Positions 1-64,000 of a stretch of 64,000 nucleotides of DNA are shown here, piece by piece; position 1 is the stretch's first letter, and each line of letters begins with the position of its first letter. This stretch comes from Geothrix sp. SG200 (GTDB taxonomy: Bacteria; Acidobacteriota; Holophagae; Holophagales; Holophagaceae): NCBI RefSeq assembly GCF_022808935.1, contig NZ_JAKZFR010000004.1, positions 124,001 through 188,000 of the forward strand, read 5' to 3'. The notes beneath the pieces are model-generated. The model was not told the origin of the DNA. It searched no databases and saw only the letters and a program-made list of their open reading frames with translations. A program made the position numbers and the translations under genes.

Positions 1-528
1 CGTCCCAAGCGCTACCCGGAGCAGCGCATCCGCCTGAAGGACGAGCGCCGGGTGACGCCCAACGCGGAGGACGAGGCGCGCATCGCCCGGGAGCAGGCGC
101 TCATGGCGCCGGCCTGGCGGGCCTGGCCCGAGGGCCTGGTGCCCACGCTTCAGTTCCAGCAGCCCACGCCTGGTGGCCTCACCAGCTCTTTCGGCCTGCG
201 TCGGGTCTTCAACGGCCAGCCCAGGGCCCCTCATTCGGGCCTGGACATCAAGGCCCCGGCGGGCCAGGCCGTGCGCGCGCCCGCCGCGGGCGTGGTGGTG
301 CTCACGGGCGACTTCTTCTTCAGCGGCAACGCCGTGTTCCTGGCCCATGGCGAAGGCGTGGTGAGCCTCTTCGCCCACTTGTCGAAGGTCACGGTGACCC
401 AGGGCCAGGTGGTGAAGGCTGGCGACCTCCTGGGCGAGGTCGGCATGACGGGCCGGGCCACGGGCCCGCACCTGCACTGGTCCCTCAGCCTCAACAACGC
501 CCGCGTGGATCCGCGCCTCTTCCTCTAG
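1..528 (+). CDS. M23 family metallopeptidase (5'-truncated by window edge)
   Basis: The frame is open from the first base, so the N-terminus lies outside the window; a GTG at 52 is in frame but is probably not the start. The last ~110 residues form a LytM/lysostaphin-type M23 zinc peptidase domain. Two zinc ligands are in HSGLDIK and the third is in the C-terminal GPHLHW motif. Family members cut peptidoglycan cross-links in the periplasm, or activate amidases when catalytically dead; both zinc motifs are intact here, so activity is expected. The missing part probably carries a signal peptide or a substrate-targeting domain. The TAG stop overlaps the stop of the convergent neighbour within a shared CTAG. 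Confidence 0.9.
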   Translation, partial: RPKRYPEQRIRLKDERRVTPNAEDEARIAREQALMAPAWRAWPEGLVPTLQFQQPTPGGLTSSFGLRRVFNGQPRAPHSGLDIKAPAGQAVRAPAAGVVVLTGDFFFSGNAVFLAHGEGVVSLFAHLSKVTVTQGQVVKAGDLLGEVGMTGRATGPHLHWSLSLNNARVDPRLFL

Positions 529-1439
529 GCACGGGCCAGACGGTACCCCTTCGTCTGCACCAGGACGACGCCCAGGATGGCAATGGCGCCGCCCAGGATG
601 GTGAGCGGGGAGGGCACCTCGCCGAGCCACACCCAGGCGATGAGGCTGGCCAGCACCGGCGAGAGGTAGAGGAAGCTGGAGAGCAGGGAGGCGGGCATCC
701 GGGAGAGGGCGAGGTTCCACAGCACGTAGGCGATGGCACCGGGGAAGACGCCGAGGTAGATCACGGCCGCCGTCGCCGAAGGCGCGGCCACGGGCATGCG
801 GTGGACCAAGCCCGGCAGGAAGACGAGCATGGGCAGGGTGCCCGCCCAGATGGAGTAGCAGGTGAAGGCCAAGGCGGAATGGCGCCGGAAGCTCCGCTTG
901 GAGAGGATGGAATAGACGGCGGCCACGCCGGCGGACAGCAGGATGAGCAGGGCTCCAGGCGTGAAGCGCAGGCCCCGGCCGCTGCTGAGGGCGATGAGGG
1001 CCACGCCGGTGAAGGCCACCAGGATGCCGCCCCAGCCGAGGCGCGTGAGGCGCTCGCCCAGGAAGAGGGCCGAGAGCAGGGCGGTGAACACCGGGCCCGC
1101 CGCGATGAGCAGGGAGGCCGCGCCCGCCTGGACCGTCAGCTCGCCGAAGTTGAGGGCCACGTGGTAGACGCTGATGCCCAGGAAGCCGGCCAGGGCGATC
1201 ACGGGCAGATCGCGCCGTTCCGGCAGCCGCATGCGCGTGGCCAGCGCGTACAGGGTCAAGGCGACGGAGGCCGTGCCGAAGCGCAGCAGGGCCAGCTCGC
1301 CGGGGCCGTAGCCATCCAGGTCGGGCAGGCCCGCCGGTGTGATCCGCAGGCCGGCCCGGATGCCTGCGAAGGCCGAGGACCACAGCAGCAGCACACCGGC
1401 AATGGCCAGCCAGGTCCGGGGATCGCGCTTCCAGGTCAT
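525..1439 (-). CDS. EamA/DMT-family transporter
   Basis: A 304-residue, very hydrophobic protein with about ten predicted membrane helices arranged as two EamA repeats (roughly residues 12-145 and 155-295), the usual length and layout of the drug/metabolite transporter superfamily. Sequence typical of the fold includes the LRFGTAS segment after helix 2 and a second repeat ending LGGAIAILGVVLV. Members export amino acids or other small metabolites across the inner membrane; the substrate cannot be read from the sequence. It starts at ATG 1439, 9 bases after the rdgB stop, so the two genes probably form one transcript. It converges on the M23 gene. Confidence 0.85.
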   Translation of the reverse strand: MTWKRDPRTWLAIAGVLLLWSSAFAGIRAGLRITPAGLPDLDGYGPGELALLRFGTASVALTLYALATRMRLPERRDLPVIALAGFLGISVYHVALNFGELTVQAGAASLLIAAGPVFTALLSALFLGERLTRLGWGGILVAFTGVALIALSSGRGLRFTPGALLILLSAGVAAVYSILSKRSFRRHSALAFTCYSIWAGTLPMLVFLPGLVHRMPVAAPSATAAVIYLGVFPGAIAYVLWNLALSRMPASLLSSFLYLSPVLASLIAWVWLGEVPSPLTILGGAIAILGVVLVQTKGYRLARA

Positions 1440-1448
1440 GCTTCCACG

Positions 1449-2048
1449 CTAGCGCGGCAACCGGGCCAGCCGCTCCCGCAAGGCCGCGCAGGCCCGGGCG
1501 CGGTGGCTGAGGGTGTGCTTGGTCTCCGGGGGCAGCTCGCCGAAGGTCCGGTCGAAGCCGTCGGGGATGAAGATCGGGTCGTAGCCGAAGCCGCCCTCGC
1601 CGCGGTGATCGAAGGCCAGGGAGCCCTCCACGGAACCGCTGGCGGTGAAGGGCTCGCCGTGGGAAGGCACGTAGGCCAGCACGCACACGAACCGGGCCGA
1701 GCGGTCCGCCCCATCGGGGACCATCGCCAGCAGGCGCCGGTTCTTGTCGCGGTAGGCGGGCAGGTCCGGGGCGAAGCGGGCGGAGAGCACGCCCGGACCG
1801 CCCCACAGCGCATCCACGCAGAGCCCCGAATCATCCGCCAGCACGCCATCCACGGGCTCTGAGCCGTGCGCGAGCCACCAGGCCCTTGCGCCCTCCGCCT
1901 TCTGCAGGGAGTTGTCCTGGAAAAAGGCGCCCGTTTCCGGCAGCTCCGGTGCCTCGGCCGGCCAGGGCACGAGCGTGACGCCCGACAGCAGCTCCGCGAA
2001 CTCACGCAGCTTGCCGGCGTTCCTGGAGGCAAGGAGGATCTTCAACAT
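1449..2048 (-). CDS. rdgB: RdgB/HAM1 non-canonical purine NTP pyrophosphatase
   Basis: A 199-residue protein covering the whole Ham1/RdgB family. The enzyme hydrolyses dITP, ITP and XTP to the monophosphates plus PPi and so keeps deaminated purines out of DNA and RNA. Visible motifs are the N-terminal ASRNAGKLREF substrate loop, the acidic DDSGLCVDAL motif, GFGYDPIFIP in the middle, and SHRARA near the C-terminus. All are in the expected order. Cytosolic. Lies 9 bases upstream of the EamA gene on the same strand. Confidence 0.95.
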   Translation of the reverse strand: MLKILLASRNAGKLREFAELLSGVTLVPWPAEAPELPETGAFFQDNSLQKAEGARAWWLAHGSEPVDGVLADDSGLCVDALWGGPGVLSARFAPDLPAYRDKNRRLLAMVPDGADRSARFVCVLAYVPSHGEPFTASGSVEGSLAFDHRGEGGFGYDPIFIPDGFDRTFGELPPETKHTLSHRARACAALRERLARLPR

Positions 2049-2086
2049 GGGGACATCACCTGTTCGTCAGAGCTAAGGAATGTTGA

Positions 2087-2200
2087 AAGCGGAGGATAGC
2101 TGAGGAGCTGAGGAAAGCGGAGAAAGGAACTCGGGGGCCTCAGCGGGCTACTTCAGGAAGGACCTCTGCTCTCCTCCGCCCCTCCGATCTCCTCCGCTTA
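2087..2200. repeat. Palindromic repeat with GCGGAGG-type arms (copy 1)
   Basis: The left arm (2087-2127) is a run of GCGGAG/GAGGA units. The right arm (2164-2200) is largely its reverse complement (CTCCTCCGC units). The element fills the gap between rdgB and the end of the ThiF-like gene. A close relative with the same unit sequence lies at 54878-54975. Either strand could fold into a long imperfect hairpin. Confidence 0.7.
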
Positions 2201-2218
2201 TCCCAAAGCTTTTCCGCC

Positions 2219-3220
2219 TCAGCACCCCACGACCTCGGTGTACCAGCTGCGGGCGCGCTCGGGGGTCATGGGGCCGTGGACGAGGGCGCGGCCGTCGGCG
2301 AAGAGAGTGATCTCGTCGGGGCCCTCCTGGCCCTTGAGCATCATTCCGGCCTGCCTCCATGGGCTGCGGGTGCGGGTTTCCAGCCGAGTCTTGAGGGTTG
2401 CCAGGTCCAGCTTGCCGGGCGGGTTCACGCGGATCTGAACGCCCTCCAGGCCGCAGAGCGGGCTGGCCTTGAGGGTCCAGCGGGCGTCCAGGAATTCGGT
2501 GACCTTCTCCGTGCAGAAGCGGCAGCGGGTCTTGGGCGGCTTCAGGAACTGGCGCTCGTCGTGCCAGAAATCAAAGCGGGCCAGGTCGGCATGGGGCGCC
2601 TTCCCGGTGAGGACCTTGAGGGCCTCCAGGGCGGCCCAGCTGGCGATGACGCCCACGGCGGGGCCCAGCACGCCGGCGCTGTCGCAGGTGTCCACGTCGC
2701 CGCCGGCCGGGGGTTCCTCGATGAGGCAGCGCAGGCAGGGCGTGTGCGGCGGGTTCAGGGGCCAGACGACCCCTTCGCCGCCGATGGCGCCCGCGTAGAT
2801 CCAAGGCGTGCCTGTGAGGATGGCCACATCGTTGATGAGGAAGCGGGCCTCGAAGTTGTCGGTGCCGTCGCAGATGAGGTCGAAGCCGGACAGCAGCTCC
2901 CGGGCGTTGCCGCTGGTGAGGTCGGCCACGACGGCTTTCAGTTCGATGGAAGAGTTGGCTTCGCGCAGCCGTTCCGCGGCCACTTCGGCCTTGGGCCGTC
3001 CCAGGTCCGACTCGCCGTAGAGGAGCTGGCGCTGGAGGTTGCTGGCCTCCACCAGGTCCCGGTCGATGAGGGTGAGGTGGCCCACGCCGGCCCGGGCCAG
3101 CCAGGGGGCGATGACGGAGCCCAGGGCCCCCAGGCCCAGCACGGCCACGCGCTTGGCGCGCAGGGCCCCGTCGGCCTCGCGGCCGAGAAAGATGCGTTGC
3201 TTGGCGTAGCGGTCGGGCAA
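2219..3220 (-). CDS. ThiF/MoeB/HesA-family E1-like adenylyltransferase
   Basis: A 333-residue protein with an N-terminal E1-like Rossmann domain (about residues 1-240): nucleotide-binding GLGALGS, the conserved D-R-D in LIDRDLVEASNLQRQ, and D-G-T-D-N-F in ICDGTDNF. It has two zinc-type CxxC pairs (CLRC and CRFC) and a candidate catalytic Cys in DTCDSAGVLGP. Such enzymes adenylate the C-terminal Gly-Gly of ThiS or MoaD. The C-terminal ~90 residues are not rhodanese but resemble the small domain found on many ThiF-like proteins, with LCGLEGVQI where LCGR-AVQI is more usual. Starts at TTG 3220, preceded by GAGGACTGCC; that ribosome-binding sequence comes from a heptamer repeat. Partners could be the ThiS-like protein at 42046 or an unseen ThiS. 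Confidence 0.85.
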   Translation of the reverse strand: MPDRYAKQRIFLGREADGALRAKRVAVLGLGALGSVIAPWLARAGVGHLTLIDRDLVEASNLQRQLLYGESDLGRPKAEVAAERLREANSSIELKAVVADLTSGNARELLSGFDLICDGTDNFEARFLINDVAILTGTPWIYAGAIGGEGVVWPLNPPHTPCLRCLIEEPPAGGDVDTCDSAGVLGPAVGVIASWAALEALKVLTGKAPHADLARFDFWHDERQFLKPPKTRCRFCTEKVTEFLDARWTLKASPLCGLEGVQIRVNPPGKLDLATLKTRLETRTRSPWRQAGMMLKGQEGPDEITLFADGRALVHGPMTPERARSWYTEVVGC

Positions 3221-3235
3221 GGCAGTCCTCGGGGG

Positions 3236-3318
3236 TCAGTCTTCAGTCCTCAGTCTAAAAGCAACGGCGCCCCGCCGGGGCGCCGCGCTGAGGACTGAAG
3301 ACTGAGGACTGAGGACTA
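3236..3318. repeat. Inverted pair of CTGAGGA heptamer arrays
   Basis: TCAGTCTTCAGTCCTCAG at 3236-3253 is the exact reverse complement of 3288-3305 (18 of 18). The right arm continues with further heptamer units to 3318 and supplies the TAG stop of the gene at 3316-3780. The left arm extends to 3221-3230, where it supplies the ThiF-like gene's ribosome-binding site. A GC-rich hairpin sits inside the loop. Single-arm relatives lie at 21040-21070 and 26373-26400. Confidence 0.85.
3256..3285 (-). terminator. Hairpin terminator of the gene at 3316-3780
   Basis: CGGCGCCCC (3265-3273) pairs with GGGGCGCCG (3277-3285) around a 3-base loop. Read on the minus strand it is followed by TTGCTTTT, as in an intrinsic terminator. 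It separates the DUF-type gene from the ThiF-like gene. Confidence 0.55.
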
Positions 3319-3780
3319 GTTTCCGCCCTGTCCGGCCTCGGCCATGGCCTTCTCGTACTCGGCCTGGAGGCGGCTGGCGTCGGAGATGGCGAACTTGTAG
3401 ATGTACTCGAAGCGGTCGGCGCCCTTGGTGAGGGCGATGATCACCTCGTAGACGCCCTCGGCGGTCACTTCGAAGGGAGCCGCGATGACGTTGAAGGTGC
3501 CTTCCTTGGCGCCGTCGGGAATCTGCACGTCGCTGTCGCGGATCACGTCCTTGCGGTCACCGGTGGGGCTCACGATGGAGAAGCCGAACTTGAACTGGCC
3601 GTCCATGCGGGAGAACCGGGTGTAGAAACACACCTTGGGCAGGGTGAAGGGCACCTGGGGCACCACGATGTGGTGGTCGTACAGGCCCATCAGCGAGGTC
3701 TTGCCGCCCATCTCCTGGCGGATGTCATCGCAAAGCAGCGTGAATTCATGCTTGGGGGCCTTGATCTGGACTTCTTGCAT
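3316..3780 (-). CDS. Conserved hypothetical protein, DUF6941-like
   Basis: A 154-residue soluble protein with no signal peptide or membrane segment. The N-terminal motif FTLLCDDIRQEMGGKTSLMG, followed by a predicted beta-sandwich, resembles the DUF6941 family as I recall it; no function is established. The start at 3780 (MQEVQIK) is preferred over the in-frame ATG at 3882 because the longer form overlaps the divergent 5'-nucleotidase gene and lacks the conserved start. The TAG stop lies within the heptamer repeat at 3288-3318. Monocistronic, divergent from the nucleotidase. Confidence 0.7.
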   Translation of the reverse strand: MQEVQIKAPKHEFTLLCDDIRQEMGGKTSLMGLYDHHIVVPQVPFTLPKVCFYTRFSRMDGQFKFGFSIVSPTGDRKDVIRDSDVQIPDGAKEGTFNVIAAPFEVTAEGVYEVIIALTKGADRFEYIYKFAISDASRLQAEYEKAMAEAGQGGN

Positions 3781-3880
3781 GGGGGCTCCGGAAAGAGGGG
3801 GCATCCTTGGGTGAAGGGAAAGTTTACCCTTGAAGACGGTCCCATCCAACCACGGGTTGGCGGCCGGTCCCGGAGGCTGC

Positions 3881-5488
3881 ATGCGCCATTGGTTCTGGAT
3901 CCTGTTGATCGCGCTGGGCCTCCAGGCCCAAGAGGCCCGGATTCAGATTCTTGGAACCACGGACATGCACGGGCACGTGATGGCCGAGGACACCTTCAGC
4001 CTCCAGCCCGCGAACCAGGGGTGGGCGAAGATCGCCACGCTGATCCGCCGCCAGAAGACCCTGAACCCGGACACGATCCTGGTGGACTGCGGCGACACGA
4101 TCCAGGGCGAGCCGCTCAACTATGTGCGGAACACCCTCCGCCGCGATCTTCCGGAACCCAGCGTGGCCATCATGAACGCCCTGGGCTATGCCGCGATGGC
4201 CGTGGGCAACCACGAGTACGACTTCGGCCAGGATCTGCTGCGCGAAGTGGAGAAGCAGGCCCGGTTCCCCTTCCTGTCGGCCAACACCCTCACGGCCAAG
4301 GGCGGCCAGGCCTTTCCCGCCCACGTCCTGGTGACCGTCGGCGGCATCCGGGTGGCCCTCGTGGGTTTCACTACCCCTCGGACCGCCATCCTGGCGGGAC
4401 CGCAGAACGGGGCCGGCCTCACCTTCCGGGACATCGTGGCCACCGCCCGCGAGCTGGTGCCCCGCCTCCGCGACAAGGAGAAGGCCGACGTGGTGGTGGC
4501 CCTGGTCCACTCGGGCCTGGGGCAGGTCGATGGCAGGGAGGGCGACGAGAATGAGGCGCTCCGCCTGGCGGATCAGGTGCCGGGCCTCGATGCCATCCTC
4601 ACGGGCCACACCCACCAGGCCATCCAGACCGAGCACAAGGGGATTCCCATCTTGCAGGCCCAAGCCCATGGGCGCGCTCTCGCCGTGGTGGACCTGAGCC
4701 TGCGGAAGGAGCGGGGCCGCTGGCAGGTCGTCGCGAGCCAGGGCAGGCTCATCCGGCCGGAGTCAGACACGCCGGTGGACCCGGAGGTGCTGAGCCTGAC
4801 CGCAGACCTGCGCACGGCCACGGACCGCTACCTCGACACTGCCGCCACCAGTCTGACGGTGGACCTGGACAGCCGCTGGTCCCGCATGGAGGACACGCCC
4901 CTGATGCAGCTGATCCACCAGGCGCAGCGGCAGGCCACGGGGGCCCAGCTTTCCGCCGCGGCCAGCCCCGGCGCCAAGCTCTTCATCCCCAAGGGTCCCA
5001 CCAGCGTGCGGCAGTTCTACGCCCTGTCGCCCTACGAGAACCAGGTGGCGCGCATCCGCATCACCGGCGCCCAGCTCAAGGCCTACCTCGAGCACGCGGC
5101 CCGGCACTACACCTACAGCTGGGAGCCGGAACTCTACAACCACGACGTGCCCATCCATGACTTCGACACGGTGGACGGCGTGGGCTATGCGCTGGACCTG
5201 GGCAAGCCCGTCGGCAGCCGCGTGGTGAACCTCACCTTCCAGGGCAAGCCCGTGAATCCCGACCAAGCCTTCACCCTGGCCCTCACCACCTACCGGCTGT
5301 GGGGTGGGGGCGGCTACATGGAAGCCATCGGCTTCAAGGGTGTTCCGGACCTGGTGACCGAAGCCTCCCAGCGCAATCTGCTGCTGGCCTATGTCCTGGC
5401 CCATCCCACGCTGAATCCGACCGTGCCCAACGCCTGGCGGACCATCCCCTACCTGGACCGAGAGCGGGTGCTGAACCAGGCCCGGTAG
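3881..5488 (+). CDS. Secreted 5'-nucleotidase / 2',3'-cyclic phosphodiesterase family protein
   Basis: A 535-residue protein starting at ATG 3881, 4 bases after a GGAGG site, with a signal peptide (MRHWFWILLIALGLQAQ). The N-terminal calcineurin-like metallophosphatase domain (about residues 20-320) shows the dinuclear metal motifs GTTDMHGH, GNHEYDFG and LTGHTHQ. The C-terminal 5'-nucleotidase domain (about 335-500) binds the base. Family members (UshA, CpdB, YfkN) release nucleosides and phosphate from nucleotides in the periplasm; whether the preferred substrate is a 5'- or a cyclic nucleotide cannot be told. An in-frame ATG at 3830 would put 17 unlikely residues before the signal peptide. 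Confidence 0.9.
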   Translation: MRHWFWILLIALGLQAQEARIQILGTTDMHGHVMAEDTFSLQPANQGWAKIATLIRRQKTLNPDTILVDCGDTIQGEPLNYVRNTLRRDLPEPSVAIMNALGYAAMAVGNHEYDFGQDLLREVEKQARFPFLSANTLTAKGGQAFPAHVLVTVGGIRVALVGFTTPRTAILAGPQNGAGLTFRDIVATARELVPRLRDKEKADVVVALVHSGLGQVDGREGDENEALRLADQVPGLDAILTGHTHQAIQTEHKGIPILQAQAHGRALAVVDLSLRKERGRWQVVASQGRLIRPESDTPVDPEVLSLTADLRTATDRYLDTAATSLTVDLDSRWSRMEDTPLMQLIHQAQRQATGAQLSAAASPGAKLFIPKGPTSVRQFYALSPYENQVARIRITGAQLKAYLEHAARHYTYSWEPELYNHDVPIHDFDTVDGVGYALDLGKPVGSRVVNLTFQGKPVNPDQAFTLALTTYRLWGGGGYMEAIGFKGVPDLVTEASQRNLLLAYVLAHPTLNPTVPNAWRTIPYLDRERVLNQAR

Positions 5489-5505
5489 GTCGAGGCGGGC
5501 CCCTC

Positions 5506-6405
5506 CTATTTGACGGCCACCACCATCAGGCCGCCCTTGGGGTTGACGAAGATCGCGTCCGAATCGAGCACTCCCACCAGGACATGGCTGTCGTCCAGGC
5601 CCGTGGGCAGGAAGTCCACGGCGGTCCGCGGGAGGTCCAGTCGGGCCAGCACCAGCCCTTGCAGTGTGCCCCGCTGGGCGGCCGGCACCTGGGTGGCCTT
5701 CAGGGCGGCGAAGATCACGCCCTTGCCCACCCAGACCGCCAGGGGGCCGCGGCGGGTGGTGTCGCCCTCGAGGGTCGGAGCGGGGGCCCCGTGGAATTTC
5801 AGGGCGGTCTCGCCGATCTTCTGGCCGGTGTTGGCGTCCAGGATGCTGAGGTTCAGGGAGTTGCCGTCGGCCATCAGGATGTTGCCGCTGTCGTCCAGTG
5901 CGAGGGGCCGCTGGTTCTGGGGGGCTGGCCCCTCCCTCTTCGAGGGCTTCGCGCCGAAGGTCCAGATCACATCCGCGTTGCGGAAGTCGCGCTTTTCGAC
6001 ATAGGGCTCGGCGGTGCGGTAGGAGAGGATCATGCCCACCGCGTCCCAGCAGACATCGCTCACCTCGGCGTGGAGCTTCACACGGTCCAGGATCCGGCCG
6101 GTCCGGTCGAGGCGGGTCAGGGAGGTGCCGTGGGCGACCCAGGCGGTGCTGCGGGGGTCGATGACCCAGCGGTCCGGCTCCTCATCGAGTTTCCCGAGAG
6201 GCAGGGTCCCCAGGAGGCCGCCGTCCCGGACCCAGGTGTAGAGGCTGCGCGTGGAGGCGTCGTAGAAGGTGAAGGAATCATCCCGGTCCTGCTTGGCCCA
6301 GCTGGTCGCCTTGCCGGCCGCATCCCAGGCCTGGGCGGAAGCCGTCACGGAGGTTAGACAGAGGAGGGCGCCCAGGATGGACGCGTAGATAGGGAATGAC
6401 CTCAC
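5506..6405 (-). CDS. Secreted hypothetical protein, beta-propeller-like
   Basis: About 299 residues from GTG 6405 (an ATG at 6450 is possible and adds 15 residues). An N-terminal signal peptide ends near VTASAQA. The mature protein is a series of short beta-rich repeats (LYTWVRDGG, LTRLDRTGRILDRV, NLSILDANTGQKIG) reminiscent of six- or seven-bladed propellers, but no named family is recognised. Probably periplasmic. Ends 18 bases from the convergent nucleotidase stop and sits upstream of nothing on its own strand, so it is likely monocistronic. Confidence 0.65.
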   Translation of the reverse strand: MRSFPIYASILGALLCLTSVTASAQAWDAAGKATSWAKQDRDDSFTFYDASTRSLYTWVRDGGLLGTLPLGKLDEEPDRWVIDPRSTAWVAHGTSLTRLDRTGRILDRVKLHAEVSDVCWDAVGMILSYRTAEPYVEKRDFRNADVIWTFGAKPSKREGPAPQNQRPLALDDSGNILMADGNSLNLSILDANTGQKIGETALKFHGAPAPTLEGDTTRRGPLAVWVGKGVIFAALKATQVPAAQRGTLQGLVLARLDLPRTAVDFLPTGLDDSHVLVGVLDSDAIFVNPKGGLMVVAVK

Positions 6406-6486
6406 GAGAGCCTCGGGAAAGAACGCGCTGCTACGGCGGGTTGGGACCAACCATAGGAATTCCAGCGATCTTTCGCAAGGTTTTAC

Positions 6487-8412
6487 TTAGATGTCACGGA
6501 AGAAATTCCGGATTCTGCCTTCGAGCGCCTCGGGGCTGAGGCCTTCTTCTTCCAGCAGGCGCCTCGGATCGCCATGGTGGATGAGGTGGTCGGCAACGGC
6601 GCAGCGGAGAAGGGGTTTGACCAGCCCCGCATCGGCCAGCGACTCGGCCACGGCCCCGCTGAAGCCGCCCGGGGCGCAGCCTTCTTCGAGGGTCACCACC
6701 GCCTTGCAGCGGCCCGCCCAGGCATGGATGAGGGCGCCGTCCAGGGGCTTCACGAACCGTGCGTTGATGACGGCGCAGGAGATCCCCTCCCCGGCGAGAA
6801 CCTCCGCGATCCTCCGGGCCGGCTCGACCATGGCGCCCAGGGCGCAGAGCAGCAGGTCAGTCCCTTCGCGCAGCAACTCGCCCTTGCCCACGGGCAGAGC
6901 CGTGATGGGCTCCTCCAGGGTCACGCCCAGGCCGTTGCCCCGGGGATAGCGGAGCGCGGCGGGATGGCCGCAGTAGAGGGCCGTCAGCAGCATGCGCCGC
7001 AGCTCGTTCTCGTCCTTGGGGGCCATGAGGATGAGGTTGGGCAGGCAGCGAAGGTAGGCCAGGTCGTAGAGGCCGTGGTGGGTGGGGCCATCGGCGCCTA
7101 CGATGCCGGCCCGGTCCAGGGCGAAGGTCACGGGCAGGTCCTGGATGCAGACGTCGTGGGCCACCTGGTCGAAGCCCCGCTGCAGGAAGGTGCTGTAGAT
7201 GGCGCACACGGGCCGCATCCCCTGGGCGGCGAGCCCCGCGGCGAAGGTGACCGCGTGCTGTTCGGCGATGCCCACGTCGAAGCAGCGGTCCGGGAAGGCC
7301 TTCTGCAGCAGGTTCAGCCCGGTGCCGTCGAGCATGGCGGCGGTGATGCCCACGATCTTCTCGTCCCGCCGGGCCAGGTCCACCAGGGCCTTGCCGAAGA
7401 CGCTGGTGTAGCTGGGCGGGGCCGGTTTGGCCGGGTCCCCCTGGACCTTGATGATCTCGCCGGACTCGGCGTCGAAGGCTGTCACGCCGTGCCACTTCAG
7501 GGGATCCTGCACGGCGGGCTCGTAGCCGTAGCCCTTCTTGGTCTGCACGTGCAGCAGGACGGGGCCGTCCTTCATCTTCTCCTTGGCTTCGGCCAGGGCC
7601 TTGGACGTGGCGTTCAGGTCATGGCCGTTCACGGGCCCGATGTAGCGGAAGCCCAGGTCCTCGAAGAGCAGGCCCGGCACCATCAGGCGCTTGATGCTTT
7701 CCTCGCTCCACTTGGCGGCCTTGGCCACGCCCTTGCTCAAGCCTTCCAGGGGAATGGCCTTGATGGCGTGCTCGATGCGGTCGCGCCACCGCTGGTAGTA
7801 CTGGCCCGACATGATCTGGTTCAGGTAGCCCTGCAGCGAGCCGACATTGGGATTGATGCTCATGTCGTTGTCGTTGAGGATCACCAGGAAGTTCTTCGTC
7901 TCCAGGTAGCCGGCCTGATTGAGGCCTTCGAAGGCCATGCCGGCGGTCATGGAGCCGTCGCCGATGACGGCGATGCAGGCGTGGTCCTGCTTCTGGAGGT
8001 CCCGCGCCTTGGCCATGCCCAGCACCGCGGAGATGCTGGTGCTGGCGTGGCCGGCGCCGAAGTGGTCGTAGGGGCTCTCGTCCCGCTTGAGGAAGCCCGA
8101 CAGGCCGTGATGCTGGCGCAGGGTGGGGAAGCGGTCCTTGCGGCCCGTGAGGAGCTTGTGGGGATAGGCCTGGTGGCCCACGTCCCACACGATGCGGTCC
8201 TGGAGGAAGTCGAAGTGGTGGAAGAGGGCCACCGTCAGCTCCACCGTGCCCAGGTTGGAGCTGAAGTGGCCGCCGGTCTCGGACACGGAGGCGATGATGA
8301 ACGCCCGCACCTCCGCCGCGAGCTGCCCGAGCTGCTCCGGGGTGAAGTGGCGGATCTGCTGGGGGGCGGCGAGGGAGTCCAGCAGGGGATAGGGGTTGGC
8401 GGGAGATTCCAC
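6487..8412 (-). CDS. dxs: 1-deoxy-D-xylulose-5-phosphate synthase
   Basis: First enzyme of the MEP isoprenoid pathway: condenses pyruvate and glyceraldehyde 3-phosphate using thiamine diphosphate. The ThDP-binding motif (GDGSMTAGMAFEGLNQAG) is near residue 155. NDNDMSINPNVG follows, and the central pyrimidine-domain motif DRAGIVGADGPTHHGLYDL is near residue 435. The GTG at 8412 gives ~641 residues, the usual family length, and lies 8 bases past the ispA stop. An upstream ATG at 8496 adds 28 residues but overlaps ispA by 76 bases, so it is less likely. Last gene of xseB-ispA-dxs. Confidence 0.95.
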   Translation of the reverse strand: MESPANPYPLLDSLAAPQQIRHFTPEQLGQLAAEVRAFIIASVSETGGHFSSNLGTVELTVALFHHFDFLQDRIVWDVGHQAYPHKLLTGRKDRFPTLRQHHGLSGFLKRDESPYDHFGAGHASTSISAVLGMAKARDLQKQDHACIAVIGDGSMTAGMAFEGLNQAGYLETKNFLVILNDNDMSINPNVGSLQGYLNQIMSGQYYQRWRDRIEHAIKAIPLEGLSKGVAKAAKWSEESIKRLMVPGLLFEDLGFRYIGPVNGHDLNATSKALAEAKEKMKDGPVLLHVQTKKGYGYEPAVQDPLKWHGVTAFDAESGEIIKVQGDPAKPAPPSYTSVFGKALVDLARRDEKIVGITAAMLDGTGLNLLQKAFPDRCFDVGIAEQHAVTFAAGLAAQGMRPVCAIYSTFLQRGFDQVAHDVCIQDLPVTFALDRAGIVGADGPTHHGLYDLAYLRCLPNLILMAPKDENELRRMLLTALYCGHPAALRYPRGNGLGVTLEEPITALPVGKGELLREGTDLLLCALGAMVEPARRIAEVLAGEGISCAVINARFVKPLDGALIHAWAGRCKAVVTLEEGCAPGGFSGAVAESLADAGLVKPLLRCAVADHLIHHGDPRRLLEEEGLSPEALEGRIRNFFRDI

Positions 8413-8420
8413 CTGGACGC

Positions 8421-9308
8421 CTATTTCGCCCGCTGGGCCAGATACCGGGCCCAGGCTGCCAAGGACGTGCGATTGGGAAGGGTTGCTAGATGACATAGGG
8501 CGTTCTCGGTCGCTTCACTCAGGGCTTTGCGGGCGCCGTCCAGGCCCAGGAGGGAAGGGTAGGTGATCTTACCCCTGCCCGCATCTTTTCCGGCGCGCTT
8601 GCCCAGGTCCGCGTCGGTGGCGGTGGTGTCCAGGATGTCGTCCTGGATCTGGAAGGCGAGCCCGATGGCTTCGCCGTAGGCCCGCAGCGCGGAGCGGTCC
8701 GCAGGGGTCGCGCCGCCCAGCACCGCGCCGATCTCCAGCGAGGCGCGCAGGAGGGCGCCGGTCTTGAGGCGGTGGATGAGGCGCAGGTGGTCCAGATCGT
8801 AGCTGTCCAGCGTTTCGCCTTCGAGGTCGAGGGCCTGGCCCCCGGCCATGCCTCGCCAGCCGGCGCCTTCGGCCAGCAGGGCCAGGGCCTCGGACCGCCT
8901 CACGGGATCCAGGTCCGCCGAGGCCAGCACGCCGAAGGCCTCGGTGAGCAGGGCGTCGCCCGCCAGGATGGCGTGGCCCTCGCCGAAGACCTTGTGGCTG
9001 GTGGGACGCCCCCGGCGCAGGTCGTCGTCGTCCATGGCCGGCAGGTCGTCGTGGATGAGCGAATAGGTGTGGACGTATTCCAGGGCCAGGGCGCCGGGGA
9101 GCGCCTGCGCCGCCGTCCCGCCCACGGCCTCGGCGGCCAGCAGGCACAGGACCGGCCGCACGCGCTTGCCGCCGGCCTCCAGGCTGTAGCGCATGGCCTC
9201 GCCCAGGCGGGCCGCTTCGCCCTCCTGGAAGGGGGTCGTGAGGCGGGCGTCCAGCAGGGGGAGCAGGCGGTCCAGGTCCGCCTTGACCAGCGAGGCGGGG
9301 TCGTTCAT
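8421..9308 (-). CDS. ispA: Polyprenyl synthetase (farnesyl/geranylgeranyl diphosphate synthase)
   Basis: A 295-residue trans-prenyltransferase. Visible motifs: GGKRVRP near residue 50 (diphosphate binding), the first aspartate-rich motif in LIHDDLPAMDDDDLRRG, and the second in FQIQDDILD. It joins isopentenyl diphosphate to an allylic primer in the cytosol. The long form of the first Asp-rich motif (DDxxxxD) is that of bacterial FPP synthases, which use it to fix chain length at C15, though C20 cannot be excluded. ATG 9308 overlaps the xseB stop by 4 bases (ATGA), so translation is coupled. Confidence 0.93.
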   Translation of the reverse strand: MNDPASLVKADLDRLLPLLDARLTTPFQEGEAARLGEAMRYSLEAGGKRVRPVLCLLAAEAVGGTAAQALPGALALEYVHTYSLIHDDLPAMDDDDLRRGRPTSHKVFGEGHAILAGDALLTEAFGVLASADLDPVRRSEALALLAEGAGWRGMAGGQALDLEGETLDSYDLDHLRLIHRLKTGALLRASLEIGAVLGGATPADRSALRAYGEAIGLAFQIQDDILDTTATDADLGKRAGKDAGRGKITYPSLLGLDGARKALSEATENALCHLATLPNRTSLAAWARYLAQRAK

Positions 9309-9544
9309 CGGCCTTCCCTGCCTTCGTCCAGGGGTTCGGCCCGGTATTCGCCACCCAGGCCCGCCTTGAGGACCTCCACCTTGCGCTGGGCGTCGGCCAG
9401 CTGCTTCTGCAGGGCCTGGCTCAGCTGGACGCCTTCCTCGAACCGGGCCAGGGCCTCTTCCAGGCTGAGGCTGCCCGACTCCAGCTGCTGCACCAGGGCC
9501 TCCAGCCGGTCCAGGCCATCGTCGAAGGAGGGTTGGGGGCTCAT
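9305..9544 (-). CDS. xseB: Exodeoxyribonuclease VII small subunit
   Basis: A 79-residue protein with the XseB hallmark LEALVQQLESGSLSLEEALARFEEG, seen here as the stretch LEALVQQLES followed by SLEEALARFEEG near residues 14-42. A coiled coil rich in Gln and Lys follows. It binds XseA to form the enzyme that degrades single-stranded DNA; xseA is not in the window. First gene of xseB-ispA-dxs, an arrangement common to many bacteria. The C-terminal ~15 residues are charged and variable. Confidence 0.93.
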   Translation of the reverse strand: MSPQPSFDDGLDRLEALVQQLESGSLSLEEALARFEEGVQLSQALQKQLADAQRKVEVLKAGLGGEYRAEPLDEGREGR

Positions 9545-9598
9545 GGGGATTCCGCAAGGAAGGGGCCCGCTAGCTGATCGCTGGGGGCCCCGCCCAGT

Positions 9599-10333
9599 CT
9601 ACCGCTTCCCCTTCGCGGCGTCCTTCATCTCCTTGCCGCCGTCCCTCATGGTGTAGCCCGCGGGCAGGGCCCAGGTGCTTTCAGGGATGGCGGCGGTGGA
9701 GATCTCCGTGGCCACGGTGGTCACGTCCGTGCCCATGAGCCCGGTGATGTGGGTCTTCAGGGGCAGGCCCTTGAGCTTGGCCGTCTCCTGGTAGACCCGC
9801 TTGAAGAGGGCGCCCATGGGTCCCGGGACGCGGTTCAGCATGGCCATGGACTTGGCGTAGTCCTTGATGGGGAACTGGAGGGAGGGGTCGATGCTCAGCT
9901 CTTCCACCATCTTGCCGAGGACGACACGCACTTTCTTGCAAGGCCGGCCCAGGACGGCGTCCGGCCCCAGCTGCTCGACCTTCACCTCGGACACGTCGCC
10001 GAACATCATCTTGGTCACCATCTCGGGCATCCCGGCCATCTGGTCTTCCAGGGCCTGCATGGCTTCCTGCATGTCCTTGAACGTCATCTTGGTGATGACC
10101 TTCTTCCCGTGGTCGATGCTGTAGATCACCTCGTGGCCGTAGTCCACCAGGCTGTCGACCTTCGATCCGGCGTGGTTGATGCGCATCCGGGTGGCGCTCA
10201 GGTACTGGACTTGGGAGCCATCCTTGGCTAGGGCGCCCTTGCCCGTGACCTGGGAGGTGATGGTGAGGTCGCCCGCGGCGAGACTGGCCATGGAGATGGC
10301 CATTCCGAAGGCAAGAGCCAGAAGGGTTCGCAT
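9599..10333 (-). CDS. Secreted protein, DUF4412-like
   Basis: 244 residues from the internal ATG at 10333, chosen because it begins directly with a signal peptide (MRTLLALAFGMAISMASLAAG); an ATG at 10366 would add 11 residues. The mature part reads DLTITSQVTG, then a metal-free beta-rich core with KVITKMTFKDMQ and PCKKVRVVLGKMVEE. This layout, including the 'track a conversion of the protein into a salt-like matrix' pattern of LolA-type folds, resembles DUF4412 proteins. Function unknown; periplasmic. Divergent from the NtrC-type regulator. Confidence 0.6.
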   Translation of the reverse strand: MRTLLALAFGMAISMASLAAGDLTITSQVTGKGALAKDGSQVQYLSATRMRINHAGSKVDSLVDYGHEVIYSIDHGKKVITKMTFKDMQEAMQALEDQMAGMPEMVTKMMFGDVSEVKVEQLGPDAVLGRPCKKVRVVLGKMVEELSIDPSLQFPIKDYAKSMAMLNRVPGPMGALFKRVYQETAKLKGLPLKTHITGLMGTDVTTVATEISTAAIPESTWALPAGYTMRDGGKEMKDAAKGKR

Positions 10334-10420
10334 GGGAATTCTCCGTGGTAAGGGTGCCGAGAGCATACCCTGGGGACTCGCCGGGGGCCAGGTGGGATAC
10401 CTTCAAGGGTGGGGGTGGCC

Positions 10421-11791
<1,371 letters not shown>

Positions 11792-11855
11792 CAGGCTGCC
11801 ACGAGTGGCAGAATGCAACAGGTTTTCCAGGATTGGCCATTGTCTAAGTGTCAAA

Positions 11856-11884
11856 TTGACTTGAATTAAGATTTGGCCTAGATG
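11856..11884 (+). promoter_or_regulatory. Sigma-70-type promoter of the Lys/Ala/Glu repeat gene
   Basis: TTGACT at 11856-11861, a 17-base spacer, and TAGATG at 11879-11884. The local sequence is unusually AT-rich for this chromosome. The inferred start is near 11891, just before a hairpin. Confidence 0.5.
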
Positions 11885-11896
11885 ATGCAACCCTGA

Positions 11897-11916
11897 CGGC
11901 ACTTCCGGCCGTGCCG
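11897..11916 (+). other. 5'-UTR hairpin
   Basis: CGGCAC (11897-11902) pairs with GTGCCG (11911-11916) around an 8-base loop, right after the inferred transcription start. It may protect the 5' end of the message; no ligand-binding motif is seen. Confidence 0.45.
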
Positions 11917-11938
11917 GATCAACCCAGGGAGAACCCCC

Positions 11939-12658
11939 ATGAAGAAGCTTGCTGCGCTGCTCGTCGCCGCCGCTCTGATCAGCCCCGTGTTCGCGGAAGA
12001 GGCGAAGAAGCCTGAAGCGAAGAAGGTCGAGACCAAGAAGGCCGAGAAGAAGGCTGAGAAGAAGGCCGAGCCCAAGAAGGAAGAGGCCAAGAAGGCCCTG
12101 ACCGTCGCCGAGGAGAAGAAGGCCGAGGCCGCTCCCAAGGCCGAGAAGAAGGCTGAAGCTGCCCCCAAGGCCGAGAAGAAGGCCAAGAAGCACCACAAGA
12201 AGGCCGAGAAGAAGGCCGAGGCTGCTCCCGCCGCCGAGAAGAAGGCCCTGACCTCCGAGGAGAAGAAGGCCGAGAAGAAGGCTGAGCCCAAGAAGGAAGA
12301 GAAGAAGGCCGAGAAGAAGGCTGAGAAGAAGGCCGAGGCCAAGAAGGCCATGACCGCCGAAGAGAAGAAGGCCGAGGCCGCTCCCAAGGCCGAGAAGAAG
12401 GCCAAGAAGGCGAAGAAGGCTGCCAAGAAGGCCGAGCCCGCCGCCCCCGCCGCCGAGAAGAAGGCCCTGACCTCCGAGGAGAAGAAGGCCGAGAAGAAGG
12501 CTGAGCCCAAGAAGGCCGAGAAGAAGGCCGAGAAGAAGGCCGAAGCCAAGAAGGCCATGACCGCCGAAGAGAAGAAGGCTGAAGCCGCCCCCAAGGCCGA
12601 GAAGAAGGCCAAGAAGGCTGCCAAGAAGGCCGAGAAGAAGGAAGAGGCCAAGAAGTAA
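11939..12658 (+). CDS. Secreted Lys/Ala/Glu low-complexity repeat protein
   Basis: 239 residues: a signal peptide ([19 protein letters not shown]), then about 220 residues made almost only of K, A, E and P, mostly four-residue units such as KKAE and EKKA. Two longer blocks recur (about residues 98-155 and 178-228), each containing [17 protein letters not shown] and then [18 protein letters not shown]. Only two His and no Cys, Trp or Tyr. The spacing of K and E should favour a long single alpha-helix with a strong net positive charge, in the periplasm or outside the cell. Monocistronic, with its own promoter, GGGAG ribosome site and terminator. No family recognised; a structural or DNA/polysaccharide-binding role is possible but unproven. 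Confidence 0.8.
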
Positions 12659-12681
12659 CAGGCTTCACCGGTTCACGAAAG

Positions 12682-12703
12682 AGCGGGCTTCGGCCCGCTT
12701 TTT
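12682..12703 (+). terminator. Intrinsic terminator of the repeat-protein gene
   Basis: AGCGGGC (12682-12688), TTCG loop, GCCCGCT (12693-12699), then a T run. A classic rho-independent terminator with a stable tetraloop. Confidence 0.85.
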
Positions 12704-12737
12704 CGCGTACGGCTTTCCGGCGGGACGCCCCCGGGCC

Positions 12738-13586
12738 ATGATGGGAGCCATGATCGACCCGCTTCTCGACCTCACCGCAGAGATCCGCGCCCGGCTCCAG
12801 CCGCTTCCCGAAGGGCGGAGGCCCCAGCTTCTGGGGTGCGTGGAGGGCGCCTGCCTGCTCCACGACCATGCGGGGCTGCACCATCGCACCCAGGCGCAGG
12901 CGGCCCTCCCCGCCGGACCCTGGGACCTGTCCCCCCTCATCGACCACACCCTGCTGAAGGCCGAGGCCACGGGCGCCCAGGTGGAAGTCCTCTGTGCCGA
13001 GGCCCTGAAGCACGGCTTCGCCTCGGTCTGCGTCAACCCCCTGTGGGTGCCCCTGGCCTCGTCCCTGCTGAAGGGCAGCGCCGTCCGGACCTGCACGGTG
13101 GTCGGCTTCCCCCTGGGGGCATCCTCCCTGCTCGCCAAGGCCCACGAGGCAGAAGTGGCCGTGAAGGAAGGGGCGCAGGAGGTGGACATGGTGCTGGCCA
13201 TCGGCGCCGCGAAGGGCGGCGACTGGGACACGGTCCGCCGGGACCTGGAAGGGCTGAGGGCGGCCGTTCCCGTGCCTGCGGTGCTCAAGGTCATCCTGGA
13301 GACCTGCCTGCTCACGGATGCCGAGAAGGAGCGGGCCTCGACGCTCGCGCTGGAGGCGGGTCTCGACTTCGTGAAGACCTCCACGGGCTTCTCGACGGGC
13401 GGCGCCACCGAGGCCGATGTCGCGCTCATGCGCCGGACCGTGGGCACGGGCATGGGCGTGAAAGCCTCCGGCGGCATCCGCACCTACGAGAAGGCGCTGG
13501 CCATGGTCCTGGCCGGGGCCACCCGCCTGGGGCTTTCCGCCTCCGTGGCGGTGATTCAGGGGGGAGCCGGCTCAGAGGCCTACTGA
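12738..13586 (+). CDS. deoC: Deoxyribose-phosphate aldolase
   Basis: 282 residues. The catalytic core (about 63-280) is a TIM barrel with [11 protein letters not shown] at its start, Schiff-base Lys in [15 protein letters not shown] and the partner Lys in [10 protein letters not shown]. It splits 2-deoxyribose 5-phosphate into glyceraldehyde 3-phosphate and acetaldehyde in deoxynucleoside salvage. The first ~60 residues are an extension not seen in short DeoC proteins (usually ~220-260 residues). ATGs at 12738, 12741 and 12750 are all possible starts. The acetaldehyde produced could be a substrate for the AOR at 42306, but that link is speculative. Confidence 0.93.
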
Positions 13587-13628
13587 AAAGTGCTATCCTC
13601 ACAGATAGCAGTCCCGGCGGAGGTTCTT

Positions 13629-14126
13629 GTGGCAAAGCTTGATCTCATCATGTTCGAGGAGGAGTACAAGCTCCTCCACGAGATCATCGGCCGCCTCCAA
13701 AAGGATGCCTCCGCCAAGGTGGTGTTCCTGGTGGACAAGAACGGCCAGCAGATCGCCGCCGCGGGCGACGTGAAGAGCATCGACGCCACCAGCCTGGCCT
13801 CCCTCACCGCCGGCAATGTGGCGGCCACGGACGGTCTGGCCAAGCTCATCGGCGAGAAGGAATTCAGCCTTCTCTTCCACGAGGGCGAGCGGGACAACCT
13901 GCACATCTCGATCGTGGGCAAGCGCGGGATCCTGGTGGTCATCTTCGATCAGAATTCCAGCCTGGCGCTGGTGCGCCTGCGGGTGAAGAAGGCCAGCAAG
14001 GAACTCCAGGAGATCTTTGACCAGGTGGAACAGCGCGCGCAGAAGGAATCCGACAGCGGCAACCGCTTCGAGAGCCCCTTCTCGGAGATCACCGACGAAG
14101 ACATCGACCGCCTCTTCGGCGACTAA
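13629..14126 (+). CDS. mglB: Roadblock/LC7-domain protein MglB
   Basis: 165 residues from GTG 13629, fixed by a GGAGG site at 13618-13622; an upstream GTG at 13590 has no such site. The roadblock domain (about residues 5-125) has the pattern VVFLVDKNGQQIAAAG followed by TDGLAKLIG. MglB is the GTPase-activating protein of MglA and sets cell polarity, best known in Myxococcus. The C-terminal tail is acidic and helical. Directly followed by mglA, 15 bases away, in the usual order. Confidence 0.9.
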   Translation: MAKLDLIMFEEEYKLLHEIIGRLQKDASAKVVFLVDKNGQQIAAAGDVKSIDATSLASLTAGNVAATDGLAKLIGEKEFSLLFHEGERDNLHISIVGKRGILVVIFDQNSSLALVRLRVKKASKELQEIFDQVEQRAQKESDSGNRFESPFSEITDEDIDRLFGD

Positions 14127-14141
14127 GCCTGAGGCGCGGAC

Positions 14142-14726
14142 ATGACCTTCATCAACTACGCGTCCCGCGAGATCAACTGCAAGATCGTCTACTACGGCCC
14201 CGGCCTCTGCGGCAAGACGACGAACATCCAGTGGATCTACGAGCAGGCGAACCCCGACAAGAAGGGCAAGCTGGTCAGTCTCGCCACCGAGACGGATCGC
14301 ACCCTCTTCTTCGACTTCTTGCCCCTGGACATGGGCACGGTCAAGGGCTTCAAGGTGCGGTTCCACCTCTACACCGTGCCTGGCCAGGTGTTCTATGACG
14401 CCAGCCGCAAGCTCATCCTGCGCGGCTGCGACGGCATCATCTTCGTGGCCGACAGCCAGAAGGCCCGCATGGAAGCCAACATCGAGTCCATCGCGAACCT
14501 GGCGACCAACCTCAAGGAGAACGGCTTCGACGTTCGCAACATCCCCTACGTCCTCCAGCTGAACAAACGGGACATGCCTTCCGCTGTGCCCGTGGCCGAG
14601 ATGGAGCGCCTGCTCAGGTTCCGGAGCGAGCCCATGATCGAAGCCGTGGCCAGCCAGGGCACCGGCGTCATCGAGACCCTCAAGGCCGCCGCCCGCCAGA
14701 TCCTGATGGAGCTCCAGAAGAACTAG
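14142..14726 (+). CDS. mglA: Ras-like GTPase MglA
   Basis: 194 residues. P-loop GPGLCGKTT near residue 20, switch II-type TVPGQ near residue 78 (MglA proteins have this where Ras has DTAGQ), and NKRD near 141 for guanine specificity. MglA-GTP marks the leading pole and controls placement of motility or pilus machinery. Cytosolic, membrane-associated through partners. The PilZ protein at 35196 is the only other possible motility-linked gene in the window, so the output is not visible here. Confidence 0.94.
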   Translation: MTFINYASREINCKIVYYGPGLCGKTTNIQWIYEQANPDKKGKLVSLATETDRTLFFDFLPLDMGTVKGFKVRFHLYTVPGQVFYDASRKLILRGCDGIIFVADSQKARMEANIESIANLATNLKENGFDVRNIPYVLQLNKRDMPSAVPVAEMERLLRFRSEPMIEAVASQGTGVIETLKAAARQILMELQKN

Positions 14727-14764
14727 GGCGGACGACGAGGATCACAGGTCCCGCCCCTCCCCGC

Positions 14765-14792
14765 TTGAATCCAGGCCCGCCTCCGGTAGAAT
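14765..14792 (+). promoter_or_regulatory. Promoter of tRNA-Asn
   Basis: TTGAAT (14765-14770), 16-base spacer, TAGAAT (14787-14792), placing the start about 8 bases before the tRNA. Both hexamers match sigma-70 consensus well. Confidence 0.6.
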
Positions 14793-14806
14793 GGATGTTC
14801 ACGCTT

Positions 14807-14882
14807 TCCGGAGTAGCTCAGGGGTCAGAGCGGGTGACTGTTAATCACTAGGTCGGGGGTTCAAATCCCTCCTCCGGAGCCA
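14807..14882 (+). tRNA. tRNA-Asn (anticodon GTT)
   Basis: 76 bases. Acceptor TCCGGAG pairs fully with CTCCGGA, followed by discriminator G and an encoded CCA at 14880-14882. The anticodon loop CTGTTAA sits on a GGTGA/TCACT stem, giving anticodon GTT. The TPsiC loop GTTCAAATC is canonical. Confidence 0.97.
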
Positions 14883-14890
14883 GACAAGTC

Positions 14891-14918
14891 AGGAGTCCTG
14901 CGGGACTCCTGGCTTTTT
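14891..14918 (+). terminator. Terminator of tRNA-Asn
   Basis: AGGAGTCC (14891-14898), TGCG loop, GGACTCCT (14903-14910), followed by GGCTTTTT. Confidence 0.85.
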
Positions 14919-15393
14919 CTGGCTGAGGATCAGGCGGATGTGACCTTCAGGAGGCCTCGACTCTGCGCGGGAGCGCAGCATGGAGGCTTTCGAGCGGCTG
15001 GATCAAGATCGGGCGCGCGGCACTGCCTGAGAGGGCGCATGACCCTGCTCGGCCCCTGTTCTTCGACATCAGCCGGGCTGTGATGCTCCAGGCCCTGCGC
15101 CGGTCCGGCAGCCCGACCTCTGGGGTTCCCGGTTCGACTGGGAAGAGGTGCCGGCCCTTGGAAAATGGCCTGCAGCGCGGCCAACGCGCCGGGCCGCCTC
15201 CTCCTGTCCTTGGCCATGATGGCCCGCCACGCTGATCTTCGACGGCCCGCAAGCTGAGGGGCGACTCCGGGCGTGGCCTCCGGCTCCCACCGGCAGACCT
15301 GGTGGCCCGGAGGAGACAGGCTGGTTCCAGACCACCTCCAGACCCAGTGCATCAAGCGCGCTCCTTCCCGTAGACTCGGAGGCTGGAGGTGTC
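14919..15393. other. Intergenic tract without a recognisable gene
   Basis: About 470 bases between the tRNA terminator and the FKBP gene. Open frames on the minus strand (14930-15355 and 15069-15473) give Pro/Arg/Gly-rich translations with no domain, no ribosome site and overlapping one another, as expected from GC-rich non-coding DNA. Nothing integrase-like is seen despite the position next to a tRNA. The last 20 bases hold the FKBP ribosome site. Confidence 0.5.
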
Positions 15394-15879
15394 ATGATCC
15401 GCAGATTCTCCACCCTGGCTGCGCTGCTGCTCGCGCTGCCCTGGGCCACCCAGCCCCTGGCAGCCCAGACCACCGCGCCCGCCAGGAAACGAGCTCAGGC
15501 CCCCAGGAACAAGAAGAAGGTACCCGCCATGATCACGACCCTGACCGGCCTCCAGTACGTTGACACCCAGATCGGCACGGGGGCCCTGCCCCAGCGAGGG
15601 CAGCGCTGCTCGGTCCACTACACGGGCTGGCTGTCCGACCACGGGAAGAAGGGCAAGAAGTTCGACAGCTCCTTGGATCGCGGCGAGCCGCTGGTCTTTC
15701 CCGTCGGCGTGGGCCGGGTGATCAAGGGCTGGGACGAGGGGCTCATGACCATGAAGGTGGGCGGCAAGCGCACGCTGTACATCCCCGCCGCGCTGGGATA
15801 CGGCGCCCGCGGCGCGGGCGGGGAGATCCCGCCCAACGCCGACCTGATCTTCGAGGTGGAGCTGCTGGGAGTCCAGTAG
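15394..15879 (+). CDS. Secreted FKBP-type peptidyl-prolyl isomerase
   Basis: 161 residues: signal peptide (ends near PLAAQ), a basic linker, then an FKBP domain (about 50-161) with VHYTGWL, KFDSSLDRGEP, VIKGWDEGLMTMKVGGKR and ALGYG. These are the active-site residues of FKBP proline isomerases, which speed folding of periplasmic proteins. The start follows GGAGG by 4 bases. A single FKBP domain without the helical dimerisation domain of FkpA or Mip. Monocistronic. Confidence 0.92.
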   Translation: MIRRFSTLAALLLALPWATQPLAAQTTAPARKRAQAPRNKKKVPAMITTLTGLQYVDTQIGTGALPQRGQRCSVHYTGWLSDHGKKGKKFDSSLDRGEPLVFPVGVGRVIKGWDEGLMTMKVGGKRTLYIPAALGYGARGAGGEIPPNADLIFEVELLGVQ

Positions 15880-15948
15880 GCCGCAAGAGCGCCTGCCCAA
15901 GCCCCGACGAGGCCACTGGAAGGCCAAGTCCGGGCGTGGTTGCCCGCC

Positions 15949-16530
15949 CTAAAGCGTGATGCGGGTCCCCAACACGGTCAGGAACTGGGCCATCCAGGCG
16001 GGATGGGCGGGCCAGGCAGGGGCCGTGACCAGGTTGCCGTCCGTGACGGCGCCATCGATGGCGATGTCGGCGTATTTCCCCTTGGCCACTTCCACTTCGG
16101 CGCGGCAGGCGGGATAGGCGGAGCAGGTGCGTCCCTCGAGCACACCCGCGGCGGAAAGGATCTGGGCGCCGTGGCAGATGGCGGCCACGGGCTTCTTCGC
16201 GGTGAAGAAGTGGCGGACGATCTCCAGCACCTTGGGGTTGAGGCGCAGGTACTCGGGGGCGCGGCCGCCGGGGATCACCAGGGCGTCGTACTGGTCCGGC
16301 TTGATGTCCGCGAAGGTGGCGTTGAGGGCGAAGCGGTGGCCGGGCTTCTCCGAGTAGGTCTGGTGGCCCTCGAAGTCGTGGATGGCCGTGGCCACGGACT
16401 CGCCGGCCTTCTTGTCGGGGCACGCGGCGTGGACCGTGTGGCCCACGGCCAGCAGGGCCTGGAAGGGCACCATGATTTCGTAGTCCTCTCCGAAATCGCC
16501 CACGAGCATGAGGATCTTCTTCGCGGCCAT
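15949..16530 (-). CDS. DJ-1/PfpI family protein
   Basis: 193 residues from ATG 16530, preceded by AAGGAGG; an ATG at 16581 is too far upstream. Rossmann-like DJ-1 fold, with nucleophile Cys in [13 protein letters not shown] near residue 112 and the Glu near residue 17 (GEDYEIMVP) that interacts with it. Relatives include the PfpI protease, YhbO-type stress proteins and class I amidotransferase-like glyoxalases. DVALVIPGG-type sequence ([14 protein letters not shown]) is typical of PfpI. Actual activity cannot be assigned. Confidence 0.88.
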
Positions 16531-16581
16531 GACTGCCTCCTTGGGGTGATGGAACCGCTCCGATGATACGCGTCCGCCCAT

Positions 16582-16612
16582 GGAAAAGCCCCACCTGAGG
16601 CGGGGCTTTTCC
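16582..16612 (-). terminator. Terminator of thiC
   Basis: GGAAAAGCCCC (16582-16592) pairs with GGGGCTTTTCC (16602-16612). It is symmetrical enough to work in both directions but lies 20 bases past the thiC stop. Confidence 0.85.
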
Positions 16613-16632
16613 GTAACGCCTGGCGGTGGGGA

Positions 16633-18507
<1,875 letters not shown>

Positions 18508-18619
18508 TCAGCAAGTTTATCGCGAGGGGGGCCGGGGGGACGAATCCAAAACGCGGCGCACAGGAGAGGTGGAGCGCCGCATCCGCCCGGATGCGCGATA
18601 ATTGATTACAGGAGGGACC

Positions 18620-18940
18620 ATGCCGCGACGCGTCTTGTTCATCAGCAGCCTGGCCCTGGGGCTGGTGGCCGCCCCGCGGCCCCAGGACGATCCCGTGATG
18701 AAGATCCGGGCCGAGCGAGCCTCGGCCCAGGGGATCTCCGAGGGGGATCTCCCGCCGGTGCCCAGAGGCATCGTCGAGCCGCCCCCCCTGCCGCCGCCGG
18801 AAGCCCACGTGAAGGACACCCGTAAGGGCCGGCGGGTCAAGGGCAAGGTCCGCAAGCGGAGCAGATCGGCTGCCGCCAAGGGGAAGGGGAGGGGCTCGGT
18901 GTCCCGCTCCAAGCTGCCGGCCCACCGGAAGGCGAAATGA
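18620..18940 (+). CDS. Small secreted basic hypothetical protein
   Basis: 106 residues from ATG 18620, set by AGGAGGG just upstream. Signal-like N-terminus (VLFISSLALGLVAAP), a proline-rich middle (PPPLPPPE) and a C-terminal tail rich in Lys, Arg and Ser. No family recognised. Its stop overlaps the pfkA start (ATGA at 18937-18940), so the two are translationally coupled, although no functional link is evident. Divergent from thiC. Confidence 0.6.
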   Translation: MPRRVLFISSLALGLVAAPRPQDDPVMKIRAERASAQGISEGDLPPVPRGIVEPPPLPPPEAHVKDTRKGRRVKGKVRKRSRSAAAKGKGRGSVSRSKLPAHRKAK

Positions 18941-19905
18941 GGATTGGCGTCCTCACCTCCGGGGGGGACGCTCCGGGCATGAATGCCGCCATCCGCGCGG
19001 CGGTCCGCCAGGCGGACGCCCTGGGTCACGAGGCCTGGGGCATCCGGCGCGGCTACCAGGGGGTGCTGGAGAAGGACTGGTCTCCCATGCCCAGCCGCGC
19101 CTGCGCCAACATCCTCCAGAGGGGCGGGACGGTGCTGCACACGGCCCGCTGTCCAGAATTCCACGAGGCGGCCCGGCGCGCCGAGGCCGCGGCGAACCTG
19201 CGGGAAGCCGGCATCCAGGGCCTGGTGATCATCGGGGGGGACGGCAGCTTCCGGGCCGCCGAGGCCCTCCAGCGCGAGCACGGCATCCCCTGCGCGGGCA
19301 TTCCGGGCACCATCGACAACGACCTGCCAGGGACGGATCGCACCCTGGGTTTCGACACCGCCCTGAATACGGCGGTGGAGGCCATCGACCGCATCCGGGA
19401 CACGGCCTCCAGCCACGGACGGCTCTTCCTGGTGGAGGTCATGGGGCGCAGCTCCGGCATGCTGGCCGTCCACACGGCCCTGGCCTGCGGGGCCGAGGCC
19501 GTCCTCTATCCCGAGTCGCCGGACGGCTCCTATCAGGCCCTGGTGGCGCGCCTCAACGCCAACTGGCTGCGGGGCAAGCGCAGCTCCATCGTGGTGGTGG
19601 CCGAAGGCGACGGCCTGGGCAGCGCCGTGGCCGTGGGCGACCGGCTTCGTCGGGACTACGGCCTGGACCTGCGCGTGGTGGTGCTCGGCCACATCCAGCG
19701 CGGCGGGAGCCCCTCCGCCCTGGACCGCATTTGGGGCTGCCGCTGGGGGGCCGAGGCCGTGCGGCTCCTGGGCGCGGGGAAGGGCGGCTTCTACCTGGGC
19801 GAGGTGGCCGGGGCCCTCGCGGTCCAGCCCCTGGCGCGCATCCTTGATTCTCCGCCCGCGCCTCCGGAGGATCTGAGCGATCTGGTGGACATCCTTTCAC
19901 GCTAG
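18937..19905 (+). CDS. pfkA: ATP-dependent 6-phosphofructokinase
   Basis: 322 residues, usual bacterial PfkA length. Motifs in order: TSGGDAPGMNA at the N-terminus, GGDGSF near residue 102, PGTIDNDLPGTD near 121, and MGRSSGMLA near 168. Gly in PGTIDND, where PPi-dependent enzymes have Lys, indicates ATP as phosphate donor. Commits fructose 6-phosphate to glycolysis. Coupled to the small gene upstream by a 4-base overlap. Confidence 0.95.
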   Translation: MRIGVLTSGGDAPGMNAAIRAAVRQADALGHEAWGIRRGYQGVLEKDWSPMPSRACANILQRGGTVLHTARCPEFHEAARRAEAAANLREAGIQGLVIIGGDGSFRAAEALQREHGIPCAGIPGTIDNDLPGTDRTLGFDTALNTAVEAIDRIRDTASSHGRLFLVEVMGRSSGMLAVHTALACGAEAVLYPESPDGSYQALVARLNANWLRGKRSSIVVVAEGDGLGSAVAVGDRLRRDYGLDLRVVVLGHIQRGGSPSALDRIWGCRWGAEAVRLLGAGKGGFYLGEVAGALAVQPLARILDSPPAPPEDLSDLVDILSR

Positions 19906-19970
19906 ATGGCTTGTGAGGGGCGCCGGGCCCATGTTCCCCTGGAAGGTCGCAGGATTGCAGGAGGCAGGTG

Positions 19971-21038
19971 ATGTCGGATAGCCACAAGGATTCCCTGGTC
20001 GCCGTCGTGATGGCCGGGGGGCGGGGAACCCGGTTCTGGCCCCGCAGCCGCAACGCCCGCCCCAAGCAGTTCCTGGCCATCGTGGGCACGGAGACGCTGC
20101 TCCACCAGACCGTGCGCCGCCTGGACGGCCATGTGGCTCCCGAGCGCATCTTCGTGGTGACCACGGAGGACCTGGCGGCCGAGACGCGCCGCATGCTGCC
20201 GGAACTGCCGCCGGAGAACGTGATCGTGGAGCCCGAGGGCCGCAACACCGCGCCCTGCCTGGCCCTGGCCCTGGTTCAGATCGAGCGGAAGGTGCCCCAT
20301 GGCGTCATGGCCGTGCTGTCGGCGGACCACTGGATCGGCGATCGGGAGCTCTTCCTGGAGGACCTGGAGACGGCCGTGAAGCACGCCGCCTGGGAGCACG
20401 AGCTGGTCACTTTCGGCATCAGGCCCACGTACCCGGAGACGGGCTACGGCTACATCGAATCCGAGGGCCACGGTCCCGTGCAGAAGGTGGTGGCCTTCCG
20501 CGAGAAGCCGCCGGTGGAGGTGGCGGTCCAGTACCTCGAATCCGGCCGGCACTACTGGAACGCGGGCATGTTCGTGTGGACCCTGGCCGATTTCCGCGAG
20601 GGTCTGGCGAAGCATGCGCCGGAAGTACTGAAGCCCCTGGACGCCTGGGTGGCGGCGGGCGCGGACCCCGCGGCCCTCGGCGCCGCCTACCGCCAGCTGC
20701 CCAAGGTGGCCATCGACGTGGCCCTCATGGAGAAGGCCGAGACGGTGGCGGTGGTACCCACCCGCTTCCGCTGGTCCGACGTGGGTTCCTGGCCCGCCGC
20801 CATCGAGTTCCAGGAAACAGATCCTGAAGGCAACGTGAGCCAGGGCGAGACCCTGCTCCTGGACACCCGCAACAGCGCCTTCTTCGGGGGCAAGCGCCTC
20901 ATCGCCGCCAGCGGCGTGGACGATCTCATCGTGGTGGACGACGACGACGCCCTCCTCATCTGCCACCGCGACCGCGCCCAGACCGTCAAGCAGATCGTCG
21001 AGCGCCTCAAGGCCGAAGGCCGCGAGGATCTGCTCTAA
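19971..21038 (+). CDS. manC: Mannose-1-phosphate guanylyltransferase
   Basis: 355 residues from ATG 19971 (an in-frame GTG at 19968 is adjacent), with GCAGGAGGC upstream. The signature GGRGTRFWPRSR lies at residue 15, followed by PKQFLAI. FREKP and a WNAGMFVW motif appear near residues 170 and 190. Makes GDP-mannose from mannose 1-phosphate and GTP for cell-surface polysaccharides. This is the short form without the fused isomerase domain; the isomerase function is probably supplied by the separate cupin gene at 21434. Confidence 0.93.
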   Translation: MSDSHKDSLVAVVMAGGRGTRFWPRSRNARPKQFLAIVGTETLLHQTVRRLDGHVAPERIFVVTTEDLAAETRRMLPELPPENVIVEPEGRNTAPCLALALVQIERKVPHGVMAVLSADHWIGDRELFLEDLETAVKHAAWEHELVTFGIRPTYPETGYGYIESEGHGPVQKVVAFREKPPVEVAVQYLESGRHYWNAGMFVWTLADFREGLAKHAPEVLKPLDAWVAAGADPAALGAAYRQLPKVAIDVALMEKAETVAVVPTRFRWSDVGSWPAAIEFQETDPEGNVSQGETLLLDTRNSAFFGGKRLIAASGVDDLIVVDDDDALLICHRDRAQTVKQIVERLKAEGREDLL

Positions 21039-21039
21039 G

Positions 21040-21070
21040 CTGAGGACTGAGGACTGAGGACTGAGGACTG
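21040..21070 (+). repeat. CTGAGGA heptamer array (4 units)
   Basis: Four perfect tandem CTGAGGA units (21040-21067) begin 2 bases after the manC stop and end with CTGACC just before the ATG at 21074. Single-arm relative of the array at 3236-3318. Confidence 0.9.
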
Positions 21071-21475
21071 ACCATGCAGCGACCTGACACCCTCCACGTG
21101 GACAAGCCCTGGGGACGGGGCCCCGTCCGCGAACCCAGAGGGTGAGCGGGAGCACGCCACGGGCGTGGCGTGCGATCCGGGGGTAGTCCCGGAGCCCCCC
21201 GCGAGGCGAGCCGAGCGGTGATGATGAACGAACCCTTCCAGCGAGCAGAGACCATGCAGCGACCTGACACCCTCCACGTTGACAAGCCATGGGGACGGGG
21301 CCCCGTCCGCGAACCCCGAGGGTGAGCGGGAGCACGCCACGGGCGTGGCGTGCAATCCGGGGGTAGTCCCGGAGCCCCCCGCGAGGCGAGCCGAGCGGTG
21401 ATGATGAACGAACCTTTCCAGCGAGCAGAGACCATGCAGCGACCTGACACCCTCCACGTGGACAAGCCCTGGGGC
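21071..21475 (+). repeat. 180-bp tandem repeat, 2.25 copies, overlapping the start of the cupin gene
   Basis: Copies at 21071-21250 and 21251-21430 differ at only a handful of positions. A third, 45-base partial copy (21431-21475) is the real 5' end of the cupin gene. Each full unit is 45 bases of gene start (ACCATGCAG onward) plus a 135-base insert with three hairpins: 21113-21128, 21153-21172 and 21176-21193 in copy 1. Each unit encodes a 23-codon reading frame that begins with the same first 14 residues as the cupin (first ends at TGA 21143). The 395-base gap between manC and the cupin holds only this and the heptamer array. Confidence 0.93.
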
Positions 21476-21793
21476 TCCTTCGACCAGTACGCCCTCAACA
21501 CGCCCTGTACGGTGAAGATCCTCACCTGCAACCCGGGCCAGAAGCTGAGCCTGCAGCGGCACGCGCACCGCGGCGAGCTGTGGGTGGCCCTGGATCCGGG
21601 CGTCGTGGTGGATCGCGATGGCGCGGAGCTGCGCCCCACCGTGGGCGAGGAGATCTGGCTGCCCCAGGGCAGCACCCACCGCCTGCGCTGCGATGCTGGC
21701 GCCCTCCATCCGGTGCGTGTGCTGGAGGTGAGCCTCGGCACCTTCGACGAGGCGGACATCGAGCGGCTCCAGGACGACTACGGGCGCCGCTGA
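21434..21793 (+). CDS. Cupin-type mannose-6-phosphate isomerase-like protein
   Basis: 119 residues. Single cupin domain like the C-terminal isomerase half of bifunctional ManC/AlgA proteins: HVDKPWGSFDQY at the start, SLQRHAHRGELW and GVVVDRDG (first cupin motif), and EIWLPQGSTHRLR (second motif) with the metal-binding His. Converts fructose 6-phosphate to mannose 6-phosphate, which fits the manC gene upstream. The first 45 bases recur twice upstream as part of a tandem repeat. Stop and next start overlap (TGATG). The catalytic role is inferred from homology; some relatives act on other phosphosugars. Confidence 0.85.
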   Translation: MQRPDTLHVDKPWGSFDQYALNTPCTVKILTCNPGQKLSLQRHAHRGELWVALDPGVVVDRDGAELRPTVGEEIWLPQGSTHRLRCDAGALHPVRVLEVSLGTFDEADIERLQDDYGRR

Positions 21794-22509
21794 TGCGGAC
21801 GTCCCTGCTCTTCGCCGCGGCCCTGCTCTTCGCCGCGGCCCTGCCTGTCCCGGCCCAGAGCCCCGCTCCGGAGGGCGGGGAGATCCTCGGCCGGGTGGAC
21901 CGCCTGCGCCACCCCTGGCCCGCCTTCACGGTGGAGCTCGCCATGAAGGCGCCGGGTGTGGCCCAGCGGTGGAAGGTGTCGGCCCGCGAGAACGGCGACG
22001 CCCGGCTGGACGGGCTCTCCGAGAAGGAGAAAGGCCGCGCCGTGCTGCTCCTGGGTGACGAGATGTGGCTGCTGCTGCCCGGCACGAAGCGGCCGGTGAA
22101 GGTCTCGCCCCAGCAGCGCCTCTTGGGCCCCGCCGCGGGCGGGGATGTGGCCCGCACACGGTTCCGCGACGACTACGCCGTGCGGGAGGTGACGGAAGCG
22201 TCCCTGGAGGACCGGGCCTGCTGGCGGCTGGACCTGGCGGCCAAGCGGCCGGCGCTCAGCGCCCGCCAGGTCATCCTCTGGGTGGCCAAGGAGGGGTCGC
22301 TGCCCCTGAAGGCAGAGTTCCGGCTGGCCTCCGGGCGCCTGGCCCGCACCGCTCGTTTCGGCCCGCCGGTCCAGGCCCATGGGCAGTCCGTACTGTCGCG
22401 CCTCGAGATCGAAGAGGCCGGTGGCGGCAAGGCGGAGCTGGCCTTCACGAACTGGACCCGGGGCGGTGTGGCGCCGGGGGCCTTTGACGTCCCGGGCGCC
22501 AGGCGGTGA
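21793..22509 (+). CDS. Outer-membrane lipoprotein-sorting (LolA-like) protein
   Basis: 238 residues from ATG 21793, overlapping the cupin stop. The N-terminal signal peptide is LLFAAALLFAAALPVPAQ, in which a short segment repeats. The mature part resembles the LolA-like 'outer membrane lipoprotein-sorting protein' family. It shows the pattern MWLLLPGTKRPVKVSPQQRL, then a DYAVREV-type strand and the beta-sheet DRACWRLDLAAK. Probably carries hydrophobic groups across the periplasm, possibly as part of an RND-type export system. Likely cotranscribed with manC and the cupin. Confidence 0.78.
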   Translation: MRTSLLFAAALLFAAALPVPAQSPAPEGGEILGRVDRLRHPWPAFTVELAMKAPGVAQRWKVSARENGDARLDGLSEKEKGRAVLLLGDEMWLLLPGTKRPVKVSPQQRLLGPAAGGDVARTRFRDDYAVREVTEASLEDRACWRLDLAAKRPALSARQVILWVAKEGSLPLKAEFRLASGRLARTARFGPPVQAHGQSVLSRLEIEEAGGGKAELAFTNWTRGGVAPGAFDVPGARR

Positions 22510-22638
22510 TAGACTGGTCGGCGAGGTGCCCGCAAGGGCTTCCCGCCACCAACCGTCCCACCAATCGATCCCAGCCCCGCTCGCGGGGCTCCCGCTGAAA
22601 CGCCCCACCACTCGAAACCCCGCCAAATCTACCCTCAC

Positions 22639-22669
22639 GAAGCGCCCGTACCTCCGGGCGCTTCCTTTT
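22639..22669 (+). terminator. Terminator downstream of the LolA-like gene
   Basis: GAAGCGCCCG (22639-22648) pairs with CGGGCGCTTC (22655-22664) around a 6-base loop, followed by CTTTT. It separates the manC transcript from the next gene. Confidence 0.85.
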
Positions 22670-22758
22670 GGGGCGAGCTTCCGGGCGGGGGCCTGGGCCG
22701 CAATCTGTCCTCGGAGCCGGGTGAGGCGGCTGGCACAATGGAAGGATTCGGAGGATTT

Positions 22759-23745
22759 ATGTCCACGCCCAAGCTCGGACCCGTCGGCAGCTATGTGAAG
22801 CACCACTTCCGGCATTTCAATGCCGCGGCCCTGGTGGACGCCGCCGAGGGCTACCGGGTCTACCTGGAGAAGGGCGGCAAGATGATGGTGACCCTAGGCG
22901 GCGCCATGAGCACCGCCGAGCTGGGCCTCTCCTTCGCCGAGATGATCCGCCAGGACAAGGTGCACCTCATCGTCTGCACGGGCGCCAACCTGGAGGAGGA
23001 CATCTTCAACCTGGTGGCCCACGACTTCTACGAGCGCGTGCCCCACTACCGTGATCTGACGCCCCAGGACGAGAAGGGCCTCCTGGACCGCCACATGAAC
23101 CGCGTGACGGATACCTGCATCCCTGAGATGGAGGCCATGCGCCGCATGGAGAAGGCGATGCTCGAGGTGTGGATGGAGGCCGACGCCAAGGGCGAGCGCT
23201 ACTTCCCCCACGAGTTCTTCCAGAAGGTGCTCCGATCGGGGAAGTACGAGCAGTACTACCAGATCGACCCCAGGCACTCCTGGATGCTGGCCGCCCTCGA
23301 GAAGAACGTGCCCATCGTCGTCCCCGGATGGGAGGACAGCACCCTGGGCAACATGTTCGCCGCCGCCGTCATCCGCGGCGACGTGAAGAATGTCCACACC
23401 GTGCGTACCGGCATCGAGTACATGACCTGGCTGGCCAAGCACTACCAGGAAGTCACCAAGACCTCGCCCCTGGGCATGTTCCAGATCGCCGGCGGCATCT
23501 CCGGCGACTTCCCCATCTGCGTGGTGCCCATGCTGCACCAGGATCTGGAGCTGACCGAGGTGCCCCTCTGGGGCTACTTCTGCCAGATCAGCGACTCGAC
23601 CACCAGCTACGGTTCGTACTCCGGCGCCGTGCCCAACGAGAAGATCACCTGGGGCAAGCTGGGCATCGACACCCCCAAGTTCATCATCGAGAGCGATGCC
23701 ACCATCGTGGCTCCGCTGATCTTCGCGTATCTGCTGGGGTGGTAG
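22759..23745 (+). CDS. Deoxyhypusine synthase family protein
   Basis: 328 residues from ATG 22759 (GGAGG 4 bases upstream); an ATG at 22738 is less likely. Resembles the NAD-dependent enzyme that moves the aminobutyl group of spermidine to a lysine of eIF5A in eukaryotes and archaea. Conserved features include VTLGGAMSTAELG, CTGANLEEDIFN, VPGWEDSTLGNMF and, near the C-terminus, SGAVPNEKITWGK with the catalytic Lys of the DHS WGK motif. Bacteria lack eIF5A, so the true substrate is unknown; polyamine conversion or modification of another protein is possible. Monocistronic. Confidence 0.88.
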   Translation: MSTPKLGPVGSYVKHHFRHFNAAALVDAAEGYRVYLEKGGKMMVTLGGAMSTAELGLSFAEMIRQDKVHLIVCTGANLEEDIFNLVAHDFYERVPHYRDLTPQDEKGLLDRHMNRVTDTCIPEMEAMRRMEKAMLEVWMEADAKGERYFPHEFFQKVLRSGKYEQYYQIDPRHSWMLAALEKNVPIVVPGWEDSTLGNMFAAAVIRGDVKNVHTVRTGIEYMTWLAKHYQEVTKTSPLGMFQIAGGISGDFPICVVPMLHQDLELTEVPLWGYFCQISDSTTSYGSYSGAVPNEKITWGKLGIDTPKFIIESDATIVAPLIFAYLLGW

Positions 23746-23747
23746 CG

Positions 23748-23782
23748 CTCAGCTGTCAGCTTTCTGCTGAGAGCTGACAGCC
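23748..23782. repeat. Short palindrome between DHS and gluQ genes
   Basis: GCTGTCAGCT (23752-23761) pairs with AGCTGACAGC (23772-23781). No T run; it may act as a weak terminator or belong to the intergenic palindrome class seen elsewhere. Confidence 0.6.
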
Positions 23783-23804
23783 GGACGCTGATGGCTTCCC
23801 ATCC

Positions 23805-24704
23805 ATGACCACCGGCCGCTTTGCGCCTTCGCCCACCGGGATCCTCCACCTGGGGAACCTGCGCACGGCGCTGGCGTCCTGGCTGTCGGCGCGCGCGGCG
23901 GGGGGGCGGTGGCTCGTCCGCCTGGAGGATGTGGACGGCCCTCGCTGCCGCCGGGACCTGGGCGAGGCGCAGCTGCGGGATCTGGCCGCGATCGGCCTGG
24001 TGTCGGACGCGCCCGTGGTCTGGCAGTCCGAGCGCGGCGCGGCCTACCGCGCGGCCCTGGAGACGCTGCACGCGGCCGGACGCCTGTATCCCTGCGCCTG
24101 CACCCGCAAGGACTTGCAGCTGCTCGCCTCGGCGCCCCACGCGGAGGACGGCCTGCGGCCCTATCCCGGCCGCTGCCGGGACCGGGCCTGGGAGGGCTTT
24201 GACCGGGCCTTGAGGCTGCGGCTGCCGGAAGGTCCGTTGGCCTGGGAGGACCGCGTGCTCGGGGCTCAGACGGACGATCCCGCCGTCTTCACGGGCGATC
24301 CGCTCCTGTTCCGCCGGGACGGGTGCTTCGCCTACCACCTGGCGGTGGTGGTGGATGACGGGGCCCAGGGCGTGACGGAGGTGGTGCGCGGCGCGGACCT
24401 GCGACCCGTCACCGCCACCCAGGTCCGCCTGCAGGAGGCCCTGGGCCTGCCGCGCCCCGCCTACGCGCACCTGGGCCTGGTGGCCGCACCGGACGGGGGT
24501 CGCCTGGGCAAGCGGGCCGGCGCGCTGGGTGTCGCGGCCCTGATGGCCGGAGGGGTCGCCGTGCCCGAGATCCTGGGCTGGCTGGGCTGGAGCCTGGGCT
24601 GCCTGGCCCGGCCGGAACCCTGCCGGGCCGAGGACCTCGTCGGCGCCTTCGCCTGGGACCGTGCGCCGGCCGGAGAGGTTCGTGTGCCGGCGGACTGGAC
24701 TTGA
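23805..24704 (+). CDS. gluQ: Glutamyl-Q tRNA(Asp) synthetase
   Basis: 299 residues: a class I catalytic domain related to GluRS but lacking the anticodon-binding half. HIGH-type motif in PTGILHLGN near residue 11; Zn-binding Cys residues in YPCACTRKD and RCRD; KMSKS-type RLGKRAG near residue 230. Attaches glutamate to the queuosine base of tRNA-Asp. No anticodon-binding domain follows, as expected for the family. Convergent with the DUF5329 gene, with stops 1 base apart. Confidence 0.93.
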   Translation: MTTGRFAPSPTGILHLGNLRTALASWLSARAAGGRWLVRLEDVDGPRCRRDLGEAQLRDLAAIGLVSDAPVVWQSERGAAYRAALETLHAAGRLYPCACTRKDLQLLASAPHAEDGLRPYPGRCRDRAWEGFDRALRLRLPEGPLAWEDRVLGAQTDDPAVFTGDPLLFRRDGCFAYHLAVVVDDGAQGVTEVVRGADLRPVTATQVRLQEALGLPRPAYAHLGLVAAPDGGRLGKRAGALGVAALMAGGVAVPEILGWLGWSLGCLARPEPCRAEDLVGAFAWDRAPAGEVRVPADWT

Positions 24705-24705
24705 T

Positions 24706-25041
24706 TCAGCGCGCGGCTTCCATCCGCTTCAGCTCGGTCCACAGCCAGTCCCGGGAGAGGACCGTGCGTCCGTCCGTCAGCCGGATCTCGTAGGGCTTGC
24801 CGCTCATGGAACTGCCCGTGGCGCAGTACTGGATGAACTCCGGGGCGGTCTTTACTCGCTTTCCGGCATTCCGCCACTTCAGGCGAAGGTGCTCCGCGGC
24901 CTGGGCCGGGGTGTGCTCGCTTCCGTTCCAGATGAACACGGCGCCCTGGAGCGATGCCACCGCCTGGATGAGCGCCTCGATCTTCTGGGCCTCGGGCATC
25001 GGGGCAGGGGCGGCAAGGAGCAGGAGCGGAACCGGGATCAT
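24706..25041 (-). CDS. DUF5329 family protein
   Basis: 111 residues from ATG 25041, starting with a short signal-like segment (MIPVPLLLLAAPAP). The core shows FIWNGSEHTPAQAAEHLRLK, KTAPEFIQYCAT and SGKPYEIRL, which matches the pattern of DUF5329 as I recall it. Probably a small secreted or periplasmic protein of unknown role. No neighbour suggests a job. Convergent with gluQ. Confidence 0.75.
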   Translation of the reverse strand: MIPVPLLLLAAPAPMPEAQKIEALIQAVASLQGAVFIWNGSEHTPAQAAEHLRLKWRNAGKRVKTAPEFIQYCATGSSMSGKPYEIRLTDGRTVLSRDWLWTELKRMEAAR

Positions 25042-25055
25042 GCCCCTAGCATGAC

Positions 25056-25081
25056 AAAGGACCCGGCTCTCCGGGTCCTTT
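25056..25081 (-). terminator. Terminator of rpsT
   Basis: AAAGGACCCGG (25056-25066) pairs with CCGGGTCCTTT (25071-25081) around CTCT. Lies 20 bases past the rpsT stop on the minus strand. Confidence 0.88.
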
Positions 25082-25100
25082 GCGCAAGATGGGAGGCTGG

Positions 25101-25364
25101 TTAGGCCAGGTTGTTCACTTTCTGGGCCAGGCGGGACTTGGTGCGGTCGGCGGCGTTCTTGTGCATGACGCCCTTCCGGCAGGCCTTGTCCACGAGGCCC
25201 TGGGTCAGGGGAAGCTGCTTGGCGGCCTCGGCCTTGTTGCCGCCGGCGATGAGGGCCAGGAAGCTCTTGACGGCCGTCTTCAGGGTCGAGCGGTTGCTGC
25301 GGTTGCGGAGGCGGGCCTCGGCATCGCGACGGGCCTTCTTGGCAGCGGACTTGTGGTTGGCCAT
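25101..25364 (-). CDS. rpsT: 30S ribosomal protein S20
   Basis: 87 residues, the standard S20 length. Lys/Arg/Ala-rich three-helix bundle with MANHKSAAKKARR at the N-terminus, NRSTLKTAVKSF in the middle, and GVMHKNAADRTKSRLAQK near the C-terminus. It binds 16S rRNA early in 30S assembly. Monocistronic, with a terminator and a promoter. Upstream bases 25365-25400 form its short leader. Confidence 0.97.
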   Translation of the reverse strand: MANHKSAAKKARRDAEARLRNRSNRSTLKTAVKSFLALIAGGNKAEAAKQLPLTQGLVDKACRKGVMHKNAADRTKSRLAQKVNNLA

Positions 25365-25412
25365 GGGCGGGATCTCCAGCTCCCCTGGAAACCCCGGGAA
25401 GCGCGAAAGACC

Positions 25413-25440
25413 ATCCTATCGCAAAAAGCCTGATGGTCAA
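25413..25440 (-). promoter_or_regulatory. Promoter of rpsT
   Basis: On the minus strand, TTGACC (25440-25435), 16-base spacer, TAGGAT (25418-25413). The expected start is about 40 bases before the ATG. Confidence 0.6.
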
Positions 25441-25541
25441 GGGCAAAAGGCGGGGCTGAAGGCCCATTCGCCCCCTTCCGGAGCGCCCCTCCCCAGGGCA
25501 TCCTGGTCGGAGGCGAATGGCCTCCCGGGAAGGATGGGGTC

Positions 25542-26372
25542 ATGCCTCAGAAGAAATTGGAGTCCGTCGTGGATCTGGCGGCGAAGGCGAAAGCCCTGCG
25601 CCGGGACGTGCTGCTGCAGGTCTACAAGGCCCAGAGCGGCCACCCCGGCGGCAGCCTGAGCTGGATCGACATCGGCGTGGCGCTCTACTTCCACGAGATG
25701 ACCGTGTTCCCCGAGGACCCCGCGAACCCCGCCCGTGACCGCTTCGTGCTCTCCAAGGGCCACGCCTGCCCCGCCCAGTACGCCCTCCTCGCGGACCAGG
25801 GATTCTTCCCAAGGGCCTGGCTGGAGACCTTCCGCCAGTACCCCACGAGGCTCCAGGGCCATGCCGAGAACCACTACACGCCCGGCGTGGAGGTGACGAC
25901 CGGCAGCCTGGGCCAGGGCCTGCCCCAGGCCGTGGGCATCGCGCTCGGCCTGAAGGTGCAGCAGGCGGCCCAGCGCGTCTACTGCGTGGTGGGCGACGGC
26001 GAGAGCCAGGAGGGCGTGATCTGGGAGGCGGCCATGGCCGCGCCCCACCACAAGCTGGACAACCTCTGCGTCTTCCACGACCTGAACGGCCTGCAGATCG
26101 ACGGCGAGGTGAAGAAGGTCATGAACATCAACCCGGTGGCGGACAAGTGGCGCGCCTTCGGCTGGGCCGTGAAGGAGATCGACGGCCACGACTTCACCCA
26201 GATCCTGGAGGCGCTGGCCTGGGCCCGGACTGTGAAGGGCCAGCCCGTGATGGTCTGCGCCCGCACCGTGAAGGGGAAGGGCGTGAGCTTCATGGAGAAC
26301 CAGGCCGGCTGGCACGGCGTGGCCCCCAAGACCGAGGACTACGAGAAGGCCCTGGCCGAACTGGCGGATTGA
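25542..26372 (+). CDS. Transketolase N-terminal subunit (ThDP-binding half)
   Basis: 276 residues, equal to the pyrophosphate-binding half of transketolase: SGHPGGSLSWIDIG near residue 33, SKGHACPAQYA, and the ThDP motif GDGESQEGVIWEAAM near residue 147. Split transketolases need a separate pyrimidine-binding subunit, normally the next gene. Here the next gene is argS, so the partner must lie elsewhere. Transfers two-carbon units in the pentose phosphate pathway. Confidence 0.92.
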   Translation: MPQKKLESVVDLAAKAKALRRDVLLQVYKAQSGHPGGSLSWIDIGVALYFHEMTVFPEDPANPARDRFVLSKGHACPAQYALLADQGFFPRAWLETFRQYPTRLQGHAENHYTPGVEVTTGSLGQGLPQAVGIALGLKVQQAAQRVYCVVGDGESQEGVIWEAAMAAPHHKLDNLCVFHDLNGLQIDGEVKKVMNINPVADKWRAFGWAVKEIDGHDFTQILEALAWARTVKGQPVMVCARTVKGKGVSFMENQAGWHGVAPKTEDYEKALAELAD

Positions 26373-26400
26373 CTGAGCACTGAGGACTGAGGACTGACCA
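26373..26400 (+). repeat. CTGAGGA heptamer array (4 units, 2 perfect)
   Basis: Units CTGAGCA, CTGAGGA, CTGAGGA and CTGACCA fill the entire gap between the transketolase stop and the argS start. The last perfect unit lies at the Shine-Dalgarno position of argS. Confidence 0.88.
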
Positions 26401-26402
26401 GA

Positions 26403-28202
26403 ATGGATGCACTGCGGAACACCTTCGAACAGCGGCTGGCGGCGGCCCTTCCTGGCGTGGAGATCACGCTCGAGCGGCCGAAGACGGGCGAGCTGGGGGA
26501 CCTGGCCTTCCCCTGCTTCCGTGCCGCCAAGCAGCTGGGGAAGAACCCCGTGCAGCTGTCGCAGGAACTGGCGGCTTCCATCGCCATCGAAGGGGCTTCG
26601 CTCGTGGCGGCGGGCCCCTACCTCAACCTGAAGCTGGCGCCGGAGACCCGCGCCCAGTCGGTGCTGGGAGCCATCCTCGCTTCTCCCGCGAACCGGCCAT
26701 TCGGTTCACGGCCTGTCAACGGCAAGAAGGTGATCGTCGAGTACAGCTCGCCCAACATCGCCAAGCTCTTCACCATCGGCCATCTGCGCTCCACCATGAT
26801 CGGCCACACCCTGGCCCAGGCCCACCAGTTCCTCGGCTACGAGGTGATCCGCCTCAACCACCTGGGCGACTGGGGCACGCAGTTCGGCACGTTGCTGGCG
26901 GCCTACACCCGCTGGGCCCAGGCGGAGAACGCGAACCTCGAGCAGGACTTCGACTGGGCGGAACCCGCGCCGGAGAAGCGCCGCACGCCCCTCTTCCGGC
27001 TCTTCCAGCTCTACGTGCGGTTCCACGCCGAGGAGGAGAGCGACCCGGCCATGCGCGACGAGGCCCGCGGCTGGTTCCGGCGCCTGGAGGAGGGCGACCT
27101 CGAGGCCCGCCGACTCTGGAGCTGGTTCCGGGAGATCTCCCTGCGCGAGTTCCAGCGCATCTACGACCGCCTGGGCGTGAGCTTCGACACGCTGGAGCAG
27201 GGCGAGGCCTTCTACGAGGACCGGCTCGTCCCGACCATGCAGCGGCTGGAAGACGCGGGCCTGCTGGTGGAAGGCAACAACGGCGCCCGCATCGTGGACC
27301 TGGAGGACGTGGGCATCAGCACGCCCTGCCTGGTGCAGAAGGCCGATGGCACGAGCATCTACGCCACCCGCGACCTGGCGGCGGCCCTCTACCGGAAGGA
27401 GGCCTATGCCTTCGACCGCTGCCTGTATGTGGTGGGCACAGACCAGGTGCTGCACTTCCAGCAGATCTTCGCCGTGCTCGACAAGCTGGATCCCTGGTTC
27501 AAGGGCCGCATGCTGCACACGCCCTTCGGCATGGTGAAGCTGCCCGAGGGCAAGATGAGCACCCGCAAGGGCAATGTCATCTTCCTGGAGGACGTGCTGG
27601 ACGAGGCTCGCGAGCGCGTGGCCGCCATCATCGACGAGAAGAATCCCGAACTGGCCAACAAAGCCGAGGTGGCCGAGATGCTGGGCATGGGCGCCGTGGT
27701 GTTCTTCGACGCCATGAACGACCGCGTGAAGCCCATCACCTTCACGTGGGACCGCGTCATCGCGCTCGACGGCGACACGGGCCCCTACGTGCAGTACGCC
27801 CACGCCCGCATCATGAGCGTGCTGCGCAAGGCCGGTGGTGACTGGGCGGCGAAGGCCCAGACCCAATCGGCCCAGGGTCCTTTCCTTTCCTACTCGGAAG
27901 CGCAGCTCCCGAGCGATCTCGCAGGCCTCGACGCACCCGAAGCCCAATCCCTCCTCTTCGAGCTGGCCGGGCTCCCCGGCGCCATCGCCGCCGTGGCAGA
28001 AGGCTGCATGGCCACGCCCCTCGCGCGCCAGCTCGTGACCGTGGCCCGCTCCTTCAGCGGCTACTACACCAACTGCCCCATCCTGGCCCCGGAGAATGCG
28101 CCGGAAGTCCGCGACGCCCGACTCATCCTCTGCGTCGCAACCGCCCGCGCCCTCCGCCAGGGCCTCCACCTCATGGGCATCCAGACCCCGGAGGAGATGT
28201 GA
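26403..28202 (+). CDS. argS: Arginyl-tRNA synthetase
   Basis: 599 residues, class I. N-terminal Add-1 domain (about 1-95), catalytic core with [20 protein letters not shown] (HIGH motif as FTIGHLRST) near residue 115, and the DALR anticodon-binding domain at the C-terminus. KMSKS is seen as KMSTRKGN near residue 385. Charges tRNA-Arg. The ribosome site is GAGGACTGACC from the heptamer array. Likely cotranscribed with the transketolase half upstream and pyrG downstream. Confidence 0.96.
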
Positions 28203-28233
28203 CCTTCGCCGAACCCCGTTTCCAGGAGATCCC

Positions 28234-29844
28234 ATGACCAAGTACGTGTTCGTCACCGGCGGTGTGCTGTCGAGCCTGGGCAAGGGGATCGCGGCGGCTT
28301 CGCTCGGCGCGTTGCTGGAGGCCCGGGGGCTGAAAGTGACGCTCATGAAGATGGACCCCTACCTCAACGTGGACCCGGGCACCATGTCGCCCTTCCAGCA
28401 CGGCGAGGTCTTCGTGACCGACGACGGCGCGGAGACGGATCTGGACCTGGGCCACTACGAGCGCTTCACCTCGGTGCCCACCACGCAGAACCACACCATC
28501 ACGACGGGCCGGATCTACAACACGGTGATCCAGAAGGAGCGCCGAGGCGACTACCTGGGCAAGACCGTGCAGGTGATCCCCCACATCACCGACGAGATCA
28601 AGGGGGTGATGAAGAAGGTCGCCAAGGACATGGACGTGGTGATCATCGAGATCGGCGGCACGGTGGGCGACATCGAGAGCCAGCCCTTCCTGGAGGCCAT
28701 CCGGCAGTTCAAGCTGGAGGTGGGCCTGGATTCCCAGATGAAGGCCAACGCCCTCAACATGCACCTCACCTACGTGCCCTTCATCAAGGCCGCGGGCGAG
28801 CTGAAGTCGAAGCCGACCCAGCACAGCGTGAAGGAGCTTCGGGCGCTGGGGATCCAGCCGGACGTCCTGCTCTGCCGCGCGGAGCAGGACATCCCCCGCG
28901 ACCTGAAGGACAAGATCGCCCTGTTCTGCTCCGTGACGCCGGATGCCGTGTTCAGCTGCCGGGACGCGCACTCCATCTACGAGGTGCCCCTGAACCTGCA
29001 CCTGGAGGGCCTGGACGCCAAGGTCGCCGCCCTGCTGGGCCTCGGCGAGAAGGAGCCGGACCTGAGCGCCTGGCAGAACCTCCTCCAGCGCATCCGCAAC
29101 CCCAAGGGCAGCGTCCGCATCGGCATCGTGGGCAAGTACGTGGAGTTCAAGGAGAGCTACAAGAGCCTCATCGAGGCTCTCCACCACGCCGGCTACGGCC
29201 TGGAGACCCATGTGGACCTCAAGTGGATCGAAGCCGAGGAGCTGGAGACCCAGGATCCGGCGGCCTTCCTCCAGGACTGCCACGGCATCCTCGTGCCTGG
29301 CGGCTTCGGCGTGCGTGGCACCCGCGGCATGATCAAGTCCATCCAGTACGCCCGTGAGCACAAGATCCCCTTCTTCGGCATCTGCCTGGGCATGCAGATG
29401 GCGTCGGTGGAGTTCGCGCGGAACGTGGCCGGGCTGGAGGGCGCCGACTCCACCGAGTTCGACGACGCGCCCAAGCACCGCGTGATCTTCAAGCTGCGCG
29501 AGCTGGTGGACGTGGAGGAGCTGGGCGGAACCATGCGCCTGGGCGCCTATCCCTGCCGCCTCACACCGGACAGCCAGGCCGCGAAGGCCTATGGCAGCAC
29601 GGAGATCAGCGAGCGCCACCGGCACCGGTACGAGTTCAACCACGAGTACCGGAAGGTTCTGGAGGACAAGGGCCTCCGCTTCACGGGCATGAGCCCCGAC
29701 GGTGTCTTCGTGGAGATCGTGGAAGTGAAGGACCATCCCTACTTCCTGGCCTGCCAGTTCCATCCCGAGTTCAAGAGCCGCCCGCTGAATCCCCATCCGC
29801 TCTTCACCGCCTTCGTGAAGGCGAGCGCCGCGGCTCGCAGCTGA
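28234..29844 (+). CDS. pyrG: CTP synthase
   Basis: 536 residues. N-terminal synthetase domain (1-265): [16 protein letters not shown] at the start and [15 protein letters not shown] near residue 143. C-terminal glutamine amidotransferase (about 290-536): nucleophile Cys in GICLGMQMA, with His and Glu in CQFHPEF. Makes CTP from UTP, ATP and glutamine. The start at 28234 follows CAGGAG. Ends at a bidirectional terminator shared with gltA. Confidence 0.97.
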
Positions 29845-29861
29845 CCTTCCCCCGAACAGGG

Positions 29862-29889
29862 AAAGGGCGGGCCAGATGGCCCGCCCTTT
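29862..29889. terminator. Bidirectional terminator between pyrG and gltA
   Basis: AAAGGGCGGGCC (29862-29873) and GGCCCGCCCTTT (29878-29889) form a perfect 12-base stem around AGAT. A-rich and T-rich flanks let it work for both convergent genes. Confidence 0.9.
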
Positions 29890-29909
29890 CTGTTTCTGGG
29901 CGCTGGCAG

Positions 29910-31220
29910 CTACTTCCGTCCGCCCTTGGCTGCCCAATCCTCGAGCATGTCGGTGGTGACAGACTTGGGTCGCTCCAGGGCATAGCCGAGGGCGCGGTCC
30001 CAGGTGATGTTGGCCAGCACGCCCAGGGCGCGGCCCACGCCGAAGAGCACGGTGTAGAAATCGTACTCCTTGAGGCCGTAGTACCACTGGATCACGCCGC
30101 TCTGCGCGTCCACGTTGGGCCAGGGGTTCTTGGTCTTGCCCTGCTCCGTGAGCACGCCGGGGGCCACCTTGTAGATCATGTTGACCAGCTTGAAGAGCGG
30201 GTCGTTGGGCAGGTGGTTGAGGCAGAACTCCATCTGGGCGGTGTAGCGCGGGTCGGTCTTGCGCAGCACGGCGTGGCCGTAGCCGGGGATGACGTGGCCG
30301 CTGTTCAGTGTGTCCCACAGGGCCTGCTTGACGTTCTCTTCCGTGGGCTCGGCGCCGTTGAGCTTCTTCTGGAAGCCCATGATCCAGTCGAGCACTTCCT
30401 GGTTGGCCAGGCCGTGGAGGGGGCCGGCCAGGCCGTTCAGGCCGGCGCTGAAGCTGTAGTAGGCGTCGGAGAGGGCGGAGGCCACGAGGTGGGTGGTGTG
30501 GGCGCTGACGTTGCCGCTCTCGTGGTCGCTGTGGAGGATGAAGTACATCCGGGCCACGTCGTCGTAGGGCTTGGCGATGCCCATCATGTGCGCGAAGTTG
30601 GCGCCCATGTCGAGGCCGGCCTTCGGGGCGATGATGTCGCCGTTCTTGTACTTCCAGCGGTAGATGAAGGCCGCGATCTCGGGCAGGCGGGCCACGAGGT
30701 TGCTGGCGTCCTCGTACATCGCGTCCCAGTAGTCGGTCTTCTTCGTCTCGTGGTACTTCGCGGCGAACTGGCTCTCCTTCTGCATGGCCAGCACGGCGGT
30801 GGACAGCATGGCCATCGGGTGGCTGTCCTTGGGCATGGCCTTCAGGATGTCGAAGACGTAGGCCGGCACTTTGGCGCGGCTCTGGAAGTCGGCCAGCACC
30901 TCGTCGGCCTCGGCCTGGGTGGGGATCTCGCCGGTGAGCAGGAAGTACCAGAAGGACTCCACCGTCGGGTACTCGCCGCCCTTGGCCTTCGGCAGCGCCG
31001 CGAAGGTCTCGGGGATGTTCTTCCCGCGGAACCGGATGCCCTCCTGGGGATCCAGGTACGAGATGTCGGTCACGAGGCAGCGGACGTCCCGCGCGCCGCC
31101 GATGCACTGGTCGATGGTCACCTCGTCGATGACCACTTTCCCGTGTTCCTTCACCAGGGCGGCAGTACGGGGGCGATGCTCCTGGATCTTTTCCAGCAGG
31201 CGGGTTTTCAGGCGTGACAT
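29910..31220 (-). CDS. gltA: Citrate synthase, eukaryote-like type
   Basis: 436 residues from ATG 31220, preceded by GGAG 6 bases upstream; an ATG at 31232 has no ribosome site. Condenses acetyl-CoA and oxaloacetate. It resembles mitochondrial citrate synthases more than the E. coli hexameric type: HSDHESGNVSAHTTHLV, catalytic His in GPLHGLANQEVL, GYGHAVLRKTDPRY, and YALERPKSVTT near the C-terminus. Such enzymes are described for Geobacteraceae. Allosteric NADH sites of the E. coli type are not evident. Monocistronic, convergent with pyrG. Confidence 0.95.
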   Translation of the reverse strand: MSRLKTRLLEKIQEHRPRTAALVKEHGKVVIDEVTIDQCIGGARDVRCLVTDISYLDPQEGIRFRGKNIPETFAALPKAKGGEYPTVESFWYFLLTGEIPTQAEADEVLADFQSRAKVPAYVFDILKAMPKDSHPMAMLSTAVLAMQKESQFAAKYHETKKTDYWDAMYEDASNLVARLPEIAAFIYRWKYKNGDIIAPKAGLDMGANFAHMMGIAKPYDDVARMYFILHSDHESGNVSAHTTHLVASALSDAYYSFSAGLNGLAGPLHGLANQEVLDWIMGFQKKLNGAEPTEENVKQALWDTLNSGHVIPGYGHAVLRKTDPRYTAQMEFCLNHLPNDPLFKLVNMIYKVAPGVLTEQGKTKNPWPNVDAQSGVIQWYYGLKEYDFYTVLFGVGRALGVLANITWDRALGYALERPKSVTTDMLEDWAAKGGRK

Positions 31221-31286
31221 GGCTGACTCCATGAAGAAGAGCGGTGGAAGGGGCGCGTTAGGAAGGAACGGGGGGGAATCATCATC

Positions 31287-31316
31287 ATGGCATCATCTAT
31301 CGCGTCGCGATGCCAT
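31287..31316. promoter_or_regulatory. Inverted repeat upstream of gltA
   Basis: ATGGCATC (31287-31294) and GATGCCAT (31309-31316) with 14 bases between, in the ~180-base region between the divergent gltA and DUF3187-type genes. It could be an operator for either gene; no known regulator box is recognised. Confidence 0.35.
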
Positions 31317-31397
31317 TCTTTAATGACCATCAGGGAATGAATCTAGCACCATTCCTGTCCACAGGATCGAGTATGTATGGAGTGCGGGAGGGATGCC

Positions 31398-32363
31398 GTG
31401 ACCTTCGTCAAGCCGGGAGTGTTGATTATTTCAATGGTGGCTTTGGGTCTGGGCGCCCAGGAGACGCCTCGGCCCAACCGAGTGGCCTGGTTCGAAGGAT
31501 TCCCGGAGCCCCTGCCGGAGGGGATGAACGAGCTGGCGCTGGAGGCGACCAGCCAGATGCTGCGTCCGGACTTGGAGCATAGCGCCGATGGTCGCACCTG
31601 GGCACGCCTGGATGGCGAGGAGTGGCAGCTGACCTGGGACTGGGCCACGAGGGTGGGGGCCTCGCGGATCAACATCCGGACCCGCGTGGCCTCTCGATCT
31701 GGCGGCATCGCAGATCAGGCCATCACGAACTGGCACACCCTCCTGAACCTGCCCCAGGGCGGACGGGAAGACGCACCGAAGAACCGCCTGGTCTACCACC
31801 TGGAGCGGGACGGGCGCGTGATCGGCGACCTGACCCGGCCGGGCGTGGCCCTGATGGATCTGGATGTGGCATGGGTGCGTCCCTTCGGCACCGCGGACGC
31901 GGGCGGGCGCATCGGCGCGTCGCTCCAGCTGCCCACGGGCAGGCAGTCCGACTTCTCCGGCAGCGGCGGCACCGATGGTCTCGTGGGGGCGGCGGCGTGG
32001 AAGCGCCTGGGTCGCATCAAGCTCTTCGGCCAGGCGGAGCGCGTGATGCTGGGGCTTCCCCGGCACAGCCCGCTGCGGGAGGTCATGGACCACACCTCCT
32101 TCAACCGGGCCTGGGCCACGGTGGCCTGGCTGGGGCAGGGCCGGGGCCTCATCGATGGCCTTGGCCTTGAGGTCAGCGTGGGCTACGCCGGCAGTCCGTA
32201 CCGCACGGGCCTGGCCCGGCTGGACCGGGCGGGGTGGCAGCAGCACTGGGCCCTCCGCCACACACGGCTGCCCCGCTGGCGCTTCGGATTCAGCGAAGAG
32301 GCCGGCACCTTCACGGCTCCGGACATCTCCGCCTACGTGGCCTACCGCTTCGACGGGAGCTGA
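31398..32363 (+). CDS. Outer-membrane DUF3187-like protein
   Basis: 321 residues from GTG 31398, chosen because GGAGGG precedes it; an ATG at 31377 is possible. The signal peptide ends near LGLGAQE. The mature protein opens with NRVAWFEGFPEPLPEGMNEL and contains many alternating-hydrophobicity strands ending in AYVAYRFDGS, as in outer-membrane beta-barrels. This resembles DUF3187, whose role is unknown. Followed 37 bases later by lysS, but a shared transcript is uncertain. Confidence 0.65.
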   Translation: MTFVKPGVLIISMVALGLGAQETPRPNRVAWFEGFPEPLPEGMNELALEATSQMLRPDLEHSADGRTWARLDGEEWQLTWDWATRVGASRINIRTRVASRSGGIADQAITNWHTLLNLPQGGREDAPKNRLVYHLERDGRVIGDLTRPGVALMDLDVAWVRPFGTADAGGRIGASLQLPTGRQSDFSGSGGTDGLVGAAAWKRLGRIKLFGQAERVMLGLPRHSPLREVMDHTSFNRAWATVAWLGQGRGLIDGLGLEVSVGYAGSPYRTGLARLDRAGWQQHWALRHTRLPRWRFGFSEEAGTFTAPDISAYVAYRFDGS

Positions 32364-32400
32364 CCTGCCTGTAAACTAGATGATTCGTGCCGGAGCTCCC

Positions 32401-33912
32401 ATGCAGCCCAACCAGTACCGCGACATCCGCCTTGAGAAGCTCGACAAGCTCAAGGCTCTGGGACTGGACGTCTGGCCGCGGAAGGCGAAGCGCACCCACG
32501 GGATCTCCCAGCTTGCGGAGGCCTATGCGGATGCGGAGGCCTGGCCCAACGAGAAGCTCGAGGGCCTGGGGATGACCGTGTCGGTCATGGGGCGCGTGCT
32601 CACCATTCGGGAGATGGGCAAGAGCGTCTTCGCGCACCTCACCGAGAACGGCGAGAAGCTCCAGGCCTTCTTCCGCAAGGACGACGTGGCGGAGCCCGGC
32701 TGGGACGTGCTGAAGCTCCTCGACATGGGCGACTTCGTCAGCGTCACGGGCCCGCTCATGCGCACCAAGACCGGCGAGCTGAGCGTGCGGGTGAAGGAGG
32801 TCCAGTTCCTCAGCAAGGCCCTGCTGCCCCTGCCCGAGAAGTGGCACGGCCTCCAGGACAAGGAGCAGCGCTACCGCCAGCGGTACCTTGACCTCATCTC
32901 CAACGGCGACGTGCTGAAGACCTTCCAGACCCGGTCTCGCATCGTGAGCGGCATCCGGCGCTTCATGGAGGGCCAGGGCTACCTGGAGGTCGAGACGCCC
33001 ATGATGCAGCCCATCCCGGGCGGCGCCACGGCCCGGCCCTTCATCACGCACCACAACGCCCTGGACATGTCGCTCTACCTCCGCATCGCCCCGGAACTGT
33101 ACCTGAAGCGGCTCATCGTCGGCGGCTTCGAGAAGGTCTTCGAGATCAACCGCAACTTCCGCAACGAAGGCCTCAGCGTCCGCCACAATCCCGAGTTCAC
33201 GATGATGGAGTTCTACGCCGCGGGCCAGGATCTCCGCGACATGATGGCCCTCACGGAGGACCTGATCTCGGGCCTGGCGCGGGACGTCATGGGCGCCGAG
33301 ACACTCCCCTGGGGCGAGCAGCCCATCTCGTACGCCAAGCCCTTCCGGCGCCTGACCCTGAAAGACGCCATCGCGGAATACGGCCACGTCGACCGGCACC
33401 TCCTGGAGGACGGCGACAGCGTCCGCGCCCTGGCAAAGGCTGTCCACATCGAGGACACCGCCACCAAGACGGTAGGAACCTTGCTAGGCGACCTCTTCGA
33501 GCACCACGCGGAGAAGCAGCTCGTCCAGCCCACGTTCATCACGGACTACCCCATCGAGCTGTCGCCCCTCACCAAGACGCTCGAAGGCGACGACCGCTTC
33601 GTGGACCGCTTCGAGCTCTTCGTGGGCGGCATGGAGCTGGCCAACGCCTATTCCGAGCTGAACGACCCCATCGACCAGATGGGCCGCTTCCAGGCCCAGA
33701 TGGCCGAGCGGGATGCCGGCAATGACGAGGCCATGCTGCTCGACATGGACTTCGTCACCAGCCTGGAGCACGGCTTCCCCCCCACCGGCGGCGAGGGCAT
33801 CGGCATCGATCGCCTGGTGATGCTCCTGACCAACAGCGCCAGCATCCGCGATGTCATCCTCTTCCCCCTCATGCGGCCGACGAAGCCCTCGGAGAGCGAG
33901 GAAAAGGAATAA
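32401..33912 (+). CDS. lysS: Lysyl-tRNA synthetase (class II)
   Basis: 503 residues from ATG 32401 (GGAG just upstream), not the ATG at 32380. OB-fold anticodon domain (about 55-160), then the class II core: motif 1 near YLEVETPMMQPIPGGA, motif 2 as INRNFRNEGLSVRHNPEFTM, and motif 3 as GEGIGIDRLVMLLTN. Attaches lysine to tRNA-Lys. Typical length for bacterial LysS. Followed by a CTCTGCG-type palindromic repeat. Confidence 0.96.
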   Translation: MQPNQYRDIRLEKLDKLKALGLDVWPRKAKRTHGISQLAEAYADAEAWPNEKLEGLGMTVSVMGRVLTIREMGKSVFAHLTENGEKLQAFFRKDDVAEPGWDVLKLLDMGDFVSVTGPLMRTKTGELSVRVKEVQFLSKALLPLPEKWHGLQDKEQRYRQRYLDLISNGDVLKTFQTRSRIVSGIRRFMEGQGYLEVETPMMQPIPGGATARPFITHHNALDMSLYLRIAPELYLKRLIVGGFEKVFEINRNFRNEGLSVRHNPEFTMMEFYAAGQDLRDMMALTEDLISGLARDVMGAETLPWGEQPISYAKPFRRLTLKDAIAEYGHVDRHLLEDGDSVRALAKAVHIEDTATKTVGTLLGDLFEHHAEKQLVQPTFITDYPIELSPLTKTLEGDDRFVDRFELFVGGMELANAYSELNDPIDQMGRFQAQMAERDAGNDEAMLLDMDFVTSLEHGFPPTGGEGIGIDRLVMLLTNSASIRDVILFPLMRPTKPSESEEKE

Positions 33913-33920
33913 TCGCCAGC

Positions 33921-33965
33921 CGCAGAGAAGGCCCGCTTTTCTCTGCGCCCTCTGCGATCTCTGCG
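33921..33965. repeat. CTCTGCG palindromic repeat after lysS
   Basis: CGCAGAGAA (33921-33929) pairs with TTCTCTGCG (33939-33947). CTCTGCG then recurs at 33941, 33950 and 33959, a 9-base period. It may serve as the lysS terminator. Confidence 0.7.
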
Positions 33966-34055
33966 GTTAGGCAGGGGCTTATCCGATCCCCTTCCGATGT
34001 GACCGAATCTGGCTTCACTCGCTGCCATACTTGAAAACCTTGATTGGAGGCTCCC

Positions 34056-35183
34056 ATGGCCGTCCCGATGCTTGAGCTTGCCCCGCAGAATGCCGCCGTG
34101 AAGGCGAAGGTGCTGGAGGGGCTCTCGGGCCTCATCGACCGTTCCTCGTTCATCCTGGGCGAGAACGTGAAGGGCCTGGAGGCCGAGATCTCCGCCTACG
34201 CCGGCGCCGCCCACGCCGTCGCCATGTCCAGCGGCACGGACGCCCTGCTGGCGGCCCTCATGGCCCTGGGCATCGGCCATGGCGACGAGGTGATCGTCCC
34301 CAGCTTCACCTTCTTCGCCTCGGCGGGCGTGGTCTCGCGCCTGGGCGCCAAGCCCGTCTTCATCGACCTGGATCCGGCCACCTTCAACGCCACGGGCGCC
34401 CTGGTGGAAGCCGCCATCACGCCCCGCACCAAGGCCATCATGCCCGTGCACCTCTTCGGCCAGCTGGCGGAGATGCCCGCCATCATGGCCGTGGCGAAGA
34501 AGCACGGCATTCCGGTGCTGGAGGATGCCTGCCAGAGCCTGGGCGCCAAGGGCTGGGGCAAGTCCGCGGGCCAGTTCGGCGACATGACCGCCTACAGCTT
34601 CTATCCCACCAAGAACCTCGGCGCCTTCGGTGACGCGGGCATGACCGCGATCCGCGACGACGCGACCCTGGGCGCGCGCGTGCGGCGCATCCGCGTCCAC
34701 GGCATGGAGCCGGTCTACATGCACCACGAGGTGGGCATGAACGGTCGCATGGATGAGTTCCAGGCCCTGGTGCTCCGCGCCAAGCTGCCCATGCTCGACG
34801 GCTGGCACGAGGGGCGCCGGAAGCACGCCGCCTGGTACCTGGAGCGCATGAAGGGCCTGACCGCCGACGAGGCCGTGCTGCCCCGCGAGGTGGTCCCCGA
34901 CGGCCGCCATATCTACAACCAGTTCACCATCCGGGTGAAGGGCGGCAAGCGCGACGCCCTCCAGGCCCACCTCAAGGAGCGGGGCATCGGCAGCGCCATC
35001 TACTATCCCATCTGCCTCCACGAGCAGCCCTGCTTCAAGGACCTCGGCTACAAGACCGGCCAGCTGCCCGAGTCCGAACTCGCCGCCAAGGAAGTGCTCA
35101 GCCTTCCCGTCTACCCCGAGATGACGGCGGCCATGCTCGAAGAGACGGCGACGGCGATCCTGGCCTTCTTCGGCAAGAAGTAG
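34056..35183 (+). CDS. DegT/DnrJ/EryC1/StrS family aminotransferase
   Basis: 375 residues from ATG 34056 (GGAGG at 34046-34050). A PLP enzyme of the sugar aminotransferase family: FILGENVKGLE near the N-terminus, SSGTDALLAALMALGIG, PSFTFFASAG, and the PLP Lys in SFYPTKNLGAFGD. Members transfer an amino group to nucleotide-linked ketosugars for surface polysaccharides (for example WecE, FdtB). The exact sugar is unknown; no neighbouring sugar genes help. Monocistronic. Confidence 0.9.
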   Translation: MAVPMLELAPQNAAVKAKVLEGLSGLIDRSSFILGENVKGLEAEISAYAGAAHAVAMSSGTDALLAALMALGIGHGDEVIVPSFTFFASAGVVSRLGAKPVFIDLDPATFNATGALVEAAITPRTKAIMPVHLFGQLAEMPAIMAVAKKHGIPVLEDACQSLGAKGWGKSAGQFGDMTAYSFYPTKNLGAFGDAGMTAIRDDATLGARVRRIRVHGMEPVYMHHEVGMNGRMDEFQALVLRAKLPMLDGWHEGRRKHAAWYLERMKGLTADEAVLPREVVPDGRHIYNQFTIRVKGGKRDALQAHLKERGIGSAIYYPICLHEQPCFKDLGYKTGQLPESELAAKEVLSLPVYPEMTAAMLEETATAILAFFGKK

Positions 35184-35195
35184 CCTCCCGGGGGT

Positions 35196-35579
35196 TCAGG
35201 CCCCCGACCCCCCGTCGGCCGTGACTGTCTCCACCCAGGCGGCCAGCGCCTCGCGGGTGGCGGGGGGCACGTCCTGGAACTGCAGGCCCATCCCCACCTG
35301 CTCCTCCGTCTGGCCGCTGGCGGAGTACCCCAGCATGTAGGCCACGGTCGCCGTGATGGGTTGCTTGGGGAGGTCGGGATGGCCGAGCACCAGGCCGTCG
35401 AGGGTGGTCCCCGGCAGGAAGAAGCGGGCGGTCCGTCCCGGGACGAGGGCAAAGCAGCCACCCGCGCTCAGGTTCATGATGCGGACTTCACGGAAATCGT
35501 AGCCATTCAGGCTGAACGAGATGGTGAATTCAGGGCCGGTGACGACGCGGGCCTCACGGCGGTGATCCTGGCTGTTCAT
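35196..35579 (-). CDS. PilZ-domain protein
   Basis: 127 residues from ATG 35579. A stand-alone PilZ domain: RREARV near residue 6 (RxxxR motif) and NLSAGGC near residue 37 (N/DxSxxG motif), the two motifs that bind cyclic di-GMP. Probably a soluble effector for pili, motility or exopolysaccharide. Ends 13 bases from the convergent DegT gene. No partner is adjacent. A longer upstream start (to 35666) is possible but lacks the motif-based justification. Confidence 0.85.
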   Translation of the reverse strand: MNSQDHRREARVVTGPEFTISFSLNGYDFREVRIMNLSAGGCFALVPGRTARFFLPGTTLDGLVLGHPDLPKQPITATVAYMLGYSASGQTEEQVGMGLQFQDVPPATREALAAWVETVTADGGSGA

Positions 35580-35611
35580 GAACGGAGCCCCCTCGATCCG
35601 GAAATCCCTGG

Positions 35612-35640
35612 TTGGGTATCGGACGATCCGTGGATAAACT
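35612..35640 (+). promoter_or_regulatory. Possible promoter of rplI
   Basis: TTGGGT (35612-35617), 17-base spacer, TAAACT (35635-35640). The match is moderate. It would give a ~150-base leader to rplI that contains a GGGTTC...GAACCC hairpin. Confidence 0.4.
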
Positions 35641-35796
35641 GGACTTTCTGATCGGCCTGAACCCACCGGGGGACAGGGCGGGTTCCTGGGAACCCGGCCC
35701 TGACGGCGCAGGACGCCGTCTCACCCAAGCGGGGACAACGCGGGCAAGCAGCGCTGGCCGGACCCTCCATCCACCCATTCTATTCCTGGAGTTCCC

Positions 35797-36246
35797 ATGG
35801 AAATCCTCCTCATCGAGAACGTGCCCAGCCTCGGCGCCCGTGGCGACGTCGTGAACGTCAAGGACGGCTACGCCCGTAATTTCCTGCTGCCGCGCAAGAT
35901 GGCCCTGCCCGTCACCGCCGGGAACAAGCGCCAGATCGAGCTCGAGAAGATCCGCGCCGAGAAGCTCCGCGCCAAGGAACTGGCCGATGCCAAGAGCCTG
36001 GCCGAGAAGCTCGAGGCCGTGAGCCTCGCCGTGGCCAAGAAGGCCGGCGAGAACGGCCACCTCTTCGGTTCCGTCACCAATGCCGATGTCGCCGAGCTCT
36101 TCAAGGGCAAGGGCTTCACCCTGGATCGCCGCGACATCACCGTGCCCCACATCAAGGATGCCGGCACCTATACCGTGGATGTCCGCCTCTACAGCGGCGT
36201 GCACGCCAAGGTCAGCCTCGAAGTCACCGCCACCGCGGCCGAGTAG
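35797..36246 (+). CDS. rplI: 50S ribosomal protein L9
   Basis: 149 residues, standard L9 length. N-terminal domain with GARGDVVNVKDGYARNFLLPR (the L9 signature), a long charged helix (about residues 45-80), and a C-terminal domain with GHLFGSVTNADVAE. Binds 23S rRNA at the base of the L1 stalk. The start is preceded by CCTGGAG. The usual rpsF/rpsR neighbours are absent; an HU gene follows after 110 bases. Confidence 0.96.
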   Translation: MEILLIENVPSLGARGDVVNVKDGYARNFLLPRKMALPVTAGNKRQIELEKIRAEKLRAKELADAKSLAEKLEAVSLAVAKKAGENGHLFGSVTNADVAELFKGKGFTLDRRDITVPHIKDAGTYTVDVRLYSGVHAKVSLEVTATAAE

Positions 36247-36356
36247 GCCCGCCCACGACCCATCCCCCCACCCGGCCGGCTCCTCGCGGAGGCGCTGGTC
36301 CTGCCGGGATTCCGCGCCGTCGGATCCCGCCACACCCCATCCCAAGGAGTCCATCC

Positions 36357-36656
36357 ATGGCGAAGACCACTGCCAAGCCTGAAACCCTCGGCATCGCCGA
36401 ACTCGCCGCCACCCTGGCGGAGGCCCAGGACCTCTCCAAGGCCCGCGCCAAGGCGATTCTCGACGGCGTCCGCGACCACATCGTGGAGACCCTGCTCTCC
36501 GGCCAGCGCGTCAACCTCTTCGGCCTCGGCACCTTCGAAGTGCGCGCCACCAAGGAGAAGATGGGCCGCAACCCCAAGACCGGCGAAAGCATCCAGATCC
36601 CCGCCGGCCGGAAAGTCGTCTTCAAGACGGCCAAGGGGTTGAAGGATCAGATGTAA
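36357..36656 (+). CDS. HU family DNA-binding protein
   Basis: 99 residues, slightly longer than the 90 of HU through an N-terminal extension (MAKTTAKPETLG). The helical dimer region and the DNA-bending arm with GRNPKTGESIQIPAG are clear. Nucleoid protein that bends DNA without sequence specificity. Preceded by CAAGGAG. Its last 30 coding bases (36627-36656) and its terminator both recur downstream (36841-36870 and 36948-36973). Confidence 0.93.
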   Translation: MAKTTAKPETLGIAELAATLAEAQDLSKARAKAILDGVRDHIVETLLSGQRVNLFGLGTFEVRATKEKMGRNPKTGESIQIPAGRKVVFKTAKGLKDQM

Positions 36657-36675
36657 TCACCGGTAGAGAACGGTG

Positions 36676-36706
36676 CAGAAGGCCGCCGCAAGGCGGCCTT
36701 CGTCGA
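36676..36706 (+). terminator. Terminator of the HU gene (copy 1)
   Basis: AAGGCCGCC, GCAA loop, GGCGGCCTT, 19 bases past the stop. The 26-base core at 36676-36701 is identical to that at 36948-36973. The downstream tract is only weakly T-rich. Confidence 0.75.
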
Positions 36707-36947
36707 ATAAGAGAGACGACCTTGCGGCCGTGCAAGGACGTCTTCACCATCCGACCGAAGCATCGCGGAGGGAGGATAGGGCCGCATCGGCACAGCCGAT
36801 GGCGGGGGCAAAGCCCCGAGGGCCGGAGGCCCGAGCCAGGACGGCGAAGGGGCTGAAGGACCAGATGTAACCGACCGCCGGGTGACGGAGAACGAGCCAG
36901 TGGCGCGTTCGGAGTCGGGACCCGGCGAGGAGGTTATGCCACAGACA
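36702..36947 (+). repeat. Structured insert between two HU-gene 3' ends
   Basis: Holds a chain of hairpins: CATCGGC/GCCGATG (36785-36801), GGGGC/GCCCC (36805-36817) and GGGCC/GGCCC (36820-36832). Then a second copy of the HU 3' end follows at 36841-36870, matching 27 of 30 bases; the three differences are synonymous. Seventy-seven more bases lead to the second terminator. A 65-residue frame here (36673-36870) ends in the HU tail TAKGLKDQM but is otherwise featureless and is not called as a gene. With 36948-37067, this is the whole 411-base gap. Confidence 0.8.
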
Positions 36948-36978
36948 CAGAAGGCCGCCGCAAGGCGGCCTTCTTCTT
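36948..36978 (+). terminator. Terminator copy 2 of the HU region
   Basis: The identical 26-base hairpin core CAGAAGGCC...GGCCTTC as copy 1, here followed by TTCTT, a better T tract. Confidence 0.8.
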
Positions 36979-37018
36979 GATGAAGAGCCCTTCTGCTGCC
37001 AGCGAAGCAGGCAGCCCT

Positions 37019-37045
37019 GCGCCAAACCGCATCGCGGTTTGGCGC
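37019..37045. repeat. Perfect 12-base-stem palindrome before the esterase gene
   Basis: GCGCCAAACCGC (37019-37030), ATC loop, GCGGTTTGGCGC (37034-37045). No T run. Lies 22 bases before the esterase start and could influence its translation. Confidence 0.75.
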
Positions 37046-37067
37046 CCTCCGAGCGCATGATCAGGTG

Positions 37068-37697
37068 ATGGACCTGATCTACCTCCACGGTTTCTCCTCC
37101 GCCCCCAACGGGAACAAGGGGCGCTTCACGCGGATGTGGGCGGAGTCCCACGGGATTGCCTTCCATGCGCCGGACCTGAACCTGCCAACCTTTGAAGCCC
37201 TCACGGTCACGGCCCAGGTGGAGGCCGTGGAAGCGCTGGTGCGGAGCCTTCCCGAACCGCCGGTGCTGGTGGGGAGCTCCCTGGGCGGGTTCGTCGCCAC
37301 GGCGGTGGCGCACCGGGGCAGCCCGCTGCGGTCCCTGCTCCTCCTGGCTCCGGCCATCGGCTTCGCCTCGCGCCGCATGACGCATCCCGCTTGGGCCGCC
37401 TACCGGGAGCGCGGGGAGATGGTGGTCTTCCATCACGGCGAGGGACGACCCCTGCGGCTGGGTCCGGACCTGCTCCGGGACCTCCCGCGCTGGCAGGGCG
37501 ATGAGGCTTGGCGCATTCCCGTGCCCACGGTGATTCTGCACGGCCGGGCGGACGAATCCGTCCTTCTGATGGAGAGCGAAGCCTATGCGGCGCGGAACCC
37601 GGGCGCCGTCCTCCACATCCTCGAGGATGATCACGGGCTGCTGGCCCCGCCATCACTGGCCTGCCTGGAAGCGGCACTGGATGGGGCCTTCCACTAG
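37068..37697 (+). CDS. YqiA/YcfP-type alpha/beta hydrolase
   Basis: 209 residues from ATG 37068. Short alpha/beta hydrolase of the UPF0227/YqiA group: IYLHGFSSAP at the start, nucleophile Ser in GSSLGGFVAT near residue 73, and the catalytic His in LEDDHGL near residue 193. Members are esterases of unclear natural substrate. The stop overlaps the convergent LysR gene by the shared CTAG. Confidence 0.85.
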   Translation: MDLIYLHGFSSAPNGNKGRFTRMWAESHGIAFHAPDLNLPTFEALTVTAQVEAVEALVRSLPEPPVLVGSSLGGFVATAVAHRGSPLRSLLLLAPAIGFASRRMTHPAWAAYRERGEMVVFHHGEGRPLRLGPDLLRDLPRWQGDEAWRIPVPTVILHGRADESVLLMESEAYAARNPGAVLHILEDDHGLLAPPSLACLEAALDGAFH

Positions 37698-38599
37698 GAT
37701 CCGAACTCCGCCGGGCTCAGCCCCTGCAGGTAGCGCGTGAGCAGCTTCTGCTTCTCCTGGCTGGCCTTCACCTTCTTCTGGTAGATGGAGAAGCGGTCCT
37801 CGGCGGGCCGGATGGCGGGGAAGAGGGCCACGAGGTCGCCCCGCTCCAGCTCCTCCAGCACGCTGTAGCGCGGCACCAGCAGCGCGCCCATGCCTTCCGC
37901 CGCCGCGTGGATCATGGCGCGGATGTGGTCGATGGCGATGAACCGCTCCAGCTGGGGCTGGTCCCGGCCGGGGACGGCCATGAGAAAGCGGTTCCACCAG
38001 GTTCCGGCCTTGTCGAGGGACAGCACCGGGCACCGCCCCAGGTCGCCGGGGACCCGGATGCGATGCGCCTTGCGGAACGCAGGGGCACAGGCCACCACGT
38101 AGGTCTCCCGGAAGAGGGGGGTCTTCTTCAGGGATGGCAGCAGGTGCTCCAGGCAATCGATGATCAGGTCGAGGTCGTCGCGCAGGAGGGGCGCCAGCAG
38201 GTCGTGGCTGAGGGTGAAGTCGATCTCCAGATCCGGGTTTGCGGCCAGGAAGGGCTGCATGTGGCGCATGAGGATGCTGCTGCCGAACTCCACGGTGGCG
38301 CCCACGCGCAGCCGCCCCTTCGACAGGCTCTGGTGGCGGCGCAGGTCCTCCGAGGCGGCGTCCAGGGTCGCGAAGACCTGCTCGCAGGCCTGGTAGAGCC
38401 GGCGGCCCTCCTCGGTCAGGCCCAGGCTGCGCCCCCGGCGTTCCAGGAGGCGGACGCCAGCCAGTTCCTCCAGCCTGGCCATGGCATGGCTGACGGCGGA
38501 CTGGGTGCGGTTCAGGCGGCGGGCACAGGCCGTGAAGCTGCCGGTCTGGGCCAGGGTGAAGAAGGTCCGGAGCTGGGGGAGATCCAGGAGGGCGTCCAT
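37694..38599 (-). CDS. LysR-family transcriptional regulator
   Basis: 301 residues from ATG 38599; an ATG at 38704 would overlap the divergent gene and lacks support. Winged helix-turn-helix at the N-terminus (TFFTLAQTGSFTACARRLNRTQSAVSHAM region, about residues 8-45), then a periplasmic-binding-like effector domain. Divergent from the ALDH gene at 38686, the classic LysR layout, so it probably controls that gene. The inducer is unknown. Confidence 0.92.
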   Translation of the reverse strand: MDALLDLPQLRTFFTLAQTGSFTACARRLNRTQSAVSHAMARLEELAGVRLLERRGRSLGLTEEGRRLYQACEQVFATLDAASEDLRRHQSLSKGRLRVGATVEFGSSILMRHMQPFLAANPDLEIDFTLSHDLLAPLLRDDLDLIIDCLEHLLPSLKKTPLFRETYVVACAPAFRKAHRIRVPGDLGRCPVLSLDKAGTWWNRFLMAVPGRDQPQLERFIAIDHIRAMIHAAAEGMGALLVPRYSVLEELERGDLVALFPAIRPAEDRFSIYQKKVKASQEKQKLLTRYLQGLSPAEFGS

Positions 38600-38600
38600 G

Positions 38601-38617
38601 CATGAATAGTACTCATG
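38601..38617. promoter_or_regulatory. Candidate LysR operator
   Basis: CATGA, 7 bases, TCATG: an interrupted palindrome just upstream of the regulator start, in the 86-base divergent gap. It fits the T-N11-A style of LysR boxes loosely. A GAATC direct repeat follows at about 38626-38639. Confidence 0.4.
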
Positions 38618-38685
38618 AACAGGTTGAATCGAATGAATCACATCATTGACACAAAAAGCGATATGAATGGATGCAGAGGTGGACC

Positions 38686-40200
38686 ATGCAGCAGACCCTG
38701 GCATCCCTGGGCCTTTCGAACCTGAATCCCGGCGGCTTCGCGGGCGAGTGGGCGGGAAGTGGAAAGGCCCAGGCCGTGGTGTCCCCCATCGACGGCGCGA
38801 AGCTGGCGGATGTGGCCAATGTGACGCCCGCGGAGTTCGAGGCCATCCTGGCCCGCAGCCATGCGGCCTTCGCCTCCTGGAAGCTGGTGCCCGCGCCCAA
38901 GCGGGGCGAGGTGGTGCGGGCCCTGGGCGACGAGCTGCGGAAGCACAAGGAGGCCCTGGGCATGCTCGTGAGCCTCGAGATGGGCAAGGCCCTGCGCGAG
39001 GGCCTGGGCGAGGTCCAGGAGATGATCGACATCTGCGACTTCGCCGTGGGCCTCTCCCGCCAGCTCTACGGCCTCACCATGCCCAGCGAGCGACGACAGC
39101 ACCGCCTGCAGGAGCAGTGGCATCCCCTGGGCGTGGTGGGCGTCATCACGGCCTTCAACTTCCCCGTGGCGGTGTGGAGCTGGAACACGGCCCTGGCCCT
39201 GGTCTGCGGCGACACCGTGCTGTGGAAGCCCTCCTCCAAGACGCCCCTCACGGCCATCGCCTGCACGAAGATCGCCGAGAAAGTGCTGCGCGACTTCGGC
39301 TACGACCCGGCCATCTGCAGCCTGGTGATCGGCAAGGGCAGCGAGATCGGCGACCTCATCAACACCGACCCGCGCGTGGCCCTGGTCTCCTACACGGGTT
39401 CGGTCCCTGGCGGCCGCCACGTGGGCAAGCTGGTTCAGGAACGCTTCGGGCGCCACATCCTGGAGCTGGGGGGCAACGGCGCCGTGATCGTCAGCGAGAA
39501 GGGCGACCTCGAGATCGCGCTGCGCTCCATCTACTTCGGCGCCATCGGCACCTCCGGGCAGCGCTGCACCTCCACCCGCCGCGTCATCGTCCACGAGTCC
39601 GTCTACCCGGCCTTCCGCGACCGCCTGGTGGACCTCTACCGCAAGACGCCCATCGGCGATCCCCGCAAGGACGGGAACCTCATGGGCCCCCTGGTGGACA
39701 GAGCCGCCGTGGAGACCATGCTCGCGGCCATCGGGACCGTGAAGGCCCAGGGCGGGAAGGTCCTCTTCGGTGGCGAGAAGCTGCCGAACGCCGGTGGCTG
39801 CTACATCACGCCCTGCCTCGCCGAGGTTCCAGGCAACCTGCCCATCGTGAAGGAGGAGACCTTCGCGCCGGTGCTCTACCTCATGACCTACCGGACCATC
39901 GAGGAGGCCATCGCCCTCCAGAACGGCGTGTCCCAGGGCCTCTCCAGCGCCATCATCACCAACGATCAGCGCGAGAGCGAGCTGTTCCTGTCTGCGGCCG
40001 GCAGCGATTGCGGCCTGGCCAACGTGAACACGGGCACCAGCGGGGCGGAGATCGGCGGGGCCTTCGGCGGCGAGAAGGAGACCGGCGGCGGCCGCGAGAG
40101 CGGTTCCGACGCATGGAAGGCCTACATGCGCCGCCAGACCAGCGCCATCAACTTCAGCGGCCAGGTGGAACTGGCCCAGGGCATCACCCTGGAACTCTGA
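38686..40200 (+). CDS. ALDH7-type aldehyde dehydrogenase (aminoadipate-semialdehyde dehydrogenase-like)
   Basis: 504 residues from ATG 38686 (GAGGTGG upstream). NAD-dependent aldehyde dehydrogenase: TAFNFPVAVWSWN, catalytic Glu in LELGGNGAVI near residue 260, and catalytic Cys in GTSGQRCTSTRR near residue 294. The GGxFGGEKETGGGRESGSDAWK tail (seen as AFGGEKETGGGRESG) is typical of the antiquitin/AmaB group, which oxidises L-aminoadipate semialdehyde in lysine breakdown. Substrate is inferred from family. Divergent from a LysR regulator. Confidence 0.9.
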   Translation: MQQTLASLGLSNLNPGGFAGEWAGSGKAQAVVSPIDGAKLADVANVTPAEFEAILARSHAAFASWKLVPAPKRGEVVRALGDELRKHKEALGMLVSLEMGKALREGLGEVQEMIDICDFAVGLSRQLYGLTMPSERRQHRLQEQWHPLGVVGVITAFNFPVAVWSWNTALALVCGDTVLWKPSSKTPLTAIACTKIAEKVLRDFGYDPAICSLVIGKGSEIGDLINTDPRVALVSYTGSVPGGRHVGKLVQERFGRHILELGGNGAVIVSEKGDLEIALRSIYFGAIGTSGQRCTSTRRVIVHESVYPAFRDRLVDLYRKTPIGDPRKDGNLMGPLVDRAAVETMLAAIGTVKAQGGKVLFGGEKLPNAGGCYITPCLAEVPGNLPIVKEETFAPVLYLMTYRTIEEAIALQNGVSQGLSSAIITNDQRESELFLSAAGSDCGLANVNTGTSGAEIGGAFGGEKETGGGRESGSDAWKAYMRRQTSAINFSGQVELAQGITLEL

Positions 40201-40280
40201 ATCCGCCGGCCGGCTTTCAGCAGGGCCATTCCAGGGGCACTCGGGTAGACTCTAGGCAGAATTAACCGTGAGGCTGACCA

Positions 40281-42044
40281 GTGCCCGGGCCAACCCCCCG
40301 TCTCCATCCGTCTGACCCAGCGGCGGCTCCTGTCTCCGCCAGGGGCGGCGGCGGGTTGGCCCGGGCGGCCCGGGGAGCCCTGGTCGCGACCTGGCTCGGC
40401 GTCACGCTGGCGCACTTGGCCCTCCCGGCGGCCCAGCGCATCCAGGTATGGCCCCTGGGCTATCTGCTCCTCGAGATCCTGGCCTTCCTGAGTCTGAGCC
40501 ACCGGGCCTGGCGGGCCCCCTCGGGGGAGCGGATGGCCTGGCTGCTGCTGGCCGTGTCCGCCTTCTTCGAGGTGCCCAGCCTCCTCCTCACCTTCAGCAG
40601 CCACGGGCAGGCGGTGCCGGAGATCATCTTCCTGGTCAGCCTCCTGAGCCTGGCCACAGGCATCCTGGCCTTGGCGGGCGTCCTGAGCTTCCCGAAGGAG
40701 CCGGGGCCGGGCAGCCTGTTCCGCAGGCGGGCACTGGACAGCCTCATCTTCGCCACGTCCCTTCTCTTCCTGCTCCTCGCGATGGGCGTGCAAGGCTCCC
40801 TGCGCGCCTCGAGCCAGGGCATGGGACTGCGGGTCCTGGCGGCCTACCTCAACGCGGCCCTCCTCGGGGGCGGCCTGGTCTTCATGACCTCCTACCATCC
40901 CGGTCTCATCCGGGGTCCCCTCGGATGGCTGTCCGCCTCGGCCCTGGCTTGGCTCTCGGCACTGTCCTGCTGGGCCCTGGCAGGCCTGCCTTCCGTCACG
41001 TCGCCCCACGCCTGGATCGCCTTGGCAGGAGGAATCCCGTTCTTTCAGGGCCTTGCGGCCTGGTCCCCGCAACCCGAGGTGTCGCGGGCCTCGCGGGCGA
41101 CCGACGGGAAGCGGTTGGTGCGGCTGTTCCCCTACCTGCCGGTCCTCGCGGCCATTCTCGTCCTGGCCGCCCTCTTGCCCCGGGGGCCGCTGGAGTTGAT
41201 GCGCGGCGCCATCGGCGCCTTCCTGCTCATGGTCGCCCTCCTGCTCCTGCGCCAGTTCCTGGCCATCCTGGACCTCCGGGCCGCCCGACGGACGCTGGAG
41301 GAGCGGGTCCAGCACCGGACGGAGGCCCTCGAGCATGCCCAGGAGGCCCTGCTGAGGACGGAGCGCATGAACACGCTGGCCCTCATGGGCGCCGGGCTGG
41401 CCCACGATCTGAACAACCTCCTGAGCGTCCTGAAGAGCTCCGCGGAGCTGGCCCTCATGAACCTGGAGGAAGGCCGGCCCGTAGGTTCGGAGGACCTCCA
41501 GAGAATGACCTCCGCCGCCAGCCGCGCCGCCACCCTGACCAGCCGGCTCATGCGGTTCGTGAGCCGCGAGTCCGAGGACCTGGCCCCCGTGGATCTGGGC
41601 CAGGAGTTGCGGGACATGGAGGCGACACTGCGCCTCCTCATTCCCCGGACGGTGGAGTTGTGCATCGATGTGGCTCCTGCCGAGGCCCTGATCGTGCAGA
41701 GTTCCAGGCTTCGGCTCGAGCAGATGCTGGTGAACCTGGTGGCCAATGCCCGGGATGCCATGCCCGAGGGCGGAAAGCTTGCCATCCGCGCGGGGGCCGA
41801 CGGGCCGGAGGCGGCCATGGCGCGGATCGACGTGGTCGATTCCGGGATCGGCATGCCTCCGGAGATTCTCGACCGCATCTTCGATCCCTTCTTCACCACC
41901 AAGGCCCCCGGCAAAGGCACCGGGCTGGGCCTGCCCTCCCTCAAGGCGCTGGTGGAGGAAGGCGAGGGCCGCATGGAGGTGGCCAGCGAACCGGGGAAGG
42001 GCTCCCGGTTCACCATCTTCCTTCCGCGGCTGAACGCTCTCTGA
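40281..42044 (+). CDS. Membrane sensor histidine kinase
   Basis: 587 residues from GTG 40281. The N-terminal half (about 30-330) has seven to eight membrane helices and no periplasmic domain, suggesting a membrane or intramembrane signal. A short coiled coil precedes the phosphoacceptor His in GLAHDLNNLLS near residue 375. The ATPase domain has NLVANARDAMPEGG, DSGIGMPPEILDRIFDPFF and GTGLGLPSLK. No response regulator is adjacent; the orphan NtrC-type regulator at 10421 is a possible partner, unproven. Confidence 0.9.
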   Translation: MPGPTPRLHPSDPAAAPVSARGGGGLARAARGALVATWLGVTLAHLALPAAQRIQVWPLGYLLLEILAFLSLSHRAWRAPSGERMAWLLLAVSAFFEVPSLLLTFSSHGQAVPEIIFLVSLLSLATGILALAGVLSFPKEPGPGSLFRRRALDSLIFATSLLFLLLAMGVQGSLRASSQGMGLRVLAAYLNAALLGGGLVFMTSYHPGLIRGPLGWLSASALAWLSALSCWALAGLPSVTSPHAWIALAGGIPFFQGLAAWSPQPEVSRASRATDGKRLVRLFPYLPVLAAILVLAALLPRGPLELMRGAIGAFLLMVALLLLRQFLAILDLRAARRTLEERVQHRTEALEHAQEALLRTERMNTLALMGAGLAHDLNNLLSVLKSSAELALMNLEEGRPVGSEDLQRMTSAASRAATLTSRLMRFVSRESEDLAPVDLGQELRDMEATLRLLIPRTVELCIDVAPAEALIVQSSRLRLEQMLVNLVANARDAMPEGGKLAIRAGADGPEAAMARIDVVDSGIGMPPEILDRIFDPFFTTKAPGKGTGLGLPSLKALVEEGEGRMEVASEPGKGSRFTIFLPRLNAL

Positions 42045-42045
42045 A

Positions 42046-42243
42046 TCAGCCGCCGCTGATGAGGTGGATGACCTTCACCACGGCCCCGTCCGGGACCGTG
42101 GTGGTGTCGTAGTCGGCCTTCGCGACCAGGACGTCGTCCACGTGGATGACGAGCATGGGGAAGCGGTAGTTCCGCGCCTTGAGGATGTCCCGCACGGTCA
42201 TGCCCTCTTGCCATGCCAGCGGCTCTTCATTGACCAGGATCAT
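42046..42243 (-). CDS. ThiS/MoaD-like ubiquitin-fold protein
   Basis: 65 residues from ATG 42243 (GGAAGG upstream); a longer start at 42270 is possible. Small beta-grasp protein ending in ISGG, the Gly-Gly tail that is adenylated and thiocarboxylated in ThiS and MoaD. Its place after the AOR gene points to molybdo/tungstopterin assembly: MoaD supplies dithiolene sulfur. The ThiF/MoeB-like enzyme at 2219 could activate it. Separated from the AOR stop by an 18-base-stem hairpin. Confidence 0.82.
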   Translation of the reverse strand: MILVNEEPLAWQEGMTVRDILKARNYRFPMLVIHVDDVLVAKADYDTTTVPDGAVVKVIHLISGG

Positions 42244-42270
42244 GCAGGGGCCTTCCTTGGCATTGTCCAT

Positions 42271-42310
42271 CCTGAAGTCATCGGCCGCGGTTGCGGCCGA
42301 TGACTTCAGG
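42271..42310 (-). other. Perfect 18-base-stem hairpin between AOR and ThiS-like genes
   Basis: CCTGAAGTCATCGGCCGC (42271-42288), GGTT loop, and its exact complement at 42293-42310. The AOR stop codon (42306-42308) lies inside the right arm. No T run. A likely RNA processing or stability element that sets the ratio of AOR to the downstream gene. Confidence 0.85.
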
Positions 42311-44534
42311 AGAGGTGCTGCTTGACCACATCCACCACTTCCGGGAAGGCGTCGAGGCCCAGCTCCTTCAGGCGCGCCAGGGTGGGCACGCCGTTGGATG
42401 TCCAGCCGCGGCGGGCGTAGACGCTGTCCATGAGCTTGGAGAAGCGGTCCGTGCGCCACTGGCGGTGCAGGGCCATCTTCTCCTCCGTGGACTTGCCGGC
42501 GGGATCCAGGCCCATCTCCTTGATGATCTGCTGGTCGTAGCGCTCGGCGCGGGACTCGTACTCCTCCTTCGTCACCGGGCCCAGGGAGCGGTAGGGCGCA
42601 GCGTCGTGCTCGCGCAGGCCCTTGCCCATGCGGATGTTGAACACGCGCTGGAAGTTGTAGACCTTGGCGGACTGGATGATCAGCTCCTCCTTGTCGATCT
42701 TCACGCCCGTGGTGGCACTGAAGAGGTCCACGTAGTTCTGCACGTGCTCGGGCACCTTGTGGGCTTCCGGTTGCTGGGCATTGTCCGCGGGCACCACGTC
42801 GTTCCAGGGCAGCTTGCAGAAGCCGTTGAGGCCGAACCAGGTGCGGAACAGGGGGAAGTAGTAGAGGGCTTCCGCCTTGTCCTCGAAGGTGGGGATCTGC
42901 TTGTTCACCATGTCCATGAAGATCAGCCAGGCCTCGTCGTGCTGGGGGCCCTTGTTGGTGAGCGCGTAGCCGCCCTGTTGGGCCAGGGACTCCTTCGACA
43001 TGTACTGGGAGTACTCGAGGCCCTTGTTCTCCATGCCGATGTCGTTGATGAGCTGCGGATCCCCCCAGCCCTGTTTGATGAAGTACTCCTTCATCTTCTT
43101 CACGCCCATGCCGGCGATCATGCCGAAGCCCTCGCCGCGGGCCATCTGGTGCATCATCTCCAGGTCGGCCTCGGCGTTGCCCCAGGTCATCTCCAGGCCG
43201 CCCGTGCGTTCCTTGTTGAGGATGCCGCGCTGGTAGCACTCCATCACGAAGGCCGTGAGGGTGCCCCAGGTGATGGTGCAGATGCCGTAGGTGTCGCAGT
43301 AGAAGTTCAGCTCCAGCAGGTAGTCGGGGTCGAAGACGCCGCAGTTGGAGCCCAGGCCTGCCGCGTTCTCGTACTCGGGTCCGTCCACCGTGACCATGTC
43401 GCCCCGGTAGGGACCGGTCTTCAGCACCAGGCCGTCGGCGCCCTTGGCGCAGGCCATGGAGCACCCGTACCAGCAGCCGTCCACCGTGGCCTGGGTGCAG
43501 CGCTGCTGCCAGTAGGCGGAGTCGATCTTGTGCACATCCGGGTGCGACCCGTACTGGAAGTTGTGGACGGGCAGCAGGTCGTAGGCGTCCATGATCTCGA
43601 CGATGTGGGCGGTGCCGTTGCGGCGCATCATGCACTGGCCGCCGTCGTTCTCGCGGATCTCCTTGTGGTACTTGATGCCGGTATTGGCGATGGTTTCGGG
43701 GTCCACGGGGTGGTTGAGGTCGCCCGCAACCTTGGGCCCGCGCACCACCAGGGCGCGGATGCGCTTGTCCCGGAACACGGTGCCGATGCCGCCCCGGCCC
43801 GCCTGCTTAAAGCGCACGCACTTGCGGCGGCGGTCGTAGAAGGAGAAGTTCAGCATGCCGATGAGGCTGTGGGCCGCGGCGGCGCCGCTGGAGACCACCG
43901 AGACATTCGGCAGGTCCTTCTCGTTCTCCGCGTACATGTGCGTGAGCAACTCGGCCAGCACGTGGCTGTCCTCGGGCCCGCCCTCGACTTCCTCGATGCG
44001 GATGATTCCCTTCACGCCATCCACGAAGAGGATGACGTCCTTGTCGGCCTTGCCCTGGAGCTCCAGGGCGTCGAAGCCCGAGAACTTCAGCAGGGGGCCG
44101 TAGAACCCGCCCACGTTGGAGTCGATGGGGATGTCCGTCTGGGGCGAGAGGCTCACCACCAGGGACTTGCCGGTGCCCGCGTACTGGGTCATGCCGGCCA
44201 CGGGCCCGGGGCTGATGACGATCTCGTTCTCGGGATCGTTCCAGCGGGTGGTGGGCTTCACGGCGTTCCACAGGTGGTAGAGGCCGAAGCCGCGGCCGCC
44301 GATGAAGACATCCTTCATCTGCTGGGTGACGGGCTTCTCCGTGACCTCGAGACTGCCCACGTTCACGTAGAGCGTGCGGTTCGTGTAGCCCTTGTCCGGC
44401 AGGCTGGGCTGGAAGGGCACCTCCTTGAGGGTGCGCATCCCGGCGCGGAGGGCCTCGAGCTGGCCGAGGTACTCTGTGCGCTTCGTGTAGTCGATGTCCA
44501 TCACCTTGCTGGGATCGAAGACGAGCTGGCTCAT
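42306..44534 (-). CDS. aorB: Tungsten aldehyde:ferredoxin oxidoreductase, large catalytic subunit
   Basis: 742 residues, longer than the ~610 of classic AORs. Oxidises aldehydes to acids with a tungsten bis-pterin and a [4Fe-4S] cluster. N-terminal pterin-binding domain: NRTLYVNVGS and FIGGRGFGLYHLWN near residue 80, and GVGGFYG-type SNVGGFYGPLLK. Cluster Cys in DGCWYGCSMACAKG near residue 365 (C-x3-C-x3-C, where many AORs have C-x2-C-x3-C) and a distal Cys in LNGFCKLPW near 600. The upstream ferredoxin gene (11 bases away) supplies electron transfer; the tup genes supply tungstate. Aldehyde substrate unknown. Confidence 0.9.
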   Translation of the reverse strand: MSQLVFDPSKVMDIDYTKRTEYLGQLEALRAGMRTLKEVPFQPSLPDKGYTNRTLYVNVGSLEVTEKPVTQQMKDVFIGGRGFGLYHLWNAVKPTTRWNDPENEIVISPGPVAGMTQYAGTGKSLVVSLSPQTDIPIDSNVGGFYGPLLKFSGFDALELQGKADKDVILFVDGVKGIIRIEEVEGGPEDSHVLAELLTHMYAENEKDLPNVSVVSSGAAAAHSLIGMLNFSFYDRRRKCVRFKQAGRGGIGTVFRDKRIRALVVRGPKVAGDLNHPVDPETIANTGIKYHKEIRENDGGQCMMRRNGTAHIVEIMDAYDLLPVHNFQYGSHPDVHKIDSAYWQQRCTQATVDGCWYGCSMACAKGADGLVLKTGPYRGDMVTVDGPEYENAAGLGSNCGVFDPDYLLELNFYCDTYGICTITWGTLTAFVMECYQRGILNKERTGGLEMTWGNAEADLEMMHQMARGEGFGMIAGMGVKKMKEYFIKQGWGDPQLINDIGMENKGLEYSQYMSKESLAQQGGYALTNKGPQHDEAWLIFMDMVNKQIPTFEDKAEALYYFPLFRTWFGLNGFCKLPWNDVVPADNAQQPEAHKVPEHVQNYVDLFSATTGVKIDKEELIIQSAKVYNFQRVFNIRMGKGLREHDAAPYRSLGPVTKEEYESRAERYDQQIIKEMGLDPAGKSTEEKMALHRQWRTDRFSKLMDSVYARRGWTSNGVPTLARLKELGLDAFPEVVDVVKQHLS

Positions 44535-44544
44535 GGGGACTCCT

Positions 44545-44967
44545 TCAGATGATCCGGACGGCCGGCTCGGGGACGTCTTGAATGGAGAGGGCCCCGTGGG
44601 GGCAGACCTTCACGCAGACGCCGCAGGAGGTGCACTTGTGGGGGACGATCCAGTCCGGGTTGCGCATGAAGGCGTCCTTCTCGCAGAAGCCGATGCACAT
44701 GTAGCAGCCCACGCAGAGCTGCTTGTCGATCATCACCACGCCCAGCTTGTTGCGCTTGAGGGCCTCGGAGGGGCAGACCACCACGCAGTCGCCGCACTGG
44801 TCGCAGAGGACGGCCTTGCCTCCGCCGTCCTCGTAGGCCTTGATCTGGAGGGCGGCCTGGGCGGGGTCGTCCACCTTGAAGACCTTGATGGCGCACTCCA
44901 TCTCGCATTCGTGGTTGCAGTTGCGACCTGCGTCGCACTTCTGGAAATCGATCACCAGCTGTTTCAT
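44545..44967 (-). CDS. aorA: Polyferredoxin (four-cluster) electron-transfer subunit of AOR
   Basis: 140 residues from ATG 44967 (GGAGG upstream). Four cysteine clusters: CDAGRNCNHECEMEC (irregular spacing), CDQCGDCVVVCP, CVGCYMCIGFCE and CTSCGVCVKVCP, enough for four [4Fe-4S] centres. Immediately upstream of the AOR gene, matching the aorA-aorB order described for Aromatoleum. Carries electrons from the tungsten site; no flavin (AorC-type) subunit follows here, so the electron acceptor differs or is encoded elsewhere. Confidence 0.88.
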   Translation of the reverse strand: MKQLVIDFQKCDAGRNCNHECEMECAIKVFKVDDPAQAALQIKAYEDGGGKAVLCDQCGDCVVVCPSEALKRNKLGVVMIDKQLCVGCYMCIGFCEKDAFMRNPDWIVPHKCTSCGVCVKVCPHGALSIQDVPEPAVRII

Positions 44968-45077
44968 GGCTCGGAGGCCTCCGGGTACGGACCTTTGACG
45001 ACACGCCAATCGGGAGCGGTCGAAACCACCCCAGATGCGAGGCTAGTCCGGGTCCGGACCCCCGGCAATGGACGCGG

Positions 45078-46196
45078 TCACACTTCGGAGTCGAGACCCT
45101 CCCGCCGGATGAGGTGGGCTGCCGTGGCCTTGAAGGAGGCGACGATGGCGCCGCCAGGCTCAAGCCCCAGTTCTGCCAGGGATTGCGCGGTCACGTAGGC
45201 CGCCAGGAAGAACCCGCAATCCAGCTCCACCTTGAAGAAGGGTCCCCTGGGAACGACCTTCGTGACGGTCCCCGGGAAGGCGTTCCGGGCGCTGCTGGAT
45301 TTGTCGGTCTGTAAAGACAGCGCCACATGCTCAGGGCGGATGCCCACCAGGATCGTCTGGCCGGGTCGCGCCTCGCCCACGGCCAGGACCTCGTGCCCGT
45401 CTCCGCCCTTGCCGAGGCGCAGGGTGAGGAGACCCTCGCCGCTGGATGCAACCTGGCCCTTGAGCAGGGTCTCCATGCCCACGAAGGCGGCCACGAAGGG
45501 GTCCTCCGGGTGGTTCATGACCTCCCGCAAACCCCCGGTCTGGAGGATGCGCCCATCCTTCATCACGGCCAGGCGGTGCCCAAGGCGCGCGGCCTCGCCC
45601 TGATCGTGGGTGGAAACCACGGCGGTGCTGCCGGTTTCCGCCAGGATGCGGCCCAGGTCGTCCAGCAGCGCCTCGCGCGTGGGGGCGTCCAGGGCCCCGA
45701 AGGGCTCGTCCAGGAAGAGGATCTCCGGCCCCAGGACGAAGGCCCGGGCCAGGGCCGTGCGCTGGGCCTCGCCGCCGGAGAGCTGCCGGGCAGGACGCGC
45801 CAGGAGGTGGCCTACGCCCAGGCGCTGGGCCCAGGCGCGCACGGCGGACTCACGCAGGGCGGCGGGGACCCCCCGGAGCTTGAGACCGGCGGCGATGTTC
45901 TGGGCCACGGTGGCGTCGAAGAGCAGGGGATCCTGGAAGACCATGGTCATGCGGCGCCGGTAGGCCTCACGCTCCGGCCGCCCGGCCAGCTCCGTGCCCT
46001 TGAAGCGGAGGTTCCCCCCGGAGAGGGGCAGCAGGCCCGCCAGGGCCAGCATCAGCGTGCTCTTGCCCGCGCCGTTGGGGCCCATGAGGGCCAGCACCTC
46101 GCCGGCGCGGAGGTCCAGGGCGGGCACGTCGAGGACCTGAGTTCCGGCCCGATGGAGCGTTAGGCTCCGCGCCTCCAGGACGGTCGGGCGGCTCAT
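45078..46196 (-). CDS. tupC: Tungstate ABC transporter ATP-binding protein
   Basis: 372 residues. ABC ATPase domain with Walker A GPNGAGKST near residue 39, signature LSGGEAQRTALARA, Walker B ILFLDEPFGALD and switch His in STHDQGEAA. A C-terminal TOBE/MOP-like domain (about 285-365) probably binds oxyanion and senses intracellular tungstate or molybdate. The ATG at 46196 overlaps the tupB stop by 4 bases. Powers uptake with TupB and TupA. Confidence 0.9.
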   Translation of the reverse strand: MSRPTVLEARSLTLHRAGTQVLDVPALDLRAGEVLALMGPNGAGKSTLMLALAGLLPLSGGNLRFKGTELAGRPEREAYRRRMTMVFQDPLLFDATVAQNIAAGLKLRGVPAALRESAVRAWAQRLGVGHLLARPARQLSGGEAQRTALARAFVLGPEILFLDEPFGALDAPTREALLDDLGRILAETGSTAVVSTHDQGEAARLGHRLAVMKDGRILQTGGLREVMNHPEDPFVAAFVGMETLLKGQVASSGEGLLTLRLGKGGDGHEVLAVGEARPGQTILVGIRPEHVALSLQTDKSSSARNAFPGTVTKVVPRGPFFKVELDCGFFLAAYVTAQSLAELGLEPGGAIVASFKATAAHLIRREGLDSEV

Positions 46197-46891
46197 CGGG
46201 GGCGGTTCCGCTGCTGGAGGTGCGTGAGCACGGCGTTCACCGTGAAGGCCAGCACGAGCAGGAGGATGCTGAGAGCGAAGGCCACCTCGAAGTTGCCCTT
46301 GCTGGTCTCCATGACCGTGGCGGTGGTGAGTACCCGCGTCTGGCCCTTGATGTTGCCGCCCACCATGATGGAGGCCCCCACCTCGGAGATGACGCCGCCA
46401 AAGCCCGCCATGACGGCGGCCAACAGGGGCAGGCGGGCCTCCTTCAGCAGCAGCCACACCATCTGGGGCCGGGAGGCGCCCAGGGCCAGGATCTGCAGCC
46501 GCAGGCCCGGCGGCAGGTGCTGGAGGGCCGAGAGGCTGATGCCGGCGATGATGGGCGAGGCGATGACGGCCTGGGCCAGGATCATGGCCGTGGGGGTGTA
46601 GAGGATCTCCAGGAAGCCGAAGGGCCCGCTGCGCCACAGCAGCACGGTGACGAAGAGGCCCACCACCACCGGCGGCAGGCCCATGCCCGTGTTCAGCAGG
46701 GCGATGACGAGCCGCTTGCCGGGGAATTCGTTCAGGGCCACGGGGATGGCGATGCCCAGGCCGATCACCAGGCTGATGAGGGTGGCCAGCCCGGAGACCT
46801 CAAGGGAGAGCAGGGTGATCCGGAGGACCTCGGGATCCAGCGTGAGCAGCAGCTCCAGCGCCTTCCGAAGGCCCTCCCAGATCAGGTCCAC
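46193..46891 (-). CDS. tupB: Tungstate ABC transporter permease
   Basis: 232 residues, about six membrane helices. ABC permease of the TupB/ModB group; EVGASIMVGGNIKGQTRVLT near residue 165 is typical of TupB. It forms the inner-membrane channel. Separated from the following (upstream on the same strand) pruA by only 9 bases. Confidence 0.9.
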   Translation of the reverse strand: MDLIWEGLRKALELLLTLDPEVLRITLLSLEVSGLATLISLVIGLGIAIPVALNEFPGKRLVIALLNTGMGLPPVVVGLFVTVLLWRSGPFGFLEILYTPTAMILAQAVIASPIIAGISLSALQHLPPGLRLQILALGASRPQMVWLLLKEARLPLLAAVMAGFGGVISEVGASIMVGGNIKGQTRVLTTATVMETSKGNFEVAFALSILLLVLAFTVNAVLTHLQQRNRPR

Positions 46892-46900
46892 AGCACTCCT

Positions 46901-48532
<1,632 letters not shown>

Positions 48533-48555
48533 GGGGTTTCCTCCGTCCGGCGCGC

Positions 48556-49389
48556 CTATTCCGGCTTGCCGGCATCAGGGAAGAATAGCGGTGATCCAAA
48601 GGTGCCGATTCCGAATTCTTTGATCAGAGTCTGCACATCTTTCGACACCAGGAAGTCAGCAAAGGCGCGGGCTCCGGGGGTATTCACCTTGGGATGCCGC
48701 GCCGGATTGACCTCGATGACATGGTAGACATTCAGGAGGGCGGCATCGCCTTCGCTGAGGATCTCCAGCCCCAGTTTTTTGTGCAGGGCCAGGTAGGTGC
48801 CGCGGTCTGACAAAGTGTAAGCCCGCTTTTCGGAGGCCACGGCGAGGGTCTGGCCCATGCCGAGGCCGGTCTGCTGGTACCAGGCGCCCTCGGGCTTGAG
48901 GCCCGCCGCAGCCCAGAGCTTCTTCTCCTGGGCGTGGGTACCGGAGTTGTCGCCCCGGGAGATGAACAAGGCGTGGCCCGCTGCGATGGCCTGGAAGGCC
49001 GCCGCGGCGCCCTTCCCGCGCAGGTGGGCCGGGTCCGTGGCGGGGCCCAGGAGGATGAAGTCGTTGTGCATGACGATGCGGCGGTTCGCGCCGGAGCCTT
49101 CGGCCATGAGGGCCTTCTCCGCGTCCGGCGAATGCACCAGCAGCACGTCCGCCTCGCCCTTCTTCCCCATGGCGATGGCCTGGCCCGAGCCCACGGCGAT
49201 GGTCTTCACCACGTAGCCCGTCTGCTTCGCGAAGCGGGGAATCAGCTCATCCAGCAGGCCCGAATCCTGGGTGCTGGTGGTCGTGGCGAGGATGACCGCC
49301 TTCGTGGCGGGCTGTCCCGCGTGCAGGCCCGCGCAGGCGAGGGACGCCGCGAGCAGCCAGGTCCAGCCGAGGAATCGCGGGATCCGCAT
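48556..49389 (-). CDS. tupA: Tungstate ABC transporter substrate-binding protein
   Basis: 277 residues from ATG 49389 (GGAGG upstream). Signal peptide (LAASLACAGLHAG), then the TupA hallmark ATTTSTQDSGLLD, which binds tungstate oxygen atoms. HNDFILLGPATDP, SRGDNSGTHAQE and TLSDRGTY also match TupA proteins. TupA binds tungstate with much higher affinity than molybdate. First gene of the tup transcript, read through pruA to tupB and tupC. Confidence 0.92.
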   Translation of the reverse strand: MRIPRFLGWTWLLAASLACAGLHAGQPATKAVILATTTSTQDSGLLDELIPRFAKQTGYVVKTIAVGSGQAIAMGKKGEADVLLVHSPDAEKALMAEGSGANRRIVMHNDFILLGPATDPAHLRGKGAAAAFQAIAAGHALFISRGDNSGTHAQEKKLWAAAGLKPEGAWYQQTGLGMGQTLAVASEKRAYTLSDRGTYLALHKKLGLEILSEGDAALLNVYHVIEVNPARHPKVNTPGARAFADFLVSKDVQTLIKEFGIGTFGSPLFFPDAGKPE

Positions 49390-49456
49390 GGGGGCCTCCG
49401 TCCAATGTGTTCGAAAGGATACAACGAAATGTCCGACTCCAGTGGATTTCCCGCCA

Positions 49457-49712
49457 GAAAAGAAGAACGCGAATGGCGCGAAAACGCCCTTCGGGCGCGC
49501 GAAGGGCGCGAATGGAACTCGACCCACCGCGGACATCCCTTCACGGGCGGCGGCCATGGCGGCCCATGAAAACCGCCCGGAGCCGCCGCCCGTGAAGCAG
49601 GCCGCGCAATGCGCGACCTGGGGCCGAAGGCCCGGATGTCCTGTACCGAAACGCCAGTGTTCGATTTCGCGGTCTTCGCTTCTTCCTTCGCGGTCTTCGC
49701 GTTCTTCTTTTC
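49457..49712. repeat. 256-bp element with perfect 17-base terminal inverted repeats
   Basis: GAAAAGAAGAACGCGAA (49457-49473) is the exact complement of 49696-49712. Inside, a perfect 15-base inverted pair at 49540-49554 and 49582-49596, and CGCCCTTCG/CGAAGGGCG close to the left end, give a nested hairpin structure. The whole 346-base gap between tupA and the ModE-like gene is otherwise empty. No coding sequence is recognised in it. Confidence 0.85.
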
Positions 49713-49735
49713 GGCTGTGTCCCTCGGTGGAAGGC

Positions 49736-50095
49736 TCAGTCCAGCAGCCGCTTCCGGAAAGCCCGCACGTCGCCGGCGATGGCCTCGGCGGCCTTGGCCT
49801 GGATCTCCCGGAACCGGGTCAGGGCCTCCCGGCCGGTGGGGGTGAGGACCGCCCCGCCACCCCGGTGGCCCCCCTTGGCCGCAGCCACCACGGGCGCGTG
49901 GAAGCACTGGTTCATCTCGTCCACCAGCAGCCAGGCCTTGCGGTAGCTCATCTCCAGGTGCCGGGCCGCCGCGGAGATGGAGCCCGTCTGTCCGATGGCC
50001 TCCAGCAGATCCGCCTTGCCCTGGCCGATGGCGATGTCGGTGCCGTAGGCGATGCGGATGCGGATGGAGGCGGCTGGGGAGGTGGGCTTGGCCAT
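49736..50095 (-). CDS. ModE-like winged-helix regulator
   Basis: 119 residues from ATG 50095. Winged helix-turn-helix of the ModE N-terminal type: GKADLLEAIGQTGSISAAAR, then MSYRKAWLLVDEMNQCF and GAVLTPTGREAL. The C-terminal molybdate-binding (MOP) domains of full ModE are absent, so it may sense tungstate indirectly, for example through TupC. Adjacent to the tup genes and divergent from the membrane protein gene and moeA; likely controls oxyanion uptake. Confidence 0.88.
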   Translation of the reverse strand: MAKPTSPAASIRIRIAYGTDIAIGQGKADLLEAIGQTGSISAAARHLEMSYRKAWLLVDEMNQCFHAPVVAAAKGGHRGGGAVLTPTGREALTRFREIQAKAAEAIAGDVRAFRKRLLD

Positions 50096-50156
50096 GGGTA
50101 CCTCGGGGCGCCCCCATTTCAGCACGGGCGGGAAGGGAATCTGCTAGAAGGGAGGG

Positions 50157-50600
50157 ATGGATGACAGGCGCGCGGACAAGCCGGCCCCTCGCACCCTCCG
50201 GGCGCGGCTCTTCCCGGAGCGCCCCCGGTTCTTCCCCTGGGCGCGGCCGGTCCAGCTGGTCCTGCGGAGCGTCCACATCGCAGCCATGGCCCTGGTGGTG
50301 GGGGCGCTCCCCTTCGGTGCCAGCCACGAGGCCCTGCGGACCCCCATCTCCCTCACGGTGGCCAGCGGCGCCCTCCTCTTCGCCATCGACCTGGCCCGGG
50401 ACATGGGCATTCTCGTGCAGGGCAGCGGCGTGGCCGTGCTGCTGAAGCTGGCCCTGCTGGGCGCGGGCCTCCTGCAACCCGCCCACCGCCTGCCCTGGTA
50501 CCTGGCCGCCACCCTGGTGGCCTCGGTGGGATCCCACATGACCGGGAGCTGGCGCCACTTCTCCTTCGTCCAGTGGAAAGTCCTGAGGTACCCCGACTGA
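50157..50600 (+). CDS. Small integral membrane hypothetical protein
   Basis: 147 residues, with three or four membrane helices (about residues 38-58, 66-86, 93-110 and 115-130) after a basic N-terminal tail (RTLRARLFPERPRFF). No family recognised; the layout recalls CopD/DUF-type integral membrane proteins. Its stop overlaps the moeA start (TGATG), so it is coupled to cofactor genes. A link to tungstate or pterin chemistry is guilt by association only. Confidence 0.65.
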   Translation: MDDRRADKPAPRTLRARLFPERPRFFPWARPVQLVLRSVHIAAMALVVGALPFGASHEALRTPISLTVASGALLFAIDLARDMGILVQGSGVAVLLKLALLGAGLLQPAHRLPWYLAATLVASVGSHMTGSWRHFSFVQWKVLRYPD

Positions 50601-51826
50601 TGCCGACCCCCGCTGAAGCCCTCGCCCTGATTCTCGAGCGCGTGGCGCCTCTGCCCCCGCGGCAGGTGTCGCTCCCCGAGGCCCTGGGCCTGGCCGCCGC
50701 CGAGGCTCTCGCCTCCGAGGAACAGGTGCCTCCCTTCACCAACTCCGCCATGGACGGCTACGCCGTGCGGGCCGAGGATCTGGCTGCCGCCTCGACGGCA
50801 CAAGCCATCCGCCTGCGCGTGCTGGGAGACCTGGCGGCCGGCGCCACGCCGGACCAGGCTGTGGTACCTGGCACGGCCTGGCGCATCATGACTGGCGCGC
50901 CCCTGCCTGAGGGGGCCGACACGGTGGTCCCCGTGGAGGACACGACCCGCGGCCAGGACTGGGTGGAGGTCTGCGCCCCCCTCCGACGGGGCGTCCACGT
51001 GCGCCACGCCGGCGAGGACATCCAGGCGGGGCGGTCCCTGCTGGTGCCTGGCCGCGCCCTGCGCCCCGGCGACCTGGGCGTGCTGGCGGCCGTGGGGATG
51101 TCCGCCGTGCCCGCGCATCCACGGGCGCGGGTGGCGGTGCTCACCACGGGTGACGAGCTGGTGGACGCTTCGGAGCGGCCCGGCCCCGGCCAGATCCGCG
51201 ACGCGAACATCCACTCGATCCGCGCCCAGGTGGCGGCCTGCGGGGCGATTCCCGCGCCCTTCCCCCGGGTTCGGGACGACCGCGCCACGCTCACCGCCGC
51301 CCTGCGCGAGGCGCTGACGGCCGATGCCGTCCTCACCACCGGCGGCATCTCCGTGGGCGACTACGACTTCGTGAAGCCCATCCTGGAGGAGCTGGGCGCG
51401 CGCCGCGTCTTTTGGAAGGTGGCCCAGAAGCCCGGCGGTCCGCTGGGGTTCTGGATGCTGGGCGGGAAGCCCATCTTCGGCCTCCCGGGCAATCCCGTGG
51501 CCGCCATGCTCATGGTGGAGGAGTACGTGCGGCCCGCCCTGCGGCGCCTCATGGGCTTCACGGTGCTGCACCGCCCCGTGGCGGAGGCGGTGCTGGAGGA
51601 CGGCTGGCGCGGCAAGGCCGGCGATCGCCGCACCACCTTCCTGCGCGTGGTGGCCCGCCACGATGGCGGCCAGCTCCGGGCGCGGCTCACGGGCCCCCAG
51701 GGCTCGGCCATCCTCTCGTCCATGCTCGAGGCCAACGCCCTGGCCGTCGTCCCGCCCGGCGTGGACCGCGTGGAACCGGGTGGTACCGTGACGCTGCACC
51801 TCACCGAGCTGGCGGAAGATCACTGA
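50600..51826 (+). CDS. moeA: Molybdopterin molybdenum/tungsten transferase
   Basis: 408 residues from ATG 50600. Inserts molybdate or tungstate into adenylated molybdopterin. Motifs: PPFTNSAMDGYAVRA near residue 50, MTGAPLPEGADTVVPVED near 97, TTGDELVD near 180, TTGGISVGDYDFVK near 248 and GLPGNPVAAM near 294. Its position next to the tup and ModE-like genes suggests it serves the tungsten AOR. Likely coupled to the membrane protein gene upstream. Confidence 0.95.
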   Translation: MPTPAEALALILERVAPLPPRQVSLPEALGLAAAEALASEEQVPPFTNSAMDGYAVRAEDLAAASTAQAIRLRVLGDLAAGATPDQAVVPGTAWRIMTGAPLPEGADTVVPVEDTTRGQDWVEVCAPLRRGVHVRHAGEDIQAGRSLLVPGRALRPGDLGVLAAVGMSAVPAHPRARVAVLTTGDELVDASERPGPGQIRDANIHSIRAQVAACGAIPAPFPRVRDDRATLTAALREALTADAVLTTGGISVGDYDFVKPILEELGARRVFWKVAQKPGGPLGFWMLGGKPIFGLPGNPVAAMLMVEEYVRPALRRLMGFTVLHRPVAEAVLEDGWRGKAGDRRTTFLRVVARHDGGQLRARLTGPQGSAILSSMLEANALAVVPPGVDRVEPGGTVTLHLTELAEDH

Positions 51827-51837
51827 AGGAGGCAGCC

Positions 51838-52224
51838 ATGGCCATCCGCGTGGTGCGACTGGGAGCGCCGAGGGCGCCGGGCGAGGGCCTGCGGATCGGC
51901 ACGGTGCGCCGGCCGCCCCGGGGCGTGCCCAAGGCGGAGTTCGCATCCCGGGACTTCTACGATGTGTGGATGCCCGAGGCGGCGCCCAGCGAGGAGCTGG
52001 TGAAGCAGGCCCAGGGCGCCGAAAGCGACAGGGACTGGGCTGCCTTCAAGAAGAAGTACCGGGCGGAGATGGGCCACCCCGAGAAGGCCCGGCTCCTGGA
52101 CCTGCTGGCGGCCCTGTCGCACGGGACGGACCTGGCCGTGGGCTGCTACTGCGAGGACGAAGCGCGCTGCCACCGGTCCGTGCTGCGGGAGCTCCTGGCG
52201 GAGCGGGGCGCCCTCATCCGCTGA
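51838..52224 (+). CDS. DUF488 family protein
   Basis: 128 residues from ATG 51838 (GAAGGAGG upstream). DUF488 features: GEGLRIGTVRRPPRG near the N-terminus, YDVWMPEAAPS, and the Cys-rich VGCYCEDEARCHRSVL, typical of the family's C-terminal motif. Function unknown. Overlaps the convergent amidohydrolase gene by 11 bases. Closely follows moeA (11-base gap), so they may share a transcript. Confidence 0.85.
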   Translation: MAIRVVRLGAPRAPGEGLRIGTVRRPPRGVPKAEFASRDFYDVWMPEAAPSEELVKQAQGAESDRDWAAFKKKYRAEMGHPEKARLLDLLAALSHGTDLAVGCYCEDEARCHRSVLRELLAERGALIR

Positions 52225-53413
52225 GGGCGACGGGATCACGCTGGAACACGCCGGGGGCGAAGCGCCTCCCCGTGCGGGGATTCCGCAGGGTGCGCTTGAG
52301 CACGAAGTCGAAGAGGAGCGGGTTGGCCTGCCAGATCTCGTTGAGGGCCCTCCGCTCGGCGCGCGTGATGAGCTTCAACGCCACGAGGCGGCGGGTCCAG
52401 ATGACCAGATCCACACCCGGCAGGGGATAGTCGCTGCCGTTGAGCAGGCGGTCATCCAGGTCGCGGGCCAGCAGAGTCATCAGTGGGCGCGGCAGGCGGT
52501 TGACCTGGGTGATGGCCGAGAGGTCGCCGTAGAGGCGACCGCGGTACTTAGGATCGTCCATCAGCCGCAGGAACAGCTCGAAGTTCGAGGCCGCCTTCCC
52601 GGGATGGTCCAGATCCTCGTTGCGGCCCAGGCTGGCGCAGTGGGCCACGATCACCGTGACCCCCAGGTCCAGGGGGCGGCGCAGGCGCAGCGGATTGCCG
52701 AGGGCCTGGGCGCCCTTCACGGCCACGGCCTTCTCCTCGCCGGCGTGGGTGAGAAGGACCACGCCCAGCTCCTTCATGCGGCGGTAGAAGGCGTCGTAGC
52801 GGGGATCGGCGGGGTCGATCGCCTGGGCGTTGGGAAGCCACTTGAGCAGGCGGACGCCCTTGGCGGCGCAGGCCTCCAGTTCCTGGATGGCGTCCTTCCG
52901 GGCGGGGTGGATGGAGGCGACAGGAACGAAGACATCCGGGTATCGGGCGGCGGCGTCCAGGACGTAGGCATTCGGCACGTGGAATTCCGTGCGGGCCGGG
53001 TCCGGCGTCCCGTCCGGGTGGTAGGCCCGGTCCATGGCCAGTAGGTAGACCTTCAGGGGCCGCGGGAAGGCCCGGGCGCGGGCGGCCAGGACCTCCAGGT
53101 AGTCACGGTCGAAGTGGGCGAGGCCTTTCACGCCGGTGGCCTTCAGGTAGAGGTTCGTCTCCAGGCGCTTGACCGGGTGCCGGGGGCTCAGCTTTTCGGG
53201 GTTCACGAAGGTGCCATCGCCGTCCTGCCCAAGGCCGATGGCGTGGACGTGGACATCCACCACGGGATGGTCGGGATCCAGGTCCGCGAAGGCGCGGTCC
53301 ACGAGACTCTGCGCGGCCGGGGACAGGGGCGGCGCCGCGGCCAGGGAGGCCATGCCCAGGATGAGGGCCAGGGCGAGGCAACATCGGAACCAGCGGGAGG
53401 GGCGGGGGGACAT
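52214..53413 (-). CDS. Secreted amidohydrolase-family protein
   Basis: 399 residues from ATG 53413: signal peptide (CCLALALILGMASLAAA), then a TIM-barrel metal hydrolase with VDVHVHAIG (two metal His) near residue 53, LLTHAGEE, VIVAHCASLG and GSDYP (catalytic Asp) near 340. This is the ACMSD/amidohydrolase-2 pattern. The reaction, decarboxylation or hydrolysis, cannot be told. The start replaces longer upstream frames that overlap the POT gene's promoter region. Confidence 0.85.
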   Translation of the reverse strand: MSPRPSRWFRCCLALALILGMASLAAAPPLSPAAQSLVDRAFADLDPDHPVVDVHVHAIGLGQDGDGTFVNPEKLSPRHPVKRLETNLYLKATGVKGLAHFDRDYLEVLAARARAFPRPLKVYLLAMDRAYHPDGTPDPARTEFHVPNAYVLDAAARYPDVFVPVASIHPARKDAIQELEACAAKGVRLLKWLPNAQAIDPADPRYDAFYRRMKELGVVLLTHAGEEKAVAVKGAQALGNPLRLRRPLDLGVTVIVAHCASLGRNEDLDHPGKAASNFELFLRLMDDPKYRGRLYGDLSAITQVNRLPRPLMTLLARDLDDRLLNGSDYPLPGVDLVIWTRRLVALKLITRAERRALNEIWQANPLLFDFVLKRTLRNPRTGRRFAPGVFQRDPVALSG

Positions 53414-53497
53414 CCGCCAGAGATACCAGAATCCGGGGATCGAAGACACCTCGCCATGCGAGACTATCCCGACTCCGAGCCCGACCCCGAGGTATCC

Positions 53498-54862
53498 ATG
53501 ACCGCCGAGCCCTCCTTCCGCGAGAAGTACGCCTTCCCTGCCAGCTACTGGAACGCCAACCTCACCGAGCTCTTCGAGCGGGCGGCCTACTACTCCATGG
53601 CCAGCTTCATCGTCATCTACCTGGGGCGGCTGGGGCTTGGCGACTACTGGCCCAGCACGCTGAACGGGGTGCTCTGGTTCCTCGTCTACTTCCTGCCCAT
53701 CCTCAGCGGCACCATCGCGGACCAGATCGGCTTCCGGCGCAGCCTGCTCCTGGCCTGCGTGCTGCTGGTGGCCGGCTACTTCCTCATGGGCTACCCCGTG
53801 TGGATCGGGGGGCATGTGCTGGCCCTCCAGGCCGGGCGGGAGGTCACGGCGGGGGCCGGCGTGGTGGTGCCAGTCTCCCTGGCCATCCTCCTCGTGGGCA
53901 TCGGCGGCTCCTTCGTGAAGCCCTGCATCGCGGGCACCGTGCAGCGCACGCACCTGGGCAAGGCCACGCTGGCCTTCGCCATCTTCTACATGGTCATCAA
54001 CATCGGTAGCGTGTTCGGCCGCCTCACGGCCTTCTTCGTGCGCACCAAGCTCGGCAAGCTCGACACGATCTTCCTGGTGTCCATGGCGGCCTCGGTGCTG
54101 GCCTTCCTCGTGGTGGCGCTGCTCTACCGGGACCCCGAATCCGCCGCGGATCCGGCCAAGCCCAAGCGCAGCATCCCCGAAATCCTCCTGGGCATGTTCA
54201 AGGTGCTGGGCAGCGGCCGCTTTGCCCTGTTCCTGCTGGTGAGCAGCGGCTTCTACTTCATCTACAACCAGGTCTACAACGTGCTGCCCCTCTACGTGAA
54301 GAAGACCGTGGAGCTGAGCCCGGCCATGGACCTCTACACCATGGCGAACCCCGTCACCATCGTGCTGTTCCAGCTCCTCATCACCAAGCTCTTCGGCAAG
54401 CTGCCCCCCATCAAGTCCATCATCGTGGGCACGGTGATCATCGGCCTCTCCATGCTCATCAATGTGGCGCCCCTCTTCATGGCGGGCGGCGTCACCGCCC
54501 GGGTGCTGCTGCCCGTGGGCAGCCTCTTCATCGTGATGACCGTGGCCCTCATCGCCTTCGGCGAGCTGTTCGCCTCCAGCCGCCTCTACGAGTACATCGG
54601 CTCCCTGGCGCCGAAGGGCCAGGAGGGCCTCTTCCTGGGCTACGCCAACCTGCCCATGGCCATCGGCAGCCTCGTGGGCGGCCCCGCCGGCGCCTGGCTC
54701 TTCAACCAGGTCATGTGCGCCGGCGCCGTGACGCAGCCTGACGGCCTCCTGAAGCTCGACCCCAAGGCCGCCGCCACCGGCTGGATCATCCTCACCCTCT
54801 TCGGCCTGGGCAGCGCGCTCAGCCTGTGGATCTACAACCGCTGGTTGCAGAAACAGGGCTGA
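53498..54862 (+). CDS. POT/PTR2-family peptide transporter
   Basis: 454 residues from ATG 53498 (GAGG upstream; an ATG at 53456 adds 14 residues). About twelve membrane helices. The POT motif ExxER is present as ELFERAAYYSM near residue 23, and conserved loops such as GIGGSFVKPCIAG follow. Imports di- and tripeptides with protons. Divergent from the amidohydrolase. A palindromic repeat lies downstream and could end the transcript. Confidence 0.88.
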   Translation: MTAEPSFREKYAFPASYWNANLTELFERAAYYSMASFIVIYLGRLGLGDYWPSTLNGVLWFLVYFLPILSGTIADQIGFRRSLLLACVLLVAGYFLMGYPVWIGGHVLALQAGREVTAGAGVVVPVSLAILLVGIGGSFVKPCIAGTVQRTHLGKATLAFAIFYMVINIGSVFGRLTAFFVRTKLGKLDTIFLVSMAASVLAFLVVALLYRDPESAADPAKPKRSIPEILLGMFKVLGSGRFALFLLVSSGFYFIYNQVYNVLPLYVKKTVELSPAMDLYTMANPVTIVLFQLLITKLFGKLPPIKSIIVGTVIIGLSMLINVAPLFMAGGVTARVLLPVGSLFIVMTVALIAFGELFASSRLYEYIGSLAPKGQEGLFLGYANLPMAIGSLVGGPAGAWLFNQVMCAGAVTQPDGLLKLDPKAAATGWIILTLFGLGSALSLWIYNRWLQKQG

Positions 54863-54877
54863 AAGAAAAAGAACTGA

Positions 54878-54975
54878 AATAAGCGGAGGGACACGGAGGA
54901 ACAGAGGAAAGCGGAGAAAGACAGGCTGATCTTTTCCTTTGCTCTCCTCCGCCCCTCTGCTCTCCTCCGCTTATT
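54878..54975. repeat. Palindromic repeat with GCGGAGG-type arms (copy 2)
   Basis: AATAAGCGGAGG (54878-54889) is the exact complement of CCTCCGCTTATT (54964-54975). The arms contain further GCGGAG and CTCCTCCGC units, and much of the arm sequence matches the copy at 2087-2200. Confidence 0.85.
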
Positions 54976-55019
54976 GAATTCTTTTTGAGAGATAATGGAC
55001 CCTCGTCCCCGAGGTTCCC

Positions 55020-56162
55020 ATGTCCAAGAAGGAAACGCCGCTCTTCCCTTTGCGCAAGGGGCTCCACACGCGCCAGGCGCACGTGGACCTGCCCGCGGGC
55101 ACGTTCGAGGAGGAGCACGCGCGCAACGGGTTCTTCGGGCGCACCACGCACCTCTACCGCCTGCATCCCGTGACGGACTGGACGCGCATCGAAGGTCCCC
55201 TGCGGCCCCACAGCTACGACCTGAACGGGCTGAAGCCCTCTGCCGATGAGGCCGTGCGCGCCTCCATGTTCGGCTCCACGGAGCCAGCATTTGCCCCCGT
55301 CTGCATCCTCCACAACGCGGATGTGGCCCTGCACTGGGTGGCGCCCTCGAGCATGGACTTCTTCTACCGCAACGCCGACGGCGACGACGTCTACTACATC
55401 CACGGCGGCGCCGGGAAGCTGGAGACCACCTTCGGCGCCATCCACTACGCCACCGGCGACTACCTGGTGATCCCGCGTGGCACCACCTACCGCTTCCTGC
55501 CTTCAGAAGGCGACCAGCGCTACCTGCTCATCGAGAGCGCGAGCGAGGTCACCATCCCCGACCGCAACCAGCTGGGGCCCAATGCCATCTTCGATCCCGC
55601 CATGGTGGACACCCCGGAGCTGGAGCCCTACGACGCTACTGCCCGCGAATGGGCCGTCCACATCAAGCGCGAGAATCAGATCACGAAGGTCTTCTACCCT
55701 TTCAACCCGCTGGATGTGGTGGGCTGGAAGGGCGACCTCACGGTCTGGCGCATCAACGTGAAGGACATCCGGCCCGTGCTGAGCGCCCGCTACCACCTGC
55801 CGCCCAGCGCGCACTCCACTTTCATCGCGAACAACTTCGTCATCTGCTCCTTCCTGCCCCGGCCCTTCGAGGAGGAGGAGGGCGCAATGCGCGTGCCCTT
55901 CTACCACTCCAACATCGACTACGACGAGGTGCTGTTCTACTCGGCGGGCCACTTCTTCTCGAGGGACGGTATCGGCGCGGGCATGGTGACCTGGCACCCC
56001 CAGGGCATCCACCACGGACCCCACCCCAAGGCCATCCCCCTCAGCCGCACCAAGGAGCGTACGGACGAGGTGGCCGTCATGGTGGACACTTTCCGGCCCC
56101 TGAAGGCCACGCCGGCGGCAGGGCTGGTGGAGAATCTCAACTACTGGGCGTCCTGGAAGTAG
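55020..56162 (+). CDS. hmgA: Homogentisate 1,2-dioxygenase
   Basis: 380 residues, shorter than the ~440 of well-known members. Opens the ring of homogentisate with Fe(II) and O2 in tyrosine and phenylalanine breakdown. Iron ligands appear as His and Glu in FYHSNIDYDEV near residue 296 and His in GIHHGPHP near residue 331. Its presence implies use of oxygen at least sometimes. Other steps (HppD, MaiA) are not in the window; an FAH-family gene lies at 62255. Confidence 0.92.
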   Translation: MSKKETPLFPLRKGLHTRQAHVDLPAGTFEEEHARNGFFGRTTHLYRLHPVTDWTRIEGPLRPHSYDLNGLKPSADEAVRASMFGSTEPAFAPVCILHNADVALHWVAPSSMDFFYRNADGDDVYYIHGGAGKLETTFGAIHYATGDYLVIPRGTTYRFLPSEGDQRYLLIESASEVTIPDRNQLGPNAIFDPAMVDTPELEPYDATAREWAVHIKRENQITKVFYPFNPLDVVGWKGDLTVWRINVKDIRPVLSARYHLPPSAHSTFIANNFVICSFLPRPFEEEEGAMRVPFYHSNIDYDEVLFYSAGHFFSRDGIGAGMVTWHPQGIHHGPHPKAIPLSRTKERTDEVAVMVDTFRPLKATPAAGLVENLNYWASWK

Positions 56163-56273
56163 GGGGGTGCGTTCCCTCACAAGCGTGATTCGCGCCCTGT
56201 GGGGCCCCGCTCCAGGCGCTCCCCCGGAGCGCCTTCCGCGACCCACATGGTTGCGAGGAAGTAGACTGGTGAG

Positions 56274-57173
56274 GTGATCGCTCTCTTCCTTCAGCCCCTG
56301 ATCAGGACCGAAGTCCGGCGCTTCGACCATTTCATGGCGTGGATGGACCGGGTGGGCTGGTCGCGCGCGGAGCACCTGCTCATGGTCGGCGCGGCCTGCC
56401 TGGCCATCCTGTGGAGCGTGAAGCTGGTGTCCCGCGCCGTGCGCCGGGCCGTGGACGACGGGAACGAGGAGGTGACCTCGGACGCCGAGCGCCGGGCGGA
56501 GACCCTGGGCTCCGTGCTCAACAACACCGCCCGGGTGCTGGCGGTGGTCTTCTTCCTCCTGATGTCGCTCCAGGAGTTCGGCGTCAACATCGGCCCCCTG
56601 GTGGCCGGCGCCGGCATCGCGGGCGTGGCCCTGGGTTTCGGGGCCCAGAGCCTGGTGAAGGACGTCATCAGCGGATTCTTCCTCCTCATGGAGAACCAGT
56701 TCGGCGTGGGCGACATCATCAGTGTGGACGAGAAGCATACGGGCGCGGTGGAGCGCATGACCCTGCGGGTGACCCAGATCCGCGATGCCGAGGGCAAGGC
56801 CCACTTCATCCCCAACGGTTCCGTGGTCCGCGTCGTGGTGCTCTCCAAGGAGTACGCCCGGGCCCAGGTGGATGTGGGCGTGGGCTACGGCACGGACATC
56901 GACGCGGCCATTGCGCTGCTGGCGCGCATCGGCCAGGACCTGGCCGAGGCCTGGCCCGATCGCGTGCTGGAACCCACCCAGGTGCTCGGTGTGGAAGCGC
57001 TGGGGGACAGCGCCGTGACCCTGCGGACCCTCACCAAGACCGCCCCGGCCAAGCAGTGGGAGGTGGCGCGGGAGCTGCGCCGCCGCATCCTCATGGCCTT
57101 CCGCGAGGCCGGCATCGATATCCCCTATCCCCAGCGGGTGATCCACCACCGGGGCGGGGCATCGGAAGCCTAG
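56274..57173 (+). CDS. MscS-family mechanosensitive channel
   Basis: 299 residues from GTG 56274. Two to three membrane helices, then the MscS pore and beta domain: AGAGIAGVALGFGAQSLVKD near residue 120 is the pore helix, followed by FGVGDIISVDEKH and NGSVVRVVVLSKEYARA. Releases solutes on osmotic downshock. The N-terminal helix set is short, as in MscS itself. The stop overlaps the convergent kinase gene within CTAG. Confidence 0.92.
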   Translation: MIALFLQPLIRTEVRRFDHFMAWMDRVGWSRAEHLLMVGAACLAILWSVKLVSRAVRRAVDDGNEEVTSDAERRAETLGSVLNNTARVLAVVFFLLMSLQEFGVNIGPLVAGAGIAGVALGFGAQSLVKDVISGFFLLMENQFGVGDIISVDEKHTGAVERMTLRVTQIRDAEGKAHFIPNGSVVRVVVLSKEYARAQVDVGVGYGTDIDAAIALLARIGQDLAEAWPDRVLEPTQVLGVEALGDSAVTLRTLTKTAPAKQWEVARELRRRILMAFREAGIDIPYPQRVIHHRGGASEA

Positions 57174-60100
57174 GAGGCCAGGGCCTTCTGGAGGGCGGCG
57201 CGGAGGTCGTCGAGGGTGTAGGGCTTCTGCAGGAAGCCGGCCAGCCCCCGCCCCAGCAGCAACCGGGTGGACTCCTGCTCGTTGTAGCCGCTGCTGAGGA
57301 TCACCCGGAGGTCCGGCCGGATCCTCCGCATGGCCTCGAAGGCGTCGCGCCCGTCCATGCGGGGCATGGTCAGGTCCATGAGCACCAGATCGATGGCCTC
57401 CGGTGCCGCCTCCAGGCGCGCCACCGCCGCGAGTCCATCCTCGGCGGTGACGATGTCGAGGCCCATGGAGGCCAAGGCGGCGCCGATGGTCTGCAGGACA
57501 GCAGGCTCGTCGTCGACCAGCAGGATGGTGCCTTCCAGGCGGACCTCGCCCTGGCCGTTCCTGGCCGGCTCGGCCAGCGGGCTGCCGGACGAGGCGGGGA
57601 AGTAGGCCTTGAAGGTGGAGCCCCGACCCACCTCGCTGGAGACCTGCAGGCCCGCGCGGTGGCCCTTCAGGATGCCGAGCATGGCGGAGAGGCCCAGGCC
57701 CCGGCCGGTGGCCTTGGTGGTGAAGAAGGGGTCGAAGATCCGGGCCATCACCTCGGGGCTCATGCCCTGCCCGGTGTCGCCCACTTCCAGGGTGACGTAG
57801 GGCCCCGGCAGGAGGGACTGCGTGGGGAAGGTGGCCGCGATGCCGGCCGCTTCGAGCTCGGCGGCGCCCGTGCGGATGGAGATGGTGCCCTCCTCGTCCC
57901 CCAGGGCGTCCGAGGCATTGGTCACCAGGTTCATGATCACCTGCTGGAGCTGGGTGCCGTCGGCTTCCAGCGGGGGGAGCCCCTCCGGAAGGTCGAGCCG
58001 CAGGCTGGCCTTCTTGGAGATGGACACCCGGAGCAGGTGGGTCATCTCGGAGACCACCAGGTTCAGGTCGTGGAGCGACACCACGAAGCGCCCCTTGCCC
58101 GAGTAGGCGAGCATCTGCTTGGTGAGGTCGGAGGCCTTGAGGACGGCCTTCTCGGCGCTCCCCAGGAAGGGGACGGCGGGGGAGGCGGGATCCAGGCTGG
58201 CCTGGGCGATGTTGAGGTTTCCCAGGATCGCCGTGAGCAGGTTGTTGAAGTCGTGCGCGATGCCGCCCGCCAGCACCCCGAGGCTCTCCAGCTTCTGGGC
58301 CTGCTGGATCTGGGCCTCCAGCTGGCGGCGCTGCGCCTCGGCCTGGTGCCGCTCGGTGATGTCCGTGCTGATGCCCACGATCCGGTGGATCCGCCCTTCG
58401 GCATTCCGGATGGGCACCAGCAGGGTCTGGAAGTGCCGCAGGCCGTGACCGAGGTCCGCGGATTCCTCGTAGGTGATCGGTCGGCCCGCCTCCAGGCAGC
58501 GTCGGTAGTTGGCGGAAATCGTGTCGGCGAGGGGACCCGGGAGCCAGTCCTCCAGGGGGCGGCCGACGATCTCCTGGGCAGGCCGCCCCAGGGTCCTGGC
58601 CTGGGCGGGGTTGAGGCTCTCCACGATGAATGGGCCGTGCTCCGGCACGCCGATCCAGAAGATGGCATCCGGGGAGTTCTCGAAGAGGCCCTGGTAGCGG
58701 GCCTCCGCATCGCGCAGGGCGGCCTCGGCGGCCTTCCGGGCCTCGACATCCCGGGCCGCCACCAGCAGCCGGTCCTGGCCGCTCACCTGCGCCCGGCGCA
58801 TGTTCACTTCCACCCAGAAGGAGCGGCCCGAGCGGTGGCGCCCGCGCCACTCGAAGACCTGGGGTGTTCCCGACGCGGCGCGACGGATCCAGGCCAGCGC
58901 CTCGGCCTGGGTGTAGGGAGGGATGTCCTCGCTGAAGGTGGACACCGGGATCTGGCGGAACTCCTCGGGCGTGTAGCCGTACATCTCCGTGGCGCGTGCG
59001 TTCGCCTCGAGGATGGCCCCGGTCTCGAGGTCGTGGACGAAGAGGGCGTCGTTCACGGCGTCGAACAGGTTGCGCAGGGTCTGCTCGCCCTGGCGAAGGA
59101 CCTCTTCGGTCCGCTTCCGGTCGGTCACGTCCCGCCGGATGCCGAAGTGGCCGAGGATCCGATGGCTGGCGTCGAAGAAGCAGATGCAGTCCCACTCGAT
59201 CCAACGCGGCTCCCCGCCGGGCCAGGTCTCCAGGAGCTCCCGGCGCAGGTGTCCCTGGGCCAGCAGCTCCCGCGTGTCCGATTCCGCCTGGTCGGGAGCA
59301 CCCCGGTAGAGATCCCGGAAGGTCCAGGCCGCCAGGTTCCCCTCGGGCACACCCAGCTGCTCCGCCAGGGCAGGGTTGGTGCGGGTGAGGCGCTGCCGGT
59401 CGAGGGCTGCGGCCACGGCGGCCTCGCGGTCTGTCCCCTCCTCCCAGGCCAGGGGCTCGTCCAGCATCGCGATGTAGTAGGCGTCCCGGGAGCGGGCGAA
59501 GAAGAGGTCCAGGCGTCGCTCGCTCTCCCGGAGGGCGACCTCGGCCCGATTGCGCTCGGTCATGTCCTCGGTGAGGCCGATGCCGCCCACCACCCGCCCC
59601 TCGGCGTCCTTGATGGGGTAGGTGAGCAGCCGGGACACCACCCGCCGCTGACCCGTGACGGAGAGGTACTCGCCCACGGTCTCGCCGAGCCGGCCCTCCA
59701 GGGCATCCTGGATGGCCTGGCGCACGCCGGGATGGACGACCCGCTCCGCCATGGAGAAGGAGGAGAGGGTGCGGCGATCGGCCCCCACCAGATCCAGGAA
59801 GGCCTGGTTGCACTCCTGGAGGACCGCGCGGGTGTCGAAGTGGAAGATGCCGATGGGGGCTTCGTTGAAGATGATCCGGTAGTGCTCCTCGCTGGCCCGG
59901 AGGGCGGCCTCCGCAGCCTGGCGGGCCTGCTCCCGGGCCAGGAGGGTGGCCTCCATGGCCTCGAAGGCCTGGGCGAGGCGCCCGATCTCGTGGTCCGGAT
60001 GGGCCAGCCCGGTGGACTGACCGAGCTCCCCGCGCGCCACCCGGTCGAGGTGGTCGGCCAGGGACCGGAGCGGAGCCAGGAGGAGGCGCTGACCCATCCC

Positions 60101-60271
60101 CCAGCCCACCAGGACCGCCGCCCCCGCGGCCACGGCCAGGACGGCCAGGCTCTGCCCCAGGGTGAGCTGGGCCGGGCCGGTGACCAGGATGATGACCAGC
60201 GACGGCCCCACGGCCAGGGCCACCAGCAGGAGGAGGTGGAACCGGAGGGAGCGGGTGGCGGGGGTCGGCAT
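57170..60271 (-). CDS. Hybrid histidine kinase with HAMP and four PAS domains
   Basis: 1033 residues. Two membrane helices (about 10-58), a HAMP-like segment (58-110), four PAS domains (about 125-245, 250-395, 400-520 and 525-650), phosphoacceptor His in GGIAHDFNNLL near residue 678, ATPase motifs NLVTNASDALGDEEG, DTGQGMSPEVMARIFDPFF and GRGLGLSAML, and a receiver domain (about 915-1033) with Asp in LMDLTMPRMDG. An internal phosphorelay protein; output partner unknown. The PAS domains suggest redox, oxygen or ligand sensing. Confidence 0.93.
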   Translation of the reverse strand: MPTPATRSLRFHLLLLVALAVGPSLVIILVTGPAQLTLGQSLAVLAVAAGAAVLVGWGMGQRLLLAPLRSLADHLDRVARGELGQSTGLAHPDHEIGRLAQAFEAMEATLLAREQARQAAEAALRASEEHYRIIFNEAPIGIFHFDTRAVLQECNQAFLDLVGADRRTLSSFSMAERVVHPGVRQAIQDALEGRLGETVGEYLSVTGQRRVVSRLLTYPIKDAEGRVVGGIGLTEDMTERNRAEVALRESERRLDLFFARSRDAYYIAMLDEPLAWEEGTDREAAVAAALDRQRLTRTNPALAEQLGVPEGNLAAWTFRDLYRGAPDQAESDTRELLAQGHLRRELLETWPGGEPRWIEWDCICFFDASHRILGHFGIRRDVTDRKRTEEVLRQGEQTLRNLFDAVNDALFVHDLETGAILEANARATEMYGYTPEEFRQIPVSTFSEDIPPYTQAEALAWIRRAASGTPQVFEWRGRHRSGRSFWVEVNMRRAQVSGQDRLLVAARDVEARKAAEAALRDAEARYQGLFENSPDAIFWIGVPEHGPFIVESLNPAQARTLGRPAQEIVGRPLEDWLPGPLADTISANYRRCLEAGRPITYEESADLGHGLRHFQTLLVPIRNAEGRIHRIVGISTDITERHQAEAQRRQLEAQIQQAQKLESLGVLAGGIAHDFNNLLTAILGNLNIAQASLDPASPAVPFLGSAEKAVLKASDLTKQMLAYSGKGRFVVSLHDLNLVVSEMTHLLRVSISKKASLRLDLPEGLPPLEADGTQLQQVIMNLVTNASDALGDEEGTISIRTGAAELEAAGIAATFPTQSLLPGPYVTLEVGDTGQGMSPEVMARIFDPFFTTKATGRGLGLSAMLGILKGHRAGLQVSSEVGRGSTFKAYFPASSGSPLAEPARNGQGEVRLEGTILLVDDEPAVLQTIGAALASMGLDIVTAEDGLAAVARLEAAPEAIDLVLMDLTMPRMDGRDAFEAMRRIRPDLRVILSSGYNEQESTRLLLGRGLAGFLQKPYTLDDLRAALQKALAS

Positions 60272-60336
60272 GGAGGTGAATCCGGGGGCTGTATCGGCCC
60301 TTGGGGGGGAAGACCCAAATCCCGTGGGGGAGGTTC

Positions 60337-61197
60337 CTAGCCGCTCCGGAGCCGGAGGGCGGCCAGGCGCCAGGCCTCGTCCAGGTCGCTCCGGGCCAGG
60401 GCAGCCTGCAGTGCGCGTTCGAGGGCGTCCGGGGCCTCGGGGTCGCCGGGGTGCCGGGCCATGGCGGCGAGGTCCGGCAGGCCGGGGCTGTTGGCCAGCT
60501 GGCCCAGGTCGTTGGCCGTGAGGATGCGGCTTTGCTTCAAGACGTCGGGCAGGGCGTCGTAGCCCAGGGGCTTCCCCGCAGGCTTGGGCACCTGGAACAC
60601 CGCCGCGCCGCTGGCCCGGGTGTAGAAGGCGCCGCCGTTGCGGCCGATGAGGTCCAGCGCGTCCGGGTGGAGGAGGCCGTCCACGAAGCAGTCCTCACGC
60701 ACGTGGAAGGCCAGCACCTCGCCGATGAGCATGAGGCCGGAACCGGGGCCCGTGCCGAGCTCCACCACCTGCTGCAGGCGGCACTCCATCTGGAAGGGGC
60801 TCTCGGCGACCAGGGCGGGCTGTACGAGCCGCGCGGGCAGCGGCGTGAGGCCGCTCTTGGGGAACTCGTCCACGCCATCGGGCCACTCGGCGCTGGCCAC
60901 GTTCATGGGGTGCAGCATGGCATGGCTCACGGCGGCGATGACGAACTCCCCCGTGGCCACGGCGTTCAGGTAGGTGTGCTTCACCGTGCCGTCCCTTCCA
61001 CGCCGGTTGGGCGCGAAGGCCACCGTGGGCGGGTTGGAGCCGAAGGCGTTGAAGAAGCTGAAGGGCGACAGGTTCCGCACGCCCTCCTTCGAGACCGTGC
61101 TGGCCAGGGCGATGGGCCGCGGCGCCACGCCCCCGCAGAGGAGGGCGTTGGTCTCGATGGGCGTGAGGTCGCCCGGCAGGATCGTGCGCAGGCTCAT
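60337..61197 (-). CDS. Flavin reductase-like (FMN-binding split-barrel) protein
   Basis: 286 residues from ATG 61197. Split-barrel FMN-binding domain in the N-terminal ~200 residues: GGVAPRPIALASTVSKEG, NLSPFSFFNAFGSNPPTVAF, and ESPFQMECRLQQVVELG. The C-terminal ~80 residues are an extension of unknown role. Members reduce flavins or act on aromatic compounds. The start overlaps the next gene's stop by 4 bases. Probably cotranscribed with the hydrolase and FAH genes. Confidence 0.88.
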   Translation of the reverse strand: MSLRTILPGDLTPIETNALLCGGVAPRPIALASTVSKEGVRNLSPFSFFNAFGSNPPTVAFAPNRRGRDGTVKHTYLNAVATGEFVIAAVSHAMLHPMNVASAEWPDGVDEFPKSGLTPLPARLVQPALVAESPFQMECRLQQVVELGTGPGSGLMLIGEVLAFHVREDCFVDGLLHPDALDLIGRNGGAFYTRASGAAVFQVPKPAGKPLGYDALPDVLKQSRILTANDLGQLANSPGLPDLAAMARHPGDPEAPDALERALQAALARSDLDEAWRLAALRLRSG

Positions 61198-62228
61198 GAT
61201 TTCCCGAACCGGACGGTCTTCTGGCCCGCGTCCGCGGCCTTGAGGAAGCGGATGAGGCCCTCGCAGTAGGTGCGCTGGTCGTCCCACATGGACATGTGGC
61301 TGCCGTTCGGGCAGAGCAGGAAGCTGCCGTGCTGCACCTGGGTCGAGACCCACTTCATGTGGGCGGGGTCCATGGTGTCGTAGGTGCCGCCGATGACCAG
61401 GGTGGGCATGGCGAGCTTCGGCAGGTCGGCCTTGCGGTCCCACTTTTCGAGACGGCCCGAGGCGCCGAACTCGCTGGGGCCTTGCATGAGCACGTAGATG
61501 TCGTTGTTGGCGTGGGCATTGGCCCGCTTGACGGCGTCGGGCCACTCGGGGAGCCGGCACAGGTGCTTGGCGTAGAAGTTCGGGATCAGCAGCTCCATGT
61601 AGCGGGGGTTCTCGTACTGCCCCTTGGCCTCGAGCTCCTTCACCTCCTTCACCACCGCCGGATCCATCTGCTTGGCCAGCACCTCGCTGGCGTAGCGGTT
61701 GTAGTCTGGGATGCTCATCATCATGTTCGAGATGATCAGCCCCTTGAGGTTCGCGCCGTACTTCAGCGCGTATTCCGCGGCCAGGATGCCGCCCCAGGAG
61801 TGGCCCAGCAGGTAGAAATTGTCCTTGGTCAGGCCCAGGGCCTTGCGCACCTGCTCGACCTCCTCCACGAAGCGCTCAGTGGTCCAGAGGTCCCGGTCCT
61901 TGGGCTGGTCCGAGTAGGCCGAGCCCAGCTGGTCGTAGTAGATGAACTCGATGCCCTGGGCGGGGAGGTAGCCCTCCAGCGACTCGAAGTACTCGTGGGT
62001 GGAGCCGGGCCCGCCGTGGAGCAGCAACAGCTTGATGCGCGGGTTGTTCCCGAACCGCTTGGTCCAGACTTTGAAGGTGCCCTTGGGCGTCTGGATGGGG
62101 ATGAGCTTCACCCCGCCCTCCCGGACCTTGGCGCTGTCCGAGAAGTAGGTCCTCAGGGTGGGCTTCTGCGCGAGGACAGGGCTCGCGACGGCCAGCAGGC
62201 CGAGGAAGAAGGCGAGGGCGCGGCGCAT
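61194..62228 (-). CDS. Secreted proline iminopeptidase-family hydrolase
   Basis: 344 residues: signal peptide (FFLGLLAVASPVLAQ), then an alpha/beta hydrolase of family S33. Oxyanion motif LLHGGPGSTHEY near residue 74, nucleophile Ser in LLGHSWGGILAAE near residue 145, and the late His in CPNGSHMSMW. Members release N-terminal proline from peptides or hydrolyse related esters. Periplasmic. Confidence 0.88.
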   Translation of the reverse strand: MRRALAFFLGLLAVASPVLAQKPTLRTYFSDSAKVREGGVKLIPIQTPKGTFKVWTKRFGNNPRIKLLLLHGGPGSTHEYFESLEGYLPAQGIEFIYYDQLGSAYSDQPKDRDLWTTERFVEEVEQVRKALGLTKDNFYLLGHSWGGILAAEYALKYGANLKGLIISNMMMSIPDYNRYASEVLAKQMDPAVVKEVKELEAKGQYENPRYMELLIPNFYAKHLCRLPEWPDAVKRANAHANNDIYVLMQGPSEFGASGRLEKWDRKADLPKLAMPTLVIGGTYDTMDPAHMKWVSTQVQHGSFLLCPNGSHMSMWDDQRTYCEGLIRFLKAADAGQKTVRFGKS

Positions 62229-62254
62229 GGTGGCTCCTGGGAGGATGAACCAGT

Positions 62255-63274
62255 CTAGTCCCCGGCCGGGCCAGAGGGCGTGCCGGCATAGAGGTCGGGC
62301 AGCATGCCGCCCACCAGGTGGGGGGGCATGCCCGCCAGCCGCTCGGGCACGTGGGTGATGGTGTTCACCAGCCGGCCCAGGCCCTCGATCTCCAGCACCA
62401 CCTCGTCGCCGGCCTTGAGCCAGAGGTTGTCGGTGACCTTCGAGCCGTTCAGCTCCAATAGGCAGCCCGTCCCCACGGTGCCGCTGCCGATGACCTCACC
62501 GGGGTGCATCTGGATGCCGTAGCTGGTGCGCTGGAGGATCTGGGCGAAGGTCCAGTTCATGCTGTCCGCATTCCCATCGGACAGGCGGTGTCCATTCACC
62601 TCGCAGGTCATGCGGGCGTGGAGCAGCTCCCCGGCGGGCGTCTTCTCCAGATCCAGCTCGTCCTTGGTCACCAGCCAGGGGCCCAGGCTGGTGGCGAAGT
62701 CCTTGCCCTTGCAGGGGCCGAGGGACAGCTTCATCTCCTCTATCTGGAGCATGCGGGCGCTCCAGTCGTTCATCACCAGGTATCCGAAGATGGCGTCGTC
62801 AGCCTCCTCCAGCGTGGCGTTCTTCAGGGGGCGACCTGTGACGATGGCCACCTCCAGCTCGAAGTCCAGGCGCGTCAGGTGGTGATCCTGCACCTGCACC
62901 TCGCCGGGGCCCGTGACGGCCAGGTGGTTGGTGAAGTAGGTGACGGGGAAGAGGTCGAACTCGGGGATCATGTCGAGGCCGCGGTTGCGGCGGGCCGTGG
63001 CCACGTGCTGGCGGAAGGCGTAGCCGTCGCGCATGGAGACGGGCCGGGGGATGGGCGCCAGCAGGCGCACGGTGCCGGGATCCACCAGGGCCTGGGCCGG
63101 CGGGGCCGCGGCCAGGGCCCGGGCCAGGGGCATGAGCTCGTCCTGGCGGCGGATGAGGGTCAGCATGTCCACGGCCAGGCGCGGCTCGGCGGCGGCGAAG
63201 TCGAGGATGCGGCCGTCCGCCATGACGGCGCCGATCTTCTCCGCGTCGGCCTTCAAGAAAGTCACCAGCTTCAT
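62255..63274 (-). CDS. Fumarylacetoacetate hydrolase family protein
   Basis: 339 residues. FAH fold with an N-terminal SH3-like domain and C-terminal catalytic domain: DLFPVTYFTNHLAVTGPGE, then LDFELEVAIVTG (metal Glu) and FGYLVMNDWSARMLQIEE (metal Asp), and GSGTVGTGCLLE. It splits fumarylacetoacetate or a similar diketo acid. Together with hmgA at 55020 it suggests the homogentisate route. First gene of a minus-strand set with the hydrolase and flavin reductase. Confidence 0.92.
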   Translation of the reverse strand: MKLVTFLKADAEKIGAVMADGRILDFAAAEPRLAVDMLTLIRRQDELMPLARALAAAPPAQALVDPGTVRLLAPIPRPVSMRDGYAFRQHVATARRNRGLDMIPEFDLFPVTYFTNHLAVTGPGEVQVQDHHLTRLDFELEVAIVTGRPLKNATLEEADDAIFGYLVMNDWSARMLQIEEMKLSLGPCKGKDFATSLGPWLVTKDELDLEKTPAGELLHARMTCEVNGHRLSDGNADSMNWTFAQILQRTSYGIQMHPGEVIGSGTVGTGCLLELNGSKVTDNLWLKAGDEVVLEIEGLGRLVNTITHVPERLAGMPPHLVGGMLPDLYAGTPSGPAGD

Positions 63275-63368
63275 CGGTCGCTCCAGGGCAGGAAACCCAG
63301 TCTACAGCTGGAAAAACACGACTCGGGCATCGTCATTCGGGAGGCGCGGGATCCGGTACACTCAGGCC

Positions 63369-64000
63369 ATGCGCGCCCTCCTCCTCGCCACGACCCTCCT
63401 CCTGCCGGGAACCGCCATGACGCCCTCTGCCCCCGCGACCGCCACCCGCCTCGAGCCGCTGCGCCTGGGTCGATTGCAGGTGTGGAAGCTGCAGGACGGC
63501 CAGATCTCCCTCGCCGCGTCGCTGCTCAAGGGCCTCGACGCCGCCGAGGCGCGGCGGATGCTGGGCGGCAGGGACGCCGCGGACACGCCGGTGAACGCCT
63601 TCCTCGTGCGGATGCCGGGCCACACCGTCCTGGTGGATACGGGCATGGGCAAGGATCCCGAGGAGAACTCGGGCCACCTGGAAGCGCAGCTCGCCGCGGC
63701 GGGCGTGGCGCCCGCCGACATCGACCTGGTCCTCATCACCCACGAGCACTTCGACCACATCGGCGGGCTGCTGAAGGCCGATGGCACGCGGGCCTTCCCC
63801 AGGGCGGTCCTGCGGGTGGCCCGCCGCGAGCACGCCTTCTGGACGGAGGATCCCGCGGGCCTGCCCGAGCGCCTGCGGGACCGGGCGCCGAAGCTGAAGG
63901 CTCTCTTCGAGACCTACGGGAAGGCCGGAGCTTTCCGGCCCTTCGAGGACGGCGAGGAACTCGCCCCGGGCCTCCGCGCCCTCCCGGCCCACGGCCATAC
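63369..64000 (+). CDS. Secreted metallo-beta-lactamase-fold hydrolase (3'-truncated by window edge)
   Basis: Starts at ATG 63369 with a signal peptide (MRALLLATTLLLPGTAM) and runs to the window end without a stop (~210 residues). The zinc motif THEHFDHIGG near residue 125 is the MBL-fold signature, and NAFLVRMPGHTVLVDTGMG precedes it. A PAHGHT segment at the very end may hold another metal His. Family members include lactonases and glyoxalase II; substrate unknown. Divergent from the FAH gene. Confidence 0.88.
   Translation, partial: MRALLLATTLLLPGTAMTPSAPATATRLEPLRLGRLQVWKLQDGQISLAASLLKGLDAAEARRMLGGRDAADTPVNAFLVRMPGHTVLVDTGMGKDPEENSGHLEAQLAAAGVAPADIDLVLITHEHFDHIGGLLKADGTRAFPRAVLRVARREHAFWTEDPAGLPERLRDRAPKLKALFETYGKAGAFRPFEDGEELAPGLRALPAHGH

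What the first reader, a model, noticed from the sequence alone, without database searches (positions are those of the whole stretch)
21071..21475. 180-bp tandem repeat that copies the start of the manA-like gene twice
Two full units and a 45-base third copy lie between manC and the cupin gene. Each unit joins the first 45 bases around the gene's ATG to a 135-base hairpin-rich insert. All unit differences inside the encoded peptide frame are synonymous (GTG/GTT, CCC/CCA, AGA/CGA, CCC/CCT). The period (180) is a multiple of three. The pattern fits a structured element that inserted after codon 14, duplicated its 45-base target, and left an intact gene downstream. The two extra 23-codon frames could act as leader peptides.
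Basis: partly seen in the sequence, partly recalled or inferred. Interest (0 to 1): 0.62.

Follow-up and report, generated by a model that had tools for sequence, protein, structure and literature searches.

The report
Mobile RNA elements replacing gene ends
The 180-base repeat is two copies of a small, previously undescribed mobile RNA-structured element that sits in dozens of genes across the soil bacterium Geothrix, each time fused to a spare copy of the host gene's start or end so that the gene stays intact, and often carrying a short stretch complementary to its own insertion site.

Summary
In detail: two 180-bp units plus a 45-bp third copy lie at 21070-21474. The insert is not local. 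Its 75-nt core belongs to a dispersed family with a covarying three-way-junction structure (466 double changes against 148 shuffled); G·U bias (148 G·U, 9 A·C) marks it as RNA read towards the gene. About 30 copies lie in this Geothrix genome; 46 of 47 genus genomes have copies. About 93% of 89 tested copies (controls 0.2-1.5%) share one architecture: orphan gene terminus, core, tail, then intact gene with the same terminus, at 5' and 3' ends of some 30 conserved genes. Across 33 sites the tail carries an inverted match to its own uninterrupted target, centred on the insertion point (p = 5e-5). Most relatives have the empty manA-like site. Between two species core, leader and terminus are 97-100% identical, flanks 88%, orphan copy 78%: the unit moves with its own replacement gene start. 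One 75-nt core sits clean and in frame in nuoL. No known partner enzyme tracks it. Best reading: a homing-like mobile RNA that replaces gene ends and may recognise its site by base pairing. How it inserts is inferred.

The parts
21070..21114 (+). orphan upstream copy (U) of the gene start, ATG at 21074, interrupted inside codon 14
   Evidence: direct repeat D2
21115..21189 (+). element core, copy 1 (75 nt, three-way-junction RNA structure)
   Evidence: model R1 match C5:145111-145191, 99.2 bits; covariation
21191..21198 (+). tail segment GGAGCCCC, reverse complement of the uninterrupted target GGGG|CTCC
21199..21249 (+). second hairpin and element-type leader (AACGAACC[C/T]TTCCAGCGAGC) before the next ATG
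   Evidence: shared by filled sites in other species, absent from most empty sites
21250..21294 (+). second copy of the gene start (downstream copy of unit 1, orphan copy of unit 2)
21295..21369 (+). element core, copy 2
   Evidence: model R1 match C5:145291-145371, 95.3 bits
21371..21378 (+). tail segment GGAGCCCC of copy 2
21379..21429 (+). second hairpin and element-type leader of copy 2
21430..21474 (+). third, functional copy (D) of the gene start
21434..21793 (+). intact manA-like cupin gene (119 aa; mannose-6-phosphate isomerase C-terminal family PF01050)
19968..21038 (+). upstream manC-like gene (flank, not part of the element)

Best explanation
Shown: this is a member of a dispersed family of small elements with a conserved RNA structure (core 75-90 nt). 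In nearly all copies the unit present is core + tail + a complete spare copy of the host gene's start or end, placed at one point (X|Y) a few tens of bases inside the gene. The old terminus is left as an orphan and the gene is rebuilt by the terminus on the insert's 3' side. In the best-resolved case the unit has moved between species with sharp edges at the insertion point; extra units can stack because each unit recreates X|Y. Inferred: the core is transcribed; its tail, complementary to the uninterrupted target across X|Y, recognises empty alleles by base pairing; an unidentified host or element protein then cuts or joins DNA there, so the unit spreads by homing between related genomes. The carried terminus makes the insertion harmless. 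Precise loss and tandem gain occur by recombination between the two terminus copies.
For: Dispersed family and intact-gene architecture; 92% of 89 copies against 0.2% of 409 control positions at the same score. RNA strand: covariation 466 against 148 shuffled, 93.8% paired against 37-48% for slid partners, G.U 148 against A.C 9. Target complementarity: 33 sites, own target 7.56 against 5.48 for others, permutation p = 5e-5, no signal in direct orientation, match centred at the insertion point. Transfer with sharp edges: G046/G004 core 99, leader 97, D 100 against U 78, flank 88, body 88. U and D differ almost only at synonymous sites, 114 synonymous to 24 non-synonymous codons, against about 23% synonymous for random changes; 70 to 17 even for orphan 3' ends that cannot be translated as that protein. 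Empty sites in relatives. Clean in-frame 75-nt insertion in nuoL. Tandem units in several loci.
Against: No nuclease, reverse transcriptase or transposase family that was searched tracks the element (the IscB search is uninformative because its controls also failed). The complementarity is often only 7-10 nt and imperfect, about a third of sites show none beyond chance, and D keeps an intact target that a guided nuclease might also cut. At several sites U and D are more alike within a genome than between species, which points to conversion between the copies or to fresh duplication rather than homing. At uvrA the foreign/native assignment of U and D is unclear. The sharp-edged transfer was resolved at one site only. 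Expression of the RNA was not tested.
Confidence: 0.5

Rival explanations
1. Replication scar model: the core is a structured repeat copied in rarely by microhomology-mediated template switching. The inverted tail copy and the repeated terminus are by-products of one template-switch event (jump to the opposite strand, then back upstream). Only events that left the gene intact survived, and the spread seen is ordinary descent plus homologous recombination.
For: The order X, core, inverted Y-X, then return upstream is what a foldback template switch would give; duplicated lengths vary from about 28 to 200 nt; U and D often identical within a genome.
Against: The same architecture recurs at more than 30 independent sites with the same core, one fixed left edge and an RNA-level covarying structure; core-to-D block transfer with sharp edges.
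Confidence: 0.28
2. Ordinary transposition with a long, variable target-site duplication: the core is a non-autonomous element, the terminus repeat is the duplicated target, and selection kept only insertions that left a gene intact.
For: Direct repeats abut the core at about 83 of 89 copies; U = D exactly at several sites. Because most DNA is coding, D being the intact side follows from selection alone.
Against: No terminal inverted repeats of a known IS; nuoL copy without duplication; the downstream leader differs from the upstream leader; D foreign and U native-type in G004.
Confidence: 0.14
3. Host regulatory device: the core and tail form a hairpin around the gene terminus in the mRNA and control translation or RNA stability; the orphan frames act as leader peptides at 5' sites.
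For: Conserved RNA structure; tail complementary to the nearby coding sequence.
Against: At 3' sites the RNA strand with G.U pairs is antisense to the gene; presence is patchy between close relatives at the same gene; target genes share no function.
Confidence: 0.05

Closest known systems
Mobile ORFs (homing-endonuclease genes) that bring a foreign gene terminus, fungal mitochondria (Allomyces atp6; Glomus atp6, atp9, cox2, nad3; PMC3630166)
   Same: Insert near a gene end, bring a replacement terminus of foreign origin with mostly synonymous differences, and leave the native terminus as an orphan
   Different: Those carry an endonuclease ORF and the cases described replace C-termini; here there is no ORF, a 75-90 nt structured RNA core instead, both gene ends are used, and the host is a bacterial chromosome
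Rickettsia palindromic elements and other bacterial MITE-like palindromic repeats
   Same: Short, structured, dispersed, non-coding; some copies in frame inside protein genes (nuoL here)
   Different: No terminus replacement or target-complementary tail is recalled for them (own knowledge); the structure here is a branched, covarying RNA, not a simple palindrome
TnpB omega-RNA (IS200/IS605; PMC8612924, PMC10278001)
   Same: Structured RNA with a 3' segment that matches the element's own target site
   Different: TnpB found in only 6 of 47 genus genomes, not in G000; the segment spans the insertion point and is inverted; no IS ends found
Group I intron internal guide sequence
   Same: A segment ordered rc(3' side)-rc(5' side) complementary to both sides of the insertion point
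   Different: No catalytic core, no Rfam intron match, element can lie antisense to the gene

Membership tests
Homing-endonuclease mobile ORF with terminus replacement | terminus duplication with orphan native end | tested here: met
Homing-endonuclease mobile ORF with terminus replacement | inserted terminus of foreign origin | tested here: inconclusive
   clear in G004/G046, unclear at uvrA
Homing-endonuclease mobile ORF with terminus replacement | endonuclease ORF in the insert | tested here: not met
   insert about 135 nt, no long ORF of its own
IS-derived MITE / transposon with target duplication | fixed short target duplication | tested here: not met
   repeat length 28 to about 200 nt; none in nuoL
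IS-derived MITE / transposon with target duplication | partner transposase in the genome | tested here: inconclusive
   Y1 transposase in 5/47 and IS110-type in 7/47 genomes, neither in G000; other IS families not searched
REP / RAYT | tyrosine (Y1) transposase and GTAG-tagged hairpin | tested here: not met
   no Y1_Tnp in 42 of 47 genomes; GTAG not conserved at the core end (GTTG, GTGG, GGCG occur)
TnpB omega-RNA | TnpB encoded by the genome | tested here: not met
   PF07282 in 6/47 genomes, not in G000
Group I / group II intron | intron core RNA | tested here: not met
   no Rfam intron match for the region even at E up to 10
Group I / group II intron | reverse transcriptase (mobile group II) | tested here: not met
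   RVT_1 in 15/47 genomes; absent from G007, G014, G017, G032, assembled in one or two contigs
Rickettsia-type palindromic element | in-frame insertion inside a protein gene | tested here: met
   nuoL of G029, 75 nt, 25 codons; in the relatives examined the two flanks are contiguous
Rickettsia-type palindromic element | shared sequence or structure with the described families | not tested
   no Rickettsia element was aligned with the core here

The most novel reading that the evidence does not exclude
A bacterial mobile genetic element that is a bare structured RNA with a 3' guide: it recognises a site inside a conserved gene by base pairing, is inserted there by a protein not yet known, and carries a replacement gene end so that the host gene survives, a natural analogue of a rescue-type homing drive.
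Probability: 0.3. Interest if true: 0.92.

Novelty: categorically new. Interest (0 to 1): 0.74.

Why it matters
If right, there is a class of selfish elements in bacteria that hides inside conserved genes by replacing their ends, moves without an ORF of its own, and may be targeted by nucleic-acid pairing. It would point to an unknown insertion enzyme in Holophagaceae, give a natural example of target-plus-rescue homing, and explain puzzling partial gene duplications next to conserved genes. The RNA structure is solid enough to be described as a new RNA family whatever the mechanism.

Tried and rejected
Rfam match: none at gathering scores; three chance-level matches at E 5-7. Folding of a single copy was not significant (z about -1.5); only the alignment of many copies showed the structure. 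Known partners: Y1 transposase, RVT_1, TnpB and IS110 are sporadic; the IscB search rang in no control and proves nothing. Plasmids, phages and IMG/VR: no match. Autonomous longer versions: three copies without a nearby repeat were searched over 16 kb and gave no distant partner copy that would mark a longer insert. A G000 cluster of weak matches at C6 133-156 kb proved to be intergenic among ordinary genes. Strong sequence preference at the target: weak only (A at -3, 0.4 bit). First automatic reading frames were often wrong and were replaced. Literature searches found no description of this family, but only open-licence papers are held.

Full report
What is there. The repeat at 21070-21474 is as described: period 180, two units and a third 45-nt copy. 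Each unit is a 45-nt gene start (GACCATG...CCCTGGGG), a 75-nt core (ACGGGGCCCC...GGGGGTAGTCC), a tail with GGAGCCCC, a second hairpin and a leader. The gene is the manA-like cupin 21434-21793 (PF01050), downstream of manC. The genomes that carry its relatives are Geothrix and other Holophagaceae.

It is a dispersed family. A search of the window's own genome with the insert found other copies. Reading them showed the same pattern at recR, sodB, an FtsX-type permease, queE and others. Fourteen copies were aligned and gave a consensus three-way junction with compensatory changes. A covariance model finds 32 matches at E up to 1 in this genome, 24 of them under E 0.001 in the stricter search, and matches in 46 of 47 genus genomes. 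Outside the genus there are matches in two other genera of the family and a few in another family of the phylum. On 92 distinct copies 93.8% of pair cells are paired against 37-48% for slid partners, with 466 double changes against 148 in shuffles. This alignment was fitted to the model, but the 14-sequence MAFFT alignment made before any model gives the same answer. G.U cells outnumber A.C cells 148 to 9, or 61 to 9 without one invariant U.G pair. The strand read from orphan copy towards intact gene is therefore the one under selection, as RNA or less likely as single-stranded DNA.

The architecture is nearly universal. Of 89 copies, 93% have a direct repeat that ends at the core's 5' edge (score 30 or more; 92% at score 36, against 1.5% and 0.24% of 409 control positions in the same loci). 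The order is orphan terminus (U), core, tail, intact terminus (D), gene body. Repeats run from about 28 to 200 nt. Both ends of genes are used: 5' of queE, miaB, uvrA, a thioesterase, an alpha/beta hydrolase, biotin carboxylase, RNase HII; 3' of recR, sodB, mutL, metK, a 2-oxoacid dehydrogenase acyltransferase, PepQ, YebC, MlaE, a phage-integrase-family recombinase and others, and a tRNA-Thr gene in another genus (L224). Clustering by gene body gives 38 groups, 33 after removal of tandem duplicates. That D is the intact side needs no special mechanism: the insertion point is inside a gene and the gene must survive.

The tail matches the target. In the tail, right after GGGGGTAGTC at most sites, there is an inverted copy of the uninterrupted site, in the order rc(Y)-rc(X), for example 19 nt at miaB, 23 at a helicase gene, 8 at the manA-like gene. 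Over 33 independent sites the own-target score is 7.56 against 5.48 for other sites' targets, permutation p 5e-5 (the floor); the direct orientation shows nothing (5.8 against 5.5); coverage peaks at -3 to +4 around the insertion point. For 13 of 33 tails the own target is the best of all 33, and for about a third the match is no better than chance. Within sites, own target beats the sister species' target in 66 comparisons and loses in 30; these are not independent.

It moves between species with its own terminus. Most relatives have the plain manC-gene junction. Filled sites share the element-type leader, while their upstream leader is of the CTGAGGACTGA type found in empty relatives. Between G046 and G004 the core is 99%, the leader 97% and D 100% identical, while the flank is 88%, the body 88% and U 78%. 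The alignment shows the change of identity at the U/core junction and within a few bases after X in D. Across all sites with a clear frame U and D differ at 114 synonymous and 24 non-synonymous codons, where random change would give about 23% synonymous; at 3' ends, where the orphan cannot be translated as that protein, it is 70 to 17. Both copies were thus part of a working gene until recently. This fits replacement by a foreign terminus, as reported for mobile ORFs in fungal mitochondria (PMC3630166). Against a simple picture, at some sites U and D are identical within a genome and differ between species, which suggests conversion between the copies, and at uvrA neither copy can be called foreign with certainty.

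A clean insertion exists. In G029 a 75-nt core sits in nuoL between CACCAC and GAGCAG, in frame, without any duplication; in the relatives the two flanks are contiguous. An ORF6N gene in G014 also reads through a core, but its empty form was not checked. The core alone can therefore insert, and in the common case the inserted unit is core + tail + terminus.

Mechanism. Shown: presence and absence at the same site in relatives, transfer between species at one site, RNA structure, terminus replacement, target complementarity. Inferred: transcription, recognition of X|Y by pairing, a trans-acting enzyme, homing. The candidate enzymes that were searched do not track the element. The main rival is a template-switch origin of tail and repeat with passive spread. 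I put the homing reading at about one half and a truly RNA-guided mechanism at about 0.3.

Novelty. No Rfam family, no match in phages, plasmids or an IMG/VR pattern scan, no description found in the searchable literature. It works like terminus-replacing mobile ORFs but lacks their defining ORF, and it fails tested features of MITEs, REP/RAYT, TnpB systems and introns.

Noticed in passing
L198:1486-1567 (G029 nuoL): A 75-nt core inserted in frame in the middle of nuoL, adding 25 codons to a conserved complex I subunit; empty in relatives.
   Followed up: yes
L191:1463-1547 (G014): A core reads through in frame inside an ORF6N-domain gene; no duplication seen.
   Followed up: partly
L256 and L257 (G000 C6:133-156 kb): Several weak, related three-way-junction repeats (GGCTCCA...GAGTGGGAGCCACGC...GCGTGG type) in intergenic regions between ordinary genes; perhaps a second family or decayed copies.
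   Followed up: partly
window 21040-21071 and 3288-3317: CTGAGGA heptamer repeats; the manA-like leader of many Geothrix species is built of variable CTGAGGACTGA repeats.
   Followed up: no
L045 (G034 manA-like site): The core is internally duplicated head to tail inside one unit, without a second gene start.
   Followed up: no
L224 (G137, other Holophagaceae genus): A core in a tRNA-Thr gene with the tRNA end duplicated exactly (34/34).
   Followed up: partly
L048 (recR, G000): The tail supplies a new stop codon: the working recR ends ...RRPL* while the orphan copy keeps ...RRPIG*.
   Followed up: no
window 21803-21844: Perfect 18-bp repeat (2.3 copies) near the start of the next gene.
   Followed up: no
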